Shown here: piece after piece, positions 1 through 64,000 of the stretch
Layout: the number at the start of each line of letters is the position of its first letter
Numbering within the stretch: position 1 is the first letter of the stretch
Origin: Luteococcus japonicus
GTDB lineage: Bacteria > Actinomycetota > Actinomycetes > Propionibacteriales > Propionibacteriaceae
Assembly (NCBI RefSeq): GCF_003752415.1
Contig: NZ_RKHG01000001.1
Location: 1,860,001-1,924,000, forward strand
Reading direction: 5' to 3'
Length of the DNA: 64,000 nucleotides
Made by a program: the position numbers and the translations under genes
The notes under the pieces: generated by a model
Seen by the model: the letters and a program-made list of their open reading frames with translations, nothing else
What the model was told of the DNA's origin: nothing
The model's database searches: none

Positions 1-971
1 CAACAGACCCAGGGGCTGACGCCCGTCTCACCGTGCCCACCGGACAGCGACTCCTCCCCCGGGTCACAGGCCTTCACCGTCGAGGTCGAGTAGTAGTTGA
101 TGCCCAGGATGCCGGGCACCTGGTGGCAGAGCTCCATGTCTCCGTCAAGCACGAAGGACCAGTCCGTGACGTCCTTGGCGATCTCGCGCAATTCCTCGGG
201 GAAGCGCCCTTCCATCACCGGCTGCAGGAAGGCCTCGTTGCCCACCACCTCGATCCGGCGAGCCGCGGCCACGTCCGCCGCGGAGTCCGTGAGGGGGTGG
301 ATGACATGCAGGTTCAGGGTCAGGCAGATGGGGACGTCCTCGCCGAGCTCCTCACGCAACGCCCTCGAGGCCAGCCCATGCGCCAGGTTCAGGTGGTGCA
401 CCGCCTTGAGGGCCTCCACCGGATCGGTGTGCCCGGGAGCATGGACGCCCGAGCCGTAACCCAGGTAGGACGAGCACCACGGCTCGTTGAGGGTGCTCCA
501 CACGTCGACGACGTCTCCCAGCTCACGCGCCATCTTCTGGGCATAGTCAGCGAAGGCGTAGGCGGTCTCGCGTAGCGTCCAGCCGCCCTTGTCTTCCAGC
601 ACCTGCGGCAGGTCCCAGTGATAGAGGGTCACGACGGGGCTGATGCCGGCAGCCTTCAGCGTCTCGCAGACGCGACGGTAGTAGGCCACGCCCTCCGGGT
701 TGACCTCACCGACCCCGTCGGGGATGACTCGGCTCCAGGAGATGGAGAAGCGGTATGCCTGCAGGCCCAAGGACTTGATGATCTCCAGATCCTCGTCCCA
801 ACGGTGGTACTGGTCGCAGGCCACGTCGCCCGTGTCCCCGCCATGGACCTTGCCCGGGGTGCGGCACTGGGTGTCCCAGATGCTGGGGGTCCGGCCGCCC
901 TCGGCGTGGGCGCCCTCCACCTGGTAGGACGCCGTCGCCGTCCCGAAGACGAAATCATCGTTGAACCTCAC
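1..971 (-). CDS. beta-glucosidase, GH1 family (3' end beyond window)
   Basis: Retaining glycoside hydrolase of family 1, expected to cleave cytoplasmic beta-glucosides such as cellobiose. The reading frame begins at a GTG (971-969) with AGAGGAG just upstream and stays open for 323 codons to the window edge, so about the last third is missing. Seen: the N-terminal strand FVFGTATASYQVEG, the helix YHRWDEDLEIIKSLG, YRFSISWSRVIP, and TLNEP with the acid/base glutamate at residue 163, then GINYYS near the cut end. The nucleophile motif (ITENG) would lie outside the window. No signal peptide. It is divergent from a sugar ABC importer and shares a control region with two LacI-type palindromes, which supports a beta-glucoside role. 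The exact substrate is inferred. Confidence 0.93.
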   Translation of the reverse strand, partial: MRFNDDFVFGTATASYQVEGAHAEGGRTPSIWDTQCRTPGKVHGGDTGDVACDQYHRWDEDLEIIKSLGLQAYRFSISWSRVIPDGVGEVNPEGVAYYRRVCETLKAAGISPVVTLYHWDLPQVLEDKGGWTLRETAYAFADYAQKMARELGDVVDVWSTLNEPWCSSYLGYGSGVHAPGHTDPVEALKAVHHLNLAHGLASRALREELGEDVPICLTLNLHVIHPLTDSAADVAAARRIEVVGNEAFLQPVMEGRFPEELREIAKDVTDWSFVLDGDMELCHQVPGILGINYYSTSTVKACDPGEESLSGGHGETGVSPWVC

Positions 972-1006
972 CAGAACTCCTCTCACACCCCGCACCATTT
1001 CCATAT

Positions 1007-1020
1007 TGAAAGCGGTTTCA
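1007..1020. promoter_or_regulatory. LacI-type operator in the GH1/ABC divergent gap
   Basis: TGAAAGCGGTTTCA, an inverted repeat with 5-base perfect arms (TGAAA/TTTCA), 36 bases upstream of the GH1 start. The shape matches LacI-family operators of the CebR/CcpA type. The likely ligand is the LacI protein encoded at 4471-5475. Binding is inferred. Confidence 0.6.
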
Positions 1021-1140
1021 GACGGCTGCAGGTCAGGCTATCGGCGCTGATCTCGCAAGGTCAACACCTAGTTTTGGAGCCGCACTTCGCCATACCGAAC
1101 CCTTGCCAACCCCGAAGGGACCGTGCTTAGATGCCGGACA

Positions 1141-1154
1141 TGAGAGCGCTTTCA
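1141..1154. promoter_or_regulatory. LacI-type operator upstream of the sugar-binding protein gene
   Basis: TGAGAGCGCTTTCA, a 14-base palindrome with a single mismatch, centred 70 bases before the chosen start of the binding-protein gene. It resembles the copy at 1007-1020, and the pair could allow looping or separate control of the two divergent transcripts. An ATG at 1131 lies just before this operator, which argues against that ATG being the translation start. Confidence 0.62.
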
Positions 1155-1217
1155 CAGCGGCTCTCGACCAGAGTGGATCGTGCATCGTGGCACGACCGTG
1201 ATCCAAAGGAGTCCCTG

Positions 1218-2522
1218 GTGAGCACTGGCAAGTGGAGGAAGGCAGCCGCGCTGGCAGCTGGCCTTGCAGTGATGGCAACGGGTTGTTCCAGCGGCGACAA
1301 GGCTGCCGACACCCAGGCCACGACCGCAGACCCCAACGAGAAGGTGACACTCACCGTCGCCACCTTCAACGAGTTCGGCTACGACAAGCTCTACGCCGAA
1401 TACATGAAGCTCCATCCCAATGTGACCGTGAAGGCGAAGAAGGCGGCGACCACACAGGAGGCCCGCGACAACATGAACACCCGCCTCGCTGCGGGATCCG
1501 GCCTTGCCGACATCGAGGCCGTCGAGGTCGACTGGCTGCCCGAGCTGATGCAGTCCAGCGACAAGTTCATGGACCTGAAGGCCGATGATGTGACGGACCG
1601 CTGGCTGGAGTGGAAGGAAAAGGCAGCAACCACTCCCGACGGCAAGCTGATGGCCTACGGAACCGACATCGGCCCCGAGGCCGTCTGCTACCGCTCGGAC
1701 CTGTTCGCCAAGGCCGGCCTGCCCACGGACCGCGACGAGGTGGCCAAGCTCCTCGAAGGCGACTGGGACAAGTACTTCTCGGTGGGCAAGCAGTTCGTGG
1801 GCAAGGTGCCCAATGTGGGCTGGTACGACTCCCCCAATGCCGTCTGGGCCGCACGCCTGAACCAGATGGAGAACCCCTACTCCTCGTCCACCGAGGAGGA
1901 GCAGGTGATCCCTCTGGACGAGAACAAGCCCGTCAAGGAGCTCTACGACGACGTGGTGACGCAGTCCGTGGACAACAAGTTGTCCGCCGGCCTGTCCCAG
2001 TGGAGCCCTGACTGGAACAAGGGATTCCAGAGTGGCCGCTTCGCCACCATGCTCTGCCCGGGCTGGATGCTCGGCGTCATCGAGGGCAATGCCGCCGGCG
2101 TGAAGGGTTGGGACATCGCCAATGTCTTCCCCGGAGGCGGCGGCAACTGGGGCGGCTCGTACCTGACGGTCCCCGAACAAGGACAGCACAAGGCCGCAGC
2201 ACGTGAGCTGGCCGCCTGGCTCACGGCTCCCGAACAGCAGATCAAGGCCTTCGAGTCGAAGGGCACCTTCCCGAGTCAGAAGAAGGCCCTCGAGGACCCG
2301 GCTGTCACGGGCAATGTCAACAAGTTCTTCAACAATGCTCCCGTCGGCAAGATCCTCTCCGACCGGGCCGCCGCGGTGAAGGTCACCCCCTACAAGGGCC
2401 CGAGCTACTTCGCCATCGACACCATCGCGCAGGATGCGCTGACCCGCACCGCCGTCGAGAAGTCCGCGAACCGCGAGGACTCCTGGAAGAAGGCCGTCGA
2501 CGAGGCCAAGGCACTCGGCTGA
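1218..2522 (+). CDS. ABC transporter sugar-binding lipoprotein
   Basis: Extracellular solute-binding protein (family 1) that delivers a sugar to the two permeases encoded next. I start it at GTG 1218 (434 residues), because AAAGGAG ends 6 bases before it and because this places a short lipoprotein signal at the N terminus: positively charged STGKWRKAA, a hydrophobic run, and the lipobox ATGC with the lipidated cysteine at residue 23. An in-frame ATG at 1131 would add 29 residues and lies just before an operator. Internal stretches such as YGTDIGPEAVCYRSDLF and GGNWGGSYLTVPEQG are typical of family 1 binding proteins. The locus (GH1 enzyme, LacI regulator) suggests a beta-glucoside ligand; the sequence alone does not fix it. 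Confidence 0.93.
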   Translation: MSTGKWRKAAALAAGLAVMATGCSSGDKAADTQATTADPNEKVTLTVATFNEFGYDKLYAEYMKLHPNVTVKAKKAATTQEARDNMNTRLAAGSGLADIEAVEVDWLPELMQSSDKFMDLKADDVTDRWLEWKEKAATTPDGKLMAYGTDIGPEAVCYRSDLFAKAGLPTDRDEVAKLLEGDWDKYFSVGKQFVGKVPNVGWYDSPNAVWAARLNQMENPYSSSTEEEQVIPLDENKPVKELYDDVVTQSVDNKLSAGLSQWSPDWNKGFQSGRFATMLCPGWMLGVIEGNAAGVKGWDIANVFPGGGGNWGGSYLTVPEQGQHKAAARELAAWLTAPEQQIKAFESKGTFPSQKKALEDPAVTGNVNKFFNNAPVGKILSDRAAAVKVTPYKGPSYFAIDTIAQDALTRTAVEKSANREDSWKKAVDEAKALG

Positions 2523-2531
2523 TCCGCCTGG

Positions 2532-2556
2532 TGGGGCGGCGCCCGGCGCCGCCCCA
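2532..2556 (+). terminator. intercistronic stem-loop after the binding-protein gene
   Basis: TGGGGCGGCGCC and GGCGCCGCCCCA form a near-continuous GC stem 10 bases after the binding-protein stop and 36 bases before the first permease start. There is no U-tract. Such stem-loops often protect the upstream mRNA or attenuate the permease genes, giving more binding protein than permease. Function is inferred. Confidence 0.55.
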
Positions 2557-2591
2557 TCATCCCCCGACGCCACCACCAACGAGGACACCCG

Positions 2592-3560
2592 ATGAGTACC
2601 CAACCCCTGTCCAAGCGCCAACGGCTGAGCCACTGGGACCAGAAGGCCTCGCCCTACCTCTACATCGCACCCTTCTTCATCATCTTCGCCATCGCAGGGC
2701 TCTTCCCGCTCCTGTACACGGCCTTCGTCAGCGCCCACAAGTGGAACCTCATCCGCGGCAACCAGGGCTTCGTGGGGCTCGACAACTACGTCTGGGTCCT
2801 CGAGCAGCCTCGTTTCTGGAAGGGGCTGCGCAATACCTTCAGCATCTTCCTGCTCTCCTCGGTTCCCCAGGTCGTGGCCGCAATCCTGATAGCTGCTGTC
2901 CTGGACGCGAACCTCAAGGCGAAGACCTTCTGGCGGATGGGCGTGCTGCTGCCCTATGTGGTGGCCCCCATCGCCGTCTCCCTCATCTTCGGGCAGGTTT
3001 TCTCCGACCAGTCCGGCGTCATCAATGCCGTCCTCGGACAGCTGGGCATGGACCCGATTGGCTGGCACAAGGACGTGCTGGCGTCCCACCTCGCCATCGC
3101 CACGATGGTGAACTTCCGCTGGACCGGGTACAACACGCTCATCTTCCTGGCCGCCATGCAGGCGATCCCGCGCGAGACGATCGAGGCCGCGGTCGTCGAC
3201 GGGGCCAGCCGCGTCAAGACCTTCCTGCACGTCACGATCCCGATGCTCAGGCCGACGATCATCTTCGTCGTGATCACCTCCACCATCGGTGGGCTGCAGA
3301 TCTTCGACGAGCCGCGCATGTTCGACACCACCGGCGCGGGCGGCGCGGACCGTCAGTGGATGACGGTGACGATGTACATGTACGAACTCGGCTGGGGCAG
3401 CCAGCGCAACCTCGGCCGCGCCTCTGCCGTCGCCTGGATCCTCTTCCTGATCGTCGTGACGATCTCCCTGCTCAACTACTTCATCACCCGTCGCATCTCA
3501 TCCAGCGGCCAGACACATCCCACCCGCCGCCTCGGCCGTACCCAGGGAGGCACCCGATGA
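2592..3560 (+). CDS. sugar ABC transporter permease (MalF/UgpA type)
   Basis: Membrane subunit of a carbohydrate ABC importer, 322 residues. Six hydrophobic segments are visible, starting with YLYIAPFFIIFAIAGLFPLLY (first segment) and ending with AWILFLIVVTISLLNYF. The cytoplasmic EAA loop, which docks the ATPase, reads EAAVVDGASRVKTFLHV around residue 198. It starts at ATG 2592 after GAGGACACCCG and overlaps the next permease by four bases (ATGA), which indicates translational coupling. No ATPase gene is present in the locus, so a shared MsiK-type ATPase encoded elsewhere would have to energise it, as is common in actinobacteria. Confidence 0.93.
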   Translation: MSTQPLSKRQRLSHWDQKASPYLYIAPFFIIFAIAGLFPLLYTAFVSAHKWNLIRGNQGFVGLDNYVWVLEQPRFWKGLRNTFSIFLLSSVPQVVAAILIAAVLDANLKAKTFWRMGVLLPYVVAPIAVSLIFGQVFSDQSGVINAVLGQLGMDPIGWHKDVLASHLAIATMVNFRWTGYNTLIFLAAMQAIPRETIEAAVVDGASRVKTFLHVTIPMLRPTIIFVVITSTIGGLQIFDEPRMFDTTGAGGADRQWMTVTMYMYELGWGSQRNLGRASAVAWILFLIVVTISLLNYFITRRISSSGQTHPTRRLGRTQGGTR

Positions 3561-4474
3561 GCGCCCAGCTCTCCACCCCCGCCATCGAGCAGATCGCCGG
3601 AAAGGGAGCAGCCCGCGCGGCCCGGCGTCGTCAGGCCCGCCTCGAGGGTGGCGTGCGACGCCCCGGATGGGGCACCTACCTGCTGCTCACTTTGGTGCTC
3701 CTGGTCTCCTTCGTGCCGATCTACTACGCCTTCCTGCTCGCCTCGTCCACCAGCTCGGAGATTGCCCAGCACCCGATCCCCAGCCCGATCCCCGGAAGTC
3801 ACCTGCTGGAGAACCTGCAACGCGTGCTCCACTCGGACATCAAGATCTGGCAGGCCTTCCAGAACAGCATGATCGTCTCGGTCGTCACTGCCCTGTCTGT
3901 GATGTTCTTCTCCACCCTCGCCGGTTTCGCCTTTGCCAAGCTGCGCTTCCGCGGCAAGCGATTCCTGCTGGCCTTCGTCATCGGCACCATGGCCATCCCG
4001 TCGCAGCTGGGCATCATCCCGCTGTTCATCGTGATGGCCAAGCTCGGCTGGACCGGGAAGCTGGCCGCCGTGATCGTGCCGGCCATGGTCTCCGCCTTCG
4101 GTGTCTTCTGGATGACCCAGTACCTGGAGGATGCGCTCCCCTACGAGCTGATCGAGGCTGCCCGCATGGACGGATGCAACATGATCCGCACCTTCTGGCA
4201 CGTCGTCGTTCCGGCGGCGCGGCCCGCGGCTTCCATGCTGGGCCTGTTCACCTTCGTCGGCTCCTGGACCAGCTTCTTCTGGCCCTTCATCGTGCTCGGA
4301 TCGTCGAACCCGACGCTTCCGGTGGCGCTCCAGCTGCTGCAGGCTTCCTATTTCAAGGACATGGCCCTCATCATGGCTGGTGTGCTCATCATCACCCTGC
4401 CCCTCGTCCTGGTCTTCCTCGTGGCCGGCCGTCAACTGGTTGCCGGCGTCATGCAGGGAGCAGTGAAGGGATGA
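3557..4474 (+). CDS. sugar ABC transporter permease (MalG type)
   Basis: Second membrane subunit of the importer, 305 residues. The ATG at 3557 overlaps the stop of the first permease (ATGA) with AGGGAGG nine bases upstream. A cytoplasmic basic N terminus (AARAARRRQARLEGG) precedes the first membrane segment, TYLLLTLVLLVSFVPIYYAF. The EAA loop reads EAARMDGCNMIRTFWHVVVP near residue 199. Its stop overlaps the start of the LacI gene by four bases, so importer and regulator form one operon. The MalG-type assignment is secure at family level; the sugar is inferred from the neighbouring GH1 gene. Confidence 0.93.
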   Translation: MSAQLSTPAIEQIAGKGAARAARRRQARLEGGVRRPGWGTYLLLTLVLLVSFVPIYYAFLLASSTSSEIAQHPIPSPIPGSHLLENLQRVLHSDIKIWQAFQNSMIVSVVTALSVMFFSTLAGFAFAKLRFRGKRFLLAFVIGTMAIPSQLGIIPLFIVMAKLGWTGKLAAVIVPAMVSAFGVFWMTQYLEDALPYELIEAARMDGCNMIRTFWHVVVPAARPAASMLGLFTFVGSWTSFFWPFIVLGSSNPTLPVALQLLQASYFKDMALIMAGVLIITLPLVLVFLVAGRQLVAGVMQGAVKG

Positions 4475-5475
4475 GGCCAGACTCCTCGACGCCCACGCTG
4501 GACGACGTGGCGCGGCTGGCCGGAGTCTCCCGGGCAACCGCGAGCCGAGTCCTGAACTCCGGGACCACCGTCCACGAGGACAAGCGGCGTGCCGTCGAGG
4601 CCGCCGTGGCCAAGCTCGGCTACGTTCCCAACCATCTGGCCCGTGCCCTCGCCACGCAACGCGCCGGCGTCGTCGCCCTCATGCTCCCCGAGAACGAGGA
4701 CCGGATCTTCTCCGACCCCTTCTTCTCGCAGCTCTACCACGGCGCCTTGCAGGGCTTCACGGGCTCGCGCACCCGCGTCGTGCTGTCCGTCAGCCAGCCC
4801 GGCGACGCACCGGACGCCATGGCCCGGTACCTGTCCAGCGGACACCTCGACGGAGCCATCGTCGCCTCACACCACGGGTGGGAGATCGCTCGCCAACTCC
4901 ATGCCACGGGCCGTCCGGTGGTCTTCATCGGTGATCCCGGGATCTCCGGGGCACCCTATGTGGACATCGCCCAGGAGGAGGGGGTCAGGCTGGCCGTCGA
5001 TCACCTGGTGGCCCGCGGGGCAACACGGATCGCCACCATCACCGGACCGCTCGACATGGTCGTCGGACGACGACGTCTCGAGGCCTTTCGCGACACCCTG
5101 GCCGACCATGGGCTCATGCCCGTGGCAGCCGTGGCCGGTGGTTTCACTCGGGAGGGCGGAGAGGCTGCCGCCCAGGAGCTGCTGGCCAGGGAAGCCGGCT
5201 TCGACGGGCTCTTCGTTGCCTCGGACCTGATGGCACGGGGGGCACTGCGCGCCCTGCGCCGGGCGGGCCGCGAGGTTCCACGAGACCTGCTCCTGGCCAG
5301 CTTCGACGACAGCGTGATCGCCACCGAGAGCGATCCCCAGCTGACCAGCGTCGGCAATCCTGCGCCGGAGCTGGCAGCCGAGGCGAGCCGCATGCTCCGT
5401 GCCATTCTGGCCGGTGAGGCGGTCGATTCGCCATGCATCCTGCCCACCCGGATCAGCGTGCGCGAATCGGCCTGA
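4471..5475 (+). CDS. LacI-family transcriptional regulator of the beta-glucoside locus
   Basis: Repressor of 334 residues. The N-terminal helix-turn-helix and hinge are complete: TLDDVAGLAGVSRATASRVL-like sequence (here TLDDVARLAGVSRATASRVL), then KLGYVPNHLARALATQRAGV. A periplasmic-binding-protein-like sensor domain follows, with the usual IVASHHGWEIARQL, ITGPLDMVVGRRRLEAF and LFVASDLMARGALRALR blocks. It is the last gene of the importer operon, coupled by an ATGA overlap. The two palindromes at 1007 and 1141 are plausible targets, so the system is probably autoregulated and induced by an intracellular sugar. A CebR-like cellobiose response is the best guess. Confidence 0.92.
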   Translation: MRPDSSTPTLDDVARLAGVSRATASRVLNSGTTVHEDKRRAVEAAVAKLGYVPNHLARALATQRAGVVALMLPENEDRIFSDPFFSQLYHGALQGFTGSRTRVVLSVSQPGDAPDAMARYLSSGHLDGAIVASHHGWEIARQLHATGRPVVFIGDPGISGAPYVDIAQEEGVRLAVDHLVARGATRIATITGPLDMVVGRRRLEAFRDTLADHGLMPVAAVAGGFTREGGEAAAQELLAREAGFDGLFVASDLMARGALRALRRAGREVPRDLLLASFDDSVIATESDPQLTSVGNPAPELAAEASRMLRAILAGEAVDSPCILPTRISVRESA

Positions 5476-5496
5476 TTCCCCAGTTGCCCGTGCTCT

Positions 5497-5502
5497 TAGG
5501 GT
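5497..5502 (+). promoter_or_regulatory. candidate -10 box for a leaderless transcript
   Basis: TAGGGT ends 6 bases before the ATG at 5509, and no ribosome-binding site fits between. Transcription would then begin at or next to the A of the start codon. No convincing -35 box is seen. This pattern recurs before six other genes in the window. Confidence 0.5.
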
Positions 5503-5508
5503 CAGACC

Positions 5509-6150
5509 ATGACCGCAACGCTGCCCACCGGCCGTGACCTGCGCGGCCCCCGCCTGGTCGCCCACCCGTTCACGGAACAGGACTGCACGGACCTGGTTCC
5601 GGTGCTGATGGACGAACGAAGCTATGCCCACGGCTGGGTGATGCACCACCGCCCCTCGACACTGGAGAATGCGACGCGGATGGCGCGTGACTGGATCAAC
5701 CCGGGCTCGTGGGACGGCAAGGGGCAGGGACGGCTCAGCTACTGTTTCCGGCTGGCGGCCGACTGCGACCTCGGGACGGCGGGCACCTTCGTCGGCAGTT
5801 CCTCGCTGGGAGAGGTGAACCTGCAGCGCGAGCAGCTGCACCTGGGCTGGACCATCTACGCGCCCGCCTTCTGGGGCAGCGGCACCAATGCCGAGGCGAA
5901 GTGGCTGCTGCTGCGCGAGGCCTTCGAGGGCTGTGGGATGGGCCGGGTGAAAATCCAGACCGACATCCTCAACACCCGCAGCCAGGCCGCCATCGAACGG
6001 CTCGGCGCCACGCGGGAGGGGGTGCTGCGACGCGACCAGCCGCGCGAGGACGGGACGTGGCGGGACACCGTCGTGTTCAGCATCCTCGCCGACGAGTGGC
6101 CACGGGTGGAGCAGGGGCTGCTGGCACGTCTCCCCACCCCACCCATGTGA
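5509..6150 (+). CDS. GNAT-family N-acetyltransferase (RimJ/RimL type)
   Basis: Acetyl-CoA-dependent acetyltransferase, 213 residues. The GNAT fold is recognisable from LVAHPFTEQDCTDLVPVL at the N terminus, the strand FVGSSSLGEVNLQREQLHLG, TIYAPAFWGSGTNAEAKWLL (motif A region, acetyl-CoA binding) and VKIQTDILNTRSQAAIERLG followed by ATREGVLRRDQ, the block that marks the RimJ/RimL group. Targets of this group include ribosomal protein N termini and small amines; none can be chosen here. It stands alone between two catabolic loci, convergent with the dehydrogenase gene at 6155, and appears to be translated from a leaderless mRNA. Confidence 0.88.
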   Translation: MTATLPTGRDLRGPRLVAHPFTEQDCTDLVPVLMDERSYAHGWVMHHRPSTLENATRMARDWINPGSWDGKGQGRLSYCFRLAADCDLGTAGTFVGSSSLGEVNLQREQLHLGWTIYAPAFWGSGTNAEAKWLLLREAFEGCGMGRVKIQTDILNTRSQAAIERLGATREGVLRRDQPREDGTWRDTVVFSILADEWPRVEQGLLARLPTPPM

Positions 6151-6154
6151 CCCG

Positions 6155-7036
6155 TCAGTCCATGTCTCCGAGCAGCAGGCGGAAGACGACCGAGTCGTCC
6201 TTGCGCCCCAGGCCCTGCCGGCGTCCGCGCAGGTAGATCTGCTCCGCCGCGGCAGCCAGCGGCGCCTCCTGCGTCACCCCACGCGCCGTCTGGGTGACGA
6301 TCCCCATGTCCTTCACGAAGATGTCCAGCGCCGAACGCGCCTCGTCGTGGTCGCCATCGACCATCCGTCGGCCACGGTCACCGAACATGAAGGAGGCCGC
6401 GGCGCCGGCGCCCAGCACCTCGTAGACCTGGTTGACGTCCAGGCCCATCGAGTCGGCCAGGGCGAGCGCCTCGCCGGCGACGGCGATGTGCACGCCACAC
6501 AGCAGCTGGTTGACCACCTTGAAGCGCTGCCCGTCACCCGGGACATCGCCGACGACGGGAGCGCTGGAGGCCAGGGCATCCAGCACGGGTCGCGCCAGAT
6601 CGGTGTCCTCGGGTGCTCCGGAGACCATCATCAGCAGGTCGCCCTTGCGGGCGCGCAGCACACCACCGGAGACCGGAGCGTCCACCAGGTGCGTGGTGAC
6701 GTGGTCCAGCCGCTCCTTGGTCTTCTCGATGGCATCCGGCCCGACGGTCGCCATCACCATCACGACGGTGTCCGGGGAGAGGACCTCGGCGATGCCGCCC
6801 TCGCCGAAGAGCACCGCGTCGAGCTGCGGACCGGTGGCCACCATGATGCCCACCAGGTCCTTGCCCTGCGCGGCCTCCCGGGCGCTGGCCGCGCCCGCAA
6901 CCGCGGGAGCCACGCTGGCCATCTGGTCCGCGCTCAGGTCGAAGGCCGTCACGTCGAAGCCGGCCTCCGCGGCCGCCAGGGCCATCGGGGCACCCATCGC
7001 GCCCAGACCGACCCAACCGATTGTCTTGATCCCCAT
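6155..7036 (-). CDS. NAD-dependent 3-hydroxyacid dehydrogenase, L-threonate dehydrogenase-like
   Basis: Member of the 3-hydroxyisobutyrate dehydrogenase family, 293 residues. The Rossmann motif IGWVGLGAMGAPMA opens the protein, the substrate-binding block DAPVSGGVLRARKGDLLMMV follows mid-protein, and the catalytic lysine sits in RFKVVNQLLCG. The start ATG (7036) has AAGAGGAG upstream and overlaps the stop of the kinase gene (TGATG). The pairing with a DUF1537 kinase and a GntP carrier matches the LtnD step of acid-sugar catabolism, oxidation of L-threonate to 2-oxo-tetronate. That role is inferred from context; other 3-hydroxyacids are possible. A better ordered start than the longer frame reaching 7336, which runs through the kinase. 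Confidence 0.85.
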   Translation of the reverse strand: MGIKTIGWVGLGAMGAPMALAAAEAGFDVTAFDLSADQMASVAPAVAGAASAREAAQGKDLVGIMVATGPQLDAVLFGEGGIAEVLSPDTVVMVMATVGPDAIEKTKERLDHVTTHLVDAPVSGGVLRARKGDLLMMVSGAPEDTDLARPVLDALASSAPVVGDVPGDGQRFKVVNQLLCGVHIAVAGEALALADSMGLDVNQVYEVLGAGAAASFMFGDRGRRMVDGDHDEARSALDIFVKDMGIVTQTARGVTQEAPLAAAAEQIYLRGRRQGLGRKDDSVVFRLLLGDMD

Positions 7037-8463
7037 CACTTGCTCCTCTTCTGGTGTGTCGCCTCGTCGGGGCGCTTCTGGTGTGTCGCCTCGTAGAGGC
7101 GCTTCTGCGAGGTCGCCTCGACGAGGCGTTCGACGGCTTCTGCGAGGGCATCGTCGCCCCCGACATTGCCCGGGAAGACCACATAGGGAACCCCGATGGT
7201 CTCCGGCGGCGCCTGCCGCGCGGTGAACATGGAGACCTGCCCGGGGAAGAACTGCCCCTGCACCACGGCATGGCTGATGCCGAGCCCGTTGGCGGCCACC
7301 TCGTGCGAGGTGATGCCGCCCTTGGCCACCACCCACGCCGGGCGGGCCTCGCGGACCCGGGCCACCAGCTCCACGACGGCGTCGGAGACCTTGCGGGCGA
7401 TCTCTAGGGACTCGCCCTTGCTCTCGGTGCGCACCAGGTCACGGCTGGTGTAGACGACGCAGTCCGCGCTGGCCAGTTGGGCCCGCAGGGCCTCGGTCAC
7501 CTCGGAGAGGTGCTCGTCACGGGTCTGCGGGTCCAGCAGGAGGGGAACCTGCAGTTCGAACTCCAACAGGGTCCCGCGGCGCTGCACCGCCTGCAGTTGG
7601 CGCGTCGTGAGGCCCACGTGGGAACCCACCACAACCAGGCCGTGCGAGCCCCGGCTCGGGTCGATGGCGATGTCCTCGGCCGCCAGCACCGCCGCGCCCT
7701 GCTGCCCGGACAGTGGCCGCACGAAGGAGGGCCCGCACCGCGTGATGAAGGTGCGGCCGACCGCCTCGCGCCGGGCGAGCGCCGCCGTGACGACCTCCAT
7801 GTCGGAGTACTCGGTGGCGTTGACCACCACCCACGTCCTGCCGGAGACGGCGGCCAGGATCTCCTCGACGCGGTCGACGCCACCCTCGCGGATGTTCTCC
7901 AGGCCGATGCTGACCACCTCGTCAGCCTTCACTGCCCCGTCGGAGCGCTCCTCCAGGAAGCGACGCAGGTTGGACTGGGTGTATCCGAAGGTGGCGTCCT
8001 TGGCGAAGTCCGTGTCGGCCGCCTCGTGCGCCTCGCCCTGCACCATCGCGTAGTGGATGTCGTCCTTCGTGAATCGGCCGGCCTCGATCATCGCGGGGCA
8101 GAACAGGAAGCCGTCCACCTCCACGCCGCGTTCGGCCAGCACATCGGCCAGCACATTCGGTTCGGCCAGCACGTGCCCACGCAGCGTGGAGTCCGAGCGG
8201 GAGATCAGGTGGAGTCCCTGCGGGTTGACCCCGGCGTCGAGGACCCCCTCCAGGATGCGACGGTTCTTGGCGATGGCATCGGCCTCGGACAGGGCCCGGG
8301 TGTTCATCAGCACGAAGCAGGTGGCACCGGGCTCCTGCAGCACCTGCGCCGGGATGGCCGGGTCCTCCTGGAAGGCAATGTCGACGCCCGCCACGCACTG
8401 GGATCCGGTCGGATCATCGTCCAGCGCGAGGATCCGACGAGTGGACGTGGGATCTGTGGTCAT
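7036..8463 (-). CDS. four-carbon acid sugar kinase (DUF1537, OtnK/DtnK type)
   Basis: ATP-dependent kinase of 475 residues that phosphorylates a four-carbon sugar acid (for example 3-oxo-tetronate) in threonate/erythronate breakdown. The N-terminal domain begins ILALDDDPTGSQCVAGVDI and continues with FVLMNTRALSEADA and LISRSDSTLRGHV, the substrate-binding signature of the family. The C-terminal nucleotide-binding domain contains VVAKGGITSHEVAANGLG and VVFPGNVGGDDAL. The gene lies between a GntP carrier and a dehydrogenase in one operon. Odd feature: the last 30 residues are three copies of a nine-residue unit (EATHQKR type), encoded by a 27-bp tandem repeat, beyond the normal end of the fold. 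Confidence 0.9.
   Translation of the reverse strand: MTTDPTSTRRILALDDDPTGSQCVAGVDIAFQEDPAIPAQVLQEPGATCFVLMNTRALSEADAIAKNRRILEGVLDAGVNPQGLHLISRSDSTLRGHVLAEPNVLADVLAERGVEVDGFLFCPAMIEAGRFTKDDIHYAMVQGEAHEAADTDFAKDATFGYTQSNLRRFLEERSDGAVKADEVVSIGLENIREGGVDRVEEILAAVSGRTWVVVNATEYSDMEVVTAALARREAVGRTFITRCGPSFVRPLSGQQGAAVLAAEDIAIDPSRGSHGLVVVGSHVGLTTRQLQAVQRRGTLLEFELQVPLLLDPQTRDEHLSEVTEALRAQLASADCVVYTSRDLVRTESKGESLEIARKVSDAVVELVARVREARPAWVVAKGGITSHEVAANGLGISHAVVQGQFFPGQVSMFTARQAPPETIGVPYVVFPGNVGGDDALAEAVERLVEATSQKRLYEATHQKRPDEATHQKRSK
7048..7128. repeat. 27-bp tandem repeat, three units, in the kinase 3' end
   Basis: Units start at 7048, 7075 and 7102. The first two differ at two bases; the third is more divergent. 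They encode the C-terminal tail of the DUF1537 kinase with repeating EAT-S/H-QKR. The unit length is a multiple of three, so copy-number change would not shift the frame or disturb the TGATG coupling to the next gene. Confidence 0.85.
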
Positions 8464-8478
8464 GGTTCTGCTCCTTGC

Positions 8479-9855
8479 TCAGGACATGGCGCCGACGAGC
8501 GGCCACATCAGGGCCACGACGCCGAAGCCGACGACGGAGGCGACCGTGGTGGCCACCGTGTAGGACTTGAGGGCACTGGCCGTGTCCACCTGGTAGTAAC
8601 GGCTCCACACCCAGAAGAGCGAGTCGTTCACGTGGGACAGCGCCATGGAGCCGACGCCGATGGCGATGGTCACAAGTGCGATCTGCATCGGGGACAGGCC
8701 CATGCTGGCGGCCAGCGGCGCAATCAGCGGCGCGGTGGTGATGGTGGCCACCGTCGCGGAGCCCTGGGCGGCGCGGATCAGGGCGGCCATCAACCAGGCC
8801 AGGAAGATGATCGGCAGGCCGGAACCGGACAGCACGTCGGCGACGGCCTGGGCCACACCGGTCTTGGACAGGACGAACCCGAAGGTGCCGCCGGCGCCGG
8901 TGATCAGGATCACCGCGGCAGTGGCGGGCAGGGCGGCACTGCAGACGTCCTCGATCTTGGAGGCATCCCAGCCGCGGCGCACCCCCAGGAAGTAGATGGC
9001 CAGCAGCACGCCGATCAGCAGTGCCGCGGGGCTTGCGCCGACCAGGGCGAAGAAGGAGCGCACCACGCTTCCCTTGGGCAGGGTCAGGGCGGTCACGGTC
9101 TGCGACATGATCAGCAGCAGCGGGATGACGATCATCGCCAACACCAGCCCGACGCTGGGCTCGTTGTCCTTGGCATCGGTCACGTCCTGCTTCTCCACGC
9201 CGGCCAGCGCACTGCCCTCGGCCGGGACGGGCGAGAAGACCTTCTTGACCAGGTATCCGCTGATCACCTGGCTGAACAGCCACATGGTGATGGCCGGGAT
9301 GAAGCCGAGCAGCAGCACCATGCCGACGTCGGCGCCCATCAGCTCGGAACCACCCACGATGCCGGGGTGGGGCGGCAGCACGACGTGCACGGTGAGCAGC
9401 GCCATCACGGTGGGCAGGGCGAAGGTGAGCATGTTGGCGCGGCCGGGCATCTTGCGCGCGACGGCGAGCACGATGGGCACCAGCACGATCGTGGCGACGT
9501 CGACGAAGACCGGGATGCCGAAGATGAAGGCCGAGGCGCCCAGCGCCCACGGGGCACGCTTCTCACCGAAGGCCCTCAACAGCGCCTTGGCAAGCACCTC
9601 TGCACCGCCGGAGATCTCGATGATCTTGCCGAGCATGGCGCCCAAGGTGACGATCAGGGCCACGGATCCCAGGGTCTTGCCCATGCCCTCCTGCAGCGTG
9701 GGGATGACGGCGGCCATCGGCATCCCGGCCACGAGAGCCAGGGCGATGGAGACCACGATCATCGCGATGAACGGGTGGGCCTTGGCCTTGATGATCAGCG
9801 CGAGGATCGCACAGACCGCGGCCAGGCCCAAGAGGACCAGCATGGTGGGAGCCAT
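8479..9855 (-). CDS. GntP-family acid-sugar:proton symporter
   Basis: Membrane carrier of 458 residues with about 12 hydrophobic segments, from MLVLLGLAAVCAILALIIKA to a C-terminal VASVVGFGVVALMWPLVGA. GntP-family signatures visible are FGIPVFVDVATIVLVPI, VVLPPHPGIVGGSE and GSATVATITTAPLIAPL, plus LSHVNDSLFWVWSRYY near the end. I start it at ATG 9855, which has GAAGGG upstream; the frame upstream has no supported start. Family members import gluconate and related sugar acids with protons. Together with the downstream kinase and dehydrogenase, the likely cargo is threonate or erythronate. Confidence 0.92.
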   Translation of the reverse strand: MAPTMLVLLGLAAVCAILALIIKAKAHPFIAMIVVSIALALVAGMPMAAVIPTLQEGMGKTLGSVALIVTLGAMLGKIIEISGGAEVLAKALLRAFGEKRAPWALGASAFIFGIPVFVDVATIVLVPIVLAVARKMPGRANMLTFALPTVMALLTVHVVLPPHPGIVGGSELMGADVGMVLLLGFIPAITMWLFSQVISGYLVKKVFSPVPAEGSALAGVEKQDVTDAKDNEPSVGLVLAMIVIPLLLIMSQTVTALTLPKGSVVRSFFALVGASPAALLIGVLLAIYFLGVRRGWDASKIEDVCSAALPATAAVILITGAGGTFGFVLSKTGVAQAVADVLSGSGLPIIFLAWLMAALIRAAQGSATVATITTAPLIAPLAASMGLSPMQIALVTIAIGVGSMALSHVNDSLFWVWSRYYQVDTASALKSYTVATTVASVVGFGVVALMWPLVGAMS

Positions 9856-9914
9856 CGAAAACCCTTCGGACGACGTTGTTCTCTGGGGATGTTGCGAAGG
9901 ACAAACCTCCACAA

Positions 9915-9934
9915 CTTGTCTGATATCTGACAAG
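9915..9934. promoter_or_regulatory. 20-bp palindromic operator between the GntP and GntR genes
   Basis: CTTGTCTGATATCTGACAAG has 6-base perfect arms and a self-complementary GATATC centre, with only two positions asymmetric. It sits in the divergent gap, 60 bases from the GntP start and 44 from the GntR start, so it could repress both transcripts. The FCD-type GntR protein encoded alongside is the obvious binder; this is inferred. Confidence 0.65.
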
Positions 9935-9977
9935 ATAGGTTCGAGGCAGCACGATGTCAATGGCCCGGAAGGACATC

Positions 9978-10676
9978 ATGAAGGCGTCGGAACGCACCAG
10001 ACAGCAGATTCTCGAGGCCCTGGCCGCGCGGGAATTCACCGTGGGCGAAGAACTTCCCGCCGAGGCCCGGCTCGCCGAACGCTTCGGCGTCTCCCGGTTG
10101 ACCATGCGCGAAACGTTGGGCTCGCTGGCCGGCGCCGGGATCCTCGAGGTGCGCCAGGGCCGCCTCAACCGGATCGCCCCAGTGGCCGCATGGTCGGTCC
10201 TGGACCCGGAGATCGTCGAGGTGCGGGCCAGGCTCGAGGGGGACACCAGCAAGCTCGTCGTGGCCCTGATGGAGGCGCGTCGCGTCCTGGAGGTCGGCAT
10301 GTCCCGGCTCGCGGCAGCGCGGATCACCGACGAGGAACTGGCCGCGCTGGAGGAGCAGGTCGAGGTGATGCGACGAAATGTGGACTCCCCCGACTGTGTC
10401 GAGGTCTCGGCAATGGCGGACATCCGCTTCCACGAGATCATCCTCGATGCCGCCCACAACCCCTTCCTGCGTGAGGCCTTCCACACCCTGGCGCAGATGC
10501 TGCTGCGCGTGCGTCGGGAGACCTCGCGCAGTAGGCAGGTCCGCCTTGAAGCACTGGGCTGGCACGACCGGATCCTGGCCGCCCTGCGGGACCACGACGA
10601 ACAGGCCACCGCAGCGGCGATGGCCTCCCACATGGACCAGACCCTGGAAGCCACCCGGGAGATCAGCCTGCTCTGA
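9978..10676 (+). CDS. GntR-family regulator with FCD sensor domain
   Basis: FadR-subfamily repressor, 232 residues from ATG 9978. That start has GGAAGGA four bases upstream; in-frame ATGs at 9954 and 9960 are possible but lack a good ribosome-binding site. The winged helix comprises RTRQQILEALAAREFTVGEE, LPAEARLAERFGVSRLTMRE and GSLAGAGILEVRQGR. The all-helical FCD domain includes ALMEARRVLEVGMSRLAA, DIRFHEIILDAAHNPFLREA and the metal-ligand-rich AAMASHMDQTLE. FCD domains bind small organic acids, so a sugar-acid intermediate is the likely inducer. Divergent from the GntP operon and followed by the DenD-like gene. Confidence 0.9.
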   Translation: MKASERTRQQILEALAAREFTVGEELPAEARLAERFGVSRLTMRETLGSLAGAGILEVRQGRLNRIAPVAAWSVLDPEIVEVRARLEGDTSKLVVALMEARRVLEVGMSRLAAARITDEELAALEEQVEVMRRNVDSPDCVEVSAMADIRFHEIILDAAHNPFLREAFHTLAQMLLRVRRETSRSRQVRLEALGWHDRILAALRDHDEQATAAAMASHMDQTLEATREISLL

Positions 10677-10724
10677 GCGTCCCAACCGGGGTGACCACGC
10701 CCCAAGATCCTGATGGAGGAATCA

Positions 10725-11696
10725 ATGAAGATCGTCATCGCCGGCGGCGCCGGTTTCCTGGGCAGCATGCTCACCCGCGAACTGCTGACCCGGATGGACG
10801 CCGGCGGCGCACCCCTGGAGGCCGACGGGATCACCTCGCTCGATCTGGCGCCGTCCCCCGTCGACGACCCGCGAGTGCACTCAGTCGTCGGGAACCTGGC
10901 CGACCAAACCCTGCTGGAGCAGGCGATCGACCACGACACCGTCGGCGTCTACCACCTCGCCGCCGTGCTCTCCGGGGGCTCCGAACAGGACTTCGACCTG
11001 GCGATGGCGGTCAACGTCGACGCCACCCGTGCACTGCTGGAGCGAATGCGTGCCGTCGGACAGGAGACGGGCCGCCCGCCGCACCTGGTCTTCACCAGCT
11101 CGCTGGCCGTCTTCGGCGGCACCATGCCCGAGGCAGTACCGGAGCACTGGGCCGAACAGCCCGACTCCACCTACGGCGCCTTCAAGGCGATCGGCGAACT
11201 GCTGGTCAACGAGTACTCCCGCAAGGGCTTCCTCGACGGGCGGATCTGCCGGCTCCCCACCATCTCCGTGCGGCCCGGCAAGCCGAACTCGGCGGCCAGT
11301 TCCTTTGCCAGCGGCATCCTGCGGGAACCCCTGAACGGCATCGCGTCACAGTGCCCGGTGCCGCACGGGACCCGGATGTGGCTCTCCTCGCCACGCACCG
11401 CCGTCGCAAACCTGGTGCACGCCATGGGGATCCCGGCCGCTGACCTGCCCGGCTGGCGAGGCATGAACATCCCGGGCATCTGCGTCACGGTGCAGGAGAT
11501 GCTCGAATCGCTGGAACGCGTCGGGGGTCAGGACGCGCGTGCGTTGGTCACCGACGTCCCGGACCGGCGGGTGATGGACATCGTGTGCTCCTGGCCCGGC
11601 GACTTCGACGTCGAGCGGATGCTGGCGCTGGGATTCGTTCGCGACGAGGACTTCGACGACGTGGTGCGCCAGTACGTCGAAGACCACCTGTCCTGA
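10725..11696 (+). CDS. denD: NAD-dependent epimerase/dehydratase-fold protein, D-erythronate dehydrogenase-like
   Basis: Extended short-chain dehydrogenase, 323 residues, close in length and layout to DenD, which oxidises D-erythronate at C2. Seen: the glycine motif VIAGGAGFLGSML, the loop YHLAAVLSGGSEQDFDLAM, the catalytic serine region FTSSLAVFGG, and the YxxxK pair in TYGAFKAIGE (Tyr150, Lys154). RLPTISVRPGKPNSAASSFA and GWRGMNIPG also fit the DenD group. ATG 10725 is chosen because GGAGGA lies 4 bases upstream; an earlier ATG at 10713 lacks one. It follows the GntR gene by 48 bases, so both may share a transcript. DenD activity is inferred from family and neighbours. Confidence 0.83.
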   Translation: MKIVIAGGAGFLGSMLTRELLTRMDAGGAPLEADGITSLDLAPSPVDDPRVHSVVGNLADQTLLEQAIDHDTVGVYHLAAVLSGGSEQDFDLAMAVNVDATRALLERMRAVGQETGRPPHLVFTSSLAVFGGTMPEAVPEHWAEQPDSTYGAFKAIGELLVNEYSRKGFLDGRICRLPTISVRPGKPNSAASSFASGILREPLNGIASQCPVPHGTRMWLSSPRTAVANLVHAMGIPAADLPGWRGMNIPGICVTVQEMLESLERVGGQDARALVTDVPDRRVMDIVCSWPGDFDVERMLALGFVRDEDFDDVVRQYVEDHLS

Positions 11697-11697
11697 G

Positions 11698-12093
11698 TCA
11701 GCGCTTGGTGCGGGGCGGGCCGGGGAGCAGGAACTGGCCCGCCTCCTTCCACGCGATGAGCCCACCGTGGACGAATTCTGCCGTCATCCCCTGGGCCTCG
11801 ACGAGCTTCACGGCGTGCCCGGAGCGCAGGCCGGTGTCGCAGATCAGCAGGATGGGCTTGTCGGGCTCGGCGAAGGGGTCACCCTCGTAGACGGCGTCCA
11901 TCACGTTCTCGGCCAGTGCCTTCACGTCGACCAGCCGTGAGCCGGGGACGTGGCCGGCCTCATACTCGCCCAGGCCACGCACGTCGCACATCACGCTGCC
12001 CTTGGCCATCAGCGCCAGCGCCTCGTCGACGCTGATCCCACCTTCGGGGGTCATCTTGTTGATCAGTCGGTCACGCAGTCCCATGGGGACCAT
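11698..12093 (-). CDS. rhodanese-like sulfurtransferase domain protein
   Basis: Single rhodanese domain, 131 residues. The catalytic cysteine is residue 85 in LLICDTGLRSGHA, a six-residue active-site loop of the sulfurtransferase (not phosphatase) size. MCDVRGLGEYEAGHVPGS is the conserved CH2A/CH2B region. Start is either ATG 12093 or ATG 12084; neither has a strong ribosome-binding site. It is convergent with the denD-like gene (one base between stops) and is separated from the upstream dicarboxylate carrier by a long hairpin, so it is probably its own transcript. Sulfur-transfer partner unknown. Confidence 0.88.
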   Translation of the reverse strand: MVPMGLRDRLINKMTPEGGISVDEALALMAKGSVMCDVRGLGEYEAGHVPGSRLVDVKALAENVMDAVYEGDPFAEPDKPILLICDTGLRSGHAVKLVEAQGMTAEFVHGGLIAWKEAGQFLLPGPPRTKR

Positions 12094-12122
12094 CCCACCA
12101 CATCCACCAGATGCCCAGAACC

Positions 12123-12175
12123 GAACAATGTGTGAGTTCGGGGCCCTGGGAGGGCCATGAACTCACACATTGTTC
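12123..12175. terminator. long stacked hairpin between rhodanese and carrier genes
   Basis: A perfect 17-base inverted repeat (GAACAATGTGTGAGTTC at 12123 and its complement ending at 12175) encloses a second perfect 6-base hairpin (GGCCCT-GGG-AGGGCC, 12142-12156). It lies directly after the stop of the DcuB-like gene in its direction of transcription, where a terminator is expected. The AT-rich outer arm is unusual for this genome, so a protein-binding role is also possible. Confidence 0.7.
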
Positions 12176-12187
12176 TGACGGGACGGA

Positions 12188-13540
12188 TCAGAGGACCACG
12201 CGCGCCATCAACGAACCCACCAGACAGCCGACGCTGACGATGATGAGGCCGGGGATGATGAAGGAGTGGTTGATCACGAACTTGCCGATCTTCGTGGTGC
12301 CGGTGCGGTCGAAGCCGATGCAGGCCAGGTCCGACGGGTAGGTCGGCAGGATGAAGTAGCCGTAGGCGGCAGAGACGAAGCCGATCATCGTCACGGGGTC
12401 GACGCCGATCTTCAGGCCGATCGGGGCCATGGCGGCCACGGCGGCACCCTGCGAGTTGACCAGCTTGGAGACCAGGAAGAGGGCAATCGCGTAGGTCCAG
12501 GCGTGGTTCTGCACCATCGTGGTCAGGTTCGCCTCCAGGCCCTCGATGTGGGCGCCGAAGAAGGTCTCGGCCATCCAGGCGACGCCGAAGACGCTGAAGA
12601 TGGCCACCATGCCGGCCTTGAAGACCGTCGTGTTGGGGACGTCGGAGGTCTTCACCTTGCAGAAGAGCATGATCAGTGCGCCGGCCACCAGCATCAGCAT
12701 CTGGATCACCAGGTTCATGCTCAGCGGCTTCATCACGCCCTTGTCATTGGCGAAGCTGGGGCGCAGGCCGTCGAAGGCGCCCATCACGACCACCAGCGCG
12801 ATGGTGGCGAAGAAGATCCAGGTGGCCCAGTAGGCGGTCTTCGGGAAGACGGTGTCCAGCAGGGTGGATCCGCCCGAGTAGATGAAGTCCCGCTGCTCGG
12901 GGTCGGCGATCCTTGCCTGGAAGTCGGGATCCTTGTCCAGGTCCTTGCCACGCTTGATGCTCCACAGCGCCGCGATGAGCACACCGCAGAAGGTGGCGGG
13001 GATGGATACCATCAGGATCTGCGGGATGGAGTAGACCTTGGTGCCGGCCTCCTGCGCGTGGGCGGCGAGCAGTGAGGCCAGGGTGACGGTGGCCACGGAG
13101 ACGGGCGAGGCGGTGATGCCGGCCTGCGCGGCAACCGACGAGACGGCCATCGGACGCTCGGGGCGGATGCCCTTCTTCAGGGCGATGTCCTCGATGATCG
13201 GGAACATGGTGTAGACGACGTGGCCGGTGCCGCACAGCAGGGTGAGGAACCAGGTGGTCAGCGGCGCGAGCACCGTGATCTGGTTGGGATGCTTGCGAAG
13301 GATCTTCTCCGCGAACTTCATCATCACGTCCAGGCCGCCGGCCTGTTGCAGCACCGACGCGCAGCCGATCACGGCCAGGATGGTCATCATCACGTCGATG
13401 GGCGGATCACCCGGCCTCAGGTGGAAGCCGAAAACCAGGATGATCAGGCCGAAGCCGCTGATCAGGCCAAGCCCCAAGCCGCCATGGCGGGTGCCCATGA
13501 TCAGGCACCCCAACACCACCAGTAGTTGTAACCACACCAT
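12188..13540 (-). CDS. anaerobic C4-dicarboxylate transporter, DcuA/DcuB family
   Basis: Membrane carrier of 450 residues that exchanges or imports fumarate, malate, succinate or aspartate. Many hydrophobic segments are visible, beginning with LQLLVVLGCLIMGTRHGG and GLGLISGFGLIILVFGF. Family blocks seen: LRPGDPPIDVMMTILAVIG, LLCGTGHVVYTMFPIIEDIA, VAAQAGITASPVSVAT and YFILPTYPSDLACIGFD near the C terminus. ATG 13540 is chosen because GGAG lies at the right distance and the family starts here; the longer upstream frame is not conserved-looking. Divergent from a DcuS/CitA-like kinase and its response regulator, which makes two-component control of the carrier likely. Confidence 0.92.
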   Translation of the reverse strand: MVWLQLLVVLGCLIMGTRHGGLGLGLISGFGLIILVFGFHLRPGDPPIDVMMTILAVIGCASVLQQAGGLDVMMKFAEKILRKHPNQITVLAPLTTWFLTLLCGTGHVVYTMFPIIEDIALKKGIRPERPMAVSSVAAQAGITASPVSVATVTLASLLAAHAQEAGTKVYSIPQILMVSIPATFCGVLIAALWSIKRGKDLDKDPDFQARIADPEQRDFIYSGGSTLLDTVFPKTAYWATWIFFATIALVVVMGAFDGLRPSFANDKGVMKPLSMNLVIQMLMLVAGALIMLFCKVKTSDVPNTTVFKAGMVAIFSVFGVAWMAETFFGAHIEGLEANLTTMVQNHAWTYAIALFLVSKLVNSQGAAVAAMAPIGLKIGVDPVTMIGFVSAAYGYFILPTYPSDLACIGFDRTGTTKIGKFVINHSFIIPGLIIVSVGCLVGSLMARVVL

Positions 13541-13629
13541 CGTCGGAACTCCTCGTGCCTCGGCTCCCTCTTGGCCCGGGAAGCCGTCTGGTGCCCCATC
13601 CCACCGGCCCGCGCTGCCCCCTGTCGCGG

Positions 13630-13657
13630 TTGTGTTCTTTGTGTTCCCGAACACGAA
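13630..13657. promoter_or_regulatory. repeated TTGTGTTC boxes upstream of the carrier gene
   Basis: TTGTGTTC occurs at 13630 and again at 13639 as a direct repeat with 9-base period, and a near-inverted copy (GAACACGAA) follows at 13649, giving GTGTTC-CC-GAACAC. The cluster is in the divergent gap between the carrier and the sensor kinase genes. It is a reasonable binding site for the response regulator at 15276; this is inferred. Confidence 0.5.
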
Positions 13658-13695
13658 GGGCAACCGGCGACGGGCCGAAGCGCCACAATGTGTGG

Positions 13696-15279
13696 GTGGA
13701 GACCCGATCACTGGCCCGGCGCTACCTGTGGCTGATCGGCGCCCTGCTGCTGGTGGAGGTCGCCCTGATGGCGTCGATGCTGGCGCTCGACTCGCGCCGC
13801 TACCAGCACGACCGGGCGCGCGTGCGGTGCACCCACATCGCCCAGGCCGTCGCCCTGTCCCCGGTGACCCGGCAGGCCCTGGTGGACGGGGCTCCGTCGC
13901 CGGACCTGACCGCCTATGCCCGAGACCTGACGCACGCCAGTTCCATCGACTTCATCACGGTGATGGACTCCAGCCGCGTCCGCTACAGCCACCCGGACCC
14001 CGCCCAAGTGGGCAAGACCTTCATCGGTGACCTGGGCACCGCCACCCAGGCACAACCCTTCACCCAGCAGTACTCCGGAACACTGGGCCCGTCGATGCGC
14101 GCGGTGGTGCCGGTGATGGAGGGCGGGCGGATCATTGGCTACGTCGCGGCTGGCGTCACCATCGAGCGGATCCAGAACGCGCTGCCCACCCAGCTCGGCA
14201 TCATCTCCGGGCTCTCCGGGGTGCTGCTGGTCACCGGTCTGGGTGGTGCGCTACTGGTGGCCCGTCAGCTACGACGCGAAACCCACGGCCTAGGGGCCAC
14301 GGAGCTCGCCTCGATGTACGAGTACCACGACTCGATGCTGCACGCGGTCCGTGAGGGCCTGCTCCTGCTGGACCGCGACGGCACGGTGCAGTTGTGCAAT
14401 GTGGAGGGGATGCGGCTTCTGGGTCTCGAGCAGGACCCGACGGGGCGTGGGATCGGCGCGCTGGGCCTGACCTCGACACTGGTCACACCCCTGCTCTCCG
14501 GCACGATGCCGCCGGACCAGGTGCTCCAGGTGGGCGAGCGGATCTTGGTTGTGAACCAGCAACCGGCATCCTTCAAGGGGCGGCGCACCGGTTCGGTGGT
14601 CACCTTCCGCGACCACACGGAGCTGCAGTCCATCACCGGGGAACTGGCGACGGTCCGTGGCCTGACCGAGACGCTCCGTGCCCAGAACCACGAGGCAGCC
14701 AACCGGTTGCACACGGTGGTGAGCCTGATCGAGATGGGCGACACCGACCAGGCGGCGGCCTTCGCGACGGAGGAGCTGGCGGACCGGCAGGCCGTGATGG
14801 GAAGGATCGCGGGCGGCCAGCGCGAACCCATCTTCGAGGCGCTGTTGCTCGGCAAGATGGCGCAGGCACGTGAAGCGGGCATCGAGCTGGTGATTGACCC
14901 GGACAGCCACCTGGCGAGCATGCCGATCTCCCCCAGCGAGGCCGTCACGGTCGTCGGCAATCTGCTGGACAACGCCTTCGAGGCTGTCCGCGGTTGCTCG
15001 ACGCGCCGGGTCGAGGCCTTCGTCCAGTCGACCCCCACCAGTTTCGTCTTCGAACTCGAGGACTCCGGGCCGGGCGTGCCGGCCGAGCTCAGGGACACGA
15101 TCTTCACCCGCGGCTGGACCAGCAAGGCCGACGACCAGGGCCACGGCCTGGGCCTGGCGCTGGTGGCGCAGGTGGTCCACCGGCACGGCGGGACCATCAC
15201 CTGCGGCAGCTCGGAGCTGGGCGGCGCCCTGTTCAGCGTGGATATCGACGCCGAGGACGCGGCGGAGGCCGTGGCATGA
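13696..15279 (+). CDS. sensor histidine kinase, DcuS/CitA type
   Basis: Membrane sensor for di- or tricarboxylates, 527 residues. Order: membrane helix LWLIGALLLVEVALMASMLA; extracytoplasmic PAS-like sensor with DFITVMDSSRVRYSHPDPAQ and VGKTFIGD, the CitA/DcuS ligand-domain signature; second helix near IISGLSGVLLVTGLGGALLV; a cytoplasmic PAS domain (MLHAVREGLLLLDRDGTVQL); phosphoacceptor His332 in RAQNHEAANRLH; N box VVGNLLDNAFEA; G boxes EDSGPGVPAE and GHGLGLALVAQV. Start is GTG 13696 or GTG 13690; neither has a ribosome-binding site, and CACAAT six bases before 13696 could be the -10 of a leaderless mRNA. Its stop overlaps the regulator start (ATGA). Confidence 0.9.
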   Translation: METRSLARRYLWLIGALLLVEVALMASMLALDSRRYQHDRARVRCTHIAQAVALSPVTRQALVDGAPSPDLTAYARDLTHASSIDFITVMDSSRVRYSHPDPAQVGKTFIGDLGTATQAQPFTQQYSGTLGPSMRAVVPVMEGGRIIGYVAAGVTIERIQNALPTQLGIISGLSGVLLVTGLGGALLVARQLRRETHGLGATELASMYEYHDSMLHAVREGLLLLDRDGTVQLCNVEGMRLLGLEQDPTGRGIGALGLTSTLVTPLLSGTMPPDQVLQVGERILVVNQQPASFKGRRTGSVVTFRDHTELQSITGELATVRGLTETLRAQNHEAANRLHTVVSLIEMGDTDQAAAFATEELADRQAVMGRIAGGQREPIFEALLLGKMAQAREAGIELVIDPDSHLASMPISPSEAVTVVGNLLDNAFEAVRGCSTRRVEAFVQSTPTSFVFELEDSGPGVPAELRDTIFTRGWTSKADDQGHGLGLALVAQVVHRHGGTITCGSSELGGALFSVDIDAEDAAEAVA

Positions 15280-15974
15280 GCGGCATCCGCGTCGTCGTGG
15301 TGGAGGACGAGCCGATCGCGGCCCAGGCCCACGCGTCCTACCTGGAGCGGCTCGATGGCTTCGAGGTCTCCGGGAGCGCGCCGTCGTGCGCCGAGGCGCT
15401 GCGGGTCATCGCGCGCGAGAAGCCTGACCTTGTGCTGCTGGACATGCGCCTTCCCGACGGGCACGGGCTGGAGCTGCTGCACCGGATGCGCGCCGGCGGG
15501 CAGCTCTGCGACGTGATTGCCGTCACCAGTGTGCGCGACGTGGAGGTGGTGCGGCACGCCATGGCCATGGGCATCACCCACTACCTGATCAAGCCCTTCA
15601 CCTTCGACGCCTTCCGCACCAAGCTGGAGAACTACCGCGCCTACCGCAGCCACTTGCACCAGACAGGCCGCACGGTGCCCGACGCGGTGGCCCAGTCCGA
15701 CGTCGACCACCTCTTCGACCTGCGCTCGTCGGCCAATGGCGCCCCGGCGACGCCGAAGGGGATCTCGCCCGAAACTCTCCAGGCCGTCACCCAGCTGCTG
15801 GCCTGCGCCGAGGCGGGACTGTCAGCTGCGGAGGTGGCGCAGTCCGTGGGCACGTCGCGGGTGACGGCCCGTCGCTACCTGGAGCACCTGGCCCAGACGG
15901 GCTTCGCGGAACGACGTGAGCGCTACGGCCATGCCGGGCGCCCCGAGGTGGAGTACCTGCGCCACGGCTCTTGA
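15276..15974 (+). CDS. response regulator, DcuR/CitB type
   Basis: Receiver plus DNA-binding protein, 232 residues, partner of the adjacent DcuS/CitA-type kinase (ATGA overlap). The receiver shows the acidic pair in VVVVEDEPIA, phosphorylated Asp56 in LVLLDMRLPDG, the conserved threonine in VIAVTSVRDVEV and lysine in YLIKPFTFDAF. The C-terminal helix-turn-helix is AAEVAQSVGTSRVTARRYLE. This architecture is the CitB/DcuR group, whose members activate dicarboxylate or citrate transport genes. The likely target is the DcuB-like gene on the other side of the kinase, with the TTGTGTTC boxes as candidate sites. Confidence 0.92.
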   Translation: MSGIRVVVVEDEPIAAQAHASYLERLDGFEVSGSAPSCAEALRVIAREKPDLVLLDMRLPDGHGLELLHRMRAGGQLCDVIAVTSVRDVEVVRHAMAMGITHYLIKPFTFDAFRTKLENYRAYRSHLHQTGRTVPDAVAQSDVDHLFDLRSSANGAPATPKGISPETLQAVTQLLACAEAGLSAAEVAQSVGTSRVTARRYLEHLAQTGFAERRERYGHAGRPEVEYLRHGS

Positions 15975-16025
15975 AGACGGATCGTCGGCGCGCTTGGCTG
16001 GGTGGACACACAGAAGGAGACGGAC

Positions 16026-16373
16026 ATGTCAGACGCCATCAGGGTGGCCAGTGAGGGACAGATCGCCGAGGACGAGGCGATCGTCGTCGACGCCGCGACC
16101 GCGGGAACCGATGACGACATCGCCGTCTTCTTCTCCGAGGGCCGTTACTGGGCGCTGACCAATCTGTGCACCCACGGGCAGGCCTCCTTGGCGGATGGCT
16201 GGGTGGAGGCCGGAGAGGTGGAGTGTCCACTGCACGGGGCTCGCTTCTCCCTGAGCACGGGCGCGGCGCTGTGCCTGCCGGCCAGCGTGCCCGTCGCAAC
16301 GCACCGCGTCGAGGTCCGCGACGGGGGGATCTGGCTGTGCCCTGAGGTCCCCGTCGAGGGTGCGGCGCTGTGA
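16026..16373 (+). CDS. Rieske-type [2Fe-2S] ferredoxin
   Basis: Small soluble electron carrier, 115 residues. The Rieske cluster ligands are in CTHG (Cys48, His50) and CPLHGARF (Cys67, His70), with the normal spacing for biphenyl/nitrite-reductase-type ferredoxins; the extra cysteines of the cytochrome bc1 type are absent. ATG 16026 is used because AAGGAGA ends 5 bases before it; an in-frame ATG-like start at 16002 would add eight residues. Its stop overlaps the start of the reductase gene (TGATG), so the two make an electron-transfer pair. No oxygenase gene accompanies them here. Confidence 0.92.
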   Translation: MSDAIRVASEGQIAEDEAIVVDAATAGTDDDIAVFFSEGRYWALTNLCTHGQASLADGWVEAGEVECPLHGARFSLSTGAALCLPASVPVATHRVEVRDGGIWLCPEVPVEGAAL

Positions 16374-17611
16374 TGCACGTCGCCATCGTCGGCGGGGGGC
16401 TGGCCGGCTTCAGCTGTGCACAGGAGCTGCGACGCGGGGATCCTCAGGCCCGGATCACGATCGTCGACCCGCAGGGTGCACCCTATGATCGGCCGCCCTT
16501 GAGCAAGGAGTACCTGACCGGCGAGATGCCGCGTGACAAGGTCTTCTTCCACGACGAGCAGTGGTTCGCGGAGCAGCGGATCGCTCTGGTCACCGACGCC
16601 GTGACGCGGCTGGACCTTGCGGGCATGACCGTCGAGCTGGACGGCGGTGGGTCCTTGACGGCGGACCGAGTGGTGCTGGCCACCGGTGGCCGGGCGCGCC
16701 ACCTGCCCATTCGCGGGGGCGACCTGGCAGGGTTGCTCAGCCTGCGGACCCTGGACGATGCGGACCGGCTGCGCGCCGCTCTGGTCCCCGGGCGACGGCT
16801 GGCGATCGTCGGTGCCGGCCTGGTCGGGGCCGAGGTGGCCTCCACCGCGGTGGCCTCCGGCGTCGAGGTGACCCTGGTGGATCCCGTCGAGACTCCCTTG
16901 CTGGCCGCCGCCGGGGCCCTGGTGGCCGGGCGGCTGCACGCCATGCACGCCGTACACGGGGTGCGGGTGATCCGGGCGGCGATTGAGCGGATCGAGGCAC
17001 TGCCGCCCACCTCCCCGCGCCTCGACCCCCGTTCCCCGAGCCTGTCGAGGGGCTACCGACTGCAACTCTCCGACCGTTCCACCCTCGAGGCCGACGACGT
17101 GCTGCTGGCCGTCGGACTCGTCCCCGATGACGGTCTCGCACGCGAGGCCGGCCTGGAGTGCGAGGACGGCATCCTCGTGGACCGGGCGCAGCGGACCAGC
17201 CACCCTCACGTGCTGGCCGTGGGTGATGTCACCCGACGCCGCGCCGAGGGGACGTCGGGCATTCGGCACGAGCACTGGGAGGCAGCGATGCGCTCCGGTC
17301 AAACGGCGGCGGCCGCCCTGTTGGGCACGGATCTCCCGAACCACGGTGCCAGCTGGTGGTGGAGTGACCGTTACGGAGTGCACGCGGAGGGGCTGGGTGA
17401 CCTGGGCACAGGAAGCAGTGTCGTGCGAGAGCTCGGTGACGGCGCCGTGGTGGACTTCCGCCTGGCGGATGAGGGCCGCCTGCTGGGTGCGGCCGCCATC
17501 GATGCGCCGCGGGTGGTGCGTGCCGCCCGCCGTCTGATGGATGCCGGGATTCCCGTGACGGCTGAGGACCTGGCGGATCCTTCGGTGGACCTGCGCAAGC
17601 TCGGCCGCTGA
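16373..17611 (+). CDS. FAD-dependent NAD(P)H:ferredoxin reductase
   Basis: Pyridine-nucleotide-disulphide-type reductase, 412 residues, expected to pass electrons from NAD(P)H to the Rieske protein encoded just upstream. Seen: FAD motif VAIVGGGLAGFSCAQELR, the PYDRPPLSKEYLTGE block of ferredoxin reductases, VLATGGRARHLP, the second nucleotide motif LAIVGAGLVGAEVAS, HVLAVGDVTRR (second FAD motif) and EHWEAAMRSGQTAAAALLG near the C terminus. Odd feature: residues around 215-225 (SPRLDPRSPSLSRGY) are encoded by a copy of a dispersed intergenic repeat, GAGCCTGTCGAGGGG, which seems to have inserted in frame. Start could also be GTG 16370. Confidence 0.9.
   Translation: MHVAIVGGGLAGFSCAQELRRGDPQARITIVDPQGAPYDRPPLSKEYLTGEMPRDKVFFHDEQWFAEQRIALVTDAVTRLDLAGMTVELDGGGSLTADRVVLATGGRARHLPIRGGDLAGLLSLRTLDDADRLRAALVPGRRLAIVGAGLVGAEVASTAVASGVEVTLVDPVETPLLAAAGALVAGRLHAMHAVHGVRVIRAAIERIEALPPTSPRLDPRSPSLSRGYRLQLSDRSTLEADDVLLAVGLVPDDGLAREAGLECEDGILVDRAQRTSHPHVLAVGDVTRRRAEGTSGIRHEHWEAAMRSGQTAAAALLGTDLPNHGASWWWSDRYGVHAEGLGDLGTGSSVVRELGDGAVVDFRLADEGRLLGAAAIDAPRVVRAARRLMDAGIPVTAEDLADPSVDLRKLGR
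17034..17052. repeat. dispersed repeat copy inside the reductase gene
   Basis: CCCCGAGCCTGTCGAGGGG matches intergenic copies near 23597 and 39466. It is in frame and adds a short proline/serine-rich loop between two strands of the reductase. Confidence 0.7.
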
Positions 17612-17691
17612 GGGGAAATCCCCGGAAGATGTTTGTGACTGGGAAAAAAGATCACCCCGGGCTCCCCTTCAAAACTGTCGGAGCCACTGGT

Positions 17692-17730
17692 TAGCGTGTT
17701 GACCCGTCGGGCATCGGTGCTCGACGGGTC
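17692..17730 (+). promoter_or_regulatory. candidate promoter and 5' leader hairpin of the amylopullulanase gene
   Basis: TTCAAA (17668) and TAGCGT (17692) are spaced 18 bases apart and could be -35 and -10. Transcription would begin close to a perfect 9-base inverted repeat, GACCCGTCG (17701-17709) and CGACGGGTC (17722-17730), placing a hairpin at the 5' end of a leader of about 65 bases. It may stabilise the mRNA or regulate it. The promoter match is moderate. Confidence 0.4.
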
Positions 17731-17769
17731 GCGGCGTTCCCCCTGCCGCGTACGGACACAGGAGACACC

Positions 17770-20700
17770 GTGGTCAACACATTCCGGCGTCGGGCGAGCG
17801 CAATGGTCGCGTCCGCCCTGGCGCTCACCTTCGGTCTGGGGACGCAACCTCCCCGGGCATTTGCCGCAGAGCGGACGGCCACCCTGGTCGGCAGCCTGCA
17901 GGACGAGCTGGGTTGCTCGTCGGACTGGCAACTGGACTGCGAGAAGACGCAGCTGACCAAGCAGCCCAACAGCAGCATCCACAGCACCACGGTCACCATC
18001 CCGGCGGGAAGCTGGGAGTACAAGGTGGCCATCGACAAGTCCTGGGACGAGGCCTACGGCGAGGGCGACGGCAATGCCAAGCTCGTGCTGGAGGCCCCGG
18101 CCGAGGTGGAACTCAGCTACGACGACGAGACACACCAGATCGGGCTACGCCCCACGAAGTTGGCCGGAGCGGTGGGCGACGAGGACAAGAAGCTGGCCAC
18201 CGATTCCTTGCGCGAGGCGGTCACCAAGGAACGCTTCTACTTCCTGATGGCCGACCGCTTCGCCAACGGCAGCACCGCCAATGACACCGGCGGGATCCCC
18301 GGGGACCGGATGAAGAATGGCTTCGACCCGTCCGACAAGGGCTTCTACCACGGTGGCGACCTCAAGGGCGTGATCAACAAGCTGGACTACATCAAGGGCA
18401 TGGGCACCACGGCCATCTGGCTGACCCCGTCCTTCAAGAACCGCCCCGTGCAGGGCACCGGCGAGAACGCATCGGCCGGCTACCACGGTTACTGGATCAC
18501 CGACTTCACCCAGATCGACCCGCACCTGGGCACGAACGATGACATGAAGCAGCTCATCAACCAGGCGCACGCCAAGGGGATGAAGGTCTACTTCGACATC
18601 ATCACCAACCACACTGCGGACGTCATCGACAATGCGCAGAAGTCCTATTCCTATGTGAGCAAGGACAAGGCGCCGTACAGGGACGCCTCCGGCAAGGTCT
18701 TCGACGACGCCGAGTACGCGGGCAAGGCGGACTTCCCGGCCCTCGACGCGGCCACCAGCTTCCCGCTGACGCCCGTGGTCGCCGAGGCAGACAAGGACGT
18801 GAAGGTCCCGGCCTGGCTGAACGACCCGACGATGTACCACAACCGTGGGGACTCCACCTATGCCGGCGAGTCCAGCACCTACGGTGACTTCTCCGGCCTG
18901 GACGACCTGTTCACCGAACGTCCCGAGGTCATCCAGGGGATGACCGACATCTACAAGACCTGGGCTGCCTTCGGGATCGACGGCTTCCGGATCGACACCG
19001 TCAAGCACGTCAACACGCCCTTCTGGAGCCAGTTCAGCCCCGCGGTGACGAAGGCCGCGACGGATGCCGGCACGAAGGACTTCTTCATGTTCGGCGAGGT
19101 CTACGACTCGGACCCGAAGGTGCAGAGCACCTACACCACGGCCGGCAAGCTGTCCGCGACGCTGGACTTCGGCTTCCAGGGTGCGGCCGTCAATGCCGTG
19201 CAGGGAAAGGCGACCGCGGGCCTTCGTGACTTCTTCGCCAGCGACGACTGGTACACCGACACCGACTCGAATGCCTACCAACTGCCCACCTTCCTGGGCA
19301 ACCACGACATGGGGCGCATCGGCATGATGCTGTCCAAGGCGGGCTACTCCGGCGACGAGCTGCTCAAGCGCACGCAGCTGGCCAACTCGCTGATGTTCCT
19401 GGTGCGTGGCAACCCGATCACCTACTACGGCGACGAGCAGGGCTTCATCGGCGCCGGCGGCGACAAGGATTCCCGCCAGGACATGTTCGGCACCAGGACC
19501 GCGCAGTACCAGGCCGAGCAGCTGGTGGGCGGCGGCACCATGGGCACCGGGGAGCACTACTCCACCACCAGCCCGATGTACCGCCAGATCTCCCAGCTCT
19601 CGAAGCTGCGGCAGGACCACCCGGCACTGGCCGACGGTGCGCAGATCCACCGCTTCGCCTCCTCCGGCGCGGGAATCTATGCCTTCAGCCGGATCGACCG
19701 GACCACGGGCACCGAGTACGTGGTGGGTGTGAACAACTCGGACAAGCAGGCCACCGCCAGCTTCCAGACCTACCTCCCGAATGGGAAGTTCGTACCGCTG
19801 CACGGCAGCTCCACCACGCTTGCCTCGGGCAAGGACAGCAGGGTCAGCGTCAGCCTCCCGGCCCTGTCCGTGGGCGTGTGGAAGGCCAAGAGCCCGCTGC
19901 GGGAGCGGGCCAATGCCCCGGCCGTGCAGTTCAAGGCCCCGACGGCGGGCGCCGTCATCGGCAATGGCCGCACGGAGATCAGCGCGTCGGTCCCGGAGAA
20001 CACCTTCGCCCAGGTGAGCTTCGCCTGGCGTCCGGTGGGCACCTCGGAGTTCAAGCCCTTGGGCACCGATGACAATGCCCCCTACCGGGTCTTCGCCGAC
20101 ACCTCCTCACTGCCCCAGGGTTCCCTGGTGGAGTACCGGGCCATCGTGAAGGACTCCTCCGGCAATGTGAATGCCACCAGCACCTACGCCCAGGTGGGCA
20201 CGCCGAAGCCGGCATCCACCGGTGACACCGGCAATGTCGGTCCGGTCACCCAGCCCGATGCCGTCTCCGTGCCCGGCTCGCACAACAGCGAGATGGGCTG
20301 CACCGCAGACTGGTCCCCGGAGTGCGACAAGGCCCAGCTCACCCTGGATGCCAAGGACCAGGTCTGGAAGGGCACCTTCCAGGTCCCGGCCGCCGAATAC
20401 GCCTACAAGGCCGCCATCCACAAGTCCTGGGATGAGAACTACGGCGCGGGCGGGGCTGCGGGTGGCTCGAACGTCACCTACAACTCACCCGGCACCGTGA
20501 CCTTCTACTACGACCACGCCCGCCACTACGTCACCAGTGATGCGCAGGGCCCGATCATCACCGCCCCCGGTTCCTTCCAGTCCAAGCTGGGTTGTTCAGC
20601 CGACTGGTCCCCGGACTGCATGCAGCCGTGGCTGGTCGATGCGGACGGTGACGGGGTCTACACCTGGAGTTCGGCGGCCATCCCCGCCGGCAACTACGAG

Positions 20701-23538
20701 TTCAAGATCGCCGAGGGACTGTCCTGGGACACGAGCTATGGCGACGGTGGAACCGCGGGTGGCAACAACATGACGATGGCCGTCCCCGCCGACGGCACCG
20801 TGATGACGATCAGCTACGACGCGGCCACCCACAAGACCACGGTGACCGCTTCCAAGGCCGGTGCGGCTCCTGATCTGAAGGCCGCCAAGGCCATCTGGCT
20901 GGACCGCGACACCATCGCCTGGCCCGCGAGCTCCCTGCCCAAGGGTGCCGACCCGGCCAGTCTGGACTGGCGCCTGCACTGGTCGAAGGCAGGCAATCTG
21001 CGGGTTGATGCGGAGACCCTCGTCGCCGACGACGCCCAGCAGGCGGACCTGACCTGGAACCCGGCGGGGATCAGCGCCGACGTGCTGGCGAAACACCCGG
21101 AGTTGAAGGGCTACCTGGCGCTTGACCTGGACAAGGCCACCGCCAAGAAGGTGCCCCAGATCCTCACCGGTCAGGTAGCCGTCGCCATGTACGACGACCT
21201 GGGCGCCCTGTTGGATGCCACCGGCGTGCAGATCCCCAAGGTTCTCGACGACCTCTATGGGAAGGCCGCTTCCGGCAAGAAGCTGGGCGCCTCCTTCTCC
21301 AGCACCGGGATCACCTTCCGCGTCTGGGCCCCCACCGCGCAGCAGGTGAACCTGCTGACCTGGCCGGCCGGATCGCCGGACCAGGACGCGTCCAAGGCCA
21401 CCCGAGTGCCGATGAAGAAGGACGCCACGGGCACCTGGCAGGCCATCACCGGCAAGAAGTTCGAGAATGTTCGCTACCTGTACGAGGTGAAGGTCTTCGT
21501 ACCTGCCGAGCAGAAGGTGGTGACCAGCCAGGTCACCGACCCGTACTCGGTGGCACTGACCCTGAACTCCACTCGTTCCGTCGCGGTCAACCTGGACAGC
21601 CCGCAGTGGAAGCCACAGCAGTGGGCGAAGACAGCCTCGCCGAAGCTCGCGCAGAACGTCGACTCGACCATCTACGAGCTGCACGTGCGGGACTTCTCCA
21701 TCCAGGACAAGACTGTGCCAGCGGCTGACCGCGGTTCCTACAAGGCCTTCGCCAGCAATGGCGACGGGACGAAGCACCTTCGGCAGCTGGCCACGGCCGG
21801 CCTGAACACGGTGCACCTGCTGCCCACCTTCGACATCGCGACGATCGAGGAGGACGAGGCGAAGCAGAAGACACCGCCGTGTGACCTGGCCTCCTATGCA
21901 CCCGATTCGAAGGAGCAGCAGGCCTGTATCCAGAAGATCGCCGACGCCGACGGCTACAACTGGGGCTACGACCCGCTGCACTATCTGGCCCCGGAGGGCA
22001 GCTACGCCTCCACCACGTCGGCGGCCGACGGCGGCAACCGCGTCGCCGAGTTCCGCACCATGGTGGGTGCCCTGCATGCCAACGGCCTGCGCGTCGTGCT
22101 GGACCAGGTGTACAACCACACCCCGGCATCGGGGCAGGACGCCAAGTCCGTGCTGGACAAGGTGGTGCCCGGCTACTACCAGCGGCTGGATGCCAAGGGG
22201 GCCGTGTACACCTCCACGTGCTGCCAGAACACCGCGACCGAGCACACCATGATGGGCAAGCTGATGGTGGACTCCACGGTGCTGTGGGCCAAGGCCTACA
22301 AGGTGGATGGCTTCCGCTATGACCTGATGGGCCACCATTCGGTGGAGAACATGAAGGCGGTTCGTGCGGCGCTGGACAAGCTGACGCTGGCCAAGGACGG
22401 GGTCGACGGCAAGTCCATCTACCTCTACGGCGAGGGGTGGAACTTCGGTGAGGTGGAGAAGAACGCCCTGTTCACCCAGGCCAGCCAGGGGCAGCTCAAC
22501 GGAACCGGTATCGGCACCTTCAGTGATCGGCTGCGGGACGCCGTGCGTGGCGGCGGACCCTTCGACGAGGATCCCCGCAAGCAGGGCTTCGGCTCCGGCG
22601 AGGCGTCGGACCCGAACGGTGCCCCGATCAATTCAGACGCGGCGAAGAGCCTGGACCACGACATGGACCTGGTGCAGCTCGGGCTGGCCGGCAATCTGGA
22701 GGACTACTCCTTCCGCACCATGTCCGGGGCCGTGAAGACCGGCGCCCAGGTGGACTACAACGGTGCACCGGCCGGGTACGCCAGCGAGCCCGGTGAGGTG
22801 ATCAGCTACGTCGACGCCCACGACAACGAGACCCTGTGGGACTCGCTGACGATGAAGCTGCCGAGCAGCACGTCGATGGATGACCGGGTGCGGATGAACA
22901 CCCTCAGCCTGGCCACGACGGCGCTGGCGCAGACGCCGTCCTTCTGGCATGCCGGGGCGGACCTGCTGCGCAGCAAGTCACTGGACCGCAACTCGTACAA
23001 CTCGGGCGACTGGTTCAACACGCTCGACTGGACGGGCTCGGACAACGGCTTCGGCAAGGGGCTGCCGCCCGAGGCGGACAATGCCGCCAAGTACGGCTTC
23101 ATGCAGCCGCTGCTGGCCGACGCGAAGAACAAGCCCAGCCAGGAGCAGGTGCAGCAGGCCTCCTCCCAGGCCACCGATCTGTTGGCGCTGCGCTTCTCCA
23201 GCAAGCTCTTCCGGCTCGGTTCGGCGGAGCAGATCAAGGCCAAGGTCAGCTACCCGGTCTCCGGCACGACGGCGATGCGCCAGGGCGTCCTGGTGCAGCG
23301 GATCGATGACACCGTCGGAACCGACGCCGATCCGGCCCTGAAGGGGTTGGTGGTGGTCTACAACACCACGCCGCACACCCAACGCCAGCCCGTTGCCGGG
23401 GTGAAGGGCGCCAGCTTCCAGCTGAGCCCCGTGCAGGCCAAGGGTTCGGACGACGTGGTGAAGAAGTCCAGCTTCGACGCGGCCAGCGGCACCTTCACGG
23501 TTCCGCCCCGCACCGTGGCGGTCTTCGTGCAGAAGTAG
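17770..23538 (+). CDS. secreted bifunctional alpha-amylase/pullulanase
   Basis: Giant extracellular starch-degrading enzyme, 1922 residues, GTG start with AGGAG 5 bases upstream. Order: signal peptide (RRRASAMVASALALTFGL...AFA); a pullulanase-type X25 module (LVGSLQDELGCSSDW); a GH13 amylase, residues about 150-700, with FDIITNH, GFRIDTVKH (nucleophile), MFGEVYD (acid) and FLGNHDMG; an immunoglobulin-like spacer; two more X25 modules from about 832 and 934 (EMGCTADWSPEC, KLGCSADWSPDC); then a CBM48/GH13 pullulanase with YNWGYDP (about 1396), VDGFRYDLMGHH (about 1513), YLYGEGWNFG and DAHDNETLWD. Both catalytic centres look intact, so alpha-1,4 and alpha-1,6 bonds should both be cut. No sortase motif or membrane anchor is visible at the C terminus. 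No transporter for maltodextrins lies nearby. Confidence 0.95.
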   Translation: MVNTFRRRASAMVASALALTFGLGTQPPRAFAAERTATLVGSLQDELGCSSDWQLDCEKTQLTKQPNSSIHSTTVTIPAGSWEYKVAIDKSWDEAYGEGDGNAKLVLEAPAEVELSYDDETHQIGLRPTKLAGAVGDEDKKLATDSLREAVTKERFYFLMADRFANGSTANDTGGIPGDRMKNGFDPSDKGFYHGGDLKGVINKLDYIKGMGTTAIWLTPSFKNRPVQGTGENASAGYHGYWITDFTQIDPHLGTNDDMKQLINQAHAKGMKVYFDIITNHTADVIDNAQKSYSYVSKDKAPYRDASGKVFDDAEYAGKADFPALDAATSFPLTPVVAEADKDVKVPAWLNDPTMYHNRGDSTYAGESSTYGDFSGLDDLFTERPEVIQGMTDIYKTWAAFGIDGFRIDTVKHVNTPFWSQFSPAVTKAATDAGTKDFFMFGEVYDSDPKVQSTYTTAGKLSATLDFGFQGAAVNAVQGKATAGLRDFFASDDWYTDTDSNAYQLPTFLGNHDMGRIGMMLSKAGYSGDELLKRTQLANSLMFLVRGNPITYYGDEQGFIGAGGDKDSRQDMFGTRTAQYQAEQLVGGGTMGTGEHYSTTSPMYRQISQLSKLRQDHPALADGAQIHRFASSGAGIYAFSRIDRTTGTEYVVGVNNSDKQATASFQTYLPNGKFVPLHGSSTTLASGKDSRVSVSLPALSVGVWKAKSPLRERANAPAVQFKAPTAGAVIGNGRTEISASVPENTFAQVSFAWRPVGTSEFKPLGTDDNAPYRVFADTSSLPQGSLVEYRAIVKDSSGNVNATSTYAQVGTPKPASTGDTGNVGPVTQPDAVSVPGSHNSEMGCTADWSPECDKAQLTLDAKDQVWKGTFQVPAAEYAYKAAIHKSWDENYGAGGAAGGSNVTYNSPGTVTFYYDHARHYVTSDAQGPIITAPGSFQSKLGCSADWSPDCMQPWLVDADGDGVYTWSSAAIPAGNYEFKIAEGLSWDTSYGDGGTAGGNNMTMAVPADGTVMTISYDAATHKTTVTASKAGAAPDLKAAKAIWLDRDTIAWPASSLPKGADPASLDWRLHWSKAGNLRVDAETLVADDAQQADLTWNPAGISADVLAKHPELKGYLALDLDKATAKKVPQILTGQVAVAMYDDLGALLDATGVQIPKVLDDLYGKAASGKKLGASFSSTGITFRVWAPTAQQVNLLTWPAGSPDQDASKATRVPMKKDATGTWQAITGKKFENVRYLYEVKVFVPAEQKVVTSQVTDPYSVALTLNSTRSVAVNLDSPQWKPQQWAKTASPKLAQNVDSTIYELHVRDFSIQDKTVPAADRGSYKAFASNGDGTKHLRQLATAGLNTVHLLPTFDIATIEEDEAKQKTPPCDLASYAPDSKEQQACIQKIADADGYNWGYDPLHYLAPEGSYASTTSAADGGNRVAEFRTMVGALHANGLRVVLDQVYNHTPASGQDAKSVLDKVVPGYYQRLDAKGAVYTSTCCQNTATEHTMMGKLMVDSTVLWAKAYKVDGFRYDLMGHHSVENMKAVRAALDKLTLAKDGVDGKSIYLYGEGWNFGEVEKNALFTQASQGQLNGTGIGTFSDRLRDAVRGGGPFDEDPRKQGFGSGEASDPNGAPINSDAAKSLDHDMDLVQLGLAGNLEDYSFRTMSGAVKTGAQVDYNGAPAGYASEPGEVISYVDAHDNETLWDSLTMKLPSSTSMDDRVRMNTLSLATTALAQTPSFWHAGADLLRSKSLDRNSYNSGDWFNTLDWTGSDNGFGKGLPPEADNAAKYGFMQPLLADAKNKPSQEQVQQASSQATDLLALRFSSKLFRLGSAEQIKAKVSYPVSGTTAMRQGVLVQRIDDTVGTDADPALKGLVVVYNTTPHTQRQPVAGVKGASFQLSPVQAKGSDDVVKKSSFDAASGTFTVPPRTVAVFVQK

Positions 23539-23596
23539 CCCCAGGGAGGCCTCGGGCATCCGGACCACGGGTGCCTGAGGTTCCCGAACCACGGCT

Positions 23597-23614
23597 CCCG
23601 AGCCTGTCGAGGGG
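23597..23614. repeat. dispersed repeat copy
   Basis: CCCGAGCCTGTCGAGGGG, preceded by two related imperfect copies (CCTCGGGCATCCGGACCACG and CTGAGGTTCCCGAACCACG). Same family as the copies at 17034, 35291-35347 and 39439-39484. Confidence 0.7.
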
Positions 23615-23616
23615 AT

Positions 23617-23645
23617 GAGGGGGCGCTCCACCGGAGCGCCCCCTC
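23617..23645 (+). terminator. terminator of the amylopullulanase gene
   Basis: A perfect 13-base stem, GAGGGGGCGCTCC and GGAGCGCCCCCTC, with a 3-base loop, 79 bases after the stop. Followed by CTTCATG, not a U-tract. Confidence 0.85.
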
Positions 23646-23951
23646 CTTCATGCCCTCAGCCTCTCCAATACTGAGTTTCCCTCAATGACCAACCGTCTGA
23701 GACATGTGTCCAGCAGATCTTCAGGATGAGTGTCCGTACTCAGCGCGAGGCGGAATTTCGCTTGTGGTGAAGGATTTGTGCGCCGCGGGCTGACGCATGC
23801 GCGGGTCACCGATGCCCATCGGGCCCTGATCGAGTTTTATTAACGTTTCTCAGGAACGTATCTTCGAAGACCGTCGCCCCACGCGACAGCACGTACCGCA
23901 ATCCCCAACGGCCAGGACCCCTCCCGGGATCCGGGCAGCAAAGGACAATCC

Positions 23952-24776
23952 ATGTCGAAGCTCCGCACCACCCTCAGCACCAGCCTCGCCACGCTGGCGA
24001 TTGGCTCCGTCTCGCTGGTGGGCAGCCCGACCGCGCACGCCCAGGCTCCCATACAGAACCCCGAGCCCGCCCCAGCCAGCAGCCAGACCACGTCTCGCAC
24101 GCTGTCCGCGTCGAGCTCCAACAGCTCCAGCTCCAAGACTTCCGGACTGACCTTCGGCGCGCGCAGCGAGGCCGTGCGCAGCCTTCAGGCCAAGCTGACC
24201 CGCGCCGGTCACTACGTTCCGCAGACCGGCTACTTCGGCACGATGACCCAGCAGGCCCTGCGCGACTTCCAGGCCTCCGAGGGCATCACCGTCACCGGCC
24301 GCGCCACCGCCCGCACCCTGAGCGCCCTCGGCGGCGTCTCCGGCTCGTCGAGCACCTCGACCAGCACCGAGCGCACCGCCCGCAGCGCCGTGACCTCGTC
24401 GGTCAGCAACACCCGCCAGGCCGCCAGCTCGGCCGGTGCCCAGGCCGCCGTCGACTTCGCCTACGGCGCCATCGGCACCCCCTACGTCTACGGCGGCACC
24501 AGCGCTGCCGGCTACGACTGCTCCGGCCTGACCCAGGCCGCCTGGCAGGCTGCCGGCGTCAGCATCCCGCGCACCAGCTACGCGCAGTGGAGCGGCCTGC
24601 AGAGTGTCTCGACCTCCAATCTGCAGCCCGGCGACATCGTCGTCTTCTACGGCGGCAGCCACGTCGGCCTGTACGTGGGCGACGGCCAGGTCATCCACTC
24701 CTCGCGCCCCGGCCAGCCGGTGTCGAAGGTCTCGATGAGTACCATGCCGGTCTCCGGCGCCGTGCGCCCGGCCTGA
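23952..24776 (+). CDS. secreted NlpC/P60 peptidoglycan endopeptidase with PG-binding domain
   Basis: Cell-wall hydrolase, 274 residues, cleaving peptide stems of peptidoglycan. Order: signal peptide ending near TAHAQA; Ser/Thr-rich linker; peptidoglycan-binding domain 1 (EAVRSLQAKLTRAGHYVPQT and YFGTMTQQALRDFQASEG); second low-complexity linker; NlpC/P60 domain with YVYGGTSAAGYDCSGLTQ. Catalytic triad: Cys190, His237 in GGSHVGLYVGDG and His249 in VIHSSRPG. ATG 23952 is preceded by AAAGGACA. It is monocistronic, with a strong terminator after it. The family is used for cell separation and wall turnover in actinobacteria. Confidence 0.94.
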   Translation: MSKLRTTLSTSLATLAIGSVSLVGSPTAHAQAPIQNPEPAPASSQTTSRTLSASSSNSSSSKTSGLTFGARSEAVRSLQAKLTRAGHYVPQTGYFGTMTQQALRDFQASEGITVTGRATARTLSALGGVSGSSSTSTSTERTARSAVTSSVSNTRQAASSAGAQAAVDFAYGAIGTPYVYGGTSAAGYDCSGLTQAAWQAAGVSIPRTSYAQWSGLQSVSTSNLQPGDIVVFYGGSHVGLYVGDGQVIHSSRPGQPVSKVSMSTMPVSGAVRPA

Positions 24777-24803
24777 TCCACACCCGCAGCACCTGCGCGT
24801 CCC

Positions 24804-24836
24804 AAGCGGCGGCCCACCACGAGTGGGCCGCCGCTT
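24804..24836 (+). terminator. terminator of the NlpC/P60 gene
   Basis: A perfect 14-base stem, AAGCGGCGGCCCAC and GTGGGCCGCCGCTT, with a 5-base loop, followed by TTCTG. It starts 28 bases after the stop. Confidence 0.88.
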
Positions 24837-24902
24837 TCTGCTGTCACCGCAGGTTCTTCTGGCTAGGGTTGATCCATCACCGGCCATCCTCAGGAGCACA
24901 CC

Positions 24903-25565
24903 ATGAGCCTGTTTCCCGGACGCAGCGGGGACGCGCTGCTCGTCGTCGACGTCCAGAACGACGTCATGTCCGGCCTGTGGCAGCCGCAGCGCATCATCTC
25001 CACCATTGATGACCTGGTGGGCCGGGCGCGCATCGCCGGGACTCCAGTCGTGTGGGTGCGCCACCAGAGCGCGGGGTTGGAGACCGGCAGCGAGGGCTGG
25101 CAGATCGTCCCGGAGCTGACCCCGGAGGCCGGCGAGACGATCATCGAGAAGCGCTACGGCGACTCCTTCGCCGAGACCGAGCTCGACGACATCCTTGCGG
25201 CCGCCGGTGCAGGCCACATCTGGCTGACCGGTGCCCAGAGTGACCTCTGCGTGCGTGGAACGCTGTTCGGAGGGCTCTACCGGGGCTATGACGTGACTCT
25301 GGTGGAAGATGCCCACACCACCGAGGACGCGTCGGCCGACTCGCTGCACTTCACGGGCGAACAACTCATCGCCCTGGTCAACAAGCTGGCCTGGACCACC
25401 CGCATGCCGGGCGTCACCTCACACCTGTCCAAGGCCACCGACGTCGTCTTCGCCCCGGCCGACCGGATGGACGACGAGGACAAGATCGAGGCACTCGAGC
25501 TGGAGGAGCAGGCCGAGGAGGATGCCGAGGACGTCGCCATGGGTTTGGGCGATCCGCAGGCGTGA
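24903..25565 (+). CDS. isochorismatase-family cysteine hydrolase
   Basis: Hydrolase of the isochorismatase/nicotinamidase superfamily, 220 residues. The catalytic triad is visible: Asp16 in LLVVDVQNDVM, Lys83 in EKRYGDSF and Cys116 in GAQSDLCVRGT. The family cleaves amides or vinyl ethers, and the substrate cannot be told from sequence. Odd feature: after the fold ends there is a strongly acidic tail, DDEDKIEALELEEQAEEDAE, of no known function. ATG 24903 follows CAGGAGCACACC. TAGGGT at 24864 may be its -10 box. Convergent with the LacI gene at 25569 with only three bases between stops. Confidence 0.87.
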   Translation: MSLFPGRSGDALLVVDVQNDVMSGLWQPQRIISTIDDLVGRARIAGTPVVWVRHQSAGLETGSEGWQIVPELTPEAGETIIEKRYGDSFAETELDDILAAAGAGHIWLTGAQSDLCVRGTLFGGLYRGYDVTLVEDAHTTEDASADSLHFTGEQLIALVNKLAWTTRMPGVTSHLSKATDVVFAPADRMDDEDKIEALELEEQAEEDAEDVAMGLGDPQA

Positions 25566-25568
25566 CGC

Positions 25569-26531
25569 CTAACCCCTCCCGACGGTGCTCTCCCGCAGGA
25601 CGAGTCGCCATGGGACGTGGGCCTCAATGGCCCCTTCCGACAGGGTGCCGTTGATACGCCCCAGAAGTAGTCGCAGGCTCTCATGCGTGAGGGCATCGAG
25701 GTCCGGCTGGATCGTGGTCAGCGGCGGGTCCGCAAAGGCCGCCTCGGCGATGTCGTCGGAACCGGCCACGGCCACGTCCTCCGGCACCCGGATTCCACGG
25801 GCGCGACAGGCACTCAGGGCCCCGATGGCCATCAGGTCGTTGAAGCAGAAGACGGCATCCGGTGGTTCCGGCAGGGCCAGCAGGCCCTCCATTGCCTCGC
25901 GGCCGGCGGCGCGCGTGTAGGCGGGGACCCCGACGACGAGGTCCGTGTCCACGGCAATTCCGGCTTCGGCCAAGGCGTCCCGGTGACCCTGGGCACGAAC
26001 ACTGGCTGTGCCGTCGAAGGCTTCATAGCCGATCACGGCGATGCGCCGTCGCCCGAGATCCAGCAGGTGCTGCACCATGGCACGCGAGGCGGCGACGGAG
26101 TCAATGGCGACGTGGTCGTAGCCGGAGGGAACCGCCCGCTCCCCGAGCAGGACCATCGGTGTCGTGTCCCGCCGGGAGCCGAAGTCGGCAGCCTTCACGG
26201 ACAGTGGGGAGAAGACCACCCCGTCGACCATGTGGCTCTGCACCCCGGACATCACCTGCTTCTCCTGTTCGAGGGCACCGCGCGTGACGTCCATCAGGGC
26301 GATGAAGCCGTGCTCGGCGGCCGCCTCGGTGAACTTCTGGGCGAGTTCCCCGAAGTAGGGGGAGTCGATCTGGGGAATGGCCAGCGTCAGGAATCCGCTA
26401 CGCCCGTACTTCAGTTGCCGGGCGCTGAGGTTGGGGCGGTAGCCGAGTTCGTCGATCGCGCTCTGCACTCGCGCCCGGGTGGACGGCCGCACGTGCGGGA
26501 AGTCGTTGACCACATTGGACGCAGTGCGCAC
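25569..26531 (-). pseudogene. LacI-family regulator with damaged 5' end
   Basis: LacI-type protein of 320 residues from the first usable start, GTG 26531. The sensor domain is intact (TLAIPQIDSPYFGELAQKF, VVFSPLSVKAADFGSRRDTT, HVAIDSVAASRAMVQHLLDL, VFCFNDLMAIGALSACRARG). The GTG lies inside the DNA-binding domain: the frame upstream encodes LRDVAERAGVS (26564-26532), the first helix and the start of the turn, with no ATG, GTG or TTG before an in-frame TGA at 26582. An IS110-type fragment abuts this point. So either translation begins at the CTG (26564) or the gene lost its start when the element inserted. I treat it as probably non-functional. It would have controlled the GH2 gene whose tail remains at 26647. 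Confidence 0.65.
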
Positions 26532-26572
26532 GGAGACCCCTGCTCGCTCCGCGACATCCCTCAGCCGGCAAG

Positions 26573-26645
26573 GTGAGACTCAACCGGGGAGGAAATCGCC
26601 AGATGAACTACGCCCTTCACATGATCGCCGTGACCCAAGCGCGGG
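26573..26645 (+). mobile_element. IS110-family transposase remnant (C-terminal fragment)
   Basis: The frame reads VRLNRGGNRQMNYALHMIAV followed by TQARVP. GNRQ-N-ALH-IA-TQ is the conserved C-terminal block of IS110/IS1111-type transposases. Only about 24 codons remain; both sides join unrelated sequence, the 5' end of a LacI gene on the left and a GH2 gene tail on the right. Recognised from memory of the family, not by search. Confidence 0.6.
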
Positions 26646-26646
26646 T

Positions 26647-26757
26647 GCCGACCAGACCTGGGGATACTCCTCGGCCCGGGACGCCGCCGACTTCGAGAAG
26701 CGGGTCCGAGAGATCATGGAAGCGGTCAGGGCCTCCCCGATCCTGGGTGGCTACTGA
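26647..26757 (+). pseudogene. 3' fragment of a GH2-family glycoside hydrolase gene
   Basis: The frame encodes DQTWGYSSARDAADFEKRVR then EIMEAVRASPILGGY and a stop at 26755. The pattern WGYSSA-x-DEADFE-R-EI-AVRASP-GGY closely resembles the C-terminal region of family 2 hydrolases (beta-galactosidase/beta-mannosidase-like), where the full proteins continue with CYTQLTD. Here a TGA follows GGY. There is no start and no catalytic part; it is a relic fused to the IS110 fragment. Confidence 0.55.
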
Positions 26758-26799
26758 GGTCGGCAGCCCGCCCTGCATCTGACGTAGCTTGATCTTGGA

Positions 26800-26833
26800 G
26801 TACCCAGCTTGGGATACAACCCAAGCTGGGTAC
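26800..26833 (-). terminator. terminator of the GpsA-like/FGGY operon
   Basis: A perfect 14-base inverted repeat, GTACCCAGCTTGGG and CCCAAGCTGGGTAC, with a 6-base loop, 23 bases after the stop of the leftward dehydrogenase gene. Less GC-rich than other hairpins here. Confidence 0.75.
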
Positions 26834-26855
26834 CGACAGACCAAGCCATGTGCGC

Positions 26856-27902
26856 TCAGGGCCGAGCAGGCAGCACAGCGGGAATGAGATGTTCCTGCGG
26901 GTCCTCAACGTCCCCGGCCACCAGCTGGGCGACAGCCTTCAGCAGGCGCATCTCCTCCACCAGTTCGGGCGCAGACTGCTCCACGAGCTGCACGGCCAGT
27001 CCCACGGCGGGAACGCCTTCGACGGTCTGCTCCAGGCGCGTCATCTCGTCCAACGCCTCCTGCGCCTGCTCCCCGCGCCCGAGCCGCACGCCATAGACCT
27101 TGTTGCGGCCGCTCAATCCGGTCACCTCGAGGTCCCCGACACCGGGAAGCCCGAAAGCTGTCTCCGGACGCGCACCCAGCGCCTGCCCAAGGAGCGACAT
27201 CTCACGCACAGCCCGGGCGAAGGTCGCAGCCTTGAGGTTGTGGTGCGGCACCCCGGTCTTCTCCTCCAATCCATCTGCCACGCCCAGCGCGATGGCGTAG
27301 ACATTCTTCATCGGGGCACAGATCTCCACGCCCACCTCGTCGTCGCTCGCCTCGATGGCGTACCGGTCCGTGCGCGCCTCGCGGGCGTACTTCTGCGCGA
27401 CCTCCAGTTCCTTGCATCCGAAGATGGTGGCGGTGGGTTCCCGCCCCGCACACTCGTTGGCCTTCACCGGCCCGGCGATGGCGACGATCGGCGGCAACTC
27501 AACGCCCTTGGCTGCGGCAATGGCCCGCATGGCGTCGGGCAGCAGCTGGATGCGGCCATCCTCATCGGGGCAGAAGCCCTTGCTGGTCAACCACATTGCG
27601 TCGGCCTTCGCGATGCCGTCGAGGGCCAGTTCCAGAACCCCGGGAACCCCGACGGAGGCGATGGCCATCACAACGACGTCGGCGCCCTCGAGAGCCTCGT
27701 CGAGTTGGGCGGAACGGTAGAGCTTGACCCCTTCGGCCAGCGGAACCTTGGTGCGCGGGTGCGGCTGTCCGGCCTCGACGGCATCGAGCAGGTGGTCGTC
27801 GAGCCACGTGCCCCACAGCCGCACCTCCCACCCAGCATCCACAACGGGGGTGCACAGGGCAGAGCCCATGGCTCCGGCTCCCAGAATGGTGATCACGCTC
27901 AT
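26856..27902 (-). CDS. NAD(P)-dependent glycerol-3-phosphate dehydrogenase-like protein
   Basis: GpsA-family dehydrogenase, 348 residues. Seen: the N-terminal nucleotide motif ITILGAGAMGSALC, the strand ADVVVMAIASVGVPGVL, and the catalytic-lysine block APMKNVYAIALGVADG. It departs from housekeeping GpsA in the usual GPSFA-E site, which here reads GPVKANECAGREPTATIFGC, and in its longer insertions. It starts one base after the FGGY kinase stop, so the pair forms an operon. I infer that the kinase phosphorylates a polyol and this enzyme oxidises the phosphate, rather than lipid glycerol synthesis. The polyol is unknown. Confidence 0.85.
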   Translation of the reverse strand: MSVITILGAGAMGSALCTPVVDAGWEVRLWGTWLDDHLLDAVEAGQPHPRTKVPLAEGVKLYRSAQLDEALEGADVVVMAIASVGVPGVLELALDGIAKADAMWLTSKGFCPDEDGRIQLLPDAMRAIAAAKGVELPPIVAIAGPVKANECAGREPTATIFGCKELEVAQKYAREARTDRYAIEASDDEVGVEICAPMKNVYAIALGVADGLEEKTGVPHHNLKAATFARAVREMSLLGQALGARPETAFGLPGVGDLEVTGLSGRNKVYGVRLGRGEQAQEALDEMTRLEQTVEGVPAVGLAVQLVEQSAPELVEEMRLLKAVAQLVAGDVEDPQEHLIPAVLPARP

Positions 27903-27903
27903 G

Positions 27904-29460
27904 TCATGCCTCCTCGACGGTCATTTCCGCCTTGTTCGGGTACTTGGTGGCGAACTGGTGGATCTCTTCCACGACGGGATGCAGCGCCTCATAGAGCTTC
28001 CCCTGGATGACGGCCACCTCCTGGTAGCGGGCGTGCAGCTTCTCGTCGGGTTCCGTGGTGTCGCCGAACTTGGCCATCTGCTTGGCCGCGGTGCGGATGG
28101 AGGTGTCACCGAAGACGCCAGTATGTGCCATGGCAGCGGTCGCCGCACCCAGTGCTGCGATCTCCTCCTCGGCGCATGCGGTGATGGGAATACCGATGGT
28201 ATCGGTCATGATCTGGCGCCAAAGCGGGCTGCGGGTGCCACCGCCCATGGCGCGGATCGTCCGGATCGGGACGCCGGTGGCCTCGGTCATCCAGGACAGG
28301 TTGCGCGCCATCTCGATGCCGATCGCCTCCAAGATGGAGCGGTACATGGCGGCACGGTCGTGCGAGCCCCGCCACCCCACCTGGGCGCCGCGTGCGATCG
28401 GGTCCCACCATGGGCTCTGCACGGCCTGCCAGTACGGAAGGGTGAACAGGCCACCACAGCCTGCGCTGACCTGGGCGGCCGCGGCCTCCAGCTCCGGGTC
28501 CGGACGGCCTCCCAGCGCGGGGTTGCCGAGGGCCTGTCGGAACCACGTCGCAAGATAGGAGCCGGAACTCTGCAGGATCTCAAGCACGTAGGTGTCGGGA
28601 ACACCGCCAGCCAGAGTGCGGTAGGCCTTGCCGAACTGGTAGGTCTCACTGAGCACGCCCGAGTTCACGGCGGTGCCCAGGTTCAGGTAGGCGATGTCTG
28701 GTTCGACGGCGGCCGCTCCCAGCCCAGCGGCCTGTCCGTCTCCCATGCCGCCGACGACGGCGATGTTCTGCAGCAGGCCCCAGCCCTCGCGGACCTCGGG
28801 AATCACCTGACCGATGTACTCGCCGGGCTTGACCAGGTCCGCCATCTGCGAGCGCTGTACGCCGGCCAGTTCCAGCAGCCCGGCGTCATAGTCCTGCTTG
28901 GCAATGTCGAACAGGCCCAGCGAATCCGCACAGGCCACGGAACTGGTCCACAGCCCCGTCAGATTCCAGACCAGGTAGCCGTGCACATCGGTCAACTTGT
29001 GTGCGGTGCGCAGGGCGTCGGGTTCCCGCTCCTTGAGCCAGATCAGCTTGTAGAGGGCCGGCGTGATGTCGGCGGGCTTGCCGGACAGCTCATGAATGGC
29101 GTCGGTGCCGTACTTCAGGATCTGGTCCGAGGCCCGCCCGTCGAGCCAGAGGATGCCGCGACGCAGTGGGCGGCCCTGCTCGTCGAAGGGGGCAAAGCTC
29201 TCGCGCTGGTGGGTCATCGCCATTGCGACGATGCGCCCACGCTGCGCCGGGGTGAGCTTAAAGACCGCCTCGTGGATCGCTTCATTGGTGGACTTCCACC
29301 AGTCCAATGGATCGTGCTCGAACCAGGCACTCTCGGGCGAGTGCAGCGTGATCTCACGCTTGCCCTGACTGAGGACCTTGCCCGTCTGGTCGACGACGAT
29401 CGCCTTGGTGGCCGTGGTCGACGAGTCGAGCGAGATGACGAGGGGATCTGTGGTGCTCAT
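27904..29460 (-). CDS. FGGY-family carbohydrate kinase
   Basis: Sugar or polyol kinase of 518 residues. N-terminal FGGY domain: VISLDSSTTATKAIVVDQTG (phosphate loop), AMAMTHQRESFAPFDEQGRP and ILWLDGRASDQI. C-terminal domain: AYLNLGTAVNSGVLSETYQF, RAMGGGTRSPLWRQIMTD (adenosine and Mg binding) and AEEEIAALGAATAAMAHTG. ATG 29460 is used because GGAG lies upstream and the fold begins immediately; the longer frame to 29541 would add unrelated residues. FGGY members act on glycerol, xylulose, erythritol and others. The GpsA-like partner favours a polyol whose phosphate has a glycerol-3-phosphate-like end. Confidence 0.9.
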   Translation of the reverse strand: MSTTDPLVISLDSSTTATKAIVVDQTGKVLSQGKREITLHSPESAWFEHDPLDWWKSTNEAIHEAVFKLTPAQRGRIVAMAMTHQRESFAPFDEQGRPLRRGILWLDGRASDQILKYGTDAIHELSGKPADITPALYKLIWLKEREPDALRTAHKLTDVHGYLVWNLTGLWTSSVACADSLGLFDIAKQDYDAGLLELAGVQRSQMADLVKPGEYIGQVIPEVREGWGLLQNIAVVGGMGDGQAAGLGAAAVEPDIAYLNLGTAVNSGVLSETYQFGKAYRTLAGGVPDTYVLEILQSSGSYLATWFRQALGNPALGGRPDPELEAAAAQVSAGCGGLFTLPYWQAVQSPWWDPIARGAQVGWRGSHDRAAMYRSILEAIGIEMARNLSWMTEATGVPIRTIRAMGGGTRSPLWRQIMTDTIGIPITACAEEEIAALGAATAAMAHTGVFGDTSIRTAAKQMAKFGDTTEPDEKLHARYQEVAVIQGKLYEALHPVVEEIHQFATKYPNKAEMTVEEA

Positions 29461-29526
29461 GGGTTTCTCCAGGATCGACGGTGAACCGGAGCGGCATGCA
29501 GAGGCCGCATGATCCCAGCAGACCAC

Positions 29527-29572
29527 AAATTCACATTGCAATCTATGTTTTCCCCAAAATCTGCGTGAATTT
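29527..29572. promoter_or_regulatory. AT-rich control region upstream of the FGGY kinase
   Basis: AAATTCAC (29527) and GTGAATTT (29565) are perfect 8-base inverted repeats 30 bases apart in the most AT-rich stretch nearby. They lie 67-112 bases upstream of the kinase start and could be paired operator sites or part of the promoter. No regulator gene adjoins except the damaged LacI gene downstream. Confidence 0.4.
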
Positions 29573-29655
29573 TATCCTTGCTCGTGCGTCACCACACGCC
29601 CCTCGGACCAGACGGTGCAGCTCCGGGTGGGGCCCGCGATCCGCACCACATCGGA

Positions 29656-29661
29656 TAGCGT
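29656..29661 (+). promoter_or_regulatory. candidate -10 box for a leaderless transcript
   Basis: TAGCGT ends 6 bases before the GTG at 29668, and no ribosome-binding site fits. Same arrangement as at 5497, 37300 and 42056. Confidence 0.5.
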
Positions 29662-29667
29662 CGGTCC

Positions 29668-30069
29668 GTGCCAGATTCCCAGCCCGTGATCCGGGTCAGC
29701 GCCGTCGTCCTACGCGACGAGCGCGGCCACTTCCTGACCGTCCGCAAGCGCGGCACCAGCATGTTCATGTTCCCGGGAGGCAAGCCCGAGCACGGCGAGA
29801 GTCCTGCCCAGACGGCCATCAGGGAGCTCGACGAGGAACTGGGCGTCACGCTCGAAGAGGACCGGTTGGAACTGATCGGCACCTTCAGCGCACCGGCGGC
29901 CAACGAGCCCGACCACGTGGTCGAGTCCGTGGTCTTCAGTCACCCGTCGGTGCCCATCGACGGCGTCGCCGCAGAACTCGAGGAATTGCGCTGGCTCAAC
30001 CCTGTGCGGCCCTTCCCGCAGGACCAGGCCAAGCTCTCGACCAAGGTCTTGGAGCACCTGGGCTACTGA
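29668..30069 (+). CDS. Nudix hydrolase
   Basis: Nucleoside-diphosphate-X hydrolase of 133 residues, MutT-like in size. The complete Nudix box reads GGKPEHGESPAQTAIRELDE followed by ELGV, with the catalytic RE-EE glutamates. N-terminal strand VIRVSAVVLRDERGHFLTVR and the C-terminal ELEELRWLNP are typical. Substrate (oxidised nucleotides, ADP-ribose or other) is not decided. GTG 29668 is probably translated from a leaderless mRNA. It converges on the acyl-CoA synthetase gene at 30107. Confidence 0.9.
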   Translation: MPDSQPVIRVSAVVLRDERGHFLTVRKRGTSMFMFPGGKPEHGESPAQTAIRELDEELGVTLEEDRLELIGTFSAPAANEPDHVVESVVFSHPSVPIDGVAAELEELRWLNPVRPFPQDQAKLSTKVLEHLGY

Positions 30070-30074
30070 CACCC

Positions 30075-30096
30075 GCCGAGCGTCGACAAGCTCGGC
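30075..30096. terminator. weak hairpin between convergent genes, built from dispersed-repeat sequence
   Basis: GCCGAGC (30075) and GCTCGGC (30090) form a 7-base stem with an 8-base loop between the Nudix and acyl-CoA synthetase stops. The sequence GTCGACAAGCTCGGCC is related to the tandem repeats at 37168, so the repeat family may supply terminators. Confidence 0.4.
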
Positions 30097-30106
30097 CGAC
30101 GGTGAG

Positions 30107-31951
30107 CTACTTGTCGGCGGATCCCCCGCGACGACGCTCGGCGATCTTGGTGTACATGTCGTCGATCACCTCACCGAAGCGCTTCTCCACCTCGCGGCGC
30201 TTGACTTTCAGGGTGGGCGTGAGCAGGCCGTTCTCCAAGGTGAAGTCCTCCAGCAGCAGCCGCAGCTCGCGCACCTGCTCGTGGTGGGGCAGCGCCTCGG
30301 TCAGGGTCGCCACCCGCTGACGCACCTCGTCGACCAGCTCGGAGTTCTCCAGCAGCTCGGCGGGGCTGGTGTGGCTGATGCCCCGCTTCTCGGCGACCTC
30401 CGCGAGATGCGGCAGCGAAGGCTTCACCAGCAGGGTCAGGCAGGGACGGTTGTCGCCCAGCACCACTGCATGTTCGAAGAGCGGGTCGGCCAGCAGCATC
30501 GCCTCGATCGGCTGCGGCGCGATGTTCTTGCCATTGGCCGTGACGATGATGTCCTTCAGACGATCGGTGATGACAAGGTAACCGTCGAGGTCCAGGTAGC
30601 CGGCGTCGCCGGTGTGCAGCCAGCCGTTCTCGTCAATCGCGGCGGCCGTCGCCTCAGGATCCTTCCAGTAGCCCGTCATGAGGTTGGGGCCGCGGTAGAG
30701 GATCTCGCCACCCTCACCGATGGCGAGCTCGCCGCCGGGAGTCACGGGCCCGCAGGTGCCGAACTTGAAGGCACGCGGCGGGTTGTAGGCCATCAGCGGC
30801 GCCGCCTCCGTCATGCCGTAGCCCTGGATCATCAGCAGCCCGACGGCGGAGAAGAACTCCTCCACCTCTCGGCGCAGCGGTGCCCCGCCGCAGCCCAGGT
30901 AGGACTTGTTGCCGCCCATCGCCTCGCGGATGCTGGACAGCACCAGCTTGTCCGCCAGCGGCAGCTGCGCCCGCCAGTACAGCGCCGGTGTCCTGCCCTT
31001 GCGGTAGGCGCGCTGGCACTGGCCACCCACCCGCAGTGCCCAGTCCAGGATGCGCTCGCGCGTCGGGTCCCCGGCCACCTTCTCGCGCGCGGTCGAGATC
31101 ACCTTCTCGTACAGCTTCGGGACGCTCATCATCATGGTGGGGCGCACCTCCACCAACATCTCCGCGACCGTCTTGGGATTGGGCACATAGCTGGTCGCGC
31201 AACCGTGGGCCAGTACGAAGAAGGTCCAGCCCCGCTCGAAGGCGTGCGAGAGCGGCAGGAAACACAGGCTGTGGTCGTCAGGGGCGGGGTGGAAACCGTC
31301 GGTGATGCCGACGGTCTGAGCGGTGAAGGCCTTGTGCTGCAGCATCACGCCCTTGGGGGCGCCGGTCGTGCCGGAGGTGTACACCAGTGTGAGCAGGTCG
31401 TCGGGGCTCGCCGCAGCCAGGCGCTGCTCCACCTGCGCGTCGAGGGCGTCGCGGTCGGCGCTTGCTGTGGCGGTGTCGACGAAGTCTTCCAAGCCGAGCA
31501 GACCCTCGGCAGCGGAGAAGCCGACCACCGTGTCCAGCAGGTCCTCGTCGGCGGCCGCCTCGCGGGCACGCGCCGCGAGCTTCTGGTTCTCGACGAAGAT
31601 GATGCGGCTTCCCGAGTCCCGAAGGATGTGGCGCACCTGGTCTGTGGTGGAGCTGGGATAGATCGGCACGGAGACGGCACCGATGGTGCAACAGGCCAGG
31701 TCGATGCAGGTCCACTGCGGCCAGTTGTTGCCCAGGATGGCGACGCGGTCACCGCGGGCCACACCAGCCGCGACGAGTGCCGCGGCCACCCGCCGTACCT
31801 GACGGTCGAGCTCCGCGAAGCTCTGCTCCTGCCAGACCCCGTCCACCTTCACCCGCGTGGCGACGCGCCGTCCACCACGCTCCACGGTGGCGCGGAACTG
31901 GCGCGCGAGGTGGTCGGTGGCCTGCAGCTGGTAGCTCGGGCGGGGTGCCAT
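30107..31951 (-). CDS. long-chain acyl-CoA synthetase, first of three paralogues
   Basis: AMP-forming fatty acid:CoA ligase, 614 residues (FadD15-like). Seen: the phosphate loop LVYTSGTTGAPKGVML, ALRVGGQCQRAYRKG, GGAPLRREVEEFFSAVG, the adenylate motif QGYGMTEAAPLMAYN, LHTGDAGYLDLDGYLVITDR followed by LKDIIVTANGKNIAP (hinge), and the catalytic-lysine region GLLTPTLKVKRREVEKRF at the C terminus. ATG 31951 follows AGGAG. It is the last of three same-direction paralogues (with 31992 and 33927) and is closest in sequence to the middle one, including an almost identical C-terminal FGEVIDDMY-KIAERRRG. Confidence 0.92.
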   Translation of the reverse strand: MAPRPSYQLQATDHLARQFRATVERGGRRVATRVKVDGVWQEQSFAELDRQVRRVAAALVAAGVARGDRVAILGNNWPQWTCIDLACCTIGAVSVPIYPSSTTDQVRHILRDSGSRIIFVENQKLAARAREAAADEDLLDTVVGFSAAEGLLGLEDFVDTATASADRDALDAQVEQRLAAASPDDLLTLVYTSGTTGAPKGVMLQHKAFTAQTVGITDGFHPAPDDHSLCFLPLSHAFERGWTFFVLAHGCATSYVPNPKTVAEMLVEVRPTMMMSVPKLYEKVISTAREKVAGDPTRERILDWALRVGGQCQRAYRKGRTPALYWRAQLPLADKLVLSSIREAMGGNKSYLGCGGAPLRREVEEFFSAVGLLMIQGYGMTEAAPLMAYNPPRAFKFGTCGPVTPGGELAIGEGGEILYRGPNLMTGYWKDPEATAAAIDENGWLHTGDAGYLDLDGYLVITDRLKDIIVTANGKNIAPQPIEAMLLADPLFEHAVVLGDNRPCLTLLVKPSLPHLAEVAEKRGISHTSPAELLENSELVDEVRQRVATLTEALPHHEQVRELRLLLEDFTLENGLLTPTLKVKRREVEKRFGEVIDDMYTKIAERRRGGSADK

Positions 31952-31991
31952 GGTGCTGGACTCCTGGGTGGTCGTGAGGGAAATCTGGCGG

Positions 31992-33812
31992 TCACTGACC
32001 GTGACCGCTGCCCCTTCGTCGCTCCGCGATCTTGGCGTACATGTCGTCGATCACCTCACCGAAGCGCTTCTCCACCTCGCGTCGCTTCACCTTCAGGGTG
32101 GGCGTCAGCAGCCCGTTGTCCATCGTGAAGTCCTCGAAGAGCACGCGCAGGTCTCGGATCTGCTCGTGGCTGGGCAGCTTCTCCGTCAGGACGGCGACGC
32201 GCTGGCGCACCTCCTCGGCCACTTCCGAGTTCTCGAGCAGCTCGGTGGGGCTGGTGTAGCTGATGCCCCGCTTCTCGGCGATCTCGGCCAGGTGCGGCAG
32301 CGACGGCTTCACCAGCAGGGTGAGGCAGGGACGGTTGTCGCCCAGCAGTACCGCATGCTCGAACAGCGGATCGGCCAGCAGCAGGCCCTCGATGGGCTGT
32401 GGCGCGATGTTCTTGCCGTTCAGCGTGACGATGATGTCCTTGAGGCGGTCGTTGATCACCAGGTAGCCGTCATTGTCGACGTAGCCGCCGTCGCCAGTGT
32501 GCAGCCAGCCGTCCTCGTCGATGGCCGCCGCGGTGGCCTCCGGATTGTTCCAGTAGCCCTTCATGACAGTGGGGCCACGGAAGAGGATCTCGCTCTCGGC
32601 GCCGATCTTGAGCTCGCCGCCCTCCATCACCGGCCCGCAGGTGCCGAACTTGAAGTTGTCGGGGCGGTTGAAGCTGATCAGCGGCGACGCCTCGGTCATG
32701 CCGAAGCCCTCGATCACCAGCAGGCCGGCGGCGGAGAAGAACTCGGCCACCTCAACGCGGAAGGGGGCACCGCCACAGGCCATGAACTTCTTGTTGCCAC
32801 CCATCGCCTCGCGGATGCTCGACAGCACCAGTTTGTCCGCCAGCGGCAGCTGGGCACGCCAGTACAGGTTCGGCTCCTTGCCCTTGCGGTAGGCGCGCTG
32901 GCACTGGCCGCCCACCCGCATGGCCCACTCGAAGATCTTCTTGCGGGAGGGGTCGTTGGCCACCTTGGCGTGCGCGGTGGCATAGACCGTCTCGAAGAGC
33001 TTCGGGACGCTGGCCAGCATCGTCGGCTTGGCAAGCACCAGCAGGTCGGCCACCTGCTTCGCGTCGGGAACATAGGTGTTCATGCAGCCGCGGCTGATGG
33101 TGAACATGCTGAAGCCGCGCTCCAGCGCGTGGGAGAGCGGCAGGAAGCACAGGCTGTGGTCCTCCGGGGTGACCGGCAGGTACAGGCTGAGCGCGTGGTT
33201 CTGCGCGATGAGGTTGCGGTGCCGCAGCATCACGCCCTTGGGCGCTCCGGTGGTGCCGGAGGTGTAGATGATCGCGCACAGGTCGTCGGGGCCGACGACC
33301 TCGGCCATCCTGCGCTCCACCTCGGCCTCCAGCTCCTGCCTGCGCGCCGGGCCATCGCCGGTCGCGTCGAAGGCGGACAGCGTGCTGGTGCCGTCGAGCT
33401 GGCTCTCGTCGAAGCTGACCACCTGCAGCACGCTCGGCATTTCGTCGAGGACGTCGAGGCAGCGGGACGCCTCGGACTCGCCGCTGGCGAAGATCAGCCG
33501 CGCGCCGGAGTCATTGATGATGTGCTTGATCTGCTCCGGGGTCGAGGTGGCATAGATCGGGGTGGGGATGGCGCCGATGGTCATACAGGCGAAATCGACC
33601 TGGGTCCACTCGGGGCAGTTGTGCGCGAAGATCGAGACCCGGTCACCGGGCTCGACGCCGGAAGCGACGAGGGCGCGCGCGGTGCGCCGGATCTTCTGGT
33701 CCAGTTCGGCGTAGGTCTGCACCACCCATTGCTCGCCCTGCCTGATCCGCGACGCGGGACGCGAGCCGTGCTCGGCCACCACCGAACGGAACATGTGCGC
33801 GAGGTGCTCCAT
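31992..33812 (-). CDS. long-chain acyl-CoA synthetase, second of three paralogues
   Basis: AMP-forming acyl-CoA ligase, 606 residues. All family blocks are intact: IIYTSGTTGAPKGVML, RVGGQCQRAYRKGKEPNLYW, GGAPFRVEVAEFFSAAGLLV, GFGMTEASPLISFNRPDNF, LHTGDGGYVDNDGYLVINDR, LKDIIVTLNGKNIAP and GLLTPTLKVKRREVEKRF. Long runs match the neighbour at 30107, so the two arose by recent duplication. ATG 33812 has AAAGG upstream. The 40-base gap to the next paralogue has no clear terminator, so co-transcription is likely. Chain-length preference cannot be read. Confidence 0.92.
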   Translation of the reverse strand: MEHLAHMFRSVVAEHGSRPASRIRQGEQWVVQTYAELDQKIRRTARALVASGVEPGDRVSIFAHNCPEWTQVDFACMTIGAIPTPIYATSTPEQIKHIINDSGARLIFASGESEASRCLDVLDEMPSVLQVVSFDESQLDGTSTLSAFDATGDGPARRQELEAEVERRMAEVVGPDDLCAIIYTSGTTGAPKGVMLRHRNLIAQNHALSLYLPVTPEDHSLCFLPLSHALERGFSMFTISRGCMNTYVPDAKQVADLLVLAKPTMLASVPKLFETVYATAHAKVANDPSRKKIFEWAMRVGGQCQRAYRKGKEPNLYWRAQLPLADKLVLSSIREAMGGNKKFMACGGAPFRVEVAEFFSAAGLLVIEGFGMTEASPLISFNRPDNFKFGTCGPVMEGGELKIGAESEILFRGPTVMKGYWNNPEATAAAIDEDGWLHTGDGGYVDNDGYLVINDRLKDIIVTLNGKNIAPQPIEGLLLADPLFEHAVLLGDNRPCLTLLVKPSLPHLAEIAEKRGISYTSPTELLENSEVAEEVRQRVAVLTEKLPSHEQIRDLRVLFEDFTMDNGLLTPTLKVKRREVEKRFGEVIDDMYAKIAERRRGSGHGQ

Positions 33813-33926
33813 GCCAGACCTTTCAAAAAGCGACAGAACCTACGCCTCCGTAGGCAGCGCAATTCTTGCACCCGGCGGCAACAAAGACCATGGCGGGGGG
33901 CGCCACGGTCAGTACCGAAACAGGGA

Positions 33927-35807
33927 TCAGCCGCGGCGTCTCCCGTGCAAGTCCTTGTACAGCTGGTCAATCTGGCCGGCGAAGGCCCTCTCGATGGTGC
34001 GGCGACGAAGCTTCATCGTCGCGGTCACCATGCCATTGGCCATGGTGATCCGGTCATGGGCAACGACGACACCGCGCACCTGCTCGTGGTGCGCCAAGCC
34101 GCTGGTGAGGTCCGCGGCACGTCGGGTCAGGGCCTCTCGCACCGCGGGGTCGACGGCCAGGGCGGTGGGATCGTCGGACAGGCCCAGTTCCGTGGCCAGT
34201 GTCGTCCAGCCGTCACGGCTGGGCTGCAAGACGGCCACCAGACAGGGGCGGGCGTCGCCGACGACGATCGCCTGCTCGAAGACGGGGTCTGCCATCAGAG
34301 CCGCCTCCACCGCCTGGGGCGCCACATTCTTGCCATTGGCGGTGACGATGATGTCCTTGAGCCGGTCGGTGATGCTGACAAAACCGTCGGGGTCGACGTG
34401 GCCGACGTCTCCGGTGTGCAGCCATCCGTCGCGGATCGCTTCGGCCGTGGCCTCCGGGTTCTTCCAGTAGCCCTTCATCACCGAGCCACCGCGGACCAGG
34501 ATCTCCCCGCCGTCGGCGATGCGGATCTGACTTCCCTTGATCACGAAGCCGACCGTGCCCAGCTTGTAGTGGTCATTGCGGTAGATGGTCATCATCGGGC
34601 CGGACTCGGTCAGCCCGTATCCCTGACCCAGCAGGATTCCCGCGGCCGAGAAGAACTCCTCCACCTCGCGACGCAGGGGCGCACCGCCGCTGACCATCAG
34701 CGTCTTGTTGCCGCCGACGGCGTGCCGGATCTTGGACAGCACCAGCTTGTCGGCCAGCGGCAGCTGCGCCCGCCAGTAGGCGGCCGGTTCCTTGCCCTTG
34801 CGGTGGGCGCGCTGACACTGCCCGCCGACCCGCAGCGCCCAGTCCATGACGCCCCGCGCCACTGGCGAGGAGGCCTGTTCCTTGGCACCGGTCATCACCT
34901 TCTCGAAGAGCATCGGGACACTGACCAGCAGCGTCGGGCGCGCCTTGGGCAGCAGCTCGCCGATCTTCTTCGGGTTGGGGCTGTAGGTGTTCATGCAGCC
35001 GCAGTGGAAAAGGTGGAAGGTCCACAGCCGCTCCAGCGAGTGCGCCAAGGGCAGGAAGCAGACGGAGTGGTCCGTGGGCTGGAAGTCCCAGCATGCGTCG
35101 ATGGCCACCATCTGGTTGCCGAAGCCGCCATGGGCGAGCATCACGCCCTTGCTGACGCCGGTGGTGCCCGACGTGTAGACGATGGTGGCGACGTCCTCCG
35201 AGCGGCCCGCCTCGATCCGTCGGGCCACCTCGTCGGCCTGGTCCCGGTTGTCCTCCTCGAGCATCCGCCACAGGCCGTCGAAGGTGACGACCTCGACAGG
35301 CTCCGCCACCGAGCCACCATCCCGGTTCCCCTGGCTTGTCGAGGGGGTCATCGCCTCGGCGACGATCTCGGCCTCCCGCTGCCCGGCGACGACCACCATC
35401 CGCGAACCGGAGTCGACCAGGATGTGGCGCACCTGTTCGGCGGTGGAGGCGGCGAAGACGGGCACTACGACGGCACCGGCGCTCAGGGCGCCGAGGTCTG
35501 CGATGGACCATTCGGGGTGGTTGTTGGCGAAGATGGCGATCCGGTCACCGGGCTGGATGCCGCGGGCGACGAGGGCTCGGGCGAAGGCGAGGATCTGGCG
35601 GTGGAAGCCGGCGTAGCTGGTGGTGGTCCACTGCCCGTCCGGCCCCTCGACGCGGGTTGCGGGACGGTCCGCGAAGCGCTCGGCGGAGTCGGCGATCATC
35701 CGCGCCAGGTGGAAGGTGGACTCGTCGATCACTGCCGCCGGGGAGGTGCGGCGGATCGGGGCGAGGTTGTTGGAGGTGAAGACGATCGTCTTCTGGACGG
35801 CGGCCAT
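33927..35807 (-). CDS. long-chain acyl-CoA synthetase, third and most divergent paralogue
   Basis: AMP-forming acyl-CoA ligase, 626 residues. Motifs: IVYTSGTTGVSKGVML, RVGGQCQRAHRKGKEPAAYW, GGAPLRREVEEFFSAAGILL, GQGYGLTESGPMMTIYRNDH, LHTGDVGHVDPDGFVSITDR, LKDIIVTANGKNVAP. The C terminus is less like the other two (ANGMVTATMKLRRRTIERAF). Odd feature: about 12-15 residues near position 160 (TPSTSQGNRDGGSVAEPVEV) are encoded by a pair of inverted dispersed-repeat arms and are absent from the paralogues. Its ATG overlaps the stop of the endonuclease IV gene (TGATG), an unexpected coupling of lipid and DNA repair genes. Confidence 0.91.
   Translation of the reverse strand: MAAVQKTIVFTSNNLAPIRRTSPAAVIDESTFHLARMIADSAERFADRPATRVEGPDGQWTTTSYAGFHRQILAFARALVARGIQPGDRIAIFANNHPEWSIADLGALSAGAVVVPVFAASTAEQVRHILVDSGSRMVVVAGQREAEIVAEAMTPSTSQGNRDGGSVAEPVEVVTFDGLWRMLEEDNRDQADEVARRIEAGRSEDVATIVYTSGTTGVSKGVMLAHGGFGNQMVAIDACWDFQPTDHSVCFLPLAHSLERLWTFHLFHCGCMNTYSPNPKKIGELLPKARPTLLVSVPMLFEKVMTGAKEQASSPVARGVMDWALRVGGQCQRAHRKGKEPAAYWRAQLPLADKLVLSKIRHAVGGNKTLMVSGGAPLRREVEEFFSAAGILLGQGYGLTESGPMMTIYRNDHYKLGTVGFVIKGSQIRIADGGEILVRGGSVMKGYWKNPEATAEAIRDGWLHTGDVGHVDPDGFVSITDRLKDIIVTANGKNVAPQAVEAALMADPVFEQAIVVGDARPCLVAVLQPSRDGWTTLATELGLSDDPTALAVDPAVREALTRRAADLTSGLAHHEQVRGVVVAHDRITMANGMVTATMKLRRRTIERAFAGQIDQLYKDLHGRRRG
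35291..35347. repeat. inverted pair of dispersed repeats inside the third acyl-CoA synthetase gene
   Basis: CCTCGACAGGCTC (35291) and, in opposite orientation, CTGGCTTGTCGAGGGGG (35331-35347). The arms can pair and form a hairpin. The segment stays in frame and codes for a short extra loop. Confidence 0.65.
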
Positions 35808-36601
35808 CAGGCGAGCTGCTCCTTGAGGTAGTCGAGTTCCAGGGAATGGACCTGCGCATCACCTGGGGTCTCCAGCACCACCGACGCCCCGGCCAGCCGC
35901 ACCACCTCGACGAGTCCTTCGGGGTCCACCTGCCCCTGCCCGAGGTTGGCGTGCCGGTCGGCGCCGGAGTCGAAGGCGTCGCGGGAGTCGTTGCAGTGCA
36001 CCAGGTCGATCCGGCCGGTGATGCCCTTGATGCGTTCGACGAGCCCGACGAGTTCCTCGCCGCCGGCGTGGGCGTGGCAGGTGTCCAGGCAGAAGCCGAC
36101 CTTGTCGGCGTCGGAGGCCGACGCGATGGTGCTCCACAGCTGGTCGATCCGCTCCAGGTGGCGGGCCATGGCATTGGCACCACCGGCGGTGTTCTCGATC
36201 AGGATGGGGCAGGCCATGTCCAGCCCGTCGACGGCCTTGCGCCAGTTGTCGAAGCCGACCGCCGCGTCATCGTCCTTGCCGACGTGACCACCGTGCACGA
36301 TGACGCCCTTGGCGCCGATCTCGGCTGCCGCGGTGACCTGCTGCTGCAAGGACTTGCGCGACGGGATGCGGATCCGGTTGTTGGTGCTGGCCAGGTTGAT
36401 GACATAGGGCGCGTGCACCCACAGCTCGATGCCCGCGGCCTCGGCGTCGGCCTTCAGCTTCTCGGTGCCGCCGGCGTAGTCGACCCGCGGCCCCTTCCAC
36501 CCCTGCGGGTCCCCCAGGAAGAACTGGACGGCGGTTGCGCCCATGGCGCTCGCCTCGGCGATGGGGTCGGTCTGGTCAACGTGGGCACCCAAGCAGATCA
36601 T
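35807..36601 (-). CDS. nfo: deoxyribonuclease IV (AP endonuclease, Nfo)
   Basis: Zn-dependent TIM-barrel apurinic/apyrimidinic endonuclease of base excision repair, 264 residues (slightly short for the family). Seen: ICLGAHVDQTDPIAEASAMG at the N terminus, WVHAPYVINLAS, VIVHGGHVGKDD, ILIENTAGGANAMARHLERI (Zn-ligand glutamate), GFCLDTCHAHAGGEEL (Asp and His ligands), LVHCNDSRDAFDSGADRHAN and a final VLETPGD glutamate. The ATG at 36601 has no ribosome-binding site, but TAGAGT lies 7 bases upstream, so the mRNA is probably leaderless. Overlaps the acyl-CoA synthetase gene downstream (TGATG). Confidence 0.92.
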   Translation of the reverse strand: MICLGAHVDQTDPIAEASAMGATAVQFFLGDPQGWKGPRVDYAGGTEKLKADAEAAGIELWVHAPYVINLASTNNRIRIPSRKSLQQQVTAAAEIGAKGVIVHGGHVGKDDDAAVGFDNWRKAVDGLDMACPILIENTAGGANAMARHLERIDQLWSTIASASDADKVGFCLDTCHAHAGGEELVGLVERIKGITGRIDLVHCNDSRDAFDSGADRHANLGQGQVDPEGLVEVVRLAGASVVLETPGDAQVHSLELDYLKEQLA

Positions 36602-36608
36602 GGCCCCG

Positions 36609-36614
36609 ACTCTA
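36609..36614 (-). promoter_or_regulatory. candidate -10 box for a leaderless nfo transcript
   Basis: On the minus strand TAGAGT ends 7 bases before the nfo ATG. Confidence 0.5.
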
Positions 36615-36664
36615 ACCCGCCCCACCGACACGCGCGTCTTGCTGCCGTCACGGCCAGAGTTCGG

Positions 36665-36670
36665 CAGACT
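36665..36670 (+). promoter_or_regulatory. candidate -10 box for a leaderless transcript
   Basis: CAGACT (4 of 6 bases of TATAAT, with the key A and final T) ends 7 bases before the ATG at 36678. The box and the nfo box at 36609 point away from each other. Confidence 0.4.
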
Positions 36671-36677
36671 GGGGCAC

Positions 36678-37157
36678 ATGAGCCAGCAGCAGGACCCGTC
36701 CGCCCCGTCGCAGACCACCGACAGCACCGGGCAGATCGCCGACACCACGGGACTTCTCGCCATGTCCCGTCGCGCCGGGCGCCAGTACTCCTTGTACTTC
36801 GTCCTGCTGGGAGCTGCCGCGCTGGTGCTGGGCTTCCTGCTGGCCGTGATGAGCTGGGAGGTCGCCATCCCCGTTGGTCTGCTGATCATCGCCGCCTGCA
36901 TCGCCGCGCTGGGCAAGTTCGTCAGCTCCAACCAGCGCGTCGTCGGTGAGTTCAACCACTTCGCCCGTCCCTTCTGGGGCGTCTACCTCGTCGCGCTGCT
37001 GGTGGCCATCGGTGGCGTCCTGCTGTGGAAGGACCACACCTGGATGGGCTGGGTCGGCGGCGGCCTGGGCCTGCTCGACGGCCTGGTGGCGGGCCACTTC
37101 GTCGACCGCGCCTCCAAGGCGTCCACCGCGCCGGCCGCAAGCTCCGCGCTCCACTGA
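36678..37157 (+). CDS. hypothetical membrane protein, about four membrane segments
   Basis: 159 residues, not recognised as a named family. A hydrophilic Gln/Ser/Thr-rich N terminus (about 35 residues) is followed by four hydrophobic segments: LYFVLLGAAALVLGFLLAVM, VAIPVGLLIIAACIAALG, FWGVYLVALLVAIGGVLLW and MGWVGGGLGLLDGLVAGHF. A short Ala/Ser tail ends the protein. Start ATG 36678 is chosen for its adjacent -10-like box. Divergent from nfo and upstream of pta, from which it is separated by a tandem repeat. Function unknown. Confidence 0.75.
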   Translation: MSQQQDPSAPSQTTDSTGQIADTTGLLAMSRRAGRQYSLYFVLLGAAALVLGFLLAVMSWEVAIPVGLLIIAACIAALGKFVSSNQRVVGEFNHFARPFWGVYLVALLVAIGGVLLWKDHTWMGWVGGGLGLLDGLVAGHFVDRASKASTAPAASSALH

Positions 37158-37167
37158 GGCACCGGCC

Positions 37168-37259
37168 TTGACAAGCTCGGCCACCCGATCCAGCGGGCCT
37201 CGGCAAGCTCGGCCACCGGATCCAGCGGGCCTCGGCAAGCTCGGCCACCGCAATGGGCC
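37168..37259. repeat. 32-bp tandem repeat, about 2.9 units
   Basis: Units begin at 37168, 37200 and 37232 with the shared core GCAAGCTCGGCCACC-G-ATCCAGCGGGCC (last unit truncated to 28 bases). The first two units differ at three positions. The array fills the gap between the membrane protein stop and the pta promoter. The core AAGCTCGGCC links it to the dispersed repeat at 30081. Confidence 0.85.
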
Positions 37260-37299
37260 GACGCCCCCGGGCGAGGTTCCCCGCCTGAAGCGCTGGGGG

Positions 37300-37305
37300 T
37301 AGTCT
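37300..37305 (+). promoter_or_regulatory. candidate -10 box for a leaderless pta transcript
   Basis: TAGTCT ends 7 bases before the GTG at 37313, with no ribosome-binding site between. Confidence 0.5.
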
Positions 37306-37312
37306 CGGGAAC

Positions 37313-39406
37313 GTGACCACAGCCGTATACATCGCATCCTCCGAGGGTGGTGTCGGCAAGAGCACGATCGCTCTCGGCCTTGTCGAAGCCCTCGCCCGTA
37401 ACGTCAAGTCGGTCGGAGTCTTCCGGCCGCTGGTGAAGTCCTCCGAGGACGACATCGTGACCCGCACCCTGATCGCCCAGGAGGCGGTCCCCCAGTCCTA
37501 CGACGACGCCATCGGCATCAGCTACGCCGAGCTGGCGGCAGACCCCGACGAGGCGATGACGACGATCGTCAACCGCTACGAGTCGCTGCGCAAGAAGTAC
37601 GACGCGCTGGTCATCGTCGGCTCCGACTACGCCGACGTCTCCGCGCCGATCGAGATGAACTTCAACTCCCGCGTGGCCGCCAACCTCAACGCCCCCGTCC
37701 TGCTGGCCGTGCGCGGCAAGAACCGCAGCGTCGACGAGGTCCGTCGCTCCGCCGAGGTCGGCCTGGGCGAGTTCGAGGCCGGCCACAACACCATCTTCGG
37801 CGTGATCGCCACCCGCATCGCCCCCGAATTGGCCGACGAGGCCCGCATTGCGCTGGCAGGGATCCGCTCGGACCTGGTCACCGGCGTGCTGCCGGAGACC
37901 GACCTGCTGGCCGCCCCCACCGTCGAGATGCAGTTCAACGCCCTCAAGGGCGAGCTGTGGATGGGCAGCGAGCGGGAGATGAACAAGGAGTCACTGGGCG
38001 TCCTGGTGGCCGGCATGACGCTGCCCAACTTCCTGAACCGGATGCAGGAGGACCGCACCGTCCTGATCCCCGCCGACCGGATGGACCTGCTGCCGGGTGT
38101 CATCATGGCGCACCGCTCGCCGTCCTTCCCGAACCTGGCCGGCCTGGTGCTGACCGGCGGCTACGAGATCCCCGCCAGCATGCGCACCCTGATGAAGAGC
38201 GTCGACGCGCGCCTGCCCATCTGGACCGTGCAGGAGACCACCTACGAGACCGCGCAGGCCTTCTCGCGCCTCGAAGGCCGCCGCACCAGCTCGCCCCGCA
38301 AGATGGAGATCAGCCGCAAGCTGTTCGCGGACAACATCAACAGCGCGCAGCTGCTCGACTCGCTGGGCCGCCACGTCCCGAACCTGCGCACGCCGCTGAT
38401 GTTCGAGAACCAGATCATGTCGCAGGCCCGTAGCGACGTGCGCACCATCGTGCTGCCGGAGTCCCAGGACGACCGCATCCTCGAGTCCGCGGCCACCATC
38501 CTGGAGCGTGCGGTGGCCAACATCGTGCTGCTGGGTGACTCGCTGGAGATCAACCAGCGGGCCCGCAAGCTCAAGATCGACCTGTCCAAGGCCAAGATCG
38601 TCGACCCGAAGGACGACGAACTGCTCAACAGGTTCGCCACGGAGTACGCCAAGCTGCGCGCGAAGAAGGGTGTCACCTTCGAGCAGGCCAAGGACAAGAT
38701 GGCCGACCCGTCCTACTTCGGCACGATGATGGTGCACTTCGGCATGGCCGACGGCATGGTCTCCGGCGCGGTCAACACCACCGCCAACACCATCCGCCCG
38801 AGCCTGGAGTTCATCAAGACCAAGCCCGGCATCAAGGTGGTCTCCAGCTCCTTCCTGATGTGCATGCCGGACCGCGTCCTGGTCTTCGGCGACTGCGCCG
38901 TGAACCCGAATCCGAACGCCGAGCAGCTGGCCGACATCGCCATCAGCTCCGCGGAGACGGCGAAGGGATTCGGCATCGAGCCGAAGATCGCCATGCTGTC
39001 CTACTCCACCGGCGAGTCCGGCTCCGGCCCCGACGTGGACAAGGTGCGCGAGGCCACCCGGCTGGTCAAGGAGGCCCGCCCGGACCTCGTCGTCGAGGGT
39101 CCGATCCAGTTCGACGCCGCCATCGACGCGACCGTCGGTCAGAAGAAGATGCCCGGCTCGCCCGTCGCGGGGCAGGCCACGGTCTTCATCTTCCCGGACC
39201 TCAACACCGGCAACAACACCTACAAGGCCGTCCAGCGCACCTCCGGTGCCGTTGCCGTCGGCCCCACCCTGCAGGGTCTGAACTGCCCGGTGAACGACCT
39301 GTCGCGTGGCGCCCTCGTCGACGACATCGTCTCCACCGTCGCCATGACGGCCATCCAGGCGCAGGCGCGCCCCGCCGGCGCCGGGTCGCCGATGCGCGAG
39401 GCCTGA
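37313..39406 (+). CDS. pta: phosphate acetyltransferase, long form with DRTGG domain
   Basis: Interconverts acetyl-CoA and acetyl phosphate in acetate metabolism. 697 residues, the long form. Order: N-terminal P-loop-like domain (YIASSEGGVGKSTIALGLVE, dethiobiotin-synthase fold), a central DRTGG domain (residues about 215-325), and the C-terminal catalytic domain (from about 365) with TIVLPESQDDRILESAATIL, FGMADGMVSGAVNTTANTIR, SCSSFLM-like SSSFLMCM, and FPDLNTGNNTYKAVQR. GTG start, probably leaderless. Its usual partner ackA is not adjacent but lies 2.7 kb downstream, after htpX and the reverse-oriented accDA gene. Confidence 0.95.
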   Translation: MTTAVYIASSEGGVGKSTIALGLVEALARNVKSVGVFRPLVKSSEDDIVTRTLIAQEAVPQSYDDAIGISYAELAADPDEAMTTIVNRYESLRKKYDALVIVGSDYADVSAPIEMNFNSRVAANLNAPVLLAVRGKNRSVDEVRRSAEVGLGEFEAGHNTIFGVIATRIAPELADEARIALAGIRSDLVTGVLPETDLLAAPTVEMQFNALKGELWMGSEREMNKESLGVLVAGMTLPNFLNRMQEDRTVLIPADRMDLLPGVIMAHRSPSFPNLAGLVLTGGYEIPASMRTLMKSVDARLPIWTVQETTYETAQAFSRLEGRRTSSPRKMEISRKLFADNINSAQLLDSLGRHVPNLRTPLMFENQIMSQARSDVRTIVLPESQDDRILESAATILERAVANIVLLGDSLEINQRARKLKIDLSKAKIVDPKDDELLNRFATEYAKLRAKKGVTFEQAKDKMADPSYFGTMMVHFGMADGMVSGAVNTTANTIRPSLEFIKTKPGIKVVSSSFLMCMPDRVLVFGDCAVNPNPNAEQLADIAISSAETAKGFGIEPKIAMLSYSTGESGSGPDVDKVREATRLVKEARPDLVVEGPIQFDAAIDATVGQKKMPGSPVAGQATVFIFPDLNTGNNTYKAVQRTSGAVAVGPTLQGLNCPVNDLSRGALVDDIVSTVAMTAIQAQARPAGAGSPMREA

Positions 39407-39438
39407 GCCACCGCCCAGGCTGGTTGAGCTTGTCGATG

Positions 39439-39484
39439 CCCCTCGATGGGTGACGGGACCACGGTCCCCGAGCCCGTCGAGGGG
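39439..39484. repeat. dispersed repeat copy after pta
   Basis: CCCCTCGA (39439) and TCGAGGGG (39477) are 8-base inverted arms; the right part reads CCCCGAGCCCGTCGAGGGG. It lies 33 bases after the pta stop and may act as its terminator. Confidence 0.65.
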
Positions 39485-39520
39485 ATTCTTCGTGCTGCCG
39501 GGAAGGATTTGGAGTCCCCA

Positions 39521-39526
39521 TACGTT
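39521..39526 (+). promoter_or_regulatory. candidate -10 box for htpX
   Basis: TACGTT ends 8 bases before the htpX ATG (39535), so the leader would be one or two bases at most. Confidence 0.42.
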
Positions 39527-39534
39527 GTGAAGGC

Positions 39535-40419
39535 ATGCACAACCACTTCAACGGAGTGAAGACCGCGGCGCTCTTCGGCGGCATCTTCGGCCTGCTGCTG
39601 CTCGTCGGCGGCGCCCTGGCGAGCTACACCCGCAACAGCAGCTTCATCATCATGTTCGCCCTGTTCGGGGTGCTCACCACGGCGTGGAGCTACTGGAACT
39701 CGGACAAGATCGCCATCCGTTCCATGGGCGCCCAGCCGGTCAGCCCGCAGGAGGCGCCCGGGCTGTACCGGATCGTCGAGGAGCTCTCGAGCAAGGCCAA
39801 CCAGCCGATGCCGTCGCTCTACGTCAGCCCGACGATGAGCCCCAATGCCTTCGCCACGGGACGCAACCCCTCGCACGCGGCGGTCTGCGTCACGCAGGGC
39901 ATCACCCAGCTGCTCGACGAGCGCGAGCTGCGCGCAGTGCTGGGCCACGAGCTGATGCACGTCTACAACCGGGACATCCTCACCAGTTCGGTGGCCGCTG
40001 CCATCGCCGGCGTGATCAGCTCGATCGGCCAGATGCTGAGCTTCGGCGCCATGTTCGGCGGTGGCCGCAGCGACGAGAACCGTGGCTCCGGCATCGGCGT
40101 GCTGGTGGCGGCCCTGGTGGCTCCGCTCGCCGCGTCGGTGATCCAGATGGCCATCAGCCGGACCCGTGAGTTCGACGCCGACGAGGACGGCTCGGAGCTG
40201 ACCGGGGACCCGCTGGCCCTGGCCAATGCACTGGCCAAGATCGAGCACGGCGTCGCCGCCGCGCCGATGGCACCCACCAAGGACCTGGTGAACTCCAGCC
40301 ACATGATGATCGCCAATCCCTTCGGCGGCCTGAACGTGCGCCAGATGTTCAGCACCCACCCGGCGACGGCGGACCGGATCATGCGGCTGGAGCAGCAGGC
40401 CCAGCGGATGGGCCAGTAA
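39535..40419 (+). CDS. htpX: membrane zinc metalloprotease HtpX
   Basis: M48-family protease that degrades misfolded membrane proteins, 294 residues. Two N-terminal membrane helices (FGGIFGLLLLVGGALASYT and SSFIIMFALFGVLTTAWSYW) and two after the active site (VAAAIAGVISSIGQML, GVLVAALVAPLAASVIQMA). The zinc motif is HELMH (His138, Glu139, His142), with the third ligand in SRTREFDADEDG. SPTMSPNAFATGRNPSHAAV and FSTHPATADRIMRLEQ are family signatures. Start ATG 39535, likely leaderless. Convergent with the accDA gene, seven bases between stops. Confidence 0.95.
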   Translation: MHNHFNGVKTAALFGGIFGLLLLVGGALASYTRNSSFIIMFALFGVLTTAWSYWNSDKIAIRSMGAQPVSPQEAPGLYRIVEELSSKANQPMPSLYVSPTMSPNAFATGRNPSHAAVCVTQGITQLLDERELRAVLGHELMHVYNRDILTSSVAAAIAGVISSIGQMLSFGAMFGGGRSDENRGSGIGVLVAALVAPLAASVIQMAISRTREFDADEDGSELTGDPLALANALAKIEHGVAAAPMAPTKDLVNSSHMMIANPFGGLNVRQMFSTHPATADRIMRLEQQAQRMGQ

Positions 40420-40426
40420 CGCCCCC

Positions 40427-41917
40427 TCAGCGGCCCATGCTGCGGAAGCGTTCCCGGCGGCGGGCCAGGCGCTCGTCGTCGGGCATGTCCAACAGTTCGT
40501 GCAGGTGGTGAGCCACGGCCTCACCCACGGAATGGCAGAAGGTCTCGGCGCCCTCACCTGTCATGTCATCGGGTTCGGTGACCACCTCGTCGACGACGCC
40601 GTCGCGCGCGAGGTCGTGGGCGCCCAGTCGTTGGCGTCGCGACATCTCGGCCGCCATGTCCCCATTGCGGTGGACGATGGCGCTGGCACCTTCCGGCGCC
40701 AACGGAGCCAGCCAGCCCTTGCCGGCACAGAGCATGCGGTCGGCCGGCAGCATCGCCAGCGCCGCACCTCCGCCGCCCTGGCCGAGGATCAAGGAGACCG
40801 TGGGGACGCGAAGGTCCGCAAGCCAGCCCAGGGTGCGGGCGATCTCGCCGGCCAGCGCCATCTCCTCGGCCTGCTGGGTCAACGCGGCACCGGGGGTGTC
40901 GATGATGCTGACGACGGGGATCCGCAGTTCGTCGGCCAGCCGGAATCCGCGTCGGGCAAGGCGCAACCCCGCCGGGGACAACGGCTCACCATGGCTGGCC
41001 GAACGGTCGTGGCCCACCAGGACGCAGGGGATGTCGCGGAACTTCGCCAGCCCGACGCGCACCGCCGGATCCACCTGGCCGTCGCCGGTGCCACTGAACC
41101 AGACCATGTCCGTGCACTCGAAGTGCGCCAGGTCCACCAGCCCCGGCCGCTCGCTGGAGCGGGTGGCCTGCACTGACGCCCACGGGTCCGCCTCCACCAC
41201 CAGGTGCGCCTGCTCGCGGCGCACCACCCGGGGCCCGACGCGTGGCGCTCCCGCCGCGGAGAGCAATGTGGCCCAGACGGCCCGCAGCTCGTCGACGGGG
41301 ACGACGGCGTCGACGATGCCCCGCTGCTGCAGGTTCTCGGCGCGTTGGATGCCCTCGGGGATCATCTCGCCGGTGATCGCCTGCTGTGCGCGGGGCCCGA
41401 GGAATCCAATCAGCGCATTGGGCTCGGCCGTCGTGTACTGGCCCAGCGATCCCCACGAGGCCAGCACGCCGCCGGTGGTGGGGTGTCGCAGGTGCACCAG
41501 GTAGACCAGGCCGGCGTGACGGTGCGCCTGCACCGCCTGGCCGATCTTCACCATTTGCACGAAGGCTGCCGTGCCCTCCTGCATCCGGGTGCCACCGGAG
41601 CATGGGGCGGCAAGCAGCGGGATCCGCTCGGCGGACGCACGGTCCACGGCATTGAGGATCAGGTCGCTCGCCGCGTGACCGATGGAGCCGCCCAGGAAGC
41701 GGAATTCCCCCACCACGAGGGCCACGCGCCGCCCGTCGAGGGTTGCCTCGCCGGTGAGCACCGACTCGTCAAGACCGGTCTTGTCACGGGCAGCGGCGAG
41801 TTCCGCGGCATAGGCCGGATCCTCTGGTTCTCGGGCAGGAAGGTGCCAGGCGATGAAGCTCCCGGGATCGACGACCCGCTCGACGAAGTCATGGGCACCA
41901 ATGCGCTCGGATCCCAT
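40427..41917 (-). CDS. acetyl-CoA carboxylase carboxyltransferase, fused beta and alpha subunits
   Basis: AccD-AccA fusion of 496 residues that transfers the carboxyl group from biotin to acetyl-CoA (or another acyl-CoA). N-terminal half, AccD-like: GEFRFLGGSIGHAASDLILN, LLAAPCSGGTRMQEGTAAF, PTTGGVLASWGSLG, FLGPRAQQAITGEMIPEGIQ. C-terminal half, AccA-like: FRLADELRIPVVSIIDTPGA, SLILGQGGGGAALAMLPADR, LAPLAPEGASAIVHRNGDMA. The N-terminal zinc ribbon of E. coli AccD is absent. ATG 41917 follows AGGAGG. Single fused genes of this type occur in actinobacteria; the acyl-CoA preference is not certain. Confidence 0.9.
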   Translation of the reverse strand: MGSERIGAHDFVERVVDPGSFIAWHLPAREPEDPAYAAELAAARDKTGLDESVLTGEATLDGRRVALVVGEFRFLGGSIGHAASDLILNAVDRASAERIPLLAAPCSGGTRMQEGTAAFVQMVKIGQAVQAHRHAGLVYLVHLRHPTTGGVLASWGSLGQYTTAEPNALIGFLGPRAQQAITGEMIPEGIQRAENLQQRGIVDAVVPVDELRAVWATLLSAAGAPRVGPRVVRREQAHLVVEADPWASVQATRSSERPGLVDLAHFECTDMVWFSGTGDGQVDPAVRVGLAKFRDIPCVLVGHDRSASHGEPLSPAGLRLARRGFRLADELRIPVVSIIDTPGAALTQQAEEMALAGEIARTLGWLADLRVPTVSLILGQGGGGAALAMLPADRMLCAGKGWLAPLAPEGASAIVHRNGDMAAEMSRRQRLGAHDLARDGVVDEVVTEPDDMTGEGAETFCHSVGEAVAHHLHELLDMPDDERLARRRERFRSMGR

Positions 41918-42055
41918 GCTGATGCCTCCTGTCCGCGAGGCCTCGTCGCCTCAGGGCCCACGGTAGTGAGCGGGTTGCGATGGCGGTATGCGGCGGACCG
42001 CTGGCCGGACTGCAAACCCGGCGAACCCTGGGGAAATTCCTCGAGGAGCTCCCGA

Positions 42056-42061
42056 TACGCT
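42056..42061 (+). promoter_or_regulatory. candidate -10 box for a leaderless ackA transcript
   Basis: TACGCT (within GATACGCT) ends 6 bases before the ackA ATG. The only GAGGAG (42043-42048 area) is too far upstream for a ribosome-binding site. Confidence 0.5.
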
Positions 42062-42067
42062 GAACAC

Positions 42068-43258
42068 ATGCCGAAGCCCATCCTGCTGCTGAACTGTGGT
42101 TCGTCCAGCATCAAGTACCAGATGATCGACGCAGACACCGAGGGCGTGATGGCCGTCGGCCTCGTCCAGAAGGTGGGAGATCCCACGCCAGGCACCATCG
42201 ACCACGAGGTTGATGGCGAGGAGTTCCACGACTCCACCTACTTCCCCAGCCACACCGAGGCGATTGCCGCCGTGGTGAAGATGTTCAACACGCACGGCCC
42301 GGACATCACCGAGGCCGTCGCCGTCGGACACCGCACCGTGCATGGTGGCACCGAGTTCAACTCGACGACGATCATCGACCAGGCCGTCATCAACAAGCTG
42401 GTCGAACTGTCCGGCCTGGCCCCGCTGCACAACCCGCCCGGCATCGCCGGCATCCGTGCCGCCCGTGAGATCCTGCCCCACGTCCCGCACGTCGCCGTCT
42501 TCGACACCGCCTTCTTCGCCGAGCTGCCGGCAGCCGCCTACACCTACGCCATCGACACCGAACTGGCGAAGAAGTACCAGATCCGCCGCTACGGCTTCCA
42601 CGGCACCTCGCACCAGTACGTCAGCGGACAGGCGGCCCAGTTCCTCGGCAAGGACATCTCCGAGCTGAAGCAGATCGTCTGCCACCTGGGCAATGGCGCC
42701 TCGCTGTCGGCCATCGATGGTGGACACCCGATCGAGACGACGATGGGCCTCACCCCGCTGCAGGGCCTGGTGATGGGTACTCGCTGTGGCGACGTCGACC
42801 CCGGCCTGCACGCCTATCTGGGGCGCGAGATGGGCCTGGACGTGGCCGAGGTGGACACCATCCTGAACAAGCGTTCCGGCATGTTGGGCCTGTGCGGCAA
42901 GACGGACATGCGTGACGTCGAGGCGCAGATGCTGGCCGGGGACGAGGCGACCCAGTTGGCCGCCGAGGTCTACATCCACCGGCTCGTGGGCTACATCGGC
43001 AACTACATCGCCCACCTGGGTGGCATCGACTGCATCACCTTCACCGCCGGCATCGGCGAGAACGCGGCCTGGGTGCGCAAGATGGTCGTCGAGAAGCTCG
43101 GCTACTTCGGTGCCGTGCTCGACGAGGAGGTCAACGCGACCCGCTCCAAGCAGCCGCGACGGATCTCCACCCCGGACTCGCAGGTGGAGGTGCTGGTCAT
43201 CCCCACCAATGAGGAGCTCGCGATGGTCCGCGAGACCATCAGGACGATCGGCGCCTGA
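42068..43258 (+). CDS. ackA: acetate kinase
   Basis: Converts acetyl phosphate and ADP to acetate and ATP, 396 residues, full length. Seen: LLLNCGSSSIKYQMID (phosphate-binding), GHRTVHGGTEF, LAPLHNPPGIAGIRAAREIL, VAVFDTAFFAELP (catalytic Asp), YGFHGTSHQYVSGQA, VCHLGNGASLSAIDGG, GTRCGDVDPGLHAYL and ITFTAGIGENAAWVRKMV. I start it at ATG 42068; the open frame continues far upstream but only as antisense of accDA. Probably leaderless, with its own promoter, unlike the usual pta-ackA operon. A strong hairpin follows. Confidence 0.96.
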   Translation: MPKPILLLNCGSSSIKYQMIDADTEGVMAVGLVQKVGDPTPGTIDHEVDGEEFHDSTYFPSHTEAIAAVVKMFNTHGPDITEAVAVGHRTVHGGTEFNSTTIIDQAVINKLVELSGLAPLHNPPGIAGIRAAREILPHVPHVAVFDTAFFAELPAAAYTYAIDTELAKKYQIRRYGFHGTSHQYVSGQAAQFLGKDISELKQIVCHLGNGASLSAIDGGHPIETTMGLTPLQGLVMGTRCGDVDPGLHAYLGREMGLDVAEVDTILNKRSGMLGLCGKTDMRDVEAQMLAGDEATQLAAEVYIHRLVGYIGNYIAHLGGIDCITFTAGIGENAAWVRKMVVEKLGYFGAVLDEEVNATRSKQPRRISTPDSQVEVLVIPTNEELAMVRETIRTIGA

Positions 43259-43288
43259 GGGATCGCACACCTCGACAACAGCAACTGG

Positions 43289-43317
43289 CCGTCTCCCGGA
43301 CCGATTCCGGGAGACGG
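43289..43317. terminator. bidirectional terminator after ackA
   Basis: A perfect 12-base stem, CCGTCTCCCGGA and TCCGGGAGACGG, with a 5-base loop, between the convergent stops of ackA and the oxidoreductase at 43336. Followed by TCGGTTGTCTTG. Confidence 0.85.
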
Positions 43318-43335
43318 TCGGTTGTCTTGCCGGGC

Positions 43336-44376
43336 TCACTCCATGAGGAAGCGGTCACCGATTCGGTCCCGGACGTCGTCCATCACGTCCAGGTAGGAGA
43401 TGGTGTCTCCCAGCGGGCGAAGCGGTGTTTCGGTTCGCCCTTCGCTGATACAGCGCGCCACCTCCAGCGCCTCGTGGAACAGGCCCGCGTGCTCGATGGC
43501 CTTCTCCTCATAGCGCAGGGCCCTGCCTGTGGCCCGGTCCAGCAGCGTGAACGAACCGGGCTGGTAGAACTTGCGGTCGAATTGCAGCATGGCCTTGGTA
43601 CCGGAGATCATCCCGACATTGGGCAGTTCACCCAGCAGGCTGGTCTGCAGCGACGCCTGGGCGAGCGTCGGGTAGTGCAGGCTCATGGTCACAGTGCCCA
43701 TGACGCCGCTGTCGGCCCGGGTGCCGACGGCCTGCACCTCGTCGGGTTGGCCCAGCAGCCAGGTGGCGAACATGACCGGATAGGTGCCCAGGTCCAGCAT
43801 CGCGCCACCAGCGAGCTCCGGGTCCAGGATGCGGTGCCCGTCGTCGAACCACTCCCCTTGGTCGGCCTGGATGGCGATGATCTCCCCCAGCACGCCGGCC
43901 TGCACCAGCTGGCGCACCACGTCGAACTTCGGAAGGAAGAGCGTCCACAGCGCCTCGGCGCAGAAGACGCCGGCCTCGCGCGCGGCGGCGGCAACCTCAC
44001 GTGCCTGCTGCGCATTGATGCCCATCGGCTTCTCGATCAGCACATGCTTGCCCGCAGCGATCACCCGCAGCGCATCGTCGCGATGGTTGGGGTGCGGCGT
44101 GGCGATGTAGACGACGTCCACGGTGGGGTCGGCGAGCATCTGCTCCACGTCGCCATGGGCCCGTTCAGCACCCACAGCGGTGGCGAAGGCGTCCGCCCTG
44201 GACTGGCTGCGGGAGACCACCGCGGAGATTCGTTGGGTGGTGGAGTCGCGCAAGGCAGCGCAGAACTTGTCGGCGATCCACCCTGTTCCCATGATGCCCC
44301 AGCCCAGCGAAGGAACCTCGTCGGGCATCGGTCGACGAGAGACGGGCAAGTGCTCGGGGAAGGTCATCTCACTCAC
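43336..44376 (-). CDS. Gfo/Idh/MocA-family oxidoreductase
   Basis: NAD(P)-dependent sugar or inositol oxidoreductase, 346 residues. N-terminal Rossmann domain with GWGIMGTGWIADKFCAALRD, VDVVYIATPHPNHRDDALRV and HVLIEKPMGINAQQAREVAA (EKP lysine). C-terminal substrate domain with LDPELAGGAMLDLGTYPVMF, which carries the catalytic Asp/Tyr pair of the trans-dihydrodiol/xylose dehydrogenase-like branch rather than the IolG H-x-x-D-x form. GTG 44376 overlaps the stop of the upstream gene by 8 bases; ATG 44367 is an alternative. Last gene of the left iol-type operon. Substrate unknown. Confidence 0.86.
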   Translation of the reverse strand: MSEMTFPEHLPVSRRPMPDEVPSLGWGIMGTGWIADKFCAALRDSTTQRISAVVSRSQSRADAFATAVGAERAHGDVEQMLADPTVDVVYIATPHPNHRDDALRVIAAGKHVLIEKPMGINAQQAREVAAAAREAGVFCAEALWTLFLPKFDVVRQLVQAGVLGEIIAIQADQGEWFDDGHRILDPELAGGAMLDLGTYPVMFATWLLGQPDEVQAVGTRADSGVMGTVTMSLHYPTLAQASLQTSLLGELPNVGMISGTKAMLQFDRKFYQPGSFTLLDRATGRALRYEEKAIEHAGLFHEALEVARCISEGRTETPLRPLGDTISYLDVMDDVRDRIGDRFLME

Positions 44377-45391
44377 CCGGCTTGGTCAGGTCGGCGCCCG
44401 CGATCTCGGCGAGCTTCACCGGACGCCCTTCGCTCACCGACAGGTCACAGGCGGCGGCCATGCGTAGCGCCTGGACACCGTCGTAGGCGGTGCAGGGAGA
44501 GGGTTGTTCGCCACGAGCCACGGCCAGGAAGGCGTCGAGCTCCACGTGGTAGGCCGGCAGGAAGCGGTCCATGAAGCTGATCACCCGCGGGCCGGTGGGC
44601 CAGCTGATGCCCTCCTCGGCGGAGATCAGGGCGAGGCTCTCGTCCAGGCCGACACCGATGTCTCCCCTGGAACCGTGCACCTCCATGCGCACGTCGTGAC
44701 CGTAGGAGTTCTCACGGCTGCCGGAGAAGGTGACCAGGGTGCCGTCGGTCATGGTGAAGATGCCCATGCCGGTATCGATGTCACCGGCCTGCTTGATGTA
44801 GTCGGTGCCCTTGTTGCCGCCGACTGCGTAGGCGACGTCGACCTCGACGCCGGTGACGTAGCGGATGATGTCGAAGTCGTGGATGTTGCAGTCACGAAAC
44901 AGGCCGCCCGAGACGCGAATGTAGGCCTCCGGCGGCGGCGCGGTGTCCAGCGAGCAGGCTCGCACCGTGTGGATGAATCCGAGCTCACCGGACTCGACGG
45001 CCTCACGTGCCCGGCGATAGCCGACGTCGAAGCGCCGCTGGAAGCCGATCTGGATCGGCACGTCGGTCTGCTGCTCCAGCAGAGCCAGCTCGATGGCCTC
45101 CTCCAGGCTCGCGGCAACGGGCTTCTCACAGAAGGTGGGCAGTCCTGCCGCAAGGCCTGCTCGGATCAGCTCCCCGTGGGTGTTGGTCGGGCTGGTGATG
45201 ACGAGGGCGTCGATGCGCCCGAGCATGGTCTCGACGTCCGGGGACGAAGCCACACCCACCTCTTCCGCGGCCCGTTGGGCCACGTCGGGGAAGGCATCGG
45301 AGAGGATGACCTCATCGACCCCGGGAAGTTCCTTGAAAGTCTTGGCGTGGTACGCGCCGATGCGCCCCGCCCCTGCAATCCCAATACGCAT
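44369..45391 (-). CDS. Gfo/Idh/MocA oxidoreductase, inositol 2-dehydrogenase-like
   Basis: 340 residues. Seen: RIGIAGAGRIGAYHAKTFKE, LVITSPTNTHGELIRAGLAA, FCEKPVAASLEEAIELALLE, QIGFQRRFDVGYRRAREAVE and the catalytic-site block GGLFRDCNIHDFDIIRYVTG, all typical of the IolG branch. A second inositol dehydrogenase-like protein (IolG-type) is encoded at 57252, so this one may oxidise another isomer such as scyllo- or D-chiro-inositol; that is inference. Overlaps the 43336 gene. The terminator at 45457 lies just upstream, so this pair seems to be transcribed separately from 45525-47770. Confidence 0.88.
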   Translation of the reverse strand: MRIGIAGAGRIGAYHAKTFKELPGVDEVILSDAFPDVAQRAAEEVGVASSPDVETMLGRIDALVITSPTNTHGELIRAGLAAGLPTFCEKPVAASLEEAIELALLEQQTDVPIQIGFQRRFDVGYRRAREAVESGELGFIHTVRACSLDTAPPPEAYIRVSGGLFRDCNIHDFDIIRYVTGVEVDVAYAVGGNKGTDYIKQAGDIDTGMGIFTMTDGTLVTFSGSRENSYGHDVRMEVHGSRGDIGVGLDESLALISAEEGISWPTGPRVISFMDRFLPAYHVELDAFLAVARGEQPSPCTAYDGVQALRMAAACDLSVSEGRPVKLAEIAGADLTKPGE

Positions 45392-45456
45392 GAATTGACC
45401 TTACATTCGGACATCTCCTCGCACTAGGGATTGACCGGGACACCACGAAAGGAGGA

Positions 45457-45488
45457 CGGCCGCCCCGACCTGACGACCGGGGCGACCG
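45457..45488 (-). terminator. terminator after the 45525 isomerase-type gene
   Basis: CGGCCGCCCCG and CGGGGCGACCG form an 11-base stem with one mismatch and a 10-base loop, 36 bases downstream of the leftward isomerase stop. Confidence 0.7.
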
Positions 45489-45524
45489 CCGCCACCCTTT
45501 GCGAGGAAGTACTGCTTGTGAGGA

Positions 45525-46553
45525 CTACTTCGCGGCGCGCGCGGCGAGACGCTCGTCCAGGATCCTGTTGGCCTCGTGCAGGGTGTTCGAGGCGAACTCC
45601 AGACCCTCGATGCGGCCCATGGACGTGTCCTCGTGCTCGATGTTGACCCACATCTCGGGATCCACGTCGTACAGGGCCTCCAGGAAGTCGGCCCAGTACT
45701 CGACGTCGTGACCGACGCCCACCGCGACGAAGTCCCAGGCGGACTCGCCATACTTCGGCCATTCGTTGGCCCACTCGTCGCCACCCAGGTTGGTGCGCGG
45801 CTCGTCGGGCGACAGGCGACGGAAGTGGTTGTCCAGCACGGAGCGGTAGGCCGCATTGGGGTTGACCCGGGCATCCTTGGCCGCCGAGTGGAAGACCAGG
45901 TCGCCGAGGTAGCGCACGGCCTTGACCGGGTCCATGTGCTGCCAGAACAGGTGCGAGGCATCCAGCTCGACGCCAACATGGGTGGCACCGGTCAGCTCGA
46001 CGAGCTTCTGGATGTCCAGGGGGGTGAAGACCAGGTTCTGCGGGTGCAGTTCCAGCGCCACCTTGACGCCGTGGTCGGCGGCCAGCCGGTCCATCTCGCG
46101 CCAGAAGGGCACGGCGATGTCCCACTGGTAGTCCCAGACATCGAGCGCGGCCGAATTCCACGCATTGACGATCCAGTTGGGGTGCACGGTGTTGGGCTCA
46201 CCGCCGGGCAGGCCACTCATGGTGACCACACGGTCCTGGCCCAGACGTTCGGCCAACTTGATGGAGCGACGTACGTCCTCGGCGTGCTTCTCGCCGATCG
46301 CCGGGTTCGGGTGCAGCGGATTGCCGTTGCAGTTCAGGCCGGCAATCTGGACTCCGGTGCCCTCGAACTGGCCCAGGAAGTCATCACGGGCGGTGTCGCT
46401 GGTCAGGATCTCGTCGATGTTCTGGATGTGGGTGGGAGGCAGGAAGCCGCCGGAGTTCATCTCGATGCCGGTCAGGCCGGCCTCGGCGACGGCCTTGAGG
46501 GCCTCTGGCAGCGGACGGTCGTGCAGGATCGCGTTGTAGACACCAAGCTTCAT
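45525..46553 (-). CDS. TIM-barrel sugar phosphate isomerase/epimerase family protein
   Basis: Xylose-isomerase-like barrel of 342 residues, from the group that includes IolE, IolH and IolI. Metal-site candidates: Glu in VALELHPQNLVF, Asp in VGVELDASHLFWQ, the region FHSAAKDARVNPNAAYRS and Glu in WVNIEHEDTSMGRIEGLEF. QIAGLNCNGNPLHPN and LPGGEPNTVHPNWIVNAWN set it apart from classical IolE, so the reaction (isomerase, epimerase or dehydratase on a keto-inositol or sugar) is not assigned. It follows the oxidoreductase at 46556 by two bases and surely works with it. Confidence 0.85.
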   Translation of the reverse strand: MKLGVYNAILHDRPLPEALKAVAEAGLTGIEMNSGGFLPPTHIQNIDEILTSDTARDDFLGQFEGTGVQIAGLNCNGNPLHPNPAIGEKHAEDVRRSIKLAERLGQDRVVTMSGLPGGEPNTVHPNWIVNAWNSAALDVWDYQWDIAVPFWREMDRLAADHGVKVALELHPQNLVFTPLDIQKLVELTGATHVGVELDASHLFWQHMDPVKAVRYLGDLVFHSAAKDARVNPNAAYRSVLDNHFRRLSPDEPRTNLGGDEWANEWPKYGESAWDFVAVGVGHDVEYWADFLEALYDVDPEMWVNIEHEDTSMGRIEGLEFASNTLHEANRILDERLAARAAK

Positions 46554-46555
46554 GA

Positions 46556-47770
46556 TCAGATCTCCCCGTCGTTGATGGAATCGTCATTGATGGAAACAGC
46601 GGCGCCGCCCTGCTGGGCCGATTCGGCCACGGCGTTGAGGACGACCATGTTGCGCAGGCCCTCGTCGAAGGAGGCATTGCGCGGCAGCGACTTCTCCTCG
46701 GGAATGCCGGCCACCTCTTCGAGGAAGGCGCGGGCCTGGAAGTAGAAGCCGTCGTTCTGGCCCACGCCGACGCCGGGGGCATCCATTGGCAGGCCATTGG
46801 AGAAGTAGGGGTGGTCGGGACCCACGGAGATGCCGCGGTACCCGTTGCGACCATAGGGACCCTCGTTCAGGAAGAGCTCGAAGTGGCCCGGGTTCAACAT
46901 GTCGAAGCGTGCCGCGCCCTTCTCGCAGAAGACCTCGAACTTGAGGCCATTGGGGTGACCGGCTGCCACGCGCGAGACTTCGAAGGTGGCGACGCCACCG
47001 TCGGCGAGCTGTGCACCGAAGCCGGCGTAGTCGTCATTGGTGACTTCTTCGAACTCGTCACTGACGGCGGCCGGGCCGTGCCCCTGGACATCAGCCAACG
47101 GCAGCGGGCGCTTGCTGATGGCGGTGAGGAAGCGGCCACCACTGACCTCCGTGATCTGCCCACCCATGAACTCGCCGATGTAGCTGAGGTGGCTGGCCAC
47201 GTCACCGAGGGCGCCGGTGCCGGGCGCGCCGCGGTAGCGCCAGGCCATCGGGGACATCGCGTCGAAGGAGTAGTCGCACCAGTAGCGGCCGCTGAAGTTG
47301 ATGACTTTGCCCAGCGTCCCGTCCTGGATCAGTTCACGAATGGCCGCGATGGCAGGCTGGCGGCGGTAGGTGAAGCCGACGCGTGCCACGGTGGACGCCT
47401 CGCGGGCGGCCTTGGCCATGGCTCGGGCATTCTCGATGGAGTCGCTGAGCGGCTTCTCGCACAGCACGTGCTTGCCGGCGGCCAGCAGCCCCTCGACCAT
47501 TTCACGGTGCAGGGCATTGGCCACGACGACGCTGACCACGTCGATGTCGTCAGCCTCGGCGATCCTGTGCCAGTCGGTCTCGAAGCGTTCGTAGCCGAAG
47601 CGCTTGGCGGCGGTCTCGGCGAAGCCGGCATTCGCGTCGCAGATGGCGACGAAGCGGATCTCCGGCAACACGGACTCATACAGGGTTGGGGCCACTCGAT
47701 AGGCCTCCGCGTGCGATCGTCCGGCCATGCCGGCGCCGATCACGGCCACCCCCAGGGACTGCTTGGTCAC
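46556..47770 (-). CDS. Gfo/Idh/MocA-family oxidoreductase (first gene of the left iol operon)
   Basis: 404 residues from GTG 47770, which has the textbook AAGGAGG seven bases upstream; the longer frame to 47923 runs through the operators and is rejected. Seen: LGVAVIGAGMAGRSHAEAYR, VVSVVVANALHREMVEGLLA, HVLCEKPLSDSIENARAMAK and GTGALGDVASHLSYIGEFMG, with the catalytic Asp/His of the family. The larger size and NPGHFELFLNEGPYGRNGYR insertion mark a sugar-oxidoreductase subgroup often found beside TIM-barrel isomerases. Divergent from the LacI gene at 47965 with a LacI-type palindrome and one iol palindrome between. Confidence 0.88.
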   Translation of the reverse strand: MTKQSLGVAVIGAGMAGRSHAEAYRVAPTLYESVLPEIRFVAICDANAGFAETAAKRFGYERFETDWHRIAEADDIDVVSVVVANALHREMVEGLLAAGKHVLCEKPLSDSIENARAMAKAAREASTVARVGFTYRRQPAIAAIRELIQDGTLGKVINFSGRYWCDYSFDAMSPMAWRYRGAPGTGALGDVASHLSYIGEFMGGQITEVSGGRFLTAISKRPLPLADVQGHGPAAVSDEFEEVTNDDYAGFGAQLADGGVATFEVSRVAAGHPNGLKFEVFCEKGAARFDMLNPGHFELFLNEGPYGRNGYRGISVGPDHPYFSNGLPMDAPGVGVGQNDGFYFQARAFLEEVAGIPEEKSLPRNASFDEGLRNMVVLNAVAESAQQGGAAVSINDDSINDGEI

Positions 47771-47834
47771 GACATCCTCCTTGATGTGTCCTACTGGTCT
47801 GATTCCTGCTGGTTCTGGATCTTGTGCTCCATTT

Positions 47835-47848
47835 TTGGAGCGCTCCAA
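47835..47848. promoter_or_regulatory. perfect LacI-type operator in the divergent gap
   Basis: TTGGAGCGCTCCAA, a perfect 14-base palindrome, 65 bases from the oxidoreductase start and 117 from the LacI start. The adjacent LacI protein (47965) is the likely binder. Confidence 0.7.
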
Positions 47849-47890
47849 GTACCTCCAACGGTAGGCCCGCGCACTGCGCTCGTCAAGGGC

Positions 47891-47902
47891 TTGTCCTGAC
47901 AA
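47891..47902. promoter_or_regulatory. iol palindrome copy 1
   Basis: TTGTCCTGACAA with perfect 5-base arms, in the gap between the oxidoreductase at 46556 and the LacI gene. Same motif as at 48999, 49032, 52735, 52837, 63081 and 63982. Confidence 0.7.
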
Positions 47903-47964
47903 TTCCGAGCGAAGGCCCAGCACGGCAACCAGCTACCCTTCTGACAACGACAGATGGGGGAACA

Positions 47965-49014
47965 GTGGCAACCAGCGGCACATCGCGCCCGACGATCTAC
48001 GACGTCGCACAGGAGGCAGGGGTCTCCAAGTCGCTCGTCTCACTGGTGCTCAACGACTCCCCCTTGGTCAGCGACCCCAAGCGCGCGGCGGTGCAGCGAG
48101 CCATCGAGAAGCTGGGCTACCGGCGAAGCCGCAATGCCGCCAGCCTCGCACGTCACCGCTCACACACCGTGGGGCTTGTGGTGGACGACTTCGAGAACCC
48201 CTGGTTCGCCCCCCTGCTGCACGGCCTACGCGAGACACTGGCACCACACGGTCTCCACGTGGCCATCCGCGACCAGCAACCAGTACAAGGGCGGCCGGTC
48301 AATGCCATCGAGGACTTCCTGGAGAGCGAGGTCGACGCGCTGGTGGTCGCCGCCGAGCCGGGCCGCGACTTCGACGATCCGGGCGTGCCCACCGTCGTGG
48401 AGAGCACTCGCCTCAACACCATCGCGGGAGCAGACCTGGTCAGCAGCGACCAGCTGGCCGGTGCACGACTTGCCGTCGACCACCTGGCAGGCCTGGGACA
48501 TCGCGAGATCGGCCACGTCAGCGGGCGCGGAGGCGCCGCGGCGACCAGATGCCGCGGCTACCAGCAGGGCATGGAGGCCCATGGCCTGACCCCACGCATC
48601 GTCGGCACTCGTGAGGACACCACCGAAGAGGGAGGTTATCGGGGGAGCCTGGAACTACTCCACGAGAATCCCCAGATCACGGCCATCTTCACGGCGAACG
48701 ACACCATGGCGATGGGCGCATGGGCCGCCCTTCGTGAACACGGCCACCACGCTCCACCAGGGGTTGCCCTGGTGGGCTATGACAATTCGCCAGCCGCCCG
48801 CAGCCACCTGCTGGACCTGACGACGGTGGACCCTCGCAACCACGACGTGGGGGTCCTGGCCGCCGAGACGCTGCTGCGACGGATGGCCGACCCGAACCGT
48901 CCGCCGGAGCAGCTGCAGGTGATCCCCGAGCTGGCCATCCGCTCCTCATCCGGAGCCGCACGGTCAGCACCGGGAGGACACACCAGGGACGACTTCATTT
49001 GTCCTGACAAATAG
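47965..49014 (+). CDS. LacI-family regulator within the inositol island
   Basis: 349 residues from GTG 47965. Intact helix-turn-helix and hinge: PTIYDVAQEAGVSKSLVSLV, LNDSPLVSDPKRAAVQRAIE and KLGYRRSRNAASLARHRSHT. Sensor domain: GLVVDDFENPWFAPLLHGLR, DALVVAAEPGRDF, DQLAGARLAVDHLAGLGHRE and AIFTANDTMAMGAWAALREH. It probably represses the divergent oxidoreductase/isomerase operon through the palindrome at 47835. Odd feature: its last codons (F-I-C-P-D-K-stop) are themselves part of a 16-base iol palindrome serving the next gene, so coding and operator sequence overlap. Confidence 0.9.
   Translation: MATSGTSRPTIYDVAQEAGVSKSLVSLVLNDSPLVSDPKRAAVQRAIEKLGYRRSRNAASLARHRSHTVGLVVDDFENPWFAPLLHGLRETLAPHGLHVAIRDQQPVQGRPVNAIEDFLESEVDALVVAAEPGRDFDDPGVPTVVESTRLNTIAGADLVSSDQLAGARLAVDHLAGLGHREIGHVSGRGGAAATRCRGYQQGMEAHGLTPRIVGTREDTTEEGGYRGSLELLHENPQITAIFTANDTMAMGAWAALREHGHHAPPGVALVGYDNSPAARSHLLDLTTVDPRNHDVGVLAAETLLRRMADPNRPPEQLQVIPELAIRSSSGAARSAPGGHTRDDFICPDK
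48997..49012. promoter_or_regulatory. iol palindrome copy 2, overlapping the LacI gene's last codons
   Basis: ATTTGTCCTGACAAAT, 7-base perfect arms. TTGTCC within it (48999) could also be the -35 box, with GATATG or TAGATA near 49020-49027 as -10, for the iolC-like gene. Binding there would block RNA polymerase. Confidence 0.72.
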
Positions 49015-49031
49015 GCGGTTAGATATGGCTT

Positions 49032-49043
49032 TTGTCCTGACAA
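49032..49043. promoter_or_regulatory. iol palindrome copy 3
   Basis: TTGTCCTGACAA, 33 bases (about three helical turns) after copy 2 and 47 bases before the iolC-like start, just downstream of the presumed -10 box. The same-face spacing suggests cooperative binding. Confidence 0.72.
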
Positions 49044-49089
49044 GAGCCTAGAGTTGTGGTGTCGAGCAGCGAGGCTCAGGAGGAGTCCA

Positions 49090-50070
49090 ATGTCCCCGTC
49101 CACCACCGCACCAGTCATCACCATGGGTCGAATCGGCGTCGACCTCTATCCACTGCAGATCGGCGTCGGCCTCGAGGAGGTCGCCTCCTTCGGCAAGTTC
49201 CTGGGCGGCAGCGCCACCAATGTGGCCGTCGCCGCTGCCCGGCTGGGCCACCAGGACGTGGCCACCGTGACGGCCGTCGGCAATGACCCCTTCGGCCGGT
49301 GGCTCCGCACGGAGATGAAGCGGCTGGGCGTCAAGGACGACTTCGTCGAGACCACCGAGGATCTACTGACCCCCATCACCTTCTGCGAGATCTTCCCGCC
49401 GGATGACTTCCCGCTCTACTTCTACCGGCGCCCCACCGCCCCGGACCTGCAGCTGCGGCCCTATGACATCCCGCTGCGCTCCATCGTCGAGGCGAAGCTG
49501 TTCTGGTTCACCGGCACAGGCCTGTCCCAGGAGCCCAGCTACTGGGCGCACATGACGTCCTTGGAGCACCGCGGCCGCACCCAGCACACGGTCTTCGACC
49601 TGGACTGGCGTGACATGTTCTGGCGCGAGCGCCACATTGCCTCCGAGCGCTATGCCGAGGCGCTGAAGTACTCCACGGTCGCGGTGGGCAACAAGGCCGA
49701 GTGCGAGGTTGCCGTCGGTGAGACCGAACCCGAGCGCGCCGCCGATGCCCTGCTGGAGCGTGGTGTGGAGATCGCCATCGTGAAGCAGGGGCCCAAGGGA
49801 ACCCTGGCCAAGACTCGTGACGAACGCATCGAGCTTCCGCCCACGAAGGCGCATACCGTCAACGGCCTGGGCGCCGGCGACGCCTTCGGTGGTTCCGTCG
49901 TCGACGGGCTGCTGCGGGGACTGCCGTTGGAGGAGATGGTCCGGCGTGCGAGCGCGGCGGGTGCCATCGTCGCCTCTCGGTTGGAGTGCTCCACTGCCAT
50001 GCCCACCGCGGAGGAGATCGATGCCGTGGTGGCCGCAGGCGACACCGCGGTGCTGGGTGAGCGCCCCTGA
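49090..50070 (+). CDS. iolC: 5-dehydro-2-deoxygluconokinase, PfkB family (IolC)
   Basis: Kinase that phosphorylates 5-dehydro-2-deoxygluconate in myo-inositol breakdown, 326 residues. Seen: ITMGRIGVDLYPLQIGVGLE (IolC-type opening), FGKFLGGSATNVAVAAARLG (substrate site), VFDLDWRDMFW, AVGNKAECEVAVGETEPE, and the catalytic block VNGLGAGDAFGGSVVDGLLR with the PfkB aspartate. ATG 49090 has AGGAG five bases upstream; the longer frame to 49054 is not used. Two palindromes flank its promoter. It is separated from the other iol enzymes by the reverse-oriented genes to its right and closed by a strong terminator. Confidence 0.91.
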   Translation: MSPSTTAPVITMGRIGVDLYPLQIGVGLEEVASFGKFLGGSATNVAVAAARLGHQDVATVTAVGNDPFGRWLRTEMKRLGVKDDFVETTEDLLTPITFCEIFPPDDFPLYFYRRPTAPDLQLRPYDIPLRSIVEAKLFWFTGTGLSQEPSYWAHMTSLEHRGRTQHTVFDLDWRDMFWRERHIASERYAEALKYSTVAVGNKAECEVAVGETEPERAADALLERGVEIAIVKQGPKGTLAKTRDERIELPPTKAHTVNGLGAGDAFGGSVVDGLLRGLPLEEMVRRASAAGAIVASRLECSTAMPTAEEIDAVVAAGDTAVLGERP

Positions 50071-50090
50071 GCGTCTCTGGAGACAAAGAC

Positions 50091-50124
50091 AGTGGTCCCC
50101 GGCGCACAAGCGCCGGGGACCACT
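50091..50124. terminator. bidirectional terminator after iolC
   Basis: A perfect 15-base stem, AGTGGTCCCCGGCGC and GCGCCGGGGACCACT, with a 4-base loop, between the convergent iolC and 50148 genes. Confidence 0.9.
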
Positions 50125-50147
50125 GCTGTCCGAACAGGTGCTGCGCG

Positions 50148-50999
50148 TCAGCCCAGGGCCTCCAGCGAAGCCTTCGCATTCTCCACGGGGCCACCGTCGG
50201 CCGGGGGCTCCTCGTCGATCATGATGTCCTGCTCCAGGACGTAGTAGCCGTCGAAGCCAGCCTGGTCGAGGGTCTTCACGATGGTGGCGAAGTCGATGTC
50301 GCCCTGGCCGATGGGGGTGAACATGCCGGCCTTGATGCCTTCGCTCCAGGTGATCTCACCGGGCAGCAGCTTGTCGGTCATCTCCTTGCGGATGTCCTTG
50401 GCATGCACGATGTCCACCCGGTCTGCGTACTTCTTGACCAGCTCGACGACATCGCAACCACCACAGGCGATGTGGCCCGTGTCCAGGCACAGGCCGACGG
50501 TGGAGTTGTCCAGGACCCGTTCGATCTCGTCCGCGTTCTGCACCATGGTTCCCCAGTGCGGGTGGAGGCAGGCGGTGACCCCACGGGCGGCGCAGACCTC
50601 GCGGATCCTCGAGAGGTTGGAGAAGAGTGTCTCCCAGCCCTTCTCGTCCAGCACGGGGCGGTCGTCGTAGCCGTCGCGGCCGGAGTCAGCGGCCAGGATC
50701 AGGAAGTCGCCGCCGGCGGCCTCGAAGGCGTCGAGCTCCTTGTCGACCATCGGGATCGGGTCGAAGTCCGGGTCATGCATCACGGCCAGGAAGAAGGCGC
50801 CGACTGGCTTGAGCCCGAACTTGCCTACCACCGCAGCGCGCTCGACGGCATCGGTGGGGAGCCAGCCCTGGGGGCCGAACTCGGTGGCCGTCAGACCGAT
50901 CTGCTTCATCTCGGTCAGGACCCGCTCGGGATCCATCTGGTATCCCCAGCCAGGGACCTCACACACGCCCCAGCTGATCGGGGCTCCGGCAATCTTCAT
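50148..50999 (-). CDS. TIM-barrel isomerase/epimerase family protein, IolE/IolI-like
   Basis: 283 residues from ATG 50999 (AGGAG upstream). It opens KIAGAPISWGVCEVPGWGYQ, a start shared with IolE-type keto-inositol dehydratases. Metal-site candidates: Glu in LTATEFGPQGWLP, His in ACLHPHWGTMVQNADEIERV, Asp/His in VGLCLDTGHIACGG, VDIVHAKDIRKE and Glu in YYVLEQDIMI. A second, closer IolE homologue is at 58300, so this protein may be an inosose isomerase (IolI-like) or a dehydratase for another isomer. It lies downstream of the iolA terminator, in the same direction, with no palindrome directly upstream. Confidence 0.85.
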   Translation of the reverse strand: MKIAGAPISWGVCEVPGWGYQMDPERVLTEMKQIGLTATEFGPQGWLPTDAVERAAVVGKFGLKPVGAFFLAVMHDPDFDPIPMVDKELDAFEAAGGDFLILAADSGRDGYDDRPVLDEKGWETLFSNLSRIREVCAARGVTACLHPHWGTMVQNADEIERVLDNSTVGLCLDTGHIACGGCDVVELVKKYADRVDIVHAKDIRKEMTDKLLPGEITWSEGIKAGMFTPIGQGDIDFATIVKTLDQAGFDGYYVLEQDIMIDEEPPADGGPVENAKASLEALG

Positions 51000-51064
51000 G
51001 ACAACTCCTGTGGTCTTCGTCGTGGAACGCCGCAACCTCGGTGTCGCGGCGGGTTGATCAGGTT

Positions 51065-51106
51065 GGCCGCGACGGTCACATGGCTGCCCATGTGACCGTC
51101 GCGGCC
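51065..51106 (-). terminator. terminator after iolA
   Basis: A perfect 19-base stem, GGCCGCGACGGTCACATGG and its complement, with a 4-base loop, 33 bases after the leftward iolA stop. The longest perfect hairpin in the window. The 50148 gene begins 66 bases further on, so either it has its own promoter or read-through is controlled. Confidence 0.9.
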
Positions 51107-51138
51107 GGTGGTTCATCGTCGTGGACCGGGATCCCCGG

Positions 51139-52638
51139 TCACTCCTCGCGCTTGAAGGACATCGAGGCCGCGTAGTGACCCGACTCAGAGGGCCAGCGGC
51201 TGGTGATGGCCTTCATCCGGGTGTTGAAGAGCACACCCTCGGGGCCGTGGATGTGCAGGTCGCCCAGAAGCGAGTCCTTCCAACCGCCGAAGGAGTAGAA
51301 GGCAACCGGGGTGGGGATCGGCACGTTGACGCCCACCATGCCCGCCTGGACGTCAAGGGTGAAGCGACGGGCCACACCGCCGTCATTGGTGAAGATCGCC
51401 GATCCGTTGCCGAAGGGAGAGGAGTTCACGATCTCGATCGCGTCCTCATAGGTGTCGGCGTGGACGATGGCCAGGGCGGGACCGAAGACCTCTTCGTGGT
51501 AGAAGGGCGCCTCGACCGGGACATTGTCGAGGATGGTGGGGCCAAGCCAGAAGCCGTCCTCGTAGCCGTCGACGGTGCAGCCACGGCCGTCGAGCACGAC
51601 GGTGGCGCCGCGCTTCTCGGCGTCGTCGATCAGGCCGACGATGCGCTGCTGCGCACTCTTCGAGATGACCGGCCCCATCTGGACGCCCTCGTCGAGGCCC
51701 ATGCCGACCTTGATCTTCTCGGCGTGGGCCTTGACCAGCTCAGCAAGCTTCGGCCCACAGCCACCCACGGCGACGACGACGGGCAGTGCCATGCAGCGCT
51801 CGCCAGCCGCGCCGAAGGCGGCGGCCGAGATGTGCTGGGCCGCGAAGTCCAGGTCAGAGTCGGGCATCACGATGGCGTGATTGTTGGCCCCACCGAGAGC
51901 CTGGACGCGCTTGCCGGTGGCGGTGGCGCGCTCCTGCACGATGCGGGCAACGGGGGTGGAGCCGACGAAGCTGATCCCGTCGATGCCGGGGTGCTCCAAG
52001 ATGCCGGAGACCAGCTCACGGTCACCGCCCAGCACATTGAAGACGCCGTCGGGAAGGCCTGCTTCCTTGTACAGCTTGGCGATCAGCAGCGAAGCCGTGG
52101 GCGTGGGGCTGGCCGACTTCAGGATGAAGGCATTGCCGGTGGCGATGGCAATCGGGTGCATCCACATGGGGACCATCACCGGGAAGTTGAAGGGGCAGAT
52201 GCCGGCCACGACGCCGATCGGCTGGCGGATGGAGTGGATGTCCACCCCGGAGGAGATGTCGAAGGAGTGCTCCCCCTTGAGGGCGGCGTTGATGCCGCAG
52301 GCGAAGTCCAGGGTCTCGCGACCGCGCTGGATCTCACCGACGGCGTCGTTGTAGTCCTTGCCGTGCTCGGCGACGACGCTCTTGGCGATCTCGTCGGAGT
52401 GGGCCAGGACCAGCTCGCGCATCTTGAACATGATGGCGACGCGCTTGGCGAGGGAGTACTTGGCCCACTTCTTCTGGGCGGCGGTGGCCACCTCGACGGC
52501 GTGGTCCAGGTCTGCCTGGCTGGCGGCCAGCAGTTCGGCCTCCACCGTGCCGGTGGCGGGGTTCTCGACGGGGATGCGGCGAGTGGGGGAGCCTTCGTAC
52601 TCCGCGCCAGCAATCCAGTGGGCGATGGTCTTGGTCAT
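51139..52638 (-). CDS. iolA: CoA-acylating methylmalonate-semialdehyde dehydrogenase (IolA/MmsA)
   Basis: Final enzyme of inositol catabolism, converting malonate semialdehyde to acetyl-CoA and CO2; 499 residues. Seen: TIAHWIAGAEYEG, IRQPIGVVAGICPFNFPVMV, MHPIAIATGNAFILKSASP, GDRELVSGILEHPGIDGISF, VGSTPVARIVQERATATGKR, and the catalytic cysteine in AAGERCMALPVVVAVG. The glutamate general base of ordinary aldehyde dehydrogenases is replaced (QALGGANNHAIV), as expected of the CoA-dependent type. ATG 52638 follows GGAAGGAAG. The promoter upstream carries an iol palindrome. Confidence 0.94.
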   Translation of the reverse strand: MTKTIAHWIAGAEYEGSPTRRIPVENPATGTVEAELLAASQADLDHAVEVATAAQKKWAKYSLAKRVAIMFKMRELVLAHSDEIAKSVVAEHGKDYNDAVGEIQRGRETLDFACGINAALKGEHSFDISSGVDIHSIRQPIGVVAGICPFNFPVMVPMWMHPIAIATGNAFILKSASPTPTASLLIAKLYKEAGLPDGVFNVLGGDRELVSGILEHPGIDGISFVGSTPVARIVQERATATGKRVQALGGANNHAIVMPDSDLDFAAQHISAAAFGAAGERCMALPVVVAVGGCGPKLAELVKAHAEKIKVGMGLDEGVQMGPVISKSAQQRIVGLIDDAEKRGATVVLDGRGCTVDGYEDGFWLGPTILDNVPVEAPFYHEEVFGPALAIVHADTYEDAIEIVNSSPFGNGSAIFTNDGGVARRFTLDVQAGMVGVNVPIPTPVAFYSFGGWKDSLLGDLHIHGPEGVLFNTRMKAITSRWPSESGHYAASMSFKREE

Positions 52639-52734
52639 GTGACCGCTTCCTTCCATGTACTGGCTCGGCATTCGCCTGGGCCTGCTCGCTGCGGTGCGAG
52701 TCCGGAATCGACGCGCAACCTCCGTGTTGTGCGT

Positions 52735-52746
52735 TTGTCCTGACAA
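52735..52746. promoter_or_regulatory. iol palindrome copy 4 over the iolA promoter
   Basis: TTGTCCTGACAA, 97 bases upstream of iolA. On the minus strand TTGTGG and TATTGT (the latter ending inside the palindrome) are spaced 17 bases apart and fit -35 and -10. The palindrome overlaps and follows the -10 box, as expected for a repressor site. Confidence 0.72.
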
Positions 52747-52802
52747 TAACATGTCGTGATTTGCGCCACAACGGGGGTGCCTGAGGTCATCCAATCTCCA
52801 AG

Positions 52803-52831
52803 TTGCGCGCCGTCATCACACAGCCTAGACT
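52803..52831 (+). promoter_or_regulatory. candidate promoter of the small membrane protein gene
   Basis: TTGCGC (52803) and TAGACT (52826) are spaced 17 bases apart. The iol palindrome at 52837 begins six bases after the -10 box, the same geometry as at iolA and iolC. Confidence 0.55.
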
Positions 52832-52836
52832 TGAGT

Positions 52837-52848
52837 TTGTCAGGACAA
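52837..52848. promoter_or_regulatory. iol palindrome copy 5
   Basis: TTGTCAGGACAA (extended TTTGTCAGGACAAA at 52836-52849), downstream of the candidate promoter of the 79-residue membrane protein. It is the reverse orientation of copies 1-4. Confidence 0.72.
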
Positions 52849-52927
52849 AGTTCTGGCGAACACCACGATGGCCGTGCGGTTGGGGCCATCGGCTCCTTCT
52901 GCGGCCATGCCTACCGAAGGAGAAACA

Positions 52928-53167
52928 ATGACCACCATGCTCACCGCCCCCACCACCTCCGCTGCCATTGAGGATCTTCAGGACTCCACGGTTCGCGTCG
53001 AGGTCCTGCAGCCACTGCTGGTCTGCGCCGCTCTGGCCATCCTGTGCGGCGCCATGGTCATCGCCTCCGTGCTGACCGGCTCCGCGATCGTCCTGGTGGC
53101 CGCCGCGCTGCCGCTGATCGGCGCGAGCTTCCTGGCCGTCTTCGCCTCCTTCCGTCAGTGCTTCTGA
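52928..53167 (+). CDS. small two-helix membrane protein of the inositol regulon
   Basis: 79 residues, not recognised. ATG 52928 has GAAGGAGA six bases upstream. A hydrophilic N terminus of about 25 residues (TSAAIEDLQDSTVRVEVLQP) is followed by two hydrophobic segments, LLVCAALAILCGAMVIASVL and AIVLVAAALPLIGASFLAVF, with a very short turn and a C-terminal SFRQCF. Two cysteines lie in or near the membrane. It has its own promoter with an iol palindrome, divergent from iolA, so it should be co-induced with inositol enzymes. It could assist or regulate the IolT-like symporter encoded at 53418; that is speculation. Confidence 0.72.
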   Translation: MTTMLTAPTTSAAIEDLQDSTVRVEVLQPLLVCAALAILCGAMVIASVLTGSAIVLVAAALPLIGASFLAVFASFRQCF

Positions 53168-53365
53168 GCCGGAGACACTGACCCGGACCAGGCCAGCCGG
53201 ACGAACATCCCCGTCGCGTCCCGCGAACTGCGGGAGACCGACAGCACGAAGCAGCATCATCCGGGCGGGCACTTCCCCACTGCGAGCCTCCGACCCCAGG
53301 GCAACGGAACCGCACAACCAGCCCCCCAACCCCAGAGCAGAGTCACAGTCTCGGCTGGACAAGAA

Positions 53366-53399
53366 GAGGCCGGCATCCATGCACGTGGATGCCGGCCTC
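53366..53399. terminator. bidirectional terminator between the small gene and the MFS gene
   Basis: A perfect 14-base stem, GAGGCCGGCATCCA and TGGATGCCGGCCTC, with a 6-base loop, 19 bases after the leftward MFS stop. The 198 bases between the small gene and this hairpin hold nothing else I can recognise. Confidence 0.87.
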
Positions 53400-53417
53400 T
53401 CGCATTCGAGCCGAGAA

Positions 53418-54848
53418 TCAGATCTTGCCGCCGCTGGCGAAGTGCTCCTCGAGCTCTTCCAGAGAACGACCACTCGTGTTCGGGAGGAACTTGTACAGCA
53501 CGCCGATCACGACAAGGCCAAGCACGAAGAAGATGCCGAACATGCCCTGGAGGCCGGCCTTTGCCGTGACCACCGGGAAGGAGAAGGTGATGATCGCGTT
53601 GACCACCCACATGAACAGAATCGAGACGCCCATGCCAAAGCCGCGGACCCGGAGCGGGAACATCTCGGACAGGGCGACCCAGACCGGAGCATTGAGGCAG
53701 CACTGCATGAAGAAGACGAAGCTCACGCACAGCAACAGCACCAAGTAGGCACGGGCAGTGCTGGCTGGCATCAACGTGGCGACAGCCGTGATCAGACCGT
53801 GGATCAGGGTGGTCATGCAGAAGCCGAAGATGATCAGCTTGCGACGAGCCACCTTGTCGATCACGACGAACAGGCACAGCGCGGTGCCGACGACCGACAG
53901 CACGCCATTGGCAACATTCGCAATGATGGCAGCCTGCGACGAGAAGCCCGCTTCATGCAGAAGCTGGGTGCCGTAGTACATGATCGAGTTGATACCGGTG
54001 ATCTGCTGAGCCGCAGCCAGGAAGCAGCCGATGATGACCAGGCGTCGGATCCACGGGATGCCCATGTCAGACCAGCCACCGGAGTTGGCCAGCTTCTCCT
54101 CCTCGGCCAGCCGCTCCACCTCGGCCATCTCCGCGCGGGCGCGATCCTCATTGCGCACCTGCATCAGGACGGCCAGGGCCTCGTCGTGACGCCCGTGCTT
54201 GAGCAGCCAGCGAGGAGATTCGGGCATCTTCATCATTCCGAAGAAGAGCGCCACCGCAGGAATCATGCAGATGACGAGCATGTAGCGCCAGACCGAACCG
54301 TGATGACCCCACACGCTGGCGATGATCGCGTTGATGGCGAAGGCGAGCATCTGGCCAATCACGATGGCCAACTCATTTCGACCACTCAATGCACCGCGAC
54401 GCTCGGTGGGCGCAAGCTCGGCGAGGTAGACCGGAACAGTGGCGGACGCGGCACCGACAGCCAGACCGAGGACCACGCGAGAGACCAGCAGCACACCCAA
54501 CCCGGGCGCAACCACACAGCCAAGGGCTCCGAAGAAGAAGAGCACGGCGATGGTGCTCATCGTCTTCTTGCGGCCGAGCTTCTCGTTCAGGATGCCCGAA
54601 ACCAGGGCACCCACTGCCGCACCAAGCAGCAATGTGGAGGTGACCAGCCCCTCGCTGGTGGCCGTGAGGCCCAGGTCCTTCTTCATCGGCTCCAGCGCGC
54701 CATTGATCACGCCGGTGTCGTAGCCAAACAGCAGGCCGCCGAAGGTCGCCACGATGGCGATCGTGTCCAGGCGGCGCTGGTGAGGACCGGCCTGAAGGGG
54801 TGGTAGTTCAATCTTCGCGGCGGTTGCCGCTGGAGTTCCGTGGGACAT
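53418..54848 (-). CDS. MFS sugar:proton symporter, myo-inositol transporter IolT-like
   Basis: Sugar porter of 476 residues with 12 hydrophobic segments. Family signatures: IVATFGGLLFGYDTGVINGA (first helix), GILNEKLGRKKTMS (loop 2-3), VPVYLAELAPTERRGAL, MKMPESPRWLLKHGRHDEAL (loop 6-7), QQITGINSIMYYGTQLLHEA (helix 7) and VALSEMFPLRVRGFGMGVSI. The last residues NTSGRSLEELEEHF fit bacterial IolT/xylose porters. ATG 54848 follows AAGGAGACAAGG. Position amid iol genes makes inositol the likely substrate. Confidence 0.92.
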   Translation of the reverse strand: MSHGTPAATAAKIELPPLQAGPHQRRLDTIAIVATFGGLLFGYDTGVINGALEPMKKDLGLTATSEGLVTSTLLLGAAVGALVSGILNEKLGRKKTMSTIAVLFFFGALGCVVAPGLGVLLVSRVVLGLAVGAASATVPVYLAELAPTERRGALSGRNELAIVIGQMLAFAINAIIASVWGHHGSVWRYMLVICMIPAVALFFGMMKMPESPRWLLKHGRHDEALAVLMQVRNEDRARAEMAEVERLAEEEKLANSGGWSDMGIPWIRRLVIIGCFLAAAQQITGINSIMYYGTQLLHEAGFSSQAAIIANVANGVLSVVGTALCLFVVIDKVARRKLIIFGFCMTTLIHGLITAVATLMPASTARAYLVLLLCVSFVFFMQCCLNAPVWVALSEMFPLRVRGFGMGVSILFMWVVNAIITFSFPVVTAKAGLQGMFGIFFVLGLVVIGVLYKFLPNTSGRSLEELEEHFASGGKI

Positions 54849-54916
54849 CCTTGTCTCCTTGTTCAGGGCCCAGTGAACTCAGTCATCAGGCCACCAAAGC
54901 TAATTCTCTCCCACCC

Positions 54917-54945
54917 ATTAACCCTCAGTTCATACAAAACGTCAA
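54917..54945 (-). promoter_or_regulatory. promoter of the MFS symporter gene
   Basis: On the minus strand TTGACG (54945-54940) and GTTAAT (54922-54917) are spaced exactly 17 bases apart, 69 bases upstream of the symporter start. One of the better -35/-10 matches in the window. Confidence 0.62.
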
Positions 54946-54949
54946 TAGT

Positions 54950-54961
54950 TTGTCCGAACAT
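54950..54961. promoter_or_regulatory. degenerate iol palindrome copy 6
   Basis: TTGTCCGAACAT, just upstream of the symporter -35 box. The first half-site is exact, the second has two changes. The flank GTCAATAG-TTGTC is shared with copy 7 (63071-63085). Confidence 0.5.
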
Positions 54962-54999
54962 TCCGTCATTTCATTTTGGATCTCTCGACCGCTGACGTG

Positions 55000-55038
55000 T
55001 CGTCGGGTGAGCCGGAACCTGTCCGACCCACCCGATGA
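55000..55038 (-). terminator. terminator after the zinc alcohol dehydrogenase gene
   Basis: TCGTCGGGTG and CACCCGATGA form a 10-base stem with one G-T pair and a 19-base loop, 13 bases after the leftward dehydrogenase stop. Confidence 0.6.
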
Positions 55039-55050
55039 CTGGCCCCCCCA

Positions 55051-56181
55051 TCACAAGGACATGTCCACCACGGCGCGGCCCACGATCCCGCCCTGACGCA
55101 GCAGGTCGTAGCCCTCCCCCGCCTGCTCCAACGAGAAGCGGCGGGTCACCAGGTCCTTGTAGTTGATCTCCCCCCGCGCGGCCATGTCGACCACAGCCGG
55201 AAGGTCCACCCGGGTACGCGCACCATAGGAGCCCAGGATGGACTGGCTGCGCCGCACGGTGCGGTTGATCTCCACCTCGGCCGTCTGCACACCGGCACCG
55301 AGACCGATCGGGACCATCCGGCCGCCGTCGCTGAGCACGTCGAGGGCCGTCTTCCAGGTGGGGCCGATTCCGAGCGCCTCGAAGGCGACGTCGACACCCC
55401 TGCCACCGGTCAGCTCGAGCACCTTCTCGCGGGCATCGCTGGTGGCGGAGTTCACCGTGGCCGTGGCACCGAAGCCCGTCACGGGCGCCAGCTTCTCGTC
55501 GCTCACGTCGATGGCAATCACCTGCTTCGCCCCCATCGCCGCGGCAATCTGGCAGATGTTGCTGCCCACCCCGCCGACGGCCACGACGGCCACCGTCTCG
55601 CCGTACTGCAGACCGGAGCGGCGCACGGCACCATAGGCGGTCATGGCGGCACATCCCAGGATCGCCGACGGGACGGTGTCGATCTCGTCGGGAACCGGCG
55701 CGACGGAGGTGGCGGGGATCACGGCGTACTCGGCCAGCCCACCCATCGAGTACATGTAGACCGGGTCGCCGTCGGGCGTGGCCAGCCGGGTGGTGCCGTC
55801 GTAGAGCACGCCCTTCAGCCGGTTCAGGTCGAAGAAGGGGCCGCAGAGCTCGTCGTGGCCAGTGGCGCAGGCCGGGCACCGGCCGCAGGGCATCAGGAAG
55901 GCACCAGCAACACGCTGCCCGACGGCCAGGCCAGTGTGCTCCGTACCTTGACCGAGTTCGACGATGGTGCCGGCCACCTCGTGACCCAGCACGGCGGGCA
56001 TCGGGAAGGCGATGGCCCCGCCGATCACGTGCAGGTCCGAGTGGCACATGCCACAGGCGTCGACCTTGATCAGGACCTCATCGGCATTGGGACGGGGCGT
56101 GCGCAGGGTCTCGACGCGCAGACCCTTTCCGGGTTCGCGCAGCACGGCGGCGCGCATGGTTTCGGGAATCTGGACGGACAT
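55051..56181 (-). CDS. zinc-dependent alcohol dehydrogenase, MDR family
   Basis: Medium-chain dehydrogenase, 376 residues. Catalytic zinc ligands: Cys in CGMCHSDLH, His/Glu in LGHEVAGTIVELG and a further Cys (ILGCAAMTAYGA). Structural zinc cysteines: MPCGRCPACATGHDELC. NAD motif VAVVAVGGVGSNICQIAAA. Size and loop FFDLNRLKGVLYDG fit class-III-like/benzyl or polyol dehydrogenases. ATG 56181 follows GGAG. It lies within the iol island downstream of a hairpin, so it may act on an inositol breakdown product or an aldehyde; not assigned. Confidence 0.88.
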   Translation of the reverse strand: MSVQIPETMRAAVLREPGKGLRVETLRTPRPNADEVLIKVDACGMCHSDLHVIGGAIAFPMPAVLGHEVAGTIVELGQGTEHTGLAVGQRVAGAFLMPCGRCPACATGHDELCGPFFDLNRLKGVLYDGTTRLATPDGDPVYMYSMGGLAEYAVIPATSVAPVPDEIDTVPSAILGCAAMTAYGAVRRSGLQYGETVAVVAVGGVGSNICQIAAAMGAKQVIAIDVSDEKLAPVTGFGATATVNSATSDAREKVLELTGGRGVDVAFEALGIGPTWKTALDVLSDGGRMVPIGLGAGVQTAEVEINRTVRRSQSILGSYGARTRVDLPAVVDMAARGEINYKDLVTRRFSLEQAGEGYDLLRQGGIVGRAVVDMSL

Positions 56182-56236
56182 GGCAGGTCTCCAACCTTTG
56201 ATGGGCGCCCCGGCGGCCCCGGGCGCGCTCGAATGA

Positions 56237-56281
56237 ACTGCGGGCCCCGATGGGAATGGTCATCCCCCGGGGGCCCGCAGT
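56237..56281 (-). terminator. hairpin between the 56306 gene and the alcohol dehydrogenase gene
   Basis: ACTGCGGGCCCC (56237) and GGGGCCCGCAGT (56270) are perfect 12-base arms with a partly paired interior (GATG/CATC). It lies 24 bases after the leftward isomerase-type stop. Confidence 0.75.
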
Positions 56282-56305
56282 CAGGAGCCGGGGGAACCGA
56301 ACTTC

Positions 56306-57172
56306 TCAGGCAACGAGCTCCTTGGTGATGCGCTCGAGCATGCGGCGGTTCACGTCATCGGCCTTCTCGTGCCAGCCGAAGACACAGACCGAGATGACGC
56401 CGTCGAAGTTGATCTCACGCAGCGTGGCGAAGACCTCGTCCCAGGGCACTTCGCCCAGGCCGATCTCGTTGTGCTGGTGGATCCGGGCGTCCACTCCCGG
56501 CGGATTGATGATGTAGCGGTTGCCGTCATTGGCCCGGTGGTTGAAGGCGTCGGCCATGTGCACCTCGCGCAGCTTGGGCGCGCTGTCACGAATCATGCGC
56601 GCCACATCGCCCTTGCCGTCGGACAGGTGGAAGGCGTGCGGACAGCAGAACTCGTAGCCGATCCACTCCTTGTTCACGCCCCGGACCAGGCGGTACGCAT
56701 CGTCATGGAGCTCGACGAAGTCATAGGGGTGGGCCTCCATGTTGAGGCGAATGCCGTACTTCTCGAAGTCCGGGACCAGCTCCTCCATGGAGCGGTACCA
56801 CTGCGCCTCGCACTCACGCGGAGTGTTGGGATTCCCGGAGAACTCACTGGTGATCTCCCGCACATCGAGCTGGTCGGCCAGCTCCAGCAGCCGTCGCCAG
56901 TTGCGCACCTGCGCCTGGCGCTCCGTCTCATCGGTGGAGGACCAGTTGAAGACGGGGTTCAGCGTGCGGACCTTCACCCCGGTCTCCTGCTGGGCCTTGT
57001 TCAGCTCGGCGACGAAGTCGTCGTCGGCCTTGGGGTAGTGGTGCCAGAAGTGGAAGTCCGCCTGGGGCGAGAGTTCCACGTACTGGAAGCCCAGGTCGGC
57101 CGCCTTGCGCAGGGTCTCGGGCACCGACATGGTCATGTAGTACATGTTCGGGTCAAGGGCGATGTCGACCAT
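56306..57172 (-). CDS. TIM-barrel isomerase/epimerase family protein, IolH-like
   Basis: 288 residues from ATG 57172 (AAAGGAAG upstream). Barrel of the xylose-isomerase-like group. Seen: IALDPNMYYMTMSVPETLRK, LGFQYVELSPQADFHFWHHY, VRTLNPVFNWSS, ITSEFSGNPNTPRECEAQW, RLNMEAHPYDFVELHDDAY (Glu ligand), IGYEFCCPHAFHLSDG (ligands), REVHMADAFNHRANDG and GVISVCVFGWHEKADDV. The YYMTMSVPETLRKAADLGF opening resembles proteins annotated IolH in actinobacterial inositol clusters; the reaction is not established. Between two hairpins, so it may be processed or terminated separately. Confidence 0.82.
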   Translation of the reverse strand: MVDIALDPNMYYMTMSVPETLRKAADLGFQYVELSPQADFHFWHHYPKADDDFVAELNKAQQETGVKVRTLNPVFNWSSTDETERQAQVRNWRRLLELADQLDVREITSEFSGNPNTPRECEAQWYRSMEELVPDFEKYGIRLNMEAHPYDFVELHDDAYRLVRGVNKEWIGYEFCCPHAFHLSDGKGDVARMIRDSAPKLREVHMADAFNHRANDGNRYIINPPGVDARIHQHNEIGLGEVPWDEVFATLREINFDGVISVCVFGWHEKADDVNRRMLERITKELVA

Positions 57173-57207
57173 GACACTTCCTTTCTGGAACGGGCTTGGG
57201 GTTGGAG

Positions 57208-57242
57208 GGGTGACGGCCGGGGAAGGGAGCCGGCCGTCACCC
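57208..57242 (-). terminator. hairpin after iolG
   Basis: A perfect 13-base stem, GGGTGACGGCCGG and CCGGCCGTCACCC, with a 9-base loop, directly after the leftward iolG stop and 36 bases before the next gene. It may attenuate or stabilise rather than fully end the transcript. Confidence 0.8.
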
Positions 57243-57251
57243 AGCACTGGG

Positions 57252-58262
57252 TCAGGCGTAGAAGTCCGGCTTCTGGACCATCCGGACCTTCACCGGCTTG
57301 CCCTCGGGATCCTCGAGGGAGGCGACGGCGGCGTCCACCACGCAGGCGGCTGCGTAACCGTCCCACGAGTCTGCGCCCGTGTGCTCGTCCTTGCCCACCG
57401 CCCGGATCCACTCCTGGACCTCCTGGTTGAAGGCGGCGTGGAAGCGGTCGATGTGCGAGCTGCAGATCCTGTTGCGGTCGCCGTGCCCGTCGCGGACGTG
57501 GATCTTCTCCTGGTCACCCAGACGAGCGGTGCCGGCCTCCATCACCAGCTCACACTCGATGGAGTAGCCGAACTGGATGTTGACGTTCACCTCGTCGTCG
57601 ATCAGGACGCCGGACTCGGTCTTCATCACCACGACGATCGGGTCGTTGAGGTGTTCGAAGCGCTTGGAGGTGAAGCGGGGACGATCCACGCGCGCCTCGA
57701 CGATCTCCTCGCCCAGCAGCCAGCGCATGGTGTCGATCTCGTGGATGGCGGTGTCGTCGATGGCCATGCGCGAGACATAGCCCTCGGGAACGCTGGGGTT
57801 GCGGTGCCGGTTGTGCACCAGCGTGGCGTAGCCCAGGTCCCCGGCCTCCAGGAGCTCCTTCATCTCGCGGTAGCCCTGGTCGAAGCGACGCATGAAGCCG
57901 ACGGTGACCAGCTTCTTGCCGGCCTTCTGCTCTGCGGCCATGATGCGCTCGCAGCTCTCAGCCGTGGTCGAGAGCGGCTTCTCGCACAGGATGTACTTGC
58001 CGGCCTCGATGGCGGGGATCAGGGATTCCTCGTGCACCTTGCCGAAGGTGGCCACCAGGATGGCGTCCACGTCCGGGTCTGCGATGAGCTCCTTGCCATC
58101 GGCATAGGCCTTCGCACCCAGCGGTTCGGCCACGGCCTTGGCCGCTTCCAGGTTGATGTCGGCGATGGCGACGACCTCGGCGCCGGCAAGTTCATTGGTG
58201 ATGCGCTCGACGTGCGCGCGGCCCATGCCGCCAGCGCCGATGAGACCAATTCGGACAGTCAT
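57252..58262 (-). CDS. iolG: myo-inositol 2-dehydrogenase (IolG)
   Basis: Oxidises myo-inositol to 2-keto-myo-inositol (scyllo-inosose) with NAD; first step of the pathway. 336 residues, normal length. Seen: VRIGLIGAGGMGRAHVERIT, AILVATFGKVHEESLIPAIE, YILCEKPLSTTAESCERIMA (catalytic Lys), GFMRRFDQGYREMKELLEAG, HNRHRNPSVPEGYVSRMAID and DTAIHEIDTMRWLLGEEIVE with the catalytic Asp/His. This pattern is the classical IolG one. It sits in the order iolD-iolE-iolG, read leftward. Confidence 0.93.
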   Translation of the reverse strand: MTVRIGLIGAGGMGRAHVERITNELAGAEVVAIADINLEAAKAVAEPLGAKAYADGKELIADPDVDAILVATFGKVHEESLIPAIEAGKYILCEKPLSTTAESCERIMAAEQKAGKKLVTVGFMRRFDQGYREMKELLEAGDLGYATLVHNRHRNPSVPEGYVSRMAIDDTAIHEIDTMRWLLGEEIVEARVDRPRFTSKRFEHLNDPIVVVMKTESGVLIDDEVNVNIQFGYSIECELVMEAGTARLGDQEKIHVRDGHGDRNRICSSHIDRFHAAFNQEVQEWIRAVGKDEHTGADSWDGYAAACVVDAAVASLEDPEGKPVKVRMVQKPDFYA

Positions 58263-58299
58263 GTCAGTTCAGCTTTCTGTGGTTCGTCGTCGAGGAGGC

Positions 58300-59244
58300 T
58301 CAGGCCAGCCCGAGGCCCAGCGAGGCCAGGTACTTGCGCATGTTGATGGCATTGCCCTTGGGGAAGTCGGGGGCGCAGGGGTACATGTCCTGCTCGCAGA
58401 TCACGTACAGCTCCTTGTCAAGGTCAGCCAGGGCCTCGATCAGGGTGTCCATCGGGGGCAGGCCGGCGGGCGGGCAGACCGAGGCGCCCTTGGCGACGGC
58501 CTCACCGAAGGGCCAGTCCTTCTCATGGGCCTCCTTGACCAGTGCCTCGTCGAAGGCCTTGATGTGCACATAGCCGATCCGCTCGGGGTACTTCTGGCAC
58601 AGCTCGACGGGATCGCCACCGCCGTAGACGATGTGGCCGGTGTCCAGACAGAAGGAGACGTACTCCGGGTCGGTCGCCTGGAAGATCCGGTCGATCTCCT
58701 CGGGGGTCTCGATGTGCGAGTCACCGTGGGGGTGCAGCACCATGGTCAGGCCGTAGTCCTGCTTCATGATGCGGCCGAGCTTGTTGGCATTGTCGACGTA
58801 GAGCTGCCATGCCTCGGGCGACAGGACACGGTCGTCGGTGAATTCCCAGGTCTTGTCGTCGCGGTACAGCGGGGGCAGGTGCACGATGTACTCGGCACCG
58901 ACAGCGGCGTGGGTCTCGGCGATGTCACGGAAGGTCTTCTCGGTTTCAGCCCAGGCCTCCTCCTTGTGCAGGATGCCCCAACCGGTGCCGGCGACGACGC
59001 GCATGCCGCGCTCGTCCACCCAACGCTGCAGTTCCTTGGGATCCTTCGGGAAGTAGCCCCAGGGGCCGGTCTCGAGGACCTCGAAACCCGCCTCGGCCAT
59101 CTCGGTCATGGCGACATCGGGGTTGATCTGCTTGGGGTCACTGGGGAACCAGACTCCCCACTGGTCCGGGCACACGCCGATCGTGAGCTTGGAGTAGCGC
59201 GGGTTGGTGGTGTTGACGGACTTGCCCTTGTTCTCGAACTGCAT
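58300..59244 (-). CDS. iolE: 2-keto-myo-inositol dehydratase (IolE)
   Basis: Dehydrates 2-keto-myo-inositol to the trihydroxycyclohexanedione used by IolD. 314 residues from ATG 59244 with GAGGAC upstream; the longer open frame to 59931 is antisense-free read-through into iolD and is rejected. Seen: LTIGVCPDQWGVWFPSDPKQ, AEAGFEVLETGPWGYFPKD, IVHLPPLYRDDKTWEF, LTMVLHPHGDSHIETPEEID, YVSFCLDTGHIVYGGGDPVE, IGYVHIKAFDEAL and ELYVICEQDMYP, matching metal-binding positions of IolE. A slightly longer N terminus than B. subtilis IolE. Confidence 0.9.
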   Translation of the reverse strand: MQFENKGKSVNTTNPRYSKLTIGVCPDQWGVWFPSDPKQINPDVAMTEMAEAGFEVLETGPWGYFPKDPKELQRWVDERGMRVVAGTGWGILHKEEAWAETEKTFRDIAETHAAVGAEYIVHLPPLYRDDKTWEFTDDRVLSPEAWQLYVDNANKLGRIMKQDYGLTMVLHPHGDSHIETPEEIDRIFQATDPEYVSFCLDTGHIVYGGGDPVELCQKYPERIGYVHIKAFDEALVKEAHEKDWPFGEAVAKGASVCPPAGLPPMDTLIEALADLDKELYVICEQDMYPCAPDFPKGNAINMRKYLASLGLGLA

Positions 59245-59339
59245 TGTTCTGTCCTCACTTGTCGTTGCCACGACGGCGTGGCTGTGGGTACTGCCAAACG
59301 GTGGGGGAAGGGGCCCAGGTGGTGTCCCTCCCTGGTCTG

Positions 59340-61247
59340 TCACAGGTAGTGACGCTGCGGCTTGCGGTCCTCGACGTAGTCCGCGTACGCCTTCTGAGTG
59401 CTCTCCAGTCGGGAGACGCCGGAGACCGGCACGTCCCACCAGCTGGATCCGGGCGGGTTGGGGCCCGTCAGGTCCGTCTCGATGTGGATCATCGTGGGAC
59501 GGTCCGACTCGTGGGCCTTCTGGTAGGCCTCGCGGAACTCCTGGATGCCGTTGACCTTGAGCACATCCAGCCCCCACGAGGCGGCATTGGCGGCAATGTC
59601 CACGCCGGCGATCAGCTCGTCGTCGGCCAGATGGCTGCCTTCGCCGCGCTGGCGGTACTTGGTGCCGAAGCGCTGCGAGCCACGGGACTCCGACAGGGCG
59701 CCGATGCTGGCGAATCCGTAGTTCTGCAACAGGACGTAGATGACCTTGATCTTCTCCTGGACCACCGTGGCCAGCTCCATGGGGAGCATCTGGTAGGTCC
59801 CGTCGCCCACGATGGCGACTACCTCCGATTCCGGGCGGGCCAGCTTCACACCCAGGGCGGCGGGAACCTCGTAGCCCATGCAGCTGAAGGCGTACTCCAC
59901 GTGGTACTGGACCGGGGTCTTCGCCTGCCACAGGGCCTGCAGGTCACCGGGCATCGAGCCGGCAGCGTTGATCACGACGTCCTCGTCGCCCATCAACTCG
60001 TTGAGGGCACCGAAGACCTCCGTCTGGGCGGGGAGTGGGCCGTGGTCACGGTGGTAGCAGAGCTGGACCTGCTCCTCCCAGGCCTTCTTCTCGGCCGCGA
60101 CCTTCTCGGTGTAGGCAGGATCGACGTGGTAGCCGTCGAGCAGTTCCGTCAGCGCAACCAGCGCCTCACGCGCGTCGGCGACCATCATCTCGGCCGACTG
60201 CTTGGCGGCATCGAAGCTGGCGACGTTGATGTTGACGAACTTCACGTCGGGGTTCTTGAACTGGGTCTTCGACGCGGTGGTGAAGTCCGAGTAGCGGGTG
60301 CCGATGCCGATCACCAGGTCAGCCTCGTCTGCGATGTGGTTGCCGGAGTCGCCTCCCGTGGAACCCACGCCGCCGATCGAGCACTCGTGGTCGAAGTTGA
60401 TGGCGCCCTTGCCGGCCTGGGTGTCGGCCACCGGGATTCCGGTCTTCGTGGCGAAGGTGCGCAGCTGCTCACTGGCCTCGGAGTAGATGACGCCGCCACC
60501 GGCGATCACCATCGGCCGCTTCGACGCCTTGATCATCTCCGCCGCACGGGCCAGTGCGGCCGGCTCGGCCGGGGGACGGCGCACGTGCCACACCCGCTTG
60601 TCGAACAGCTCCACGGGCCAGGTCCATCGCTCCGCCTGGACGTCCTGCGGCATGGCGATGGTGACCGCACCGGTCTCGGCCGGATCGGTGAGCACCCGCA
60701 TGGCATTGAGCAGCGACGGGATGAGCTGCTCGGGCCGGTTGATCCGGTCGAAGAAGCGCGAGACGGGCACGAAGCAGTCGTTGACGGAGATGTTGAGGTT
60801 CGTGGGGTCCTCCAGCTGCTGCAGCACCGGATCGGGCATCCGTGTGGCGAACTGGTCCGACGGGAAGAGAAGCACCGGCACCCGGTTGGTGGTGGCCAAG
60901 GCGGCTCCGGTGACCATGTTGAGCGAGCCGGGTCCGATGGACGCGGTGCACATCCAGGTCTGCATCCGGTTGGTGGCCTTGGCGAAGGCGGCTGCCGCGT
61001 GCACCTGTCCCTGCTCGTTGCGGGGCATGATGTACGGCATCGCGTTCTCGCCATCGGCGGGGTCGATCTCGTTCTGCAGCAGGGCCTGGCCGATGCCGGC
61101 GACATTGCCGTGGCCGAAGATGCCGAAGGCGCCGGGGATGAGGCGCTGCTCGACGCCGTCGCGCTCGGAGTACTGGTTGGACAGGAAGCGGATGGTGGCC
61201 TGGGCGACGGTCAGGTCGACGGTGCCGCGGTAAGCGTCATTGCTCAC
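59340..61247 (-). CDS. iolD: 3D-(3,5/4)-trihydroxycyclohexane-1,2-dione hydrolase (IolD)
   Basis: Thiamine-diphosphate enzyme that opens the inositol-derived ring to 5-deoxyglucuronate; 635 residues, typical size. N-terminal domain: LTVAQATIRFLSNQYSERDG, IFGHGNVAGIGQALLQ, MPRNEQGQVHAAAAFAKATN (cofactor-activating Glu region), CTASIGPGSLNMVTGAALAT. Middle: RPMVIAGGGVIYSEASEQLR, GIPVADTQAGKGAI. C-terminal: FSCMGYEVPAALGVKLARPE and the ThDP/Mg motif IVGDGTYQMLPMELATVVQE. GTG 61247 with AGGAG seven bases upstream. Fifteen bases after iolB. Confidence 0.94.
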   Translation of the reverse strand: MSNDAYRGTVDLTVAQATIRFLSNQYSERDGVEQRLIPGAFGIFGHGNVAGIGQALLQNEIDPADGENAMPYIMPRNEQGQVHAAAAFAKATNRMQTWMCTASIGPGSLNMVTGAALATTNRVPVLLFPSDQFATRMPDPVLQQLEDPTNLNISVNDCFVPVSRFFDRINRPEQLIPSLLNAMRVLTDPAETGAVTIAMPQDVQAERWTWPVELFDKRVWHVRRPPAEPAALARAAEMIKASKRPMVIAGGGVIYSEASEQLRTFATKTGIPVADTQAGKGAINFDHECSIGGVGSTGGDSGNHIADEADLVIGIGTRYSDFTTASKTQFKNPDVKFVNINVASFDAAKQSAEMMVADAREALVALTELLDGYHVDPAYTEKVAAEKKAWEEQVQLCYHRDHGPLPAQTEVFGALNELMGDEDVVINAAGSMPGDLQALWQAKTPVQYHVEYAFSCMGYEVPAALGVKLARPESEVVAIVGDGTYQMLPMELATVVQEKIKVIYVLLQNYGFASIGALSESRGSQRFGTKYRQRGEGSHLADDELIAGVDIAANAASWGLDVLKVNGIQEFREAYQKAHESDRPTMIHIETDLTGPNPPGSSWWDVPVSGVSRLESTQKAYADYVEDRKPQRHYL

Positions 61248-61262
61248 GATGTTCTCCTAGGG

Positions 61263-62132
61263 TCAGTTCGTGAAGGGCAGGCGAGGATCGATGTCCTGGT
61301 CCTCCCAGGTACTGCGAATCCAGTGGTGCTGGGGATCGTCGATCGCCAACCAGACCTGGTCCTCGGCGGGGCCGGCCATCACGTTGAGGTAGTAGAGGTC
61401 GTACCCGGGCGCCGCGACGCAGGGGCCGTGCCAGCCGTGCGGGACCAGGGCAATGTCCCGGTCGTGCACCTCGGCCAGCAGGTCGATGGGGCGCTCGGGC
61501 GTGCCGTAGGTGCGGTGCAGGGCGAAGCCGGGGCCGTCAGGGCCGGCGGTCACCTCGAAGTAGTAGACCTCCTCCAGCTCGCGCTCCACGTCGCTGAACT
61601 CCTCGTGCTTGTGCGCGGGGTAGCTGGACCAGTTGCCGCCGGGGGTCAGCACCTCACAGACCAGCAGGTGGCTGGTGGGCACGCCGTTGTTGAGGGCGTA
61701 GTTGTTGACCTGGCGGGAGCAGTCACCGGCACCGCGCAGGTCCGTGCGGACCTGGTCCTTCCCGTAGTGGGCGACGGGAAGGTCCTGGGTGGCACGCGCC
61801 GTCGGGATCGCGAAGCGGCCACCGGCCACCGAGGTGATGACCAGGCGCTTGTTGCGCGGCACGTAGACGTAGTCGGTGACGCCCTTGAAGACACTCTCCC
61901 GCCCGGCCAGCTCGAATCGCTGGCCCTCGACCTCGACGGTGCAGCCGCCCTGCAGCGGGAGGACCAGCACCTCGTCGGGACCGGTCTGCAGCTCCTGGCT
62001 GGCTCCGGCGTCGAGCTTGACGACCTTGATGCCGGACCAGGCCCAGCCGGCCCGCTCCGGGGTGACGTCGGCCTCGAACTGGCCGTGGCCGCTCTCCCCC
62101 GCGGGGATGTAGATGTCGGGATTGGTGTTCAC
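61263..62132 (-). CDS. iolB: 5-deoxy-glucuronate isomerase (IolB)
   Basis: Cupin isomerase converting 5-deoxy-D-glucuronate to 5-dehydro-2-deoxygluconate; 289 residues. Seen: YIPAGESGHGQFEADVTPER, LQTGPDEVLVLPLQGGCTVE, VEGQRFELAGRESVFKGVTD, and the metal-binding cupin block NWSSYPAHKHEEFSDVERELEE (quoted in part: SSYPAHKHEEF), EVYYFEVTAGPDGPGF, VPHGWHGPCVAAPGYDLYYL and WLAIDDPQHHWIRSTW. GTG 62132 overlaps the aldolase stop by four bases (GTGA). AGGA lies upstream. Confidence 0.93.
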   Translation of the reverse strand: MNTNPDIYIPAGESGHGQFEADVTPERAGWAWSGIKVVKLDAGASQELQTGPDEVLVLPLQGGCTVEVEGQRFELAGRESVFKGVTDYVYVPRNKRLVITSVAGGRFAIPTARATQDLPVAHYGKDQVRTDLRGAGDCSRQVNNYALNNGVPTSHLLVCEVLTPGGNWSSYPAHKHEEFSDVERELEEVYYFEVTAGPDGPGFALHRTYGTPERPIDLLAEVHDRDIALVPHGWHGPCVAAPGYDLYYLNVMAGPAEDQVWLAIDDPQHHWIRSTWEDQDIDPRLPFTN

Positions 62133-62995
62133 AGCAGTCCTACCGCCTCGTCAACAGCCGCCGCCACGTCTCCGGACGGCGGGAACAACAGGGATCTTCC
62201 AATGACCAGACCACGCACGGTGGGGATGGCCAAGGCCTTCTGCCACAGTGCGAGACTCTCGTCATTGTCCTTCTTGACCTCGCCGCCCAGGATCAGGGCG
62301 GGCAGGGTCGTCGCCGCCATCACGCGCTCCATGTCGGCGACGGCGGGAAGCTTCAGCCAGGTGTGGGCGGACGTGCGCCCCAGGCCCGACGCGATGGCGA
62401 TGGACCGCATCACCGCGTAGGGGGTGAGGTCATTGCTGATGTGCCCGGCCATCCAGGTGGACACGAAGGGTTCCACCATGGCCATCAGCTCGAGTTCGGC
62501 CAGCTCATCGACGGCCCGGGCGCAGGACTCCATGGTGGCGACGCTGGCCGGATCCGCATAGTTGATCCGCATCAGCATCTTGCCGCCGTCCAGACCGGAT
62601 TCCTTGACACCGCGAGCGTCGTAGCCGGTAAAGCGGTCGTCCATCTCGAACTTGGCGCCCATCAGGCCACCGCGGTTCATGGAGCCGTAGACCAGCTTGC
62701 CGTCGAGTGCCCCCAACAGGGCCAGGTCCTCCACCAGGTCCGCGGTGCCCAGGAAGCCGTGCACGCCGGGACGCCCCAGGGCCTCCACACAGCGTCCCAG
62801 CAACTCCTCGCGGTCTGCCATGGCCGTCTCGTCCCGGCCAACCACGAGCGCGCCTCGCGCCGGGTGGTCACAGGCAATGATCATGAGCTTGCCGCCGTCG
62901 GCCGGCATGGTGCCCCGGGGGCGCTCAGCAAGCACCCGGGCAATCCGGTGGGGGTCCTGGGCACGGATCTCGACGATCCGTTCGACCAATGACAT
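62129..62995 (-). CDS. Cgl0159-family (beta/alpha)8 protein, candidate DKGP aldolase
   Basis: 288 residues. It resembles the deoxyribose-phosphate-aldolase-like proteins (Cgl0159 type) in corynebacterial iol clusters. Seen: KLMIIACDHPARGALVVGRD, RPGVHGFLGTADLVEDLALL, VYGSMNRGGLMGAKFEMDDR, MLMRINYADPASVATMESCA, MAMVEPFVSTWMAGHISNDL, HTWLKLPAVADMERVMAATT (candidate Schiff-base Lys) and ALILGGEVKKDNDESLALWQ. No IolJ aldolase of the Fba type exists here, so this protein probably splits 2-deoxy-5-keto-D-gluconate 6-phosphate. ATG 62995 is chosen because AAGGGA lies 7 bases upstream; GTG 63013 is an alternative. First gene of the iolB-D-E-G operon. Confidence 0.85.
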   Translation of the reverse strand: MSLVERIVEIRAQDPHRIARVLAERPRGTMPADGGKLMIIACDHPARGALVVGRDETAMADREELLGRCVEALGRPGVHGFLGTADLVEDLALLGALDGKLVYGSMNRGGLMGAKFEMDDRFTGYDARGVKESGLDGGKMLMRINYADPASVATMESCARAVDELAELELMAMVEPFVSTWMAGHISNDLTPYAVMRSIAIASGLGRTSAHTWLKLPAVADMERVMAATTLPALILGGEVKKDNDESLALWQKALAIPTVRGLVIGRSLLFPPSGDVAAAVDEAVGLL

Positions 62996-63080
62996 CGCTC
63001 GTCCCTTCAGCACACTCCCGGCTCTCCTGTGAACCGGACTGCCTCAAGCCTGCCCCGCACTCCACTGAAGTGTCAATAGA

Positions 63081-63092
63081 TTGTCAGGACAA
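63081..63092. promoter_or_regulatory. iol palindrome copy 7, divergent gap
   Basis: TTGTCAGGACAA between the aldolase/iolBDEG operon and the GntR gene. On the minus strand TTGACA (63076-63071) adjoins it as a possible -35 box. The flank GTCAATAG-TTGTC matches copy 6. Confidence 0.72.
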
Positions 63093-63182
63093 ATTATCGT
63101 TGTGCCTTTCGGCACGAAATGTCACAAGAGCCGGACATGACAGGTACCGTTTTCCCAGAGTTCACCACGGAAGGACACTCCC

Positions 63183-63932
63183 ATGAGCGGCGACGTCTAC
63201 ACACCGGAGATCAATCTCGACCGGAACAGCCCCATCCCGCTCTACTTCCAGATTGCCGAGCCGATCGCAGCCGCCATCAACTCCCACGAGTTGCCCAGCG
63301 GAACACGCATCGAGGACGAACTGTCCATGGCCAAGCGGCTGAAGGTCTCCCGACCCACCGCCCGCCAGGCCCTGCAGCGACTGGTGGACCAGGGACTGGT
63401 GGTCCGCCAGCGTGGCGTCGGGACTCGCGTCGCGCCGGCCCTGATCCATCGCCCCATGGAACTGACCAGCCTGCACAGCGACCTGACGCGCGGCGGCCAC
63501 CAGGCCACCACCAGGCTCCTGGACTATGCGGACCGGGAGGCCACAGCCGAGGAGGCCGAGACCATGGGGCTCGCGGGCGCCGGCACCGAGATCACGGAGA
63601 TCCGACGCCTGCGGCTTGCCGACGAACACCCCATCGCGATCATGCGCAACCTGATCCCCCGCGAGCTGGCTCCGTCAGCGAGCGAGCTGGAGACCGGCGG
63701 CCTCTACGAGGCGCTGCGCAACCGCCATGTGCAGCTCTTCTCCGCGCGCCAGTCCATCGGCGCGCGCAATGCGAGCCTCGAGGAGGCAAAGCTGCTCGAG
63801 GTGAAGCGGGGAGCCTCGCTGCTCACCATGCGCCGCGCCACCAACAACGAGGCCGGCCAGATCGTCGAGTTCGGTGATCATGTCTACCGGGCAGACCGGT
63901 ACACCTTCGACTCGACCGTGTTCACCTCCTGA
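63183..63932 (+). CDS. GntR-family regulator with UTRA domain, candidate inositol repressor
   Basis: HutC-subfamily regulator, 249 residues. N-terminal winged helix: SPIPLYFQIAEPIAAAINSH, LPSGTRIEDELSMAKRLKVS, RPTARQALQRLVDQGLVVRQ and RGVGTRVAP. UTRA ligand domain: MELTSLHSDLTRGGHQATTR, ITEIRRLRLADEHPIAIMRN, GLYEALRNRHVQLFSARQSI, and GQIVEFGDHVYRADRYTFDS. ATG 63183 has GGAAGGACA upstream. It is divergent from the main iol operon with palindrome copy 7 between and copy 8 after its stop. I infer that it binds TTGTC-NN-GACAA at all eight island sites and is released by an inositol intermediate, analogous to IolR of corynebacteria. Confidence 0.9.
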   Translation: MSGDVYTPEINLDRNSPIPLYFQIAEPIAAAINSHELPSGTRIEDELSMAKRLKVSRPTARQALQRLVDQGLVVRQRGVGTRVAPALIHRPMELTSLHSDLTRGGHQATTRLLDYADREATAEEAETMGLAGAGTEITEIRRLRLADEHPIAIMRNLIPRELAPSASELETGGLYEALRNRHVQLFSARQSIGARNASLEEAKLLEVKRGASLLTMRRATNNEAGQIVEFGDHVYRADRYTFDSTVFTS

Positions 63933-63981
63933 GGCACCGCATCTCACCGCGATCCGGCAGGAAAGACCAAACAAATTCAAA

Positions 63982-63993
63982 TTGTCCGGACAA
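63982..63993. promoter_or_regulatory. iol palindrome copy 8 at the window edge
   Basis: TTGTCCGGACAA (ATTGTCCGGACAAT is a perfect 14-base palindrome, 63981-63994), 50 bases after the GntR stop. It has the CAATAGATTGTC flank in reverse orientation. It probably controls a gene starting beyond the window. Confidence 0.68.
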
Positions 63994-64000
63994 TCTATTG

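Follow-up and report, generated by a model that had tools for sequence, protein, structure and literature searches.

Type I toxins (TisB, Hok and others) are hydrophobic small proteins whose Shine-Dalgarno (SD) sequence is locked by mRNA structure. Small membrane proteins of the AcrZ, MgtS, MntS and KdpF type mostly have one helix. Transporter modulators form an established class among small proteins, with reviewed cases from the PTS, RND, P-type ATPase, PitA and MntP systems (PMC10710835). For instance, SgrT of E. coli is a small protein that inhibits a sugar transporter and is subject to control at the RNA level (PMC10710835). For inositol uptake, no small-protein regulator was found in the literature searched.

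Here we describe a gene for a two-helix membrane protein that lies among the inositol genes of Luteococcus japonicus, within an analysed stretch of 64,000 nucleotides (the window; Table 1). A sequence-only reading of this DNA had proposed an unrecognised 79-residue protein under inositol control. It is partly supported, as the gene and its control by the locus stand, while its argument from cysteines does not and the leader hairpins and SD sequestration had been missed.

Table 1. Features of the small-protein locus (window coordinates)
Feature	Position	Strand	Basis or remark
LacI-family regulator	47824..49014	+	Pfam LacI 1.1e-13; operators flank the gene
Matching operator at divergent iolA promoter	52734..52747	-	Same palindrome set
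Promoter-like TTGCGC (52803-52808)-17-TAGACT (52826-52831)	52803..52831	+	Read by eye
LacI-type operator palindrome TTTGTCAGGACAAA	52836..52849	+	Overlaps expected transcription start
Hairpin H1, CGATGGCC-loop GTGCGGTTGG-GGCCATCG, core GYCGTGYG (RNA: GYCGUGYG)	52866..52891	+	Leader identity, compensatory changes
Hairpin H2, CTCCTTC pairs with GAAGGAG, SD sequestered	52893..52922	+	SD accessibility, double changes
Shine-Dalgarno AAGGAG	52917..52922	+	5 nt 5' of ATG; read from sequence
Small-protein ORF	52928..53167	+	ATG start, 79 codons/79 aa, TGA stop; two-helix membrane protein
15-bp perfect inverted repeat between convergent genes	53365..53400	.	Read from sequence
IolT-like MFS sugar porter, convergent neighbour	53418..54848	-	Pfam Sugar_tr 8.9e-103; C. 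avidum IolT 75% identical

The gene and its product

The two-helix ORF and its good ribosome-binding site are present as first described. Openness of the frame by itself says little, since 33% of base shuffles also keep it open. Its GC content by codon position (0.64/0.50/0.89) is coding-like, as is that of a paralogue in the same genome and of an ORF in Cutibacterium avidum. On the comparative evidence of this paralogue, of the syntenic C. avidum homologue and of the coding-like GC, 52928-53167 is a real, previously unnamed gene. The description of its product as unrecognised agrees with searches of Pfam, NCBIfam and PHROG, where no family fits, and a search for phage or plasmid origin or copies of the gene gave no match. 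In the region 52868-52927, an in-frame upstream ATG inside H1 would yield a 99-aa form of the protein; in relatives, short uORFs begin at this AUG.

With two hydrophobic segments in 79 aa, the product classes as a small membrane protein. Its AlphaFold model is a helical hairpin (H9-50/H54-78) of modest pLDDT (65), and the protein would accordingly be predicted to sit in the membrane in that form. Two cysteines had been considered notable; there are in fact three (33, 40 and 78), none of them kept in all homologues, so that the cysteine argument fails and a function for these residues was rejected.

The paralogue (contig position 1928549-1928770, 74 aa) lies 15.6 kb away and encodes a protein 45-47% identical to that of the window (shuffle z 11.7). 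Together with a near-identical leader it occupies contig C1:1928485-1928770, that is, window coordinates 68485-68770, beyond the window (L002:1419-1707). It follows a Gfo/Idh/MocA gene and faces a convergent MFS gene, which matches MFS_1 only and is not a sugar porter. In C. avidum (G142), a 92-aa two-helix ORF is located between iolA and iolT, with the same orientations as in L. japonicus. Its product scores z 4.7 against the window protein over 500 composition-preserving shuffles, and both proteins end in FRxC[FL]. Between these two species the small protein is 32% identical, compared with 75% for IolT and 86% for IolA; with such fast divergence, particular residues, cysteines included, are not conserved. 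The dN/dS values are near neutral, both for the window protein and its paralogue (0.76) and for a pair of copies in another relative, G101 (1.15), so that only the hydrophobic pattern and the length appear to be constrained.

Transcriptional control

As originally stated, the ORF is divergent from iolA and convergent with an IolT-like symporter gene (Sugar_tr E 9e-103). The promoter that had been called plausible can be read by eye as TTGCGC-17-TAGACT, but a strict sigma-70 consensus scan does not call it. The palindrome that had been assigned to the gene as its own belongs to an operator repeated across the cluster. The 12-mer TTGTC(CT/AG)GACAA is present at 47891, 48999, 49032, 52735, 52837 and 63081, and 63982 carries a variant. 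With <=2 mismatches allowed, the palindrome gives 15 strand-hits where 1.6 are expected (0/100 shuffles). These sites adjoin the LacI gene, an iolC-like gene, iolA and a transaldolase gene and, from their positions, we infer that they mark one regulon. The set bounds the probable inositol regulon, including the transaldolase gene around 63982.

The LacI-family regulator, whose true start is probably downstream of the listed 47824, is the probable owner of the operator and would repress the small-protein gene. Since the operator is common to the whole cluster, control of this gene by the LacI system of the inositol locus is well supported by sequence in the L. japonicus genome. To this extent the proposed inositol control stands; in C. 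avidum, however, the operator is present only at iolA (TTGTCTTGACAA). Downstream of the ORF, the inverted repeat is likely to be a bidirectional terminator shared by the two convergent genes, although the consensus scan did not call a terminator there.

The leader

The leader at 52864-52904 shares 39/41 nucleotides with that of the paralogue and 34/41 with that of C. avidum; in their coding DNA, the window gene and its paralogue are 65% identical. At the level of sequence, the leader is therefore the most conserved part of the system, more so than the protein, and this points to translational control as the selected feature. The SD is predicted to be unpaired with a probability of 0.04 in the window gene, 0.001 in the paralogue, 0.002 in the relative G043 and 0.19 in another, G216, as compared with a median of 0.41 in 11 other genes of the window, none of which is <=0.05. 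Sequestration is thus strong in the first three and moderate in G216; in C. avidum and G101 it is lacking, and pairing takes in the start codon rather than the SD. From these predicted folds, the leader would be expected to gate translation.

The seven leaders available were aligned by hand padding, fitted to the structure. Standard pairs occupy 88% of the cells, against <=61% when the sequences are slid, and double changes occur at five pairs, a number reached in 4/500 shuffles. H1 has compensatory changes at 3 pairs, with all its double changes coming from G216; in H2, the double changes are two pairs beyond the invariant SD, in relatives. Covariation thus supports the two-hairpin fold without proving it, given the small set and an alignment made to fit the structure. 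The leader matches no curated family in Rfam. As to H1, its action as a DNA operator is disfavoured: conservation is confined to the 5' half, and spacer length ranges from 3-4 to 10 nt.

Distribution among relatives

Among 198 genomes of the family, the leader covariance models (R1 and R2) gave strong matches only to the two L. japonicus copies and to C. avidum, and each of the three is followed by a two-helix ORF at an inositol-type locus; at the weak R2 matches (<=31 bits), no fitting two-helix ORF was found. A strict DNA pattern had one relevant match, C. avidum, in a GTDB collection with one genome per species (84,980 species). With the looser pattern ATGGYCGTGYGN4-12GGCCA, 60 sites were checked in the family and order, and 5 of them precede an SD and a hydrophobic small ORF (two in L. 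japonicus, one in C. avidum and two in G101). Three of these are beside IolT-like genes, one is the second G101 copy, beside a transaldolase gene, and one is the L. japonicus paralogue.

When the flanks of IolT genes were searched, non-MFS two-helix ORFs were found in L. japonicus, C. avidum, G101, G043 and G216, all with the H1 core, a motif that precedes SD-ATG sites of the fetched loci at a background frequency of 2.2%. The small ORF adjoins an IolT-like gene in these 5 genomes and is convergent with an MFS gene in 4/5, and most IolT loci in the family are without it. The sequence-only reading would have been refuted had relatives lacked the frame. The search for it found the frame between iolA and iolT in C. 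avidum, as in L. japonicus, and, with looser versions of the leader, beside IolT-like genes in G101, G043 and G216. G043 and G216 have the H1 core plus an SD-locking hairpin, and in G216 there is also an operator-like TTGTTAAGACAA 5' of the leader, while the MFS gene has a LacI gene as its neighbour. In G043 (L097:8014, -), the small ORF is codirectional with the MFS gene and directly 3' of it, and its leader is 170 nt long and highly structured. G101 has two related small-ORF copies on one contig (C43, L094), where the IolT-like gene carries an in-frame TAG and the second two-helix ORF lies between transaldolase and formate/nitrite transporter genes.

At the protein level, shuffle z values are 4.6 for G101-G216, 2.8 for C. 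avidum-G216 and 2.1 for the window protein and G043; homology of the window protein to the G101 and G043 proteins is not demonstrable by this test. With such values, a single, very divergent protein family is plausible from sequence but not proven. A scan for close relatives of the protein in all GTDB contigs gave no match, and protein profiles run on the 198 genomes found background matches only, nearly all inside larger frames.

Possible functions

The recurrence of leader and microprotein at inositol genes of other propionibacteria suggests that sugar uptake has a helper or brake under tight gating. In the model that we tentatively prefer, with somewhat less than an even chance of being right, the gene encodes an inositol-induced, leader-gated small membrane protein that acts on the neighbouring transporter. 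The gene would be transcribed with the inositol genes once the LacI-type repressor leaves the operator; H2 would hide the SD and hold translation low, and the H1 core would be a likely contact for a factor, RNA or protein, able to open or lock the leader. Once made, the protein would insert in the membrane as a helical hairpin and tune the neighbouring IolT-like proton symporter, most likely damping or stabilising it in the manner of SgrT, AcrZ and MgtS. Modulation of the symporter is an inference from position, and it is the best single reading because the IolT neighbourhood recurs. A bolder version is doubtful: a new class of cis-regulatory RNA in the Propionibacteriaceae, formed by the H1 core and the SD-locking hairpin, that would sense a sugar-stress signal and release a fast-evolving microprotein acting on the MFS inositol symporter.

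Near-neutral dN/dS indicates little constraint for a protein that would have a specific partner and, together with the patchy presence of the gene, it keeps two other explanations live. The product could resemble a type I toxin, that is, a hydrophobic small protein with an mRNA silenced by its structured leader and possibly by an antisense RNA. The locked SD of the window leader, the two copies per genome in two lineages, the patchy distribution and the weak amino-acid constraint would all suit such a toxin. However, these proteins are longer (74-92 aa) and have two helices, they sit at inositol-type loci, under a metabolic operator in L. japonicus, and neither an antisense gene nor phage or plasmid copies were identified, and we consider this unlikely. 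Alternatively, the RNA could be the main product, as in a dual-function RNA similar to SgrS, in which the H1 core would target another mRNA in trans and the ORF would have a secondary role. The far better conservation of the leader than of the protein is what would be expected in that case, but no duplex above background was found between the leader and the start regions of the iol genes, GC3 is coding-like and a two-helix ORF is kept in every member, so we regard it as less likely still.

Equally improbable to us is that the leader is a metabolite-responsive riboswitch or a leader-peptide attenuator, with the protein as an accessory component of a transporter or sensor. The attenuator would use the AUG of a short MAVR-type uORF in H1; AUGGYCGUG is kept in 5/7 leaders, and in G101a the uORF overlaps the start codon. 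This uORF reading was rejected as inconsistent across members: G043 and G216 have no AUG, the uORF lacks an SD, and that of the paralogue (MAVR-stop) ends before H2. The lack of an Rfam match also argues against a riboswitch. Finally, a chance ORF in an intergenic region is very improbable; the third of shuffles that stay open and the lack of a database family would allow it, but the paralogue, the syntenic homologue, the SD, the leader and the codon-position GC stand against it. The preferred model, of a gated modulator of the symporter, is testable in C. avidum, a culturable skin commensal.

Comparison with known systems

Like DUF3040 proteins (PF11239), these are actinobacterial small two-helix proteins. 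Three divergent members give sub-threshold matches to the DUF3040 profile (E 0.09-0.28) and the window protein gives none; membership was rejected, as the profile is nonspecific and matches unrelated membrane proteins equally. The true DUF3040 of the L. japonicus genome lies elsewhere (78 bits). With type I toxins, the system shares a hydrophobic small protein and duplication and, in some of its members, an SD predicted to be locked by mRNA structure; the L. japonicus protein differs in being larger, with two helices, a metabolic operator and a position at the inositol locus.

Like AcrZ, MgtS, MntS and KdpF-type proteins, the L. japonicus protein is a small membrane protein with a proposed role in tuning a transporter, be it a neighbour or a partner; its sequence is different, and the partner in L. 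japonicus is suggested by position. With SgrT/SgrS, it shares small size, a predicted helical hairpin, a link to sugar uptake and control at the RNA level. SgrT, however, at 43 aa, targets PtsG of the PTS, whereas the proteins described here have 74-92 aa and two hydrophobic helices and are encoded beside an MFS porter. Judged by analogy and not by sequence membership, the window protein would, if the choice of the transporter as its target holds, work most like SgrT or AcrZ.
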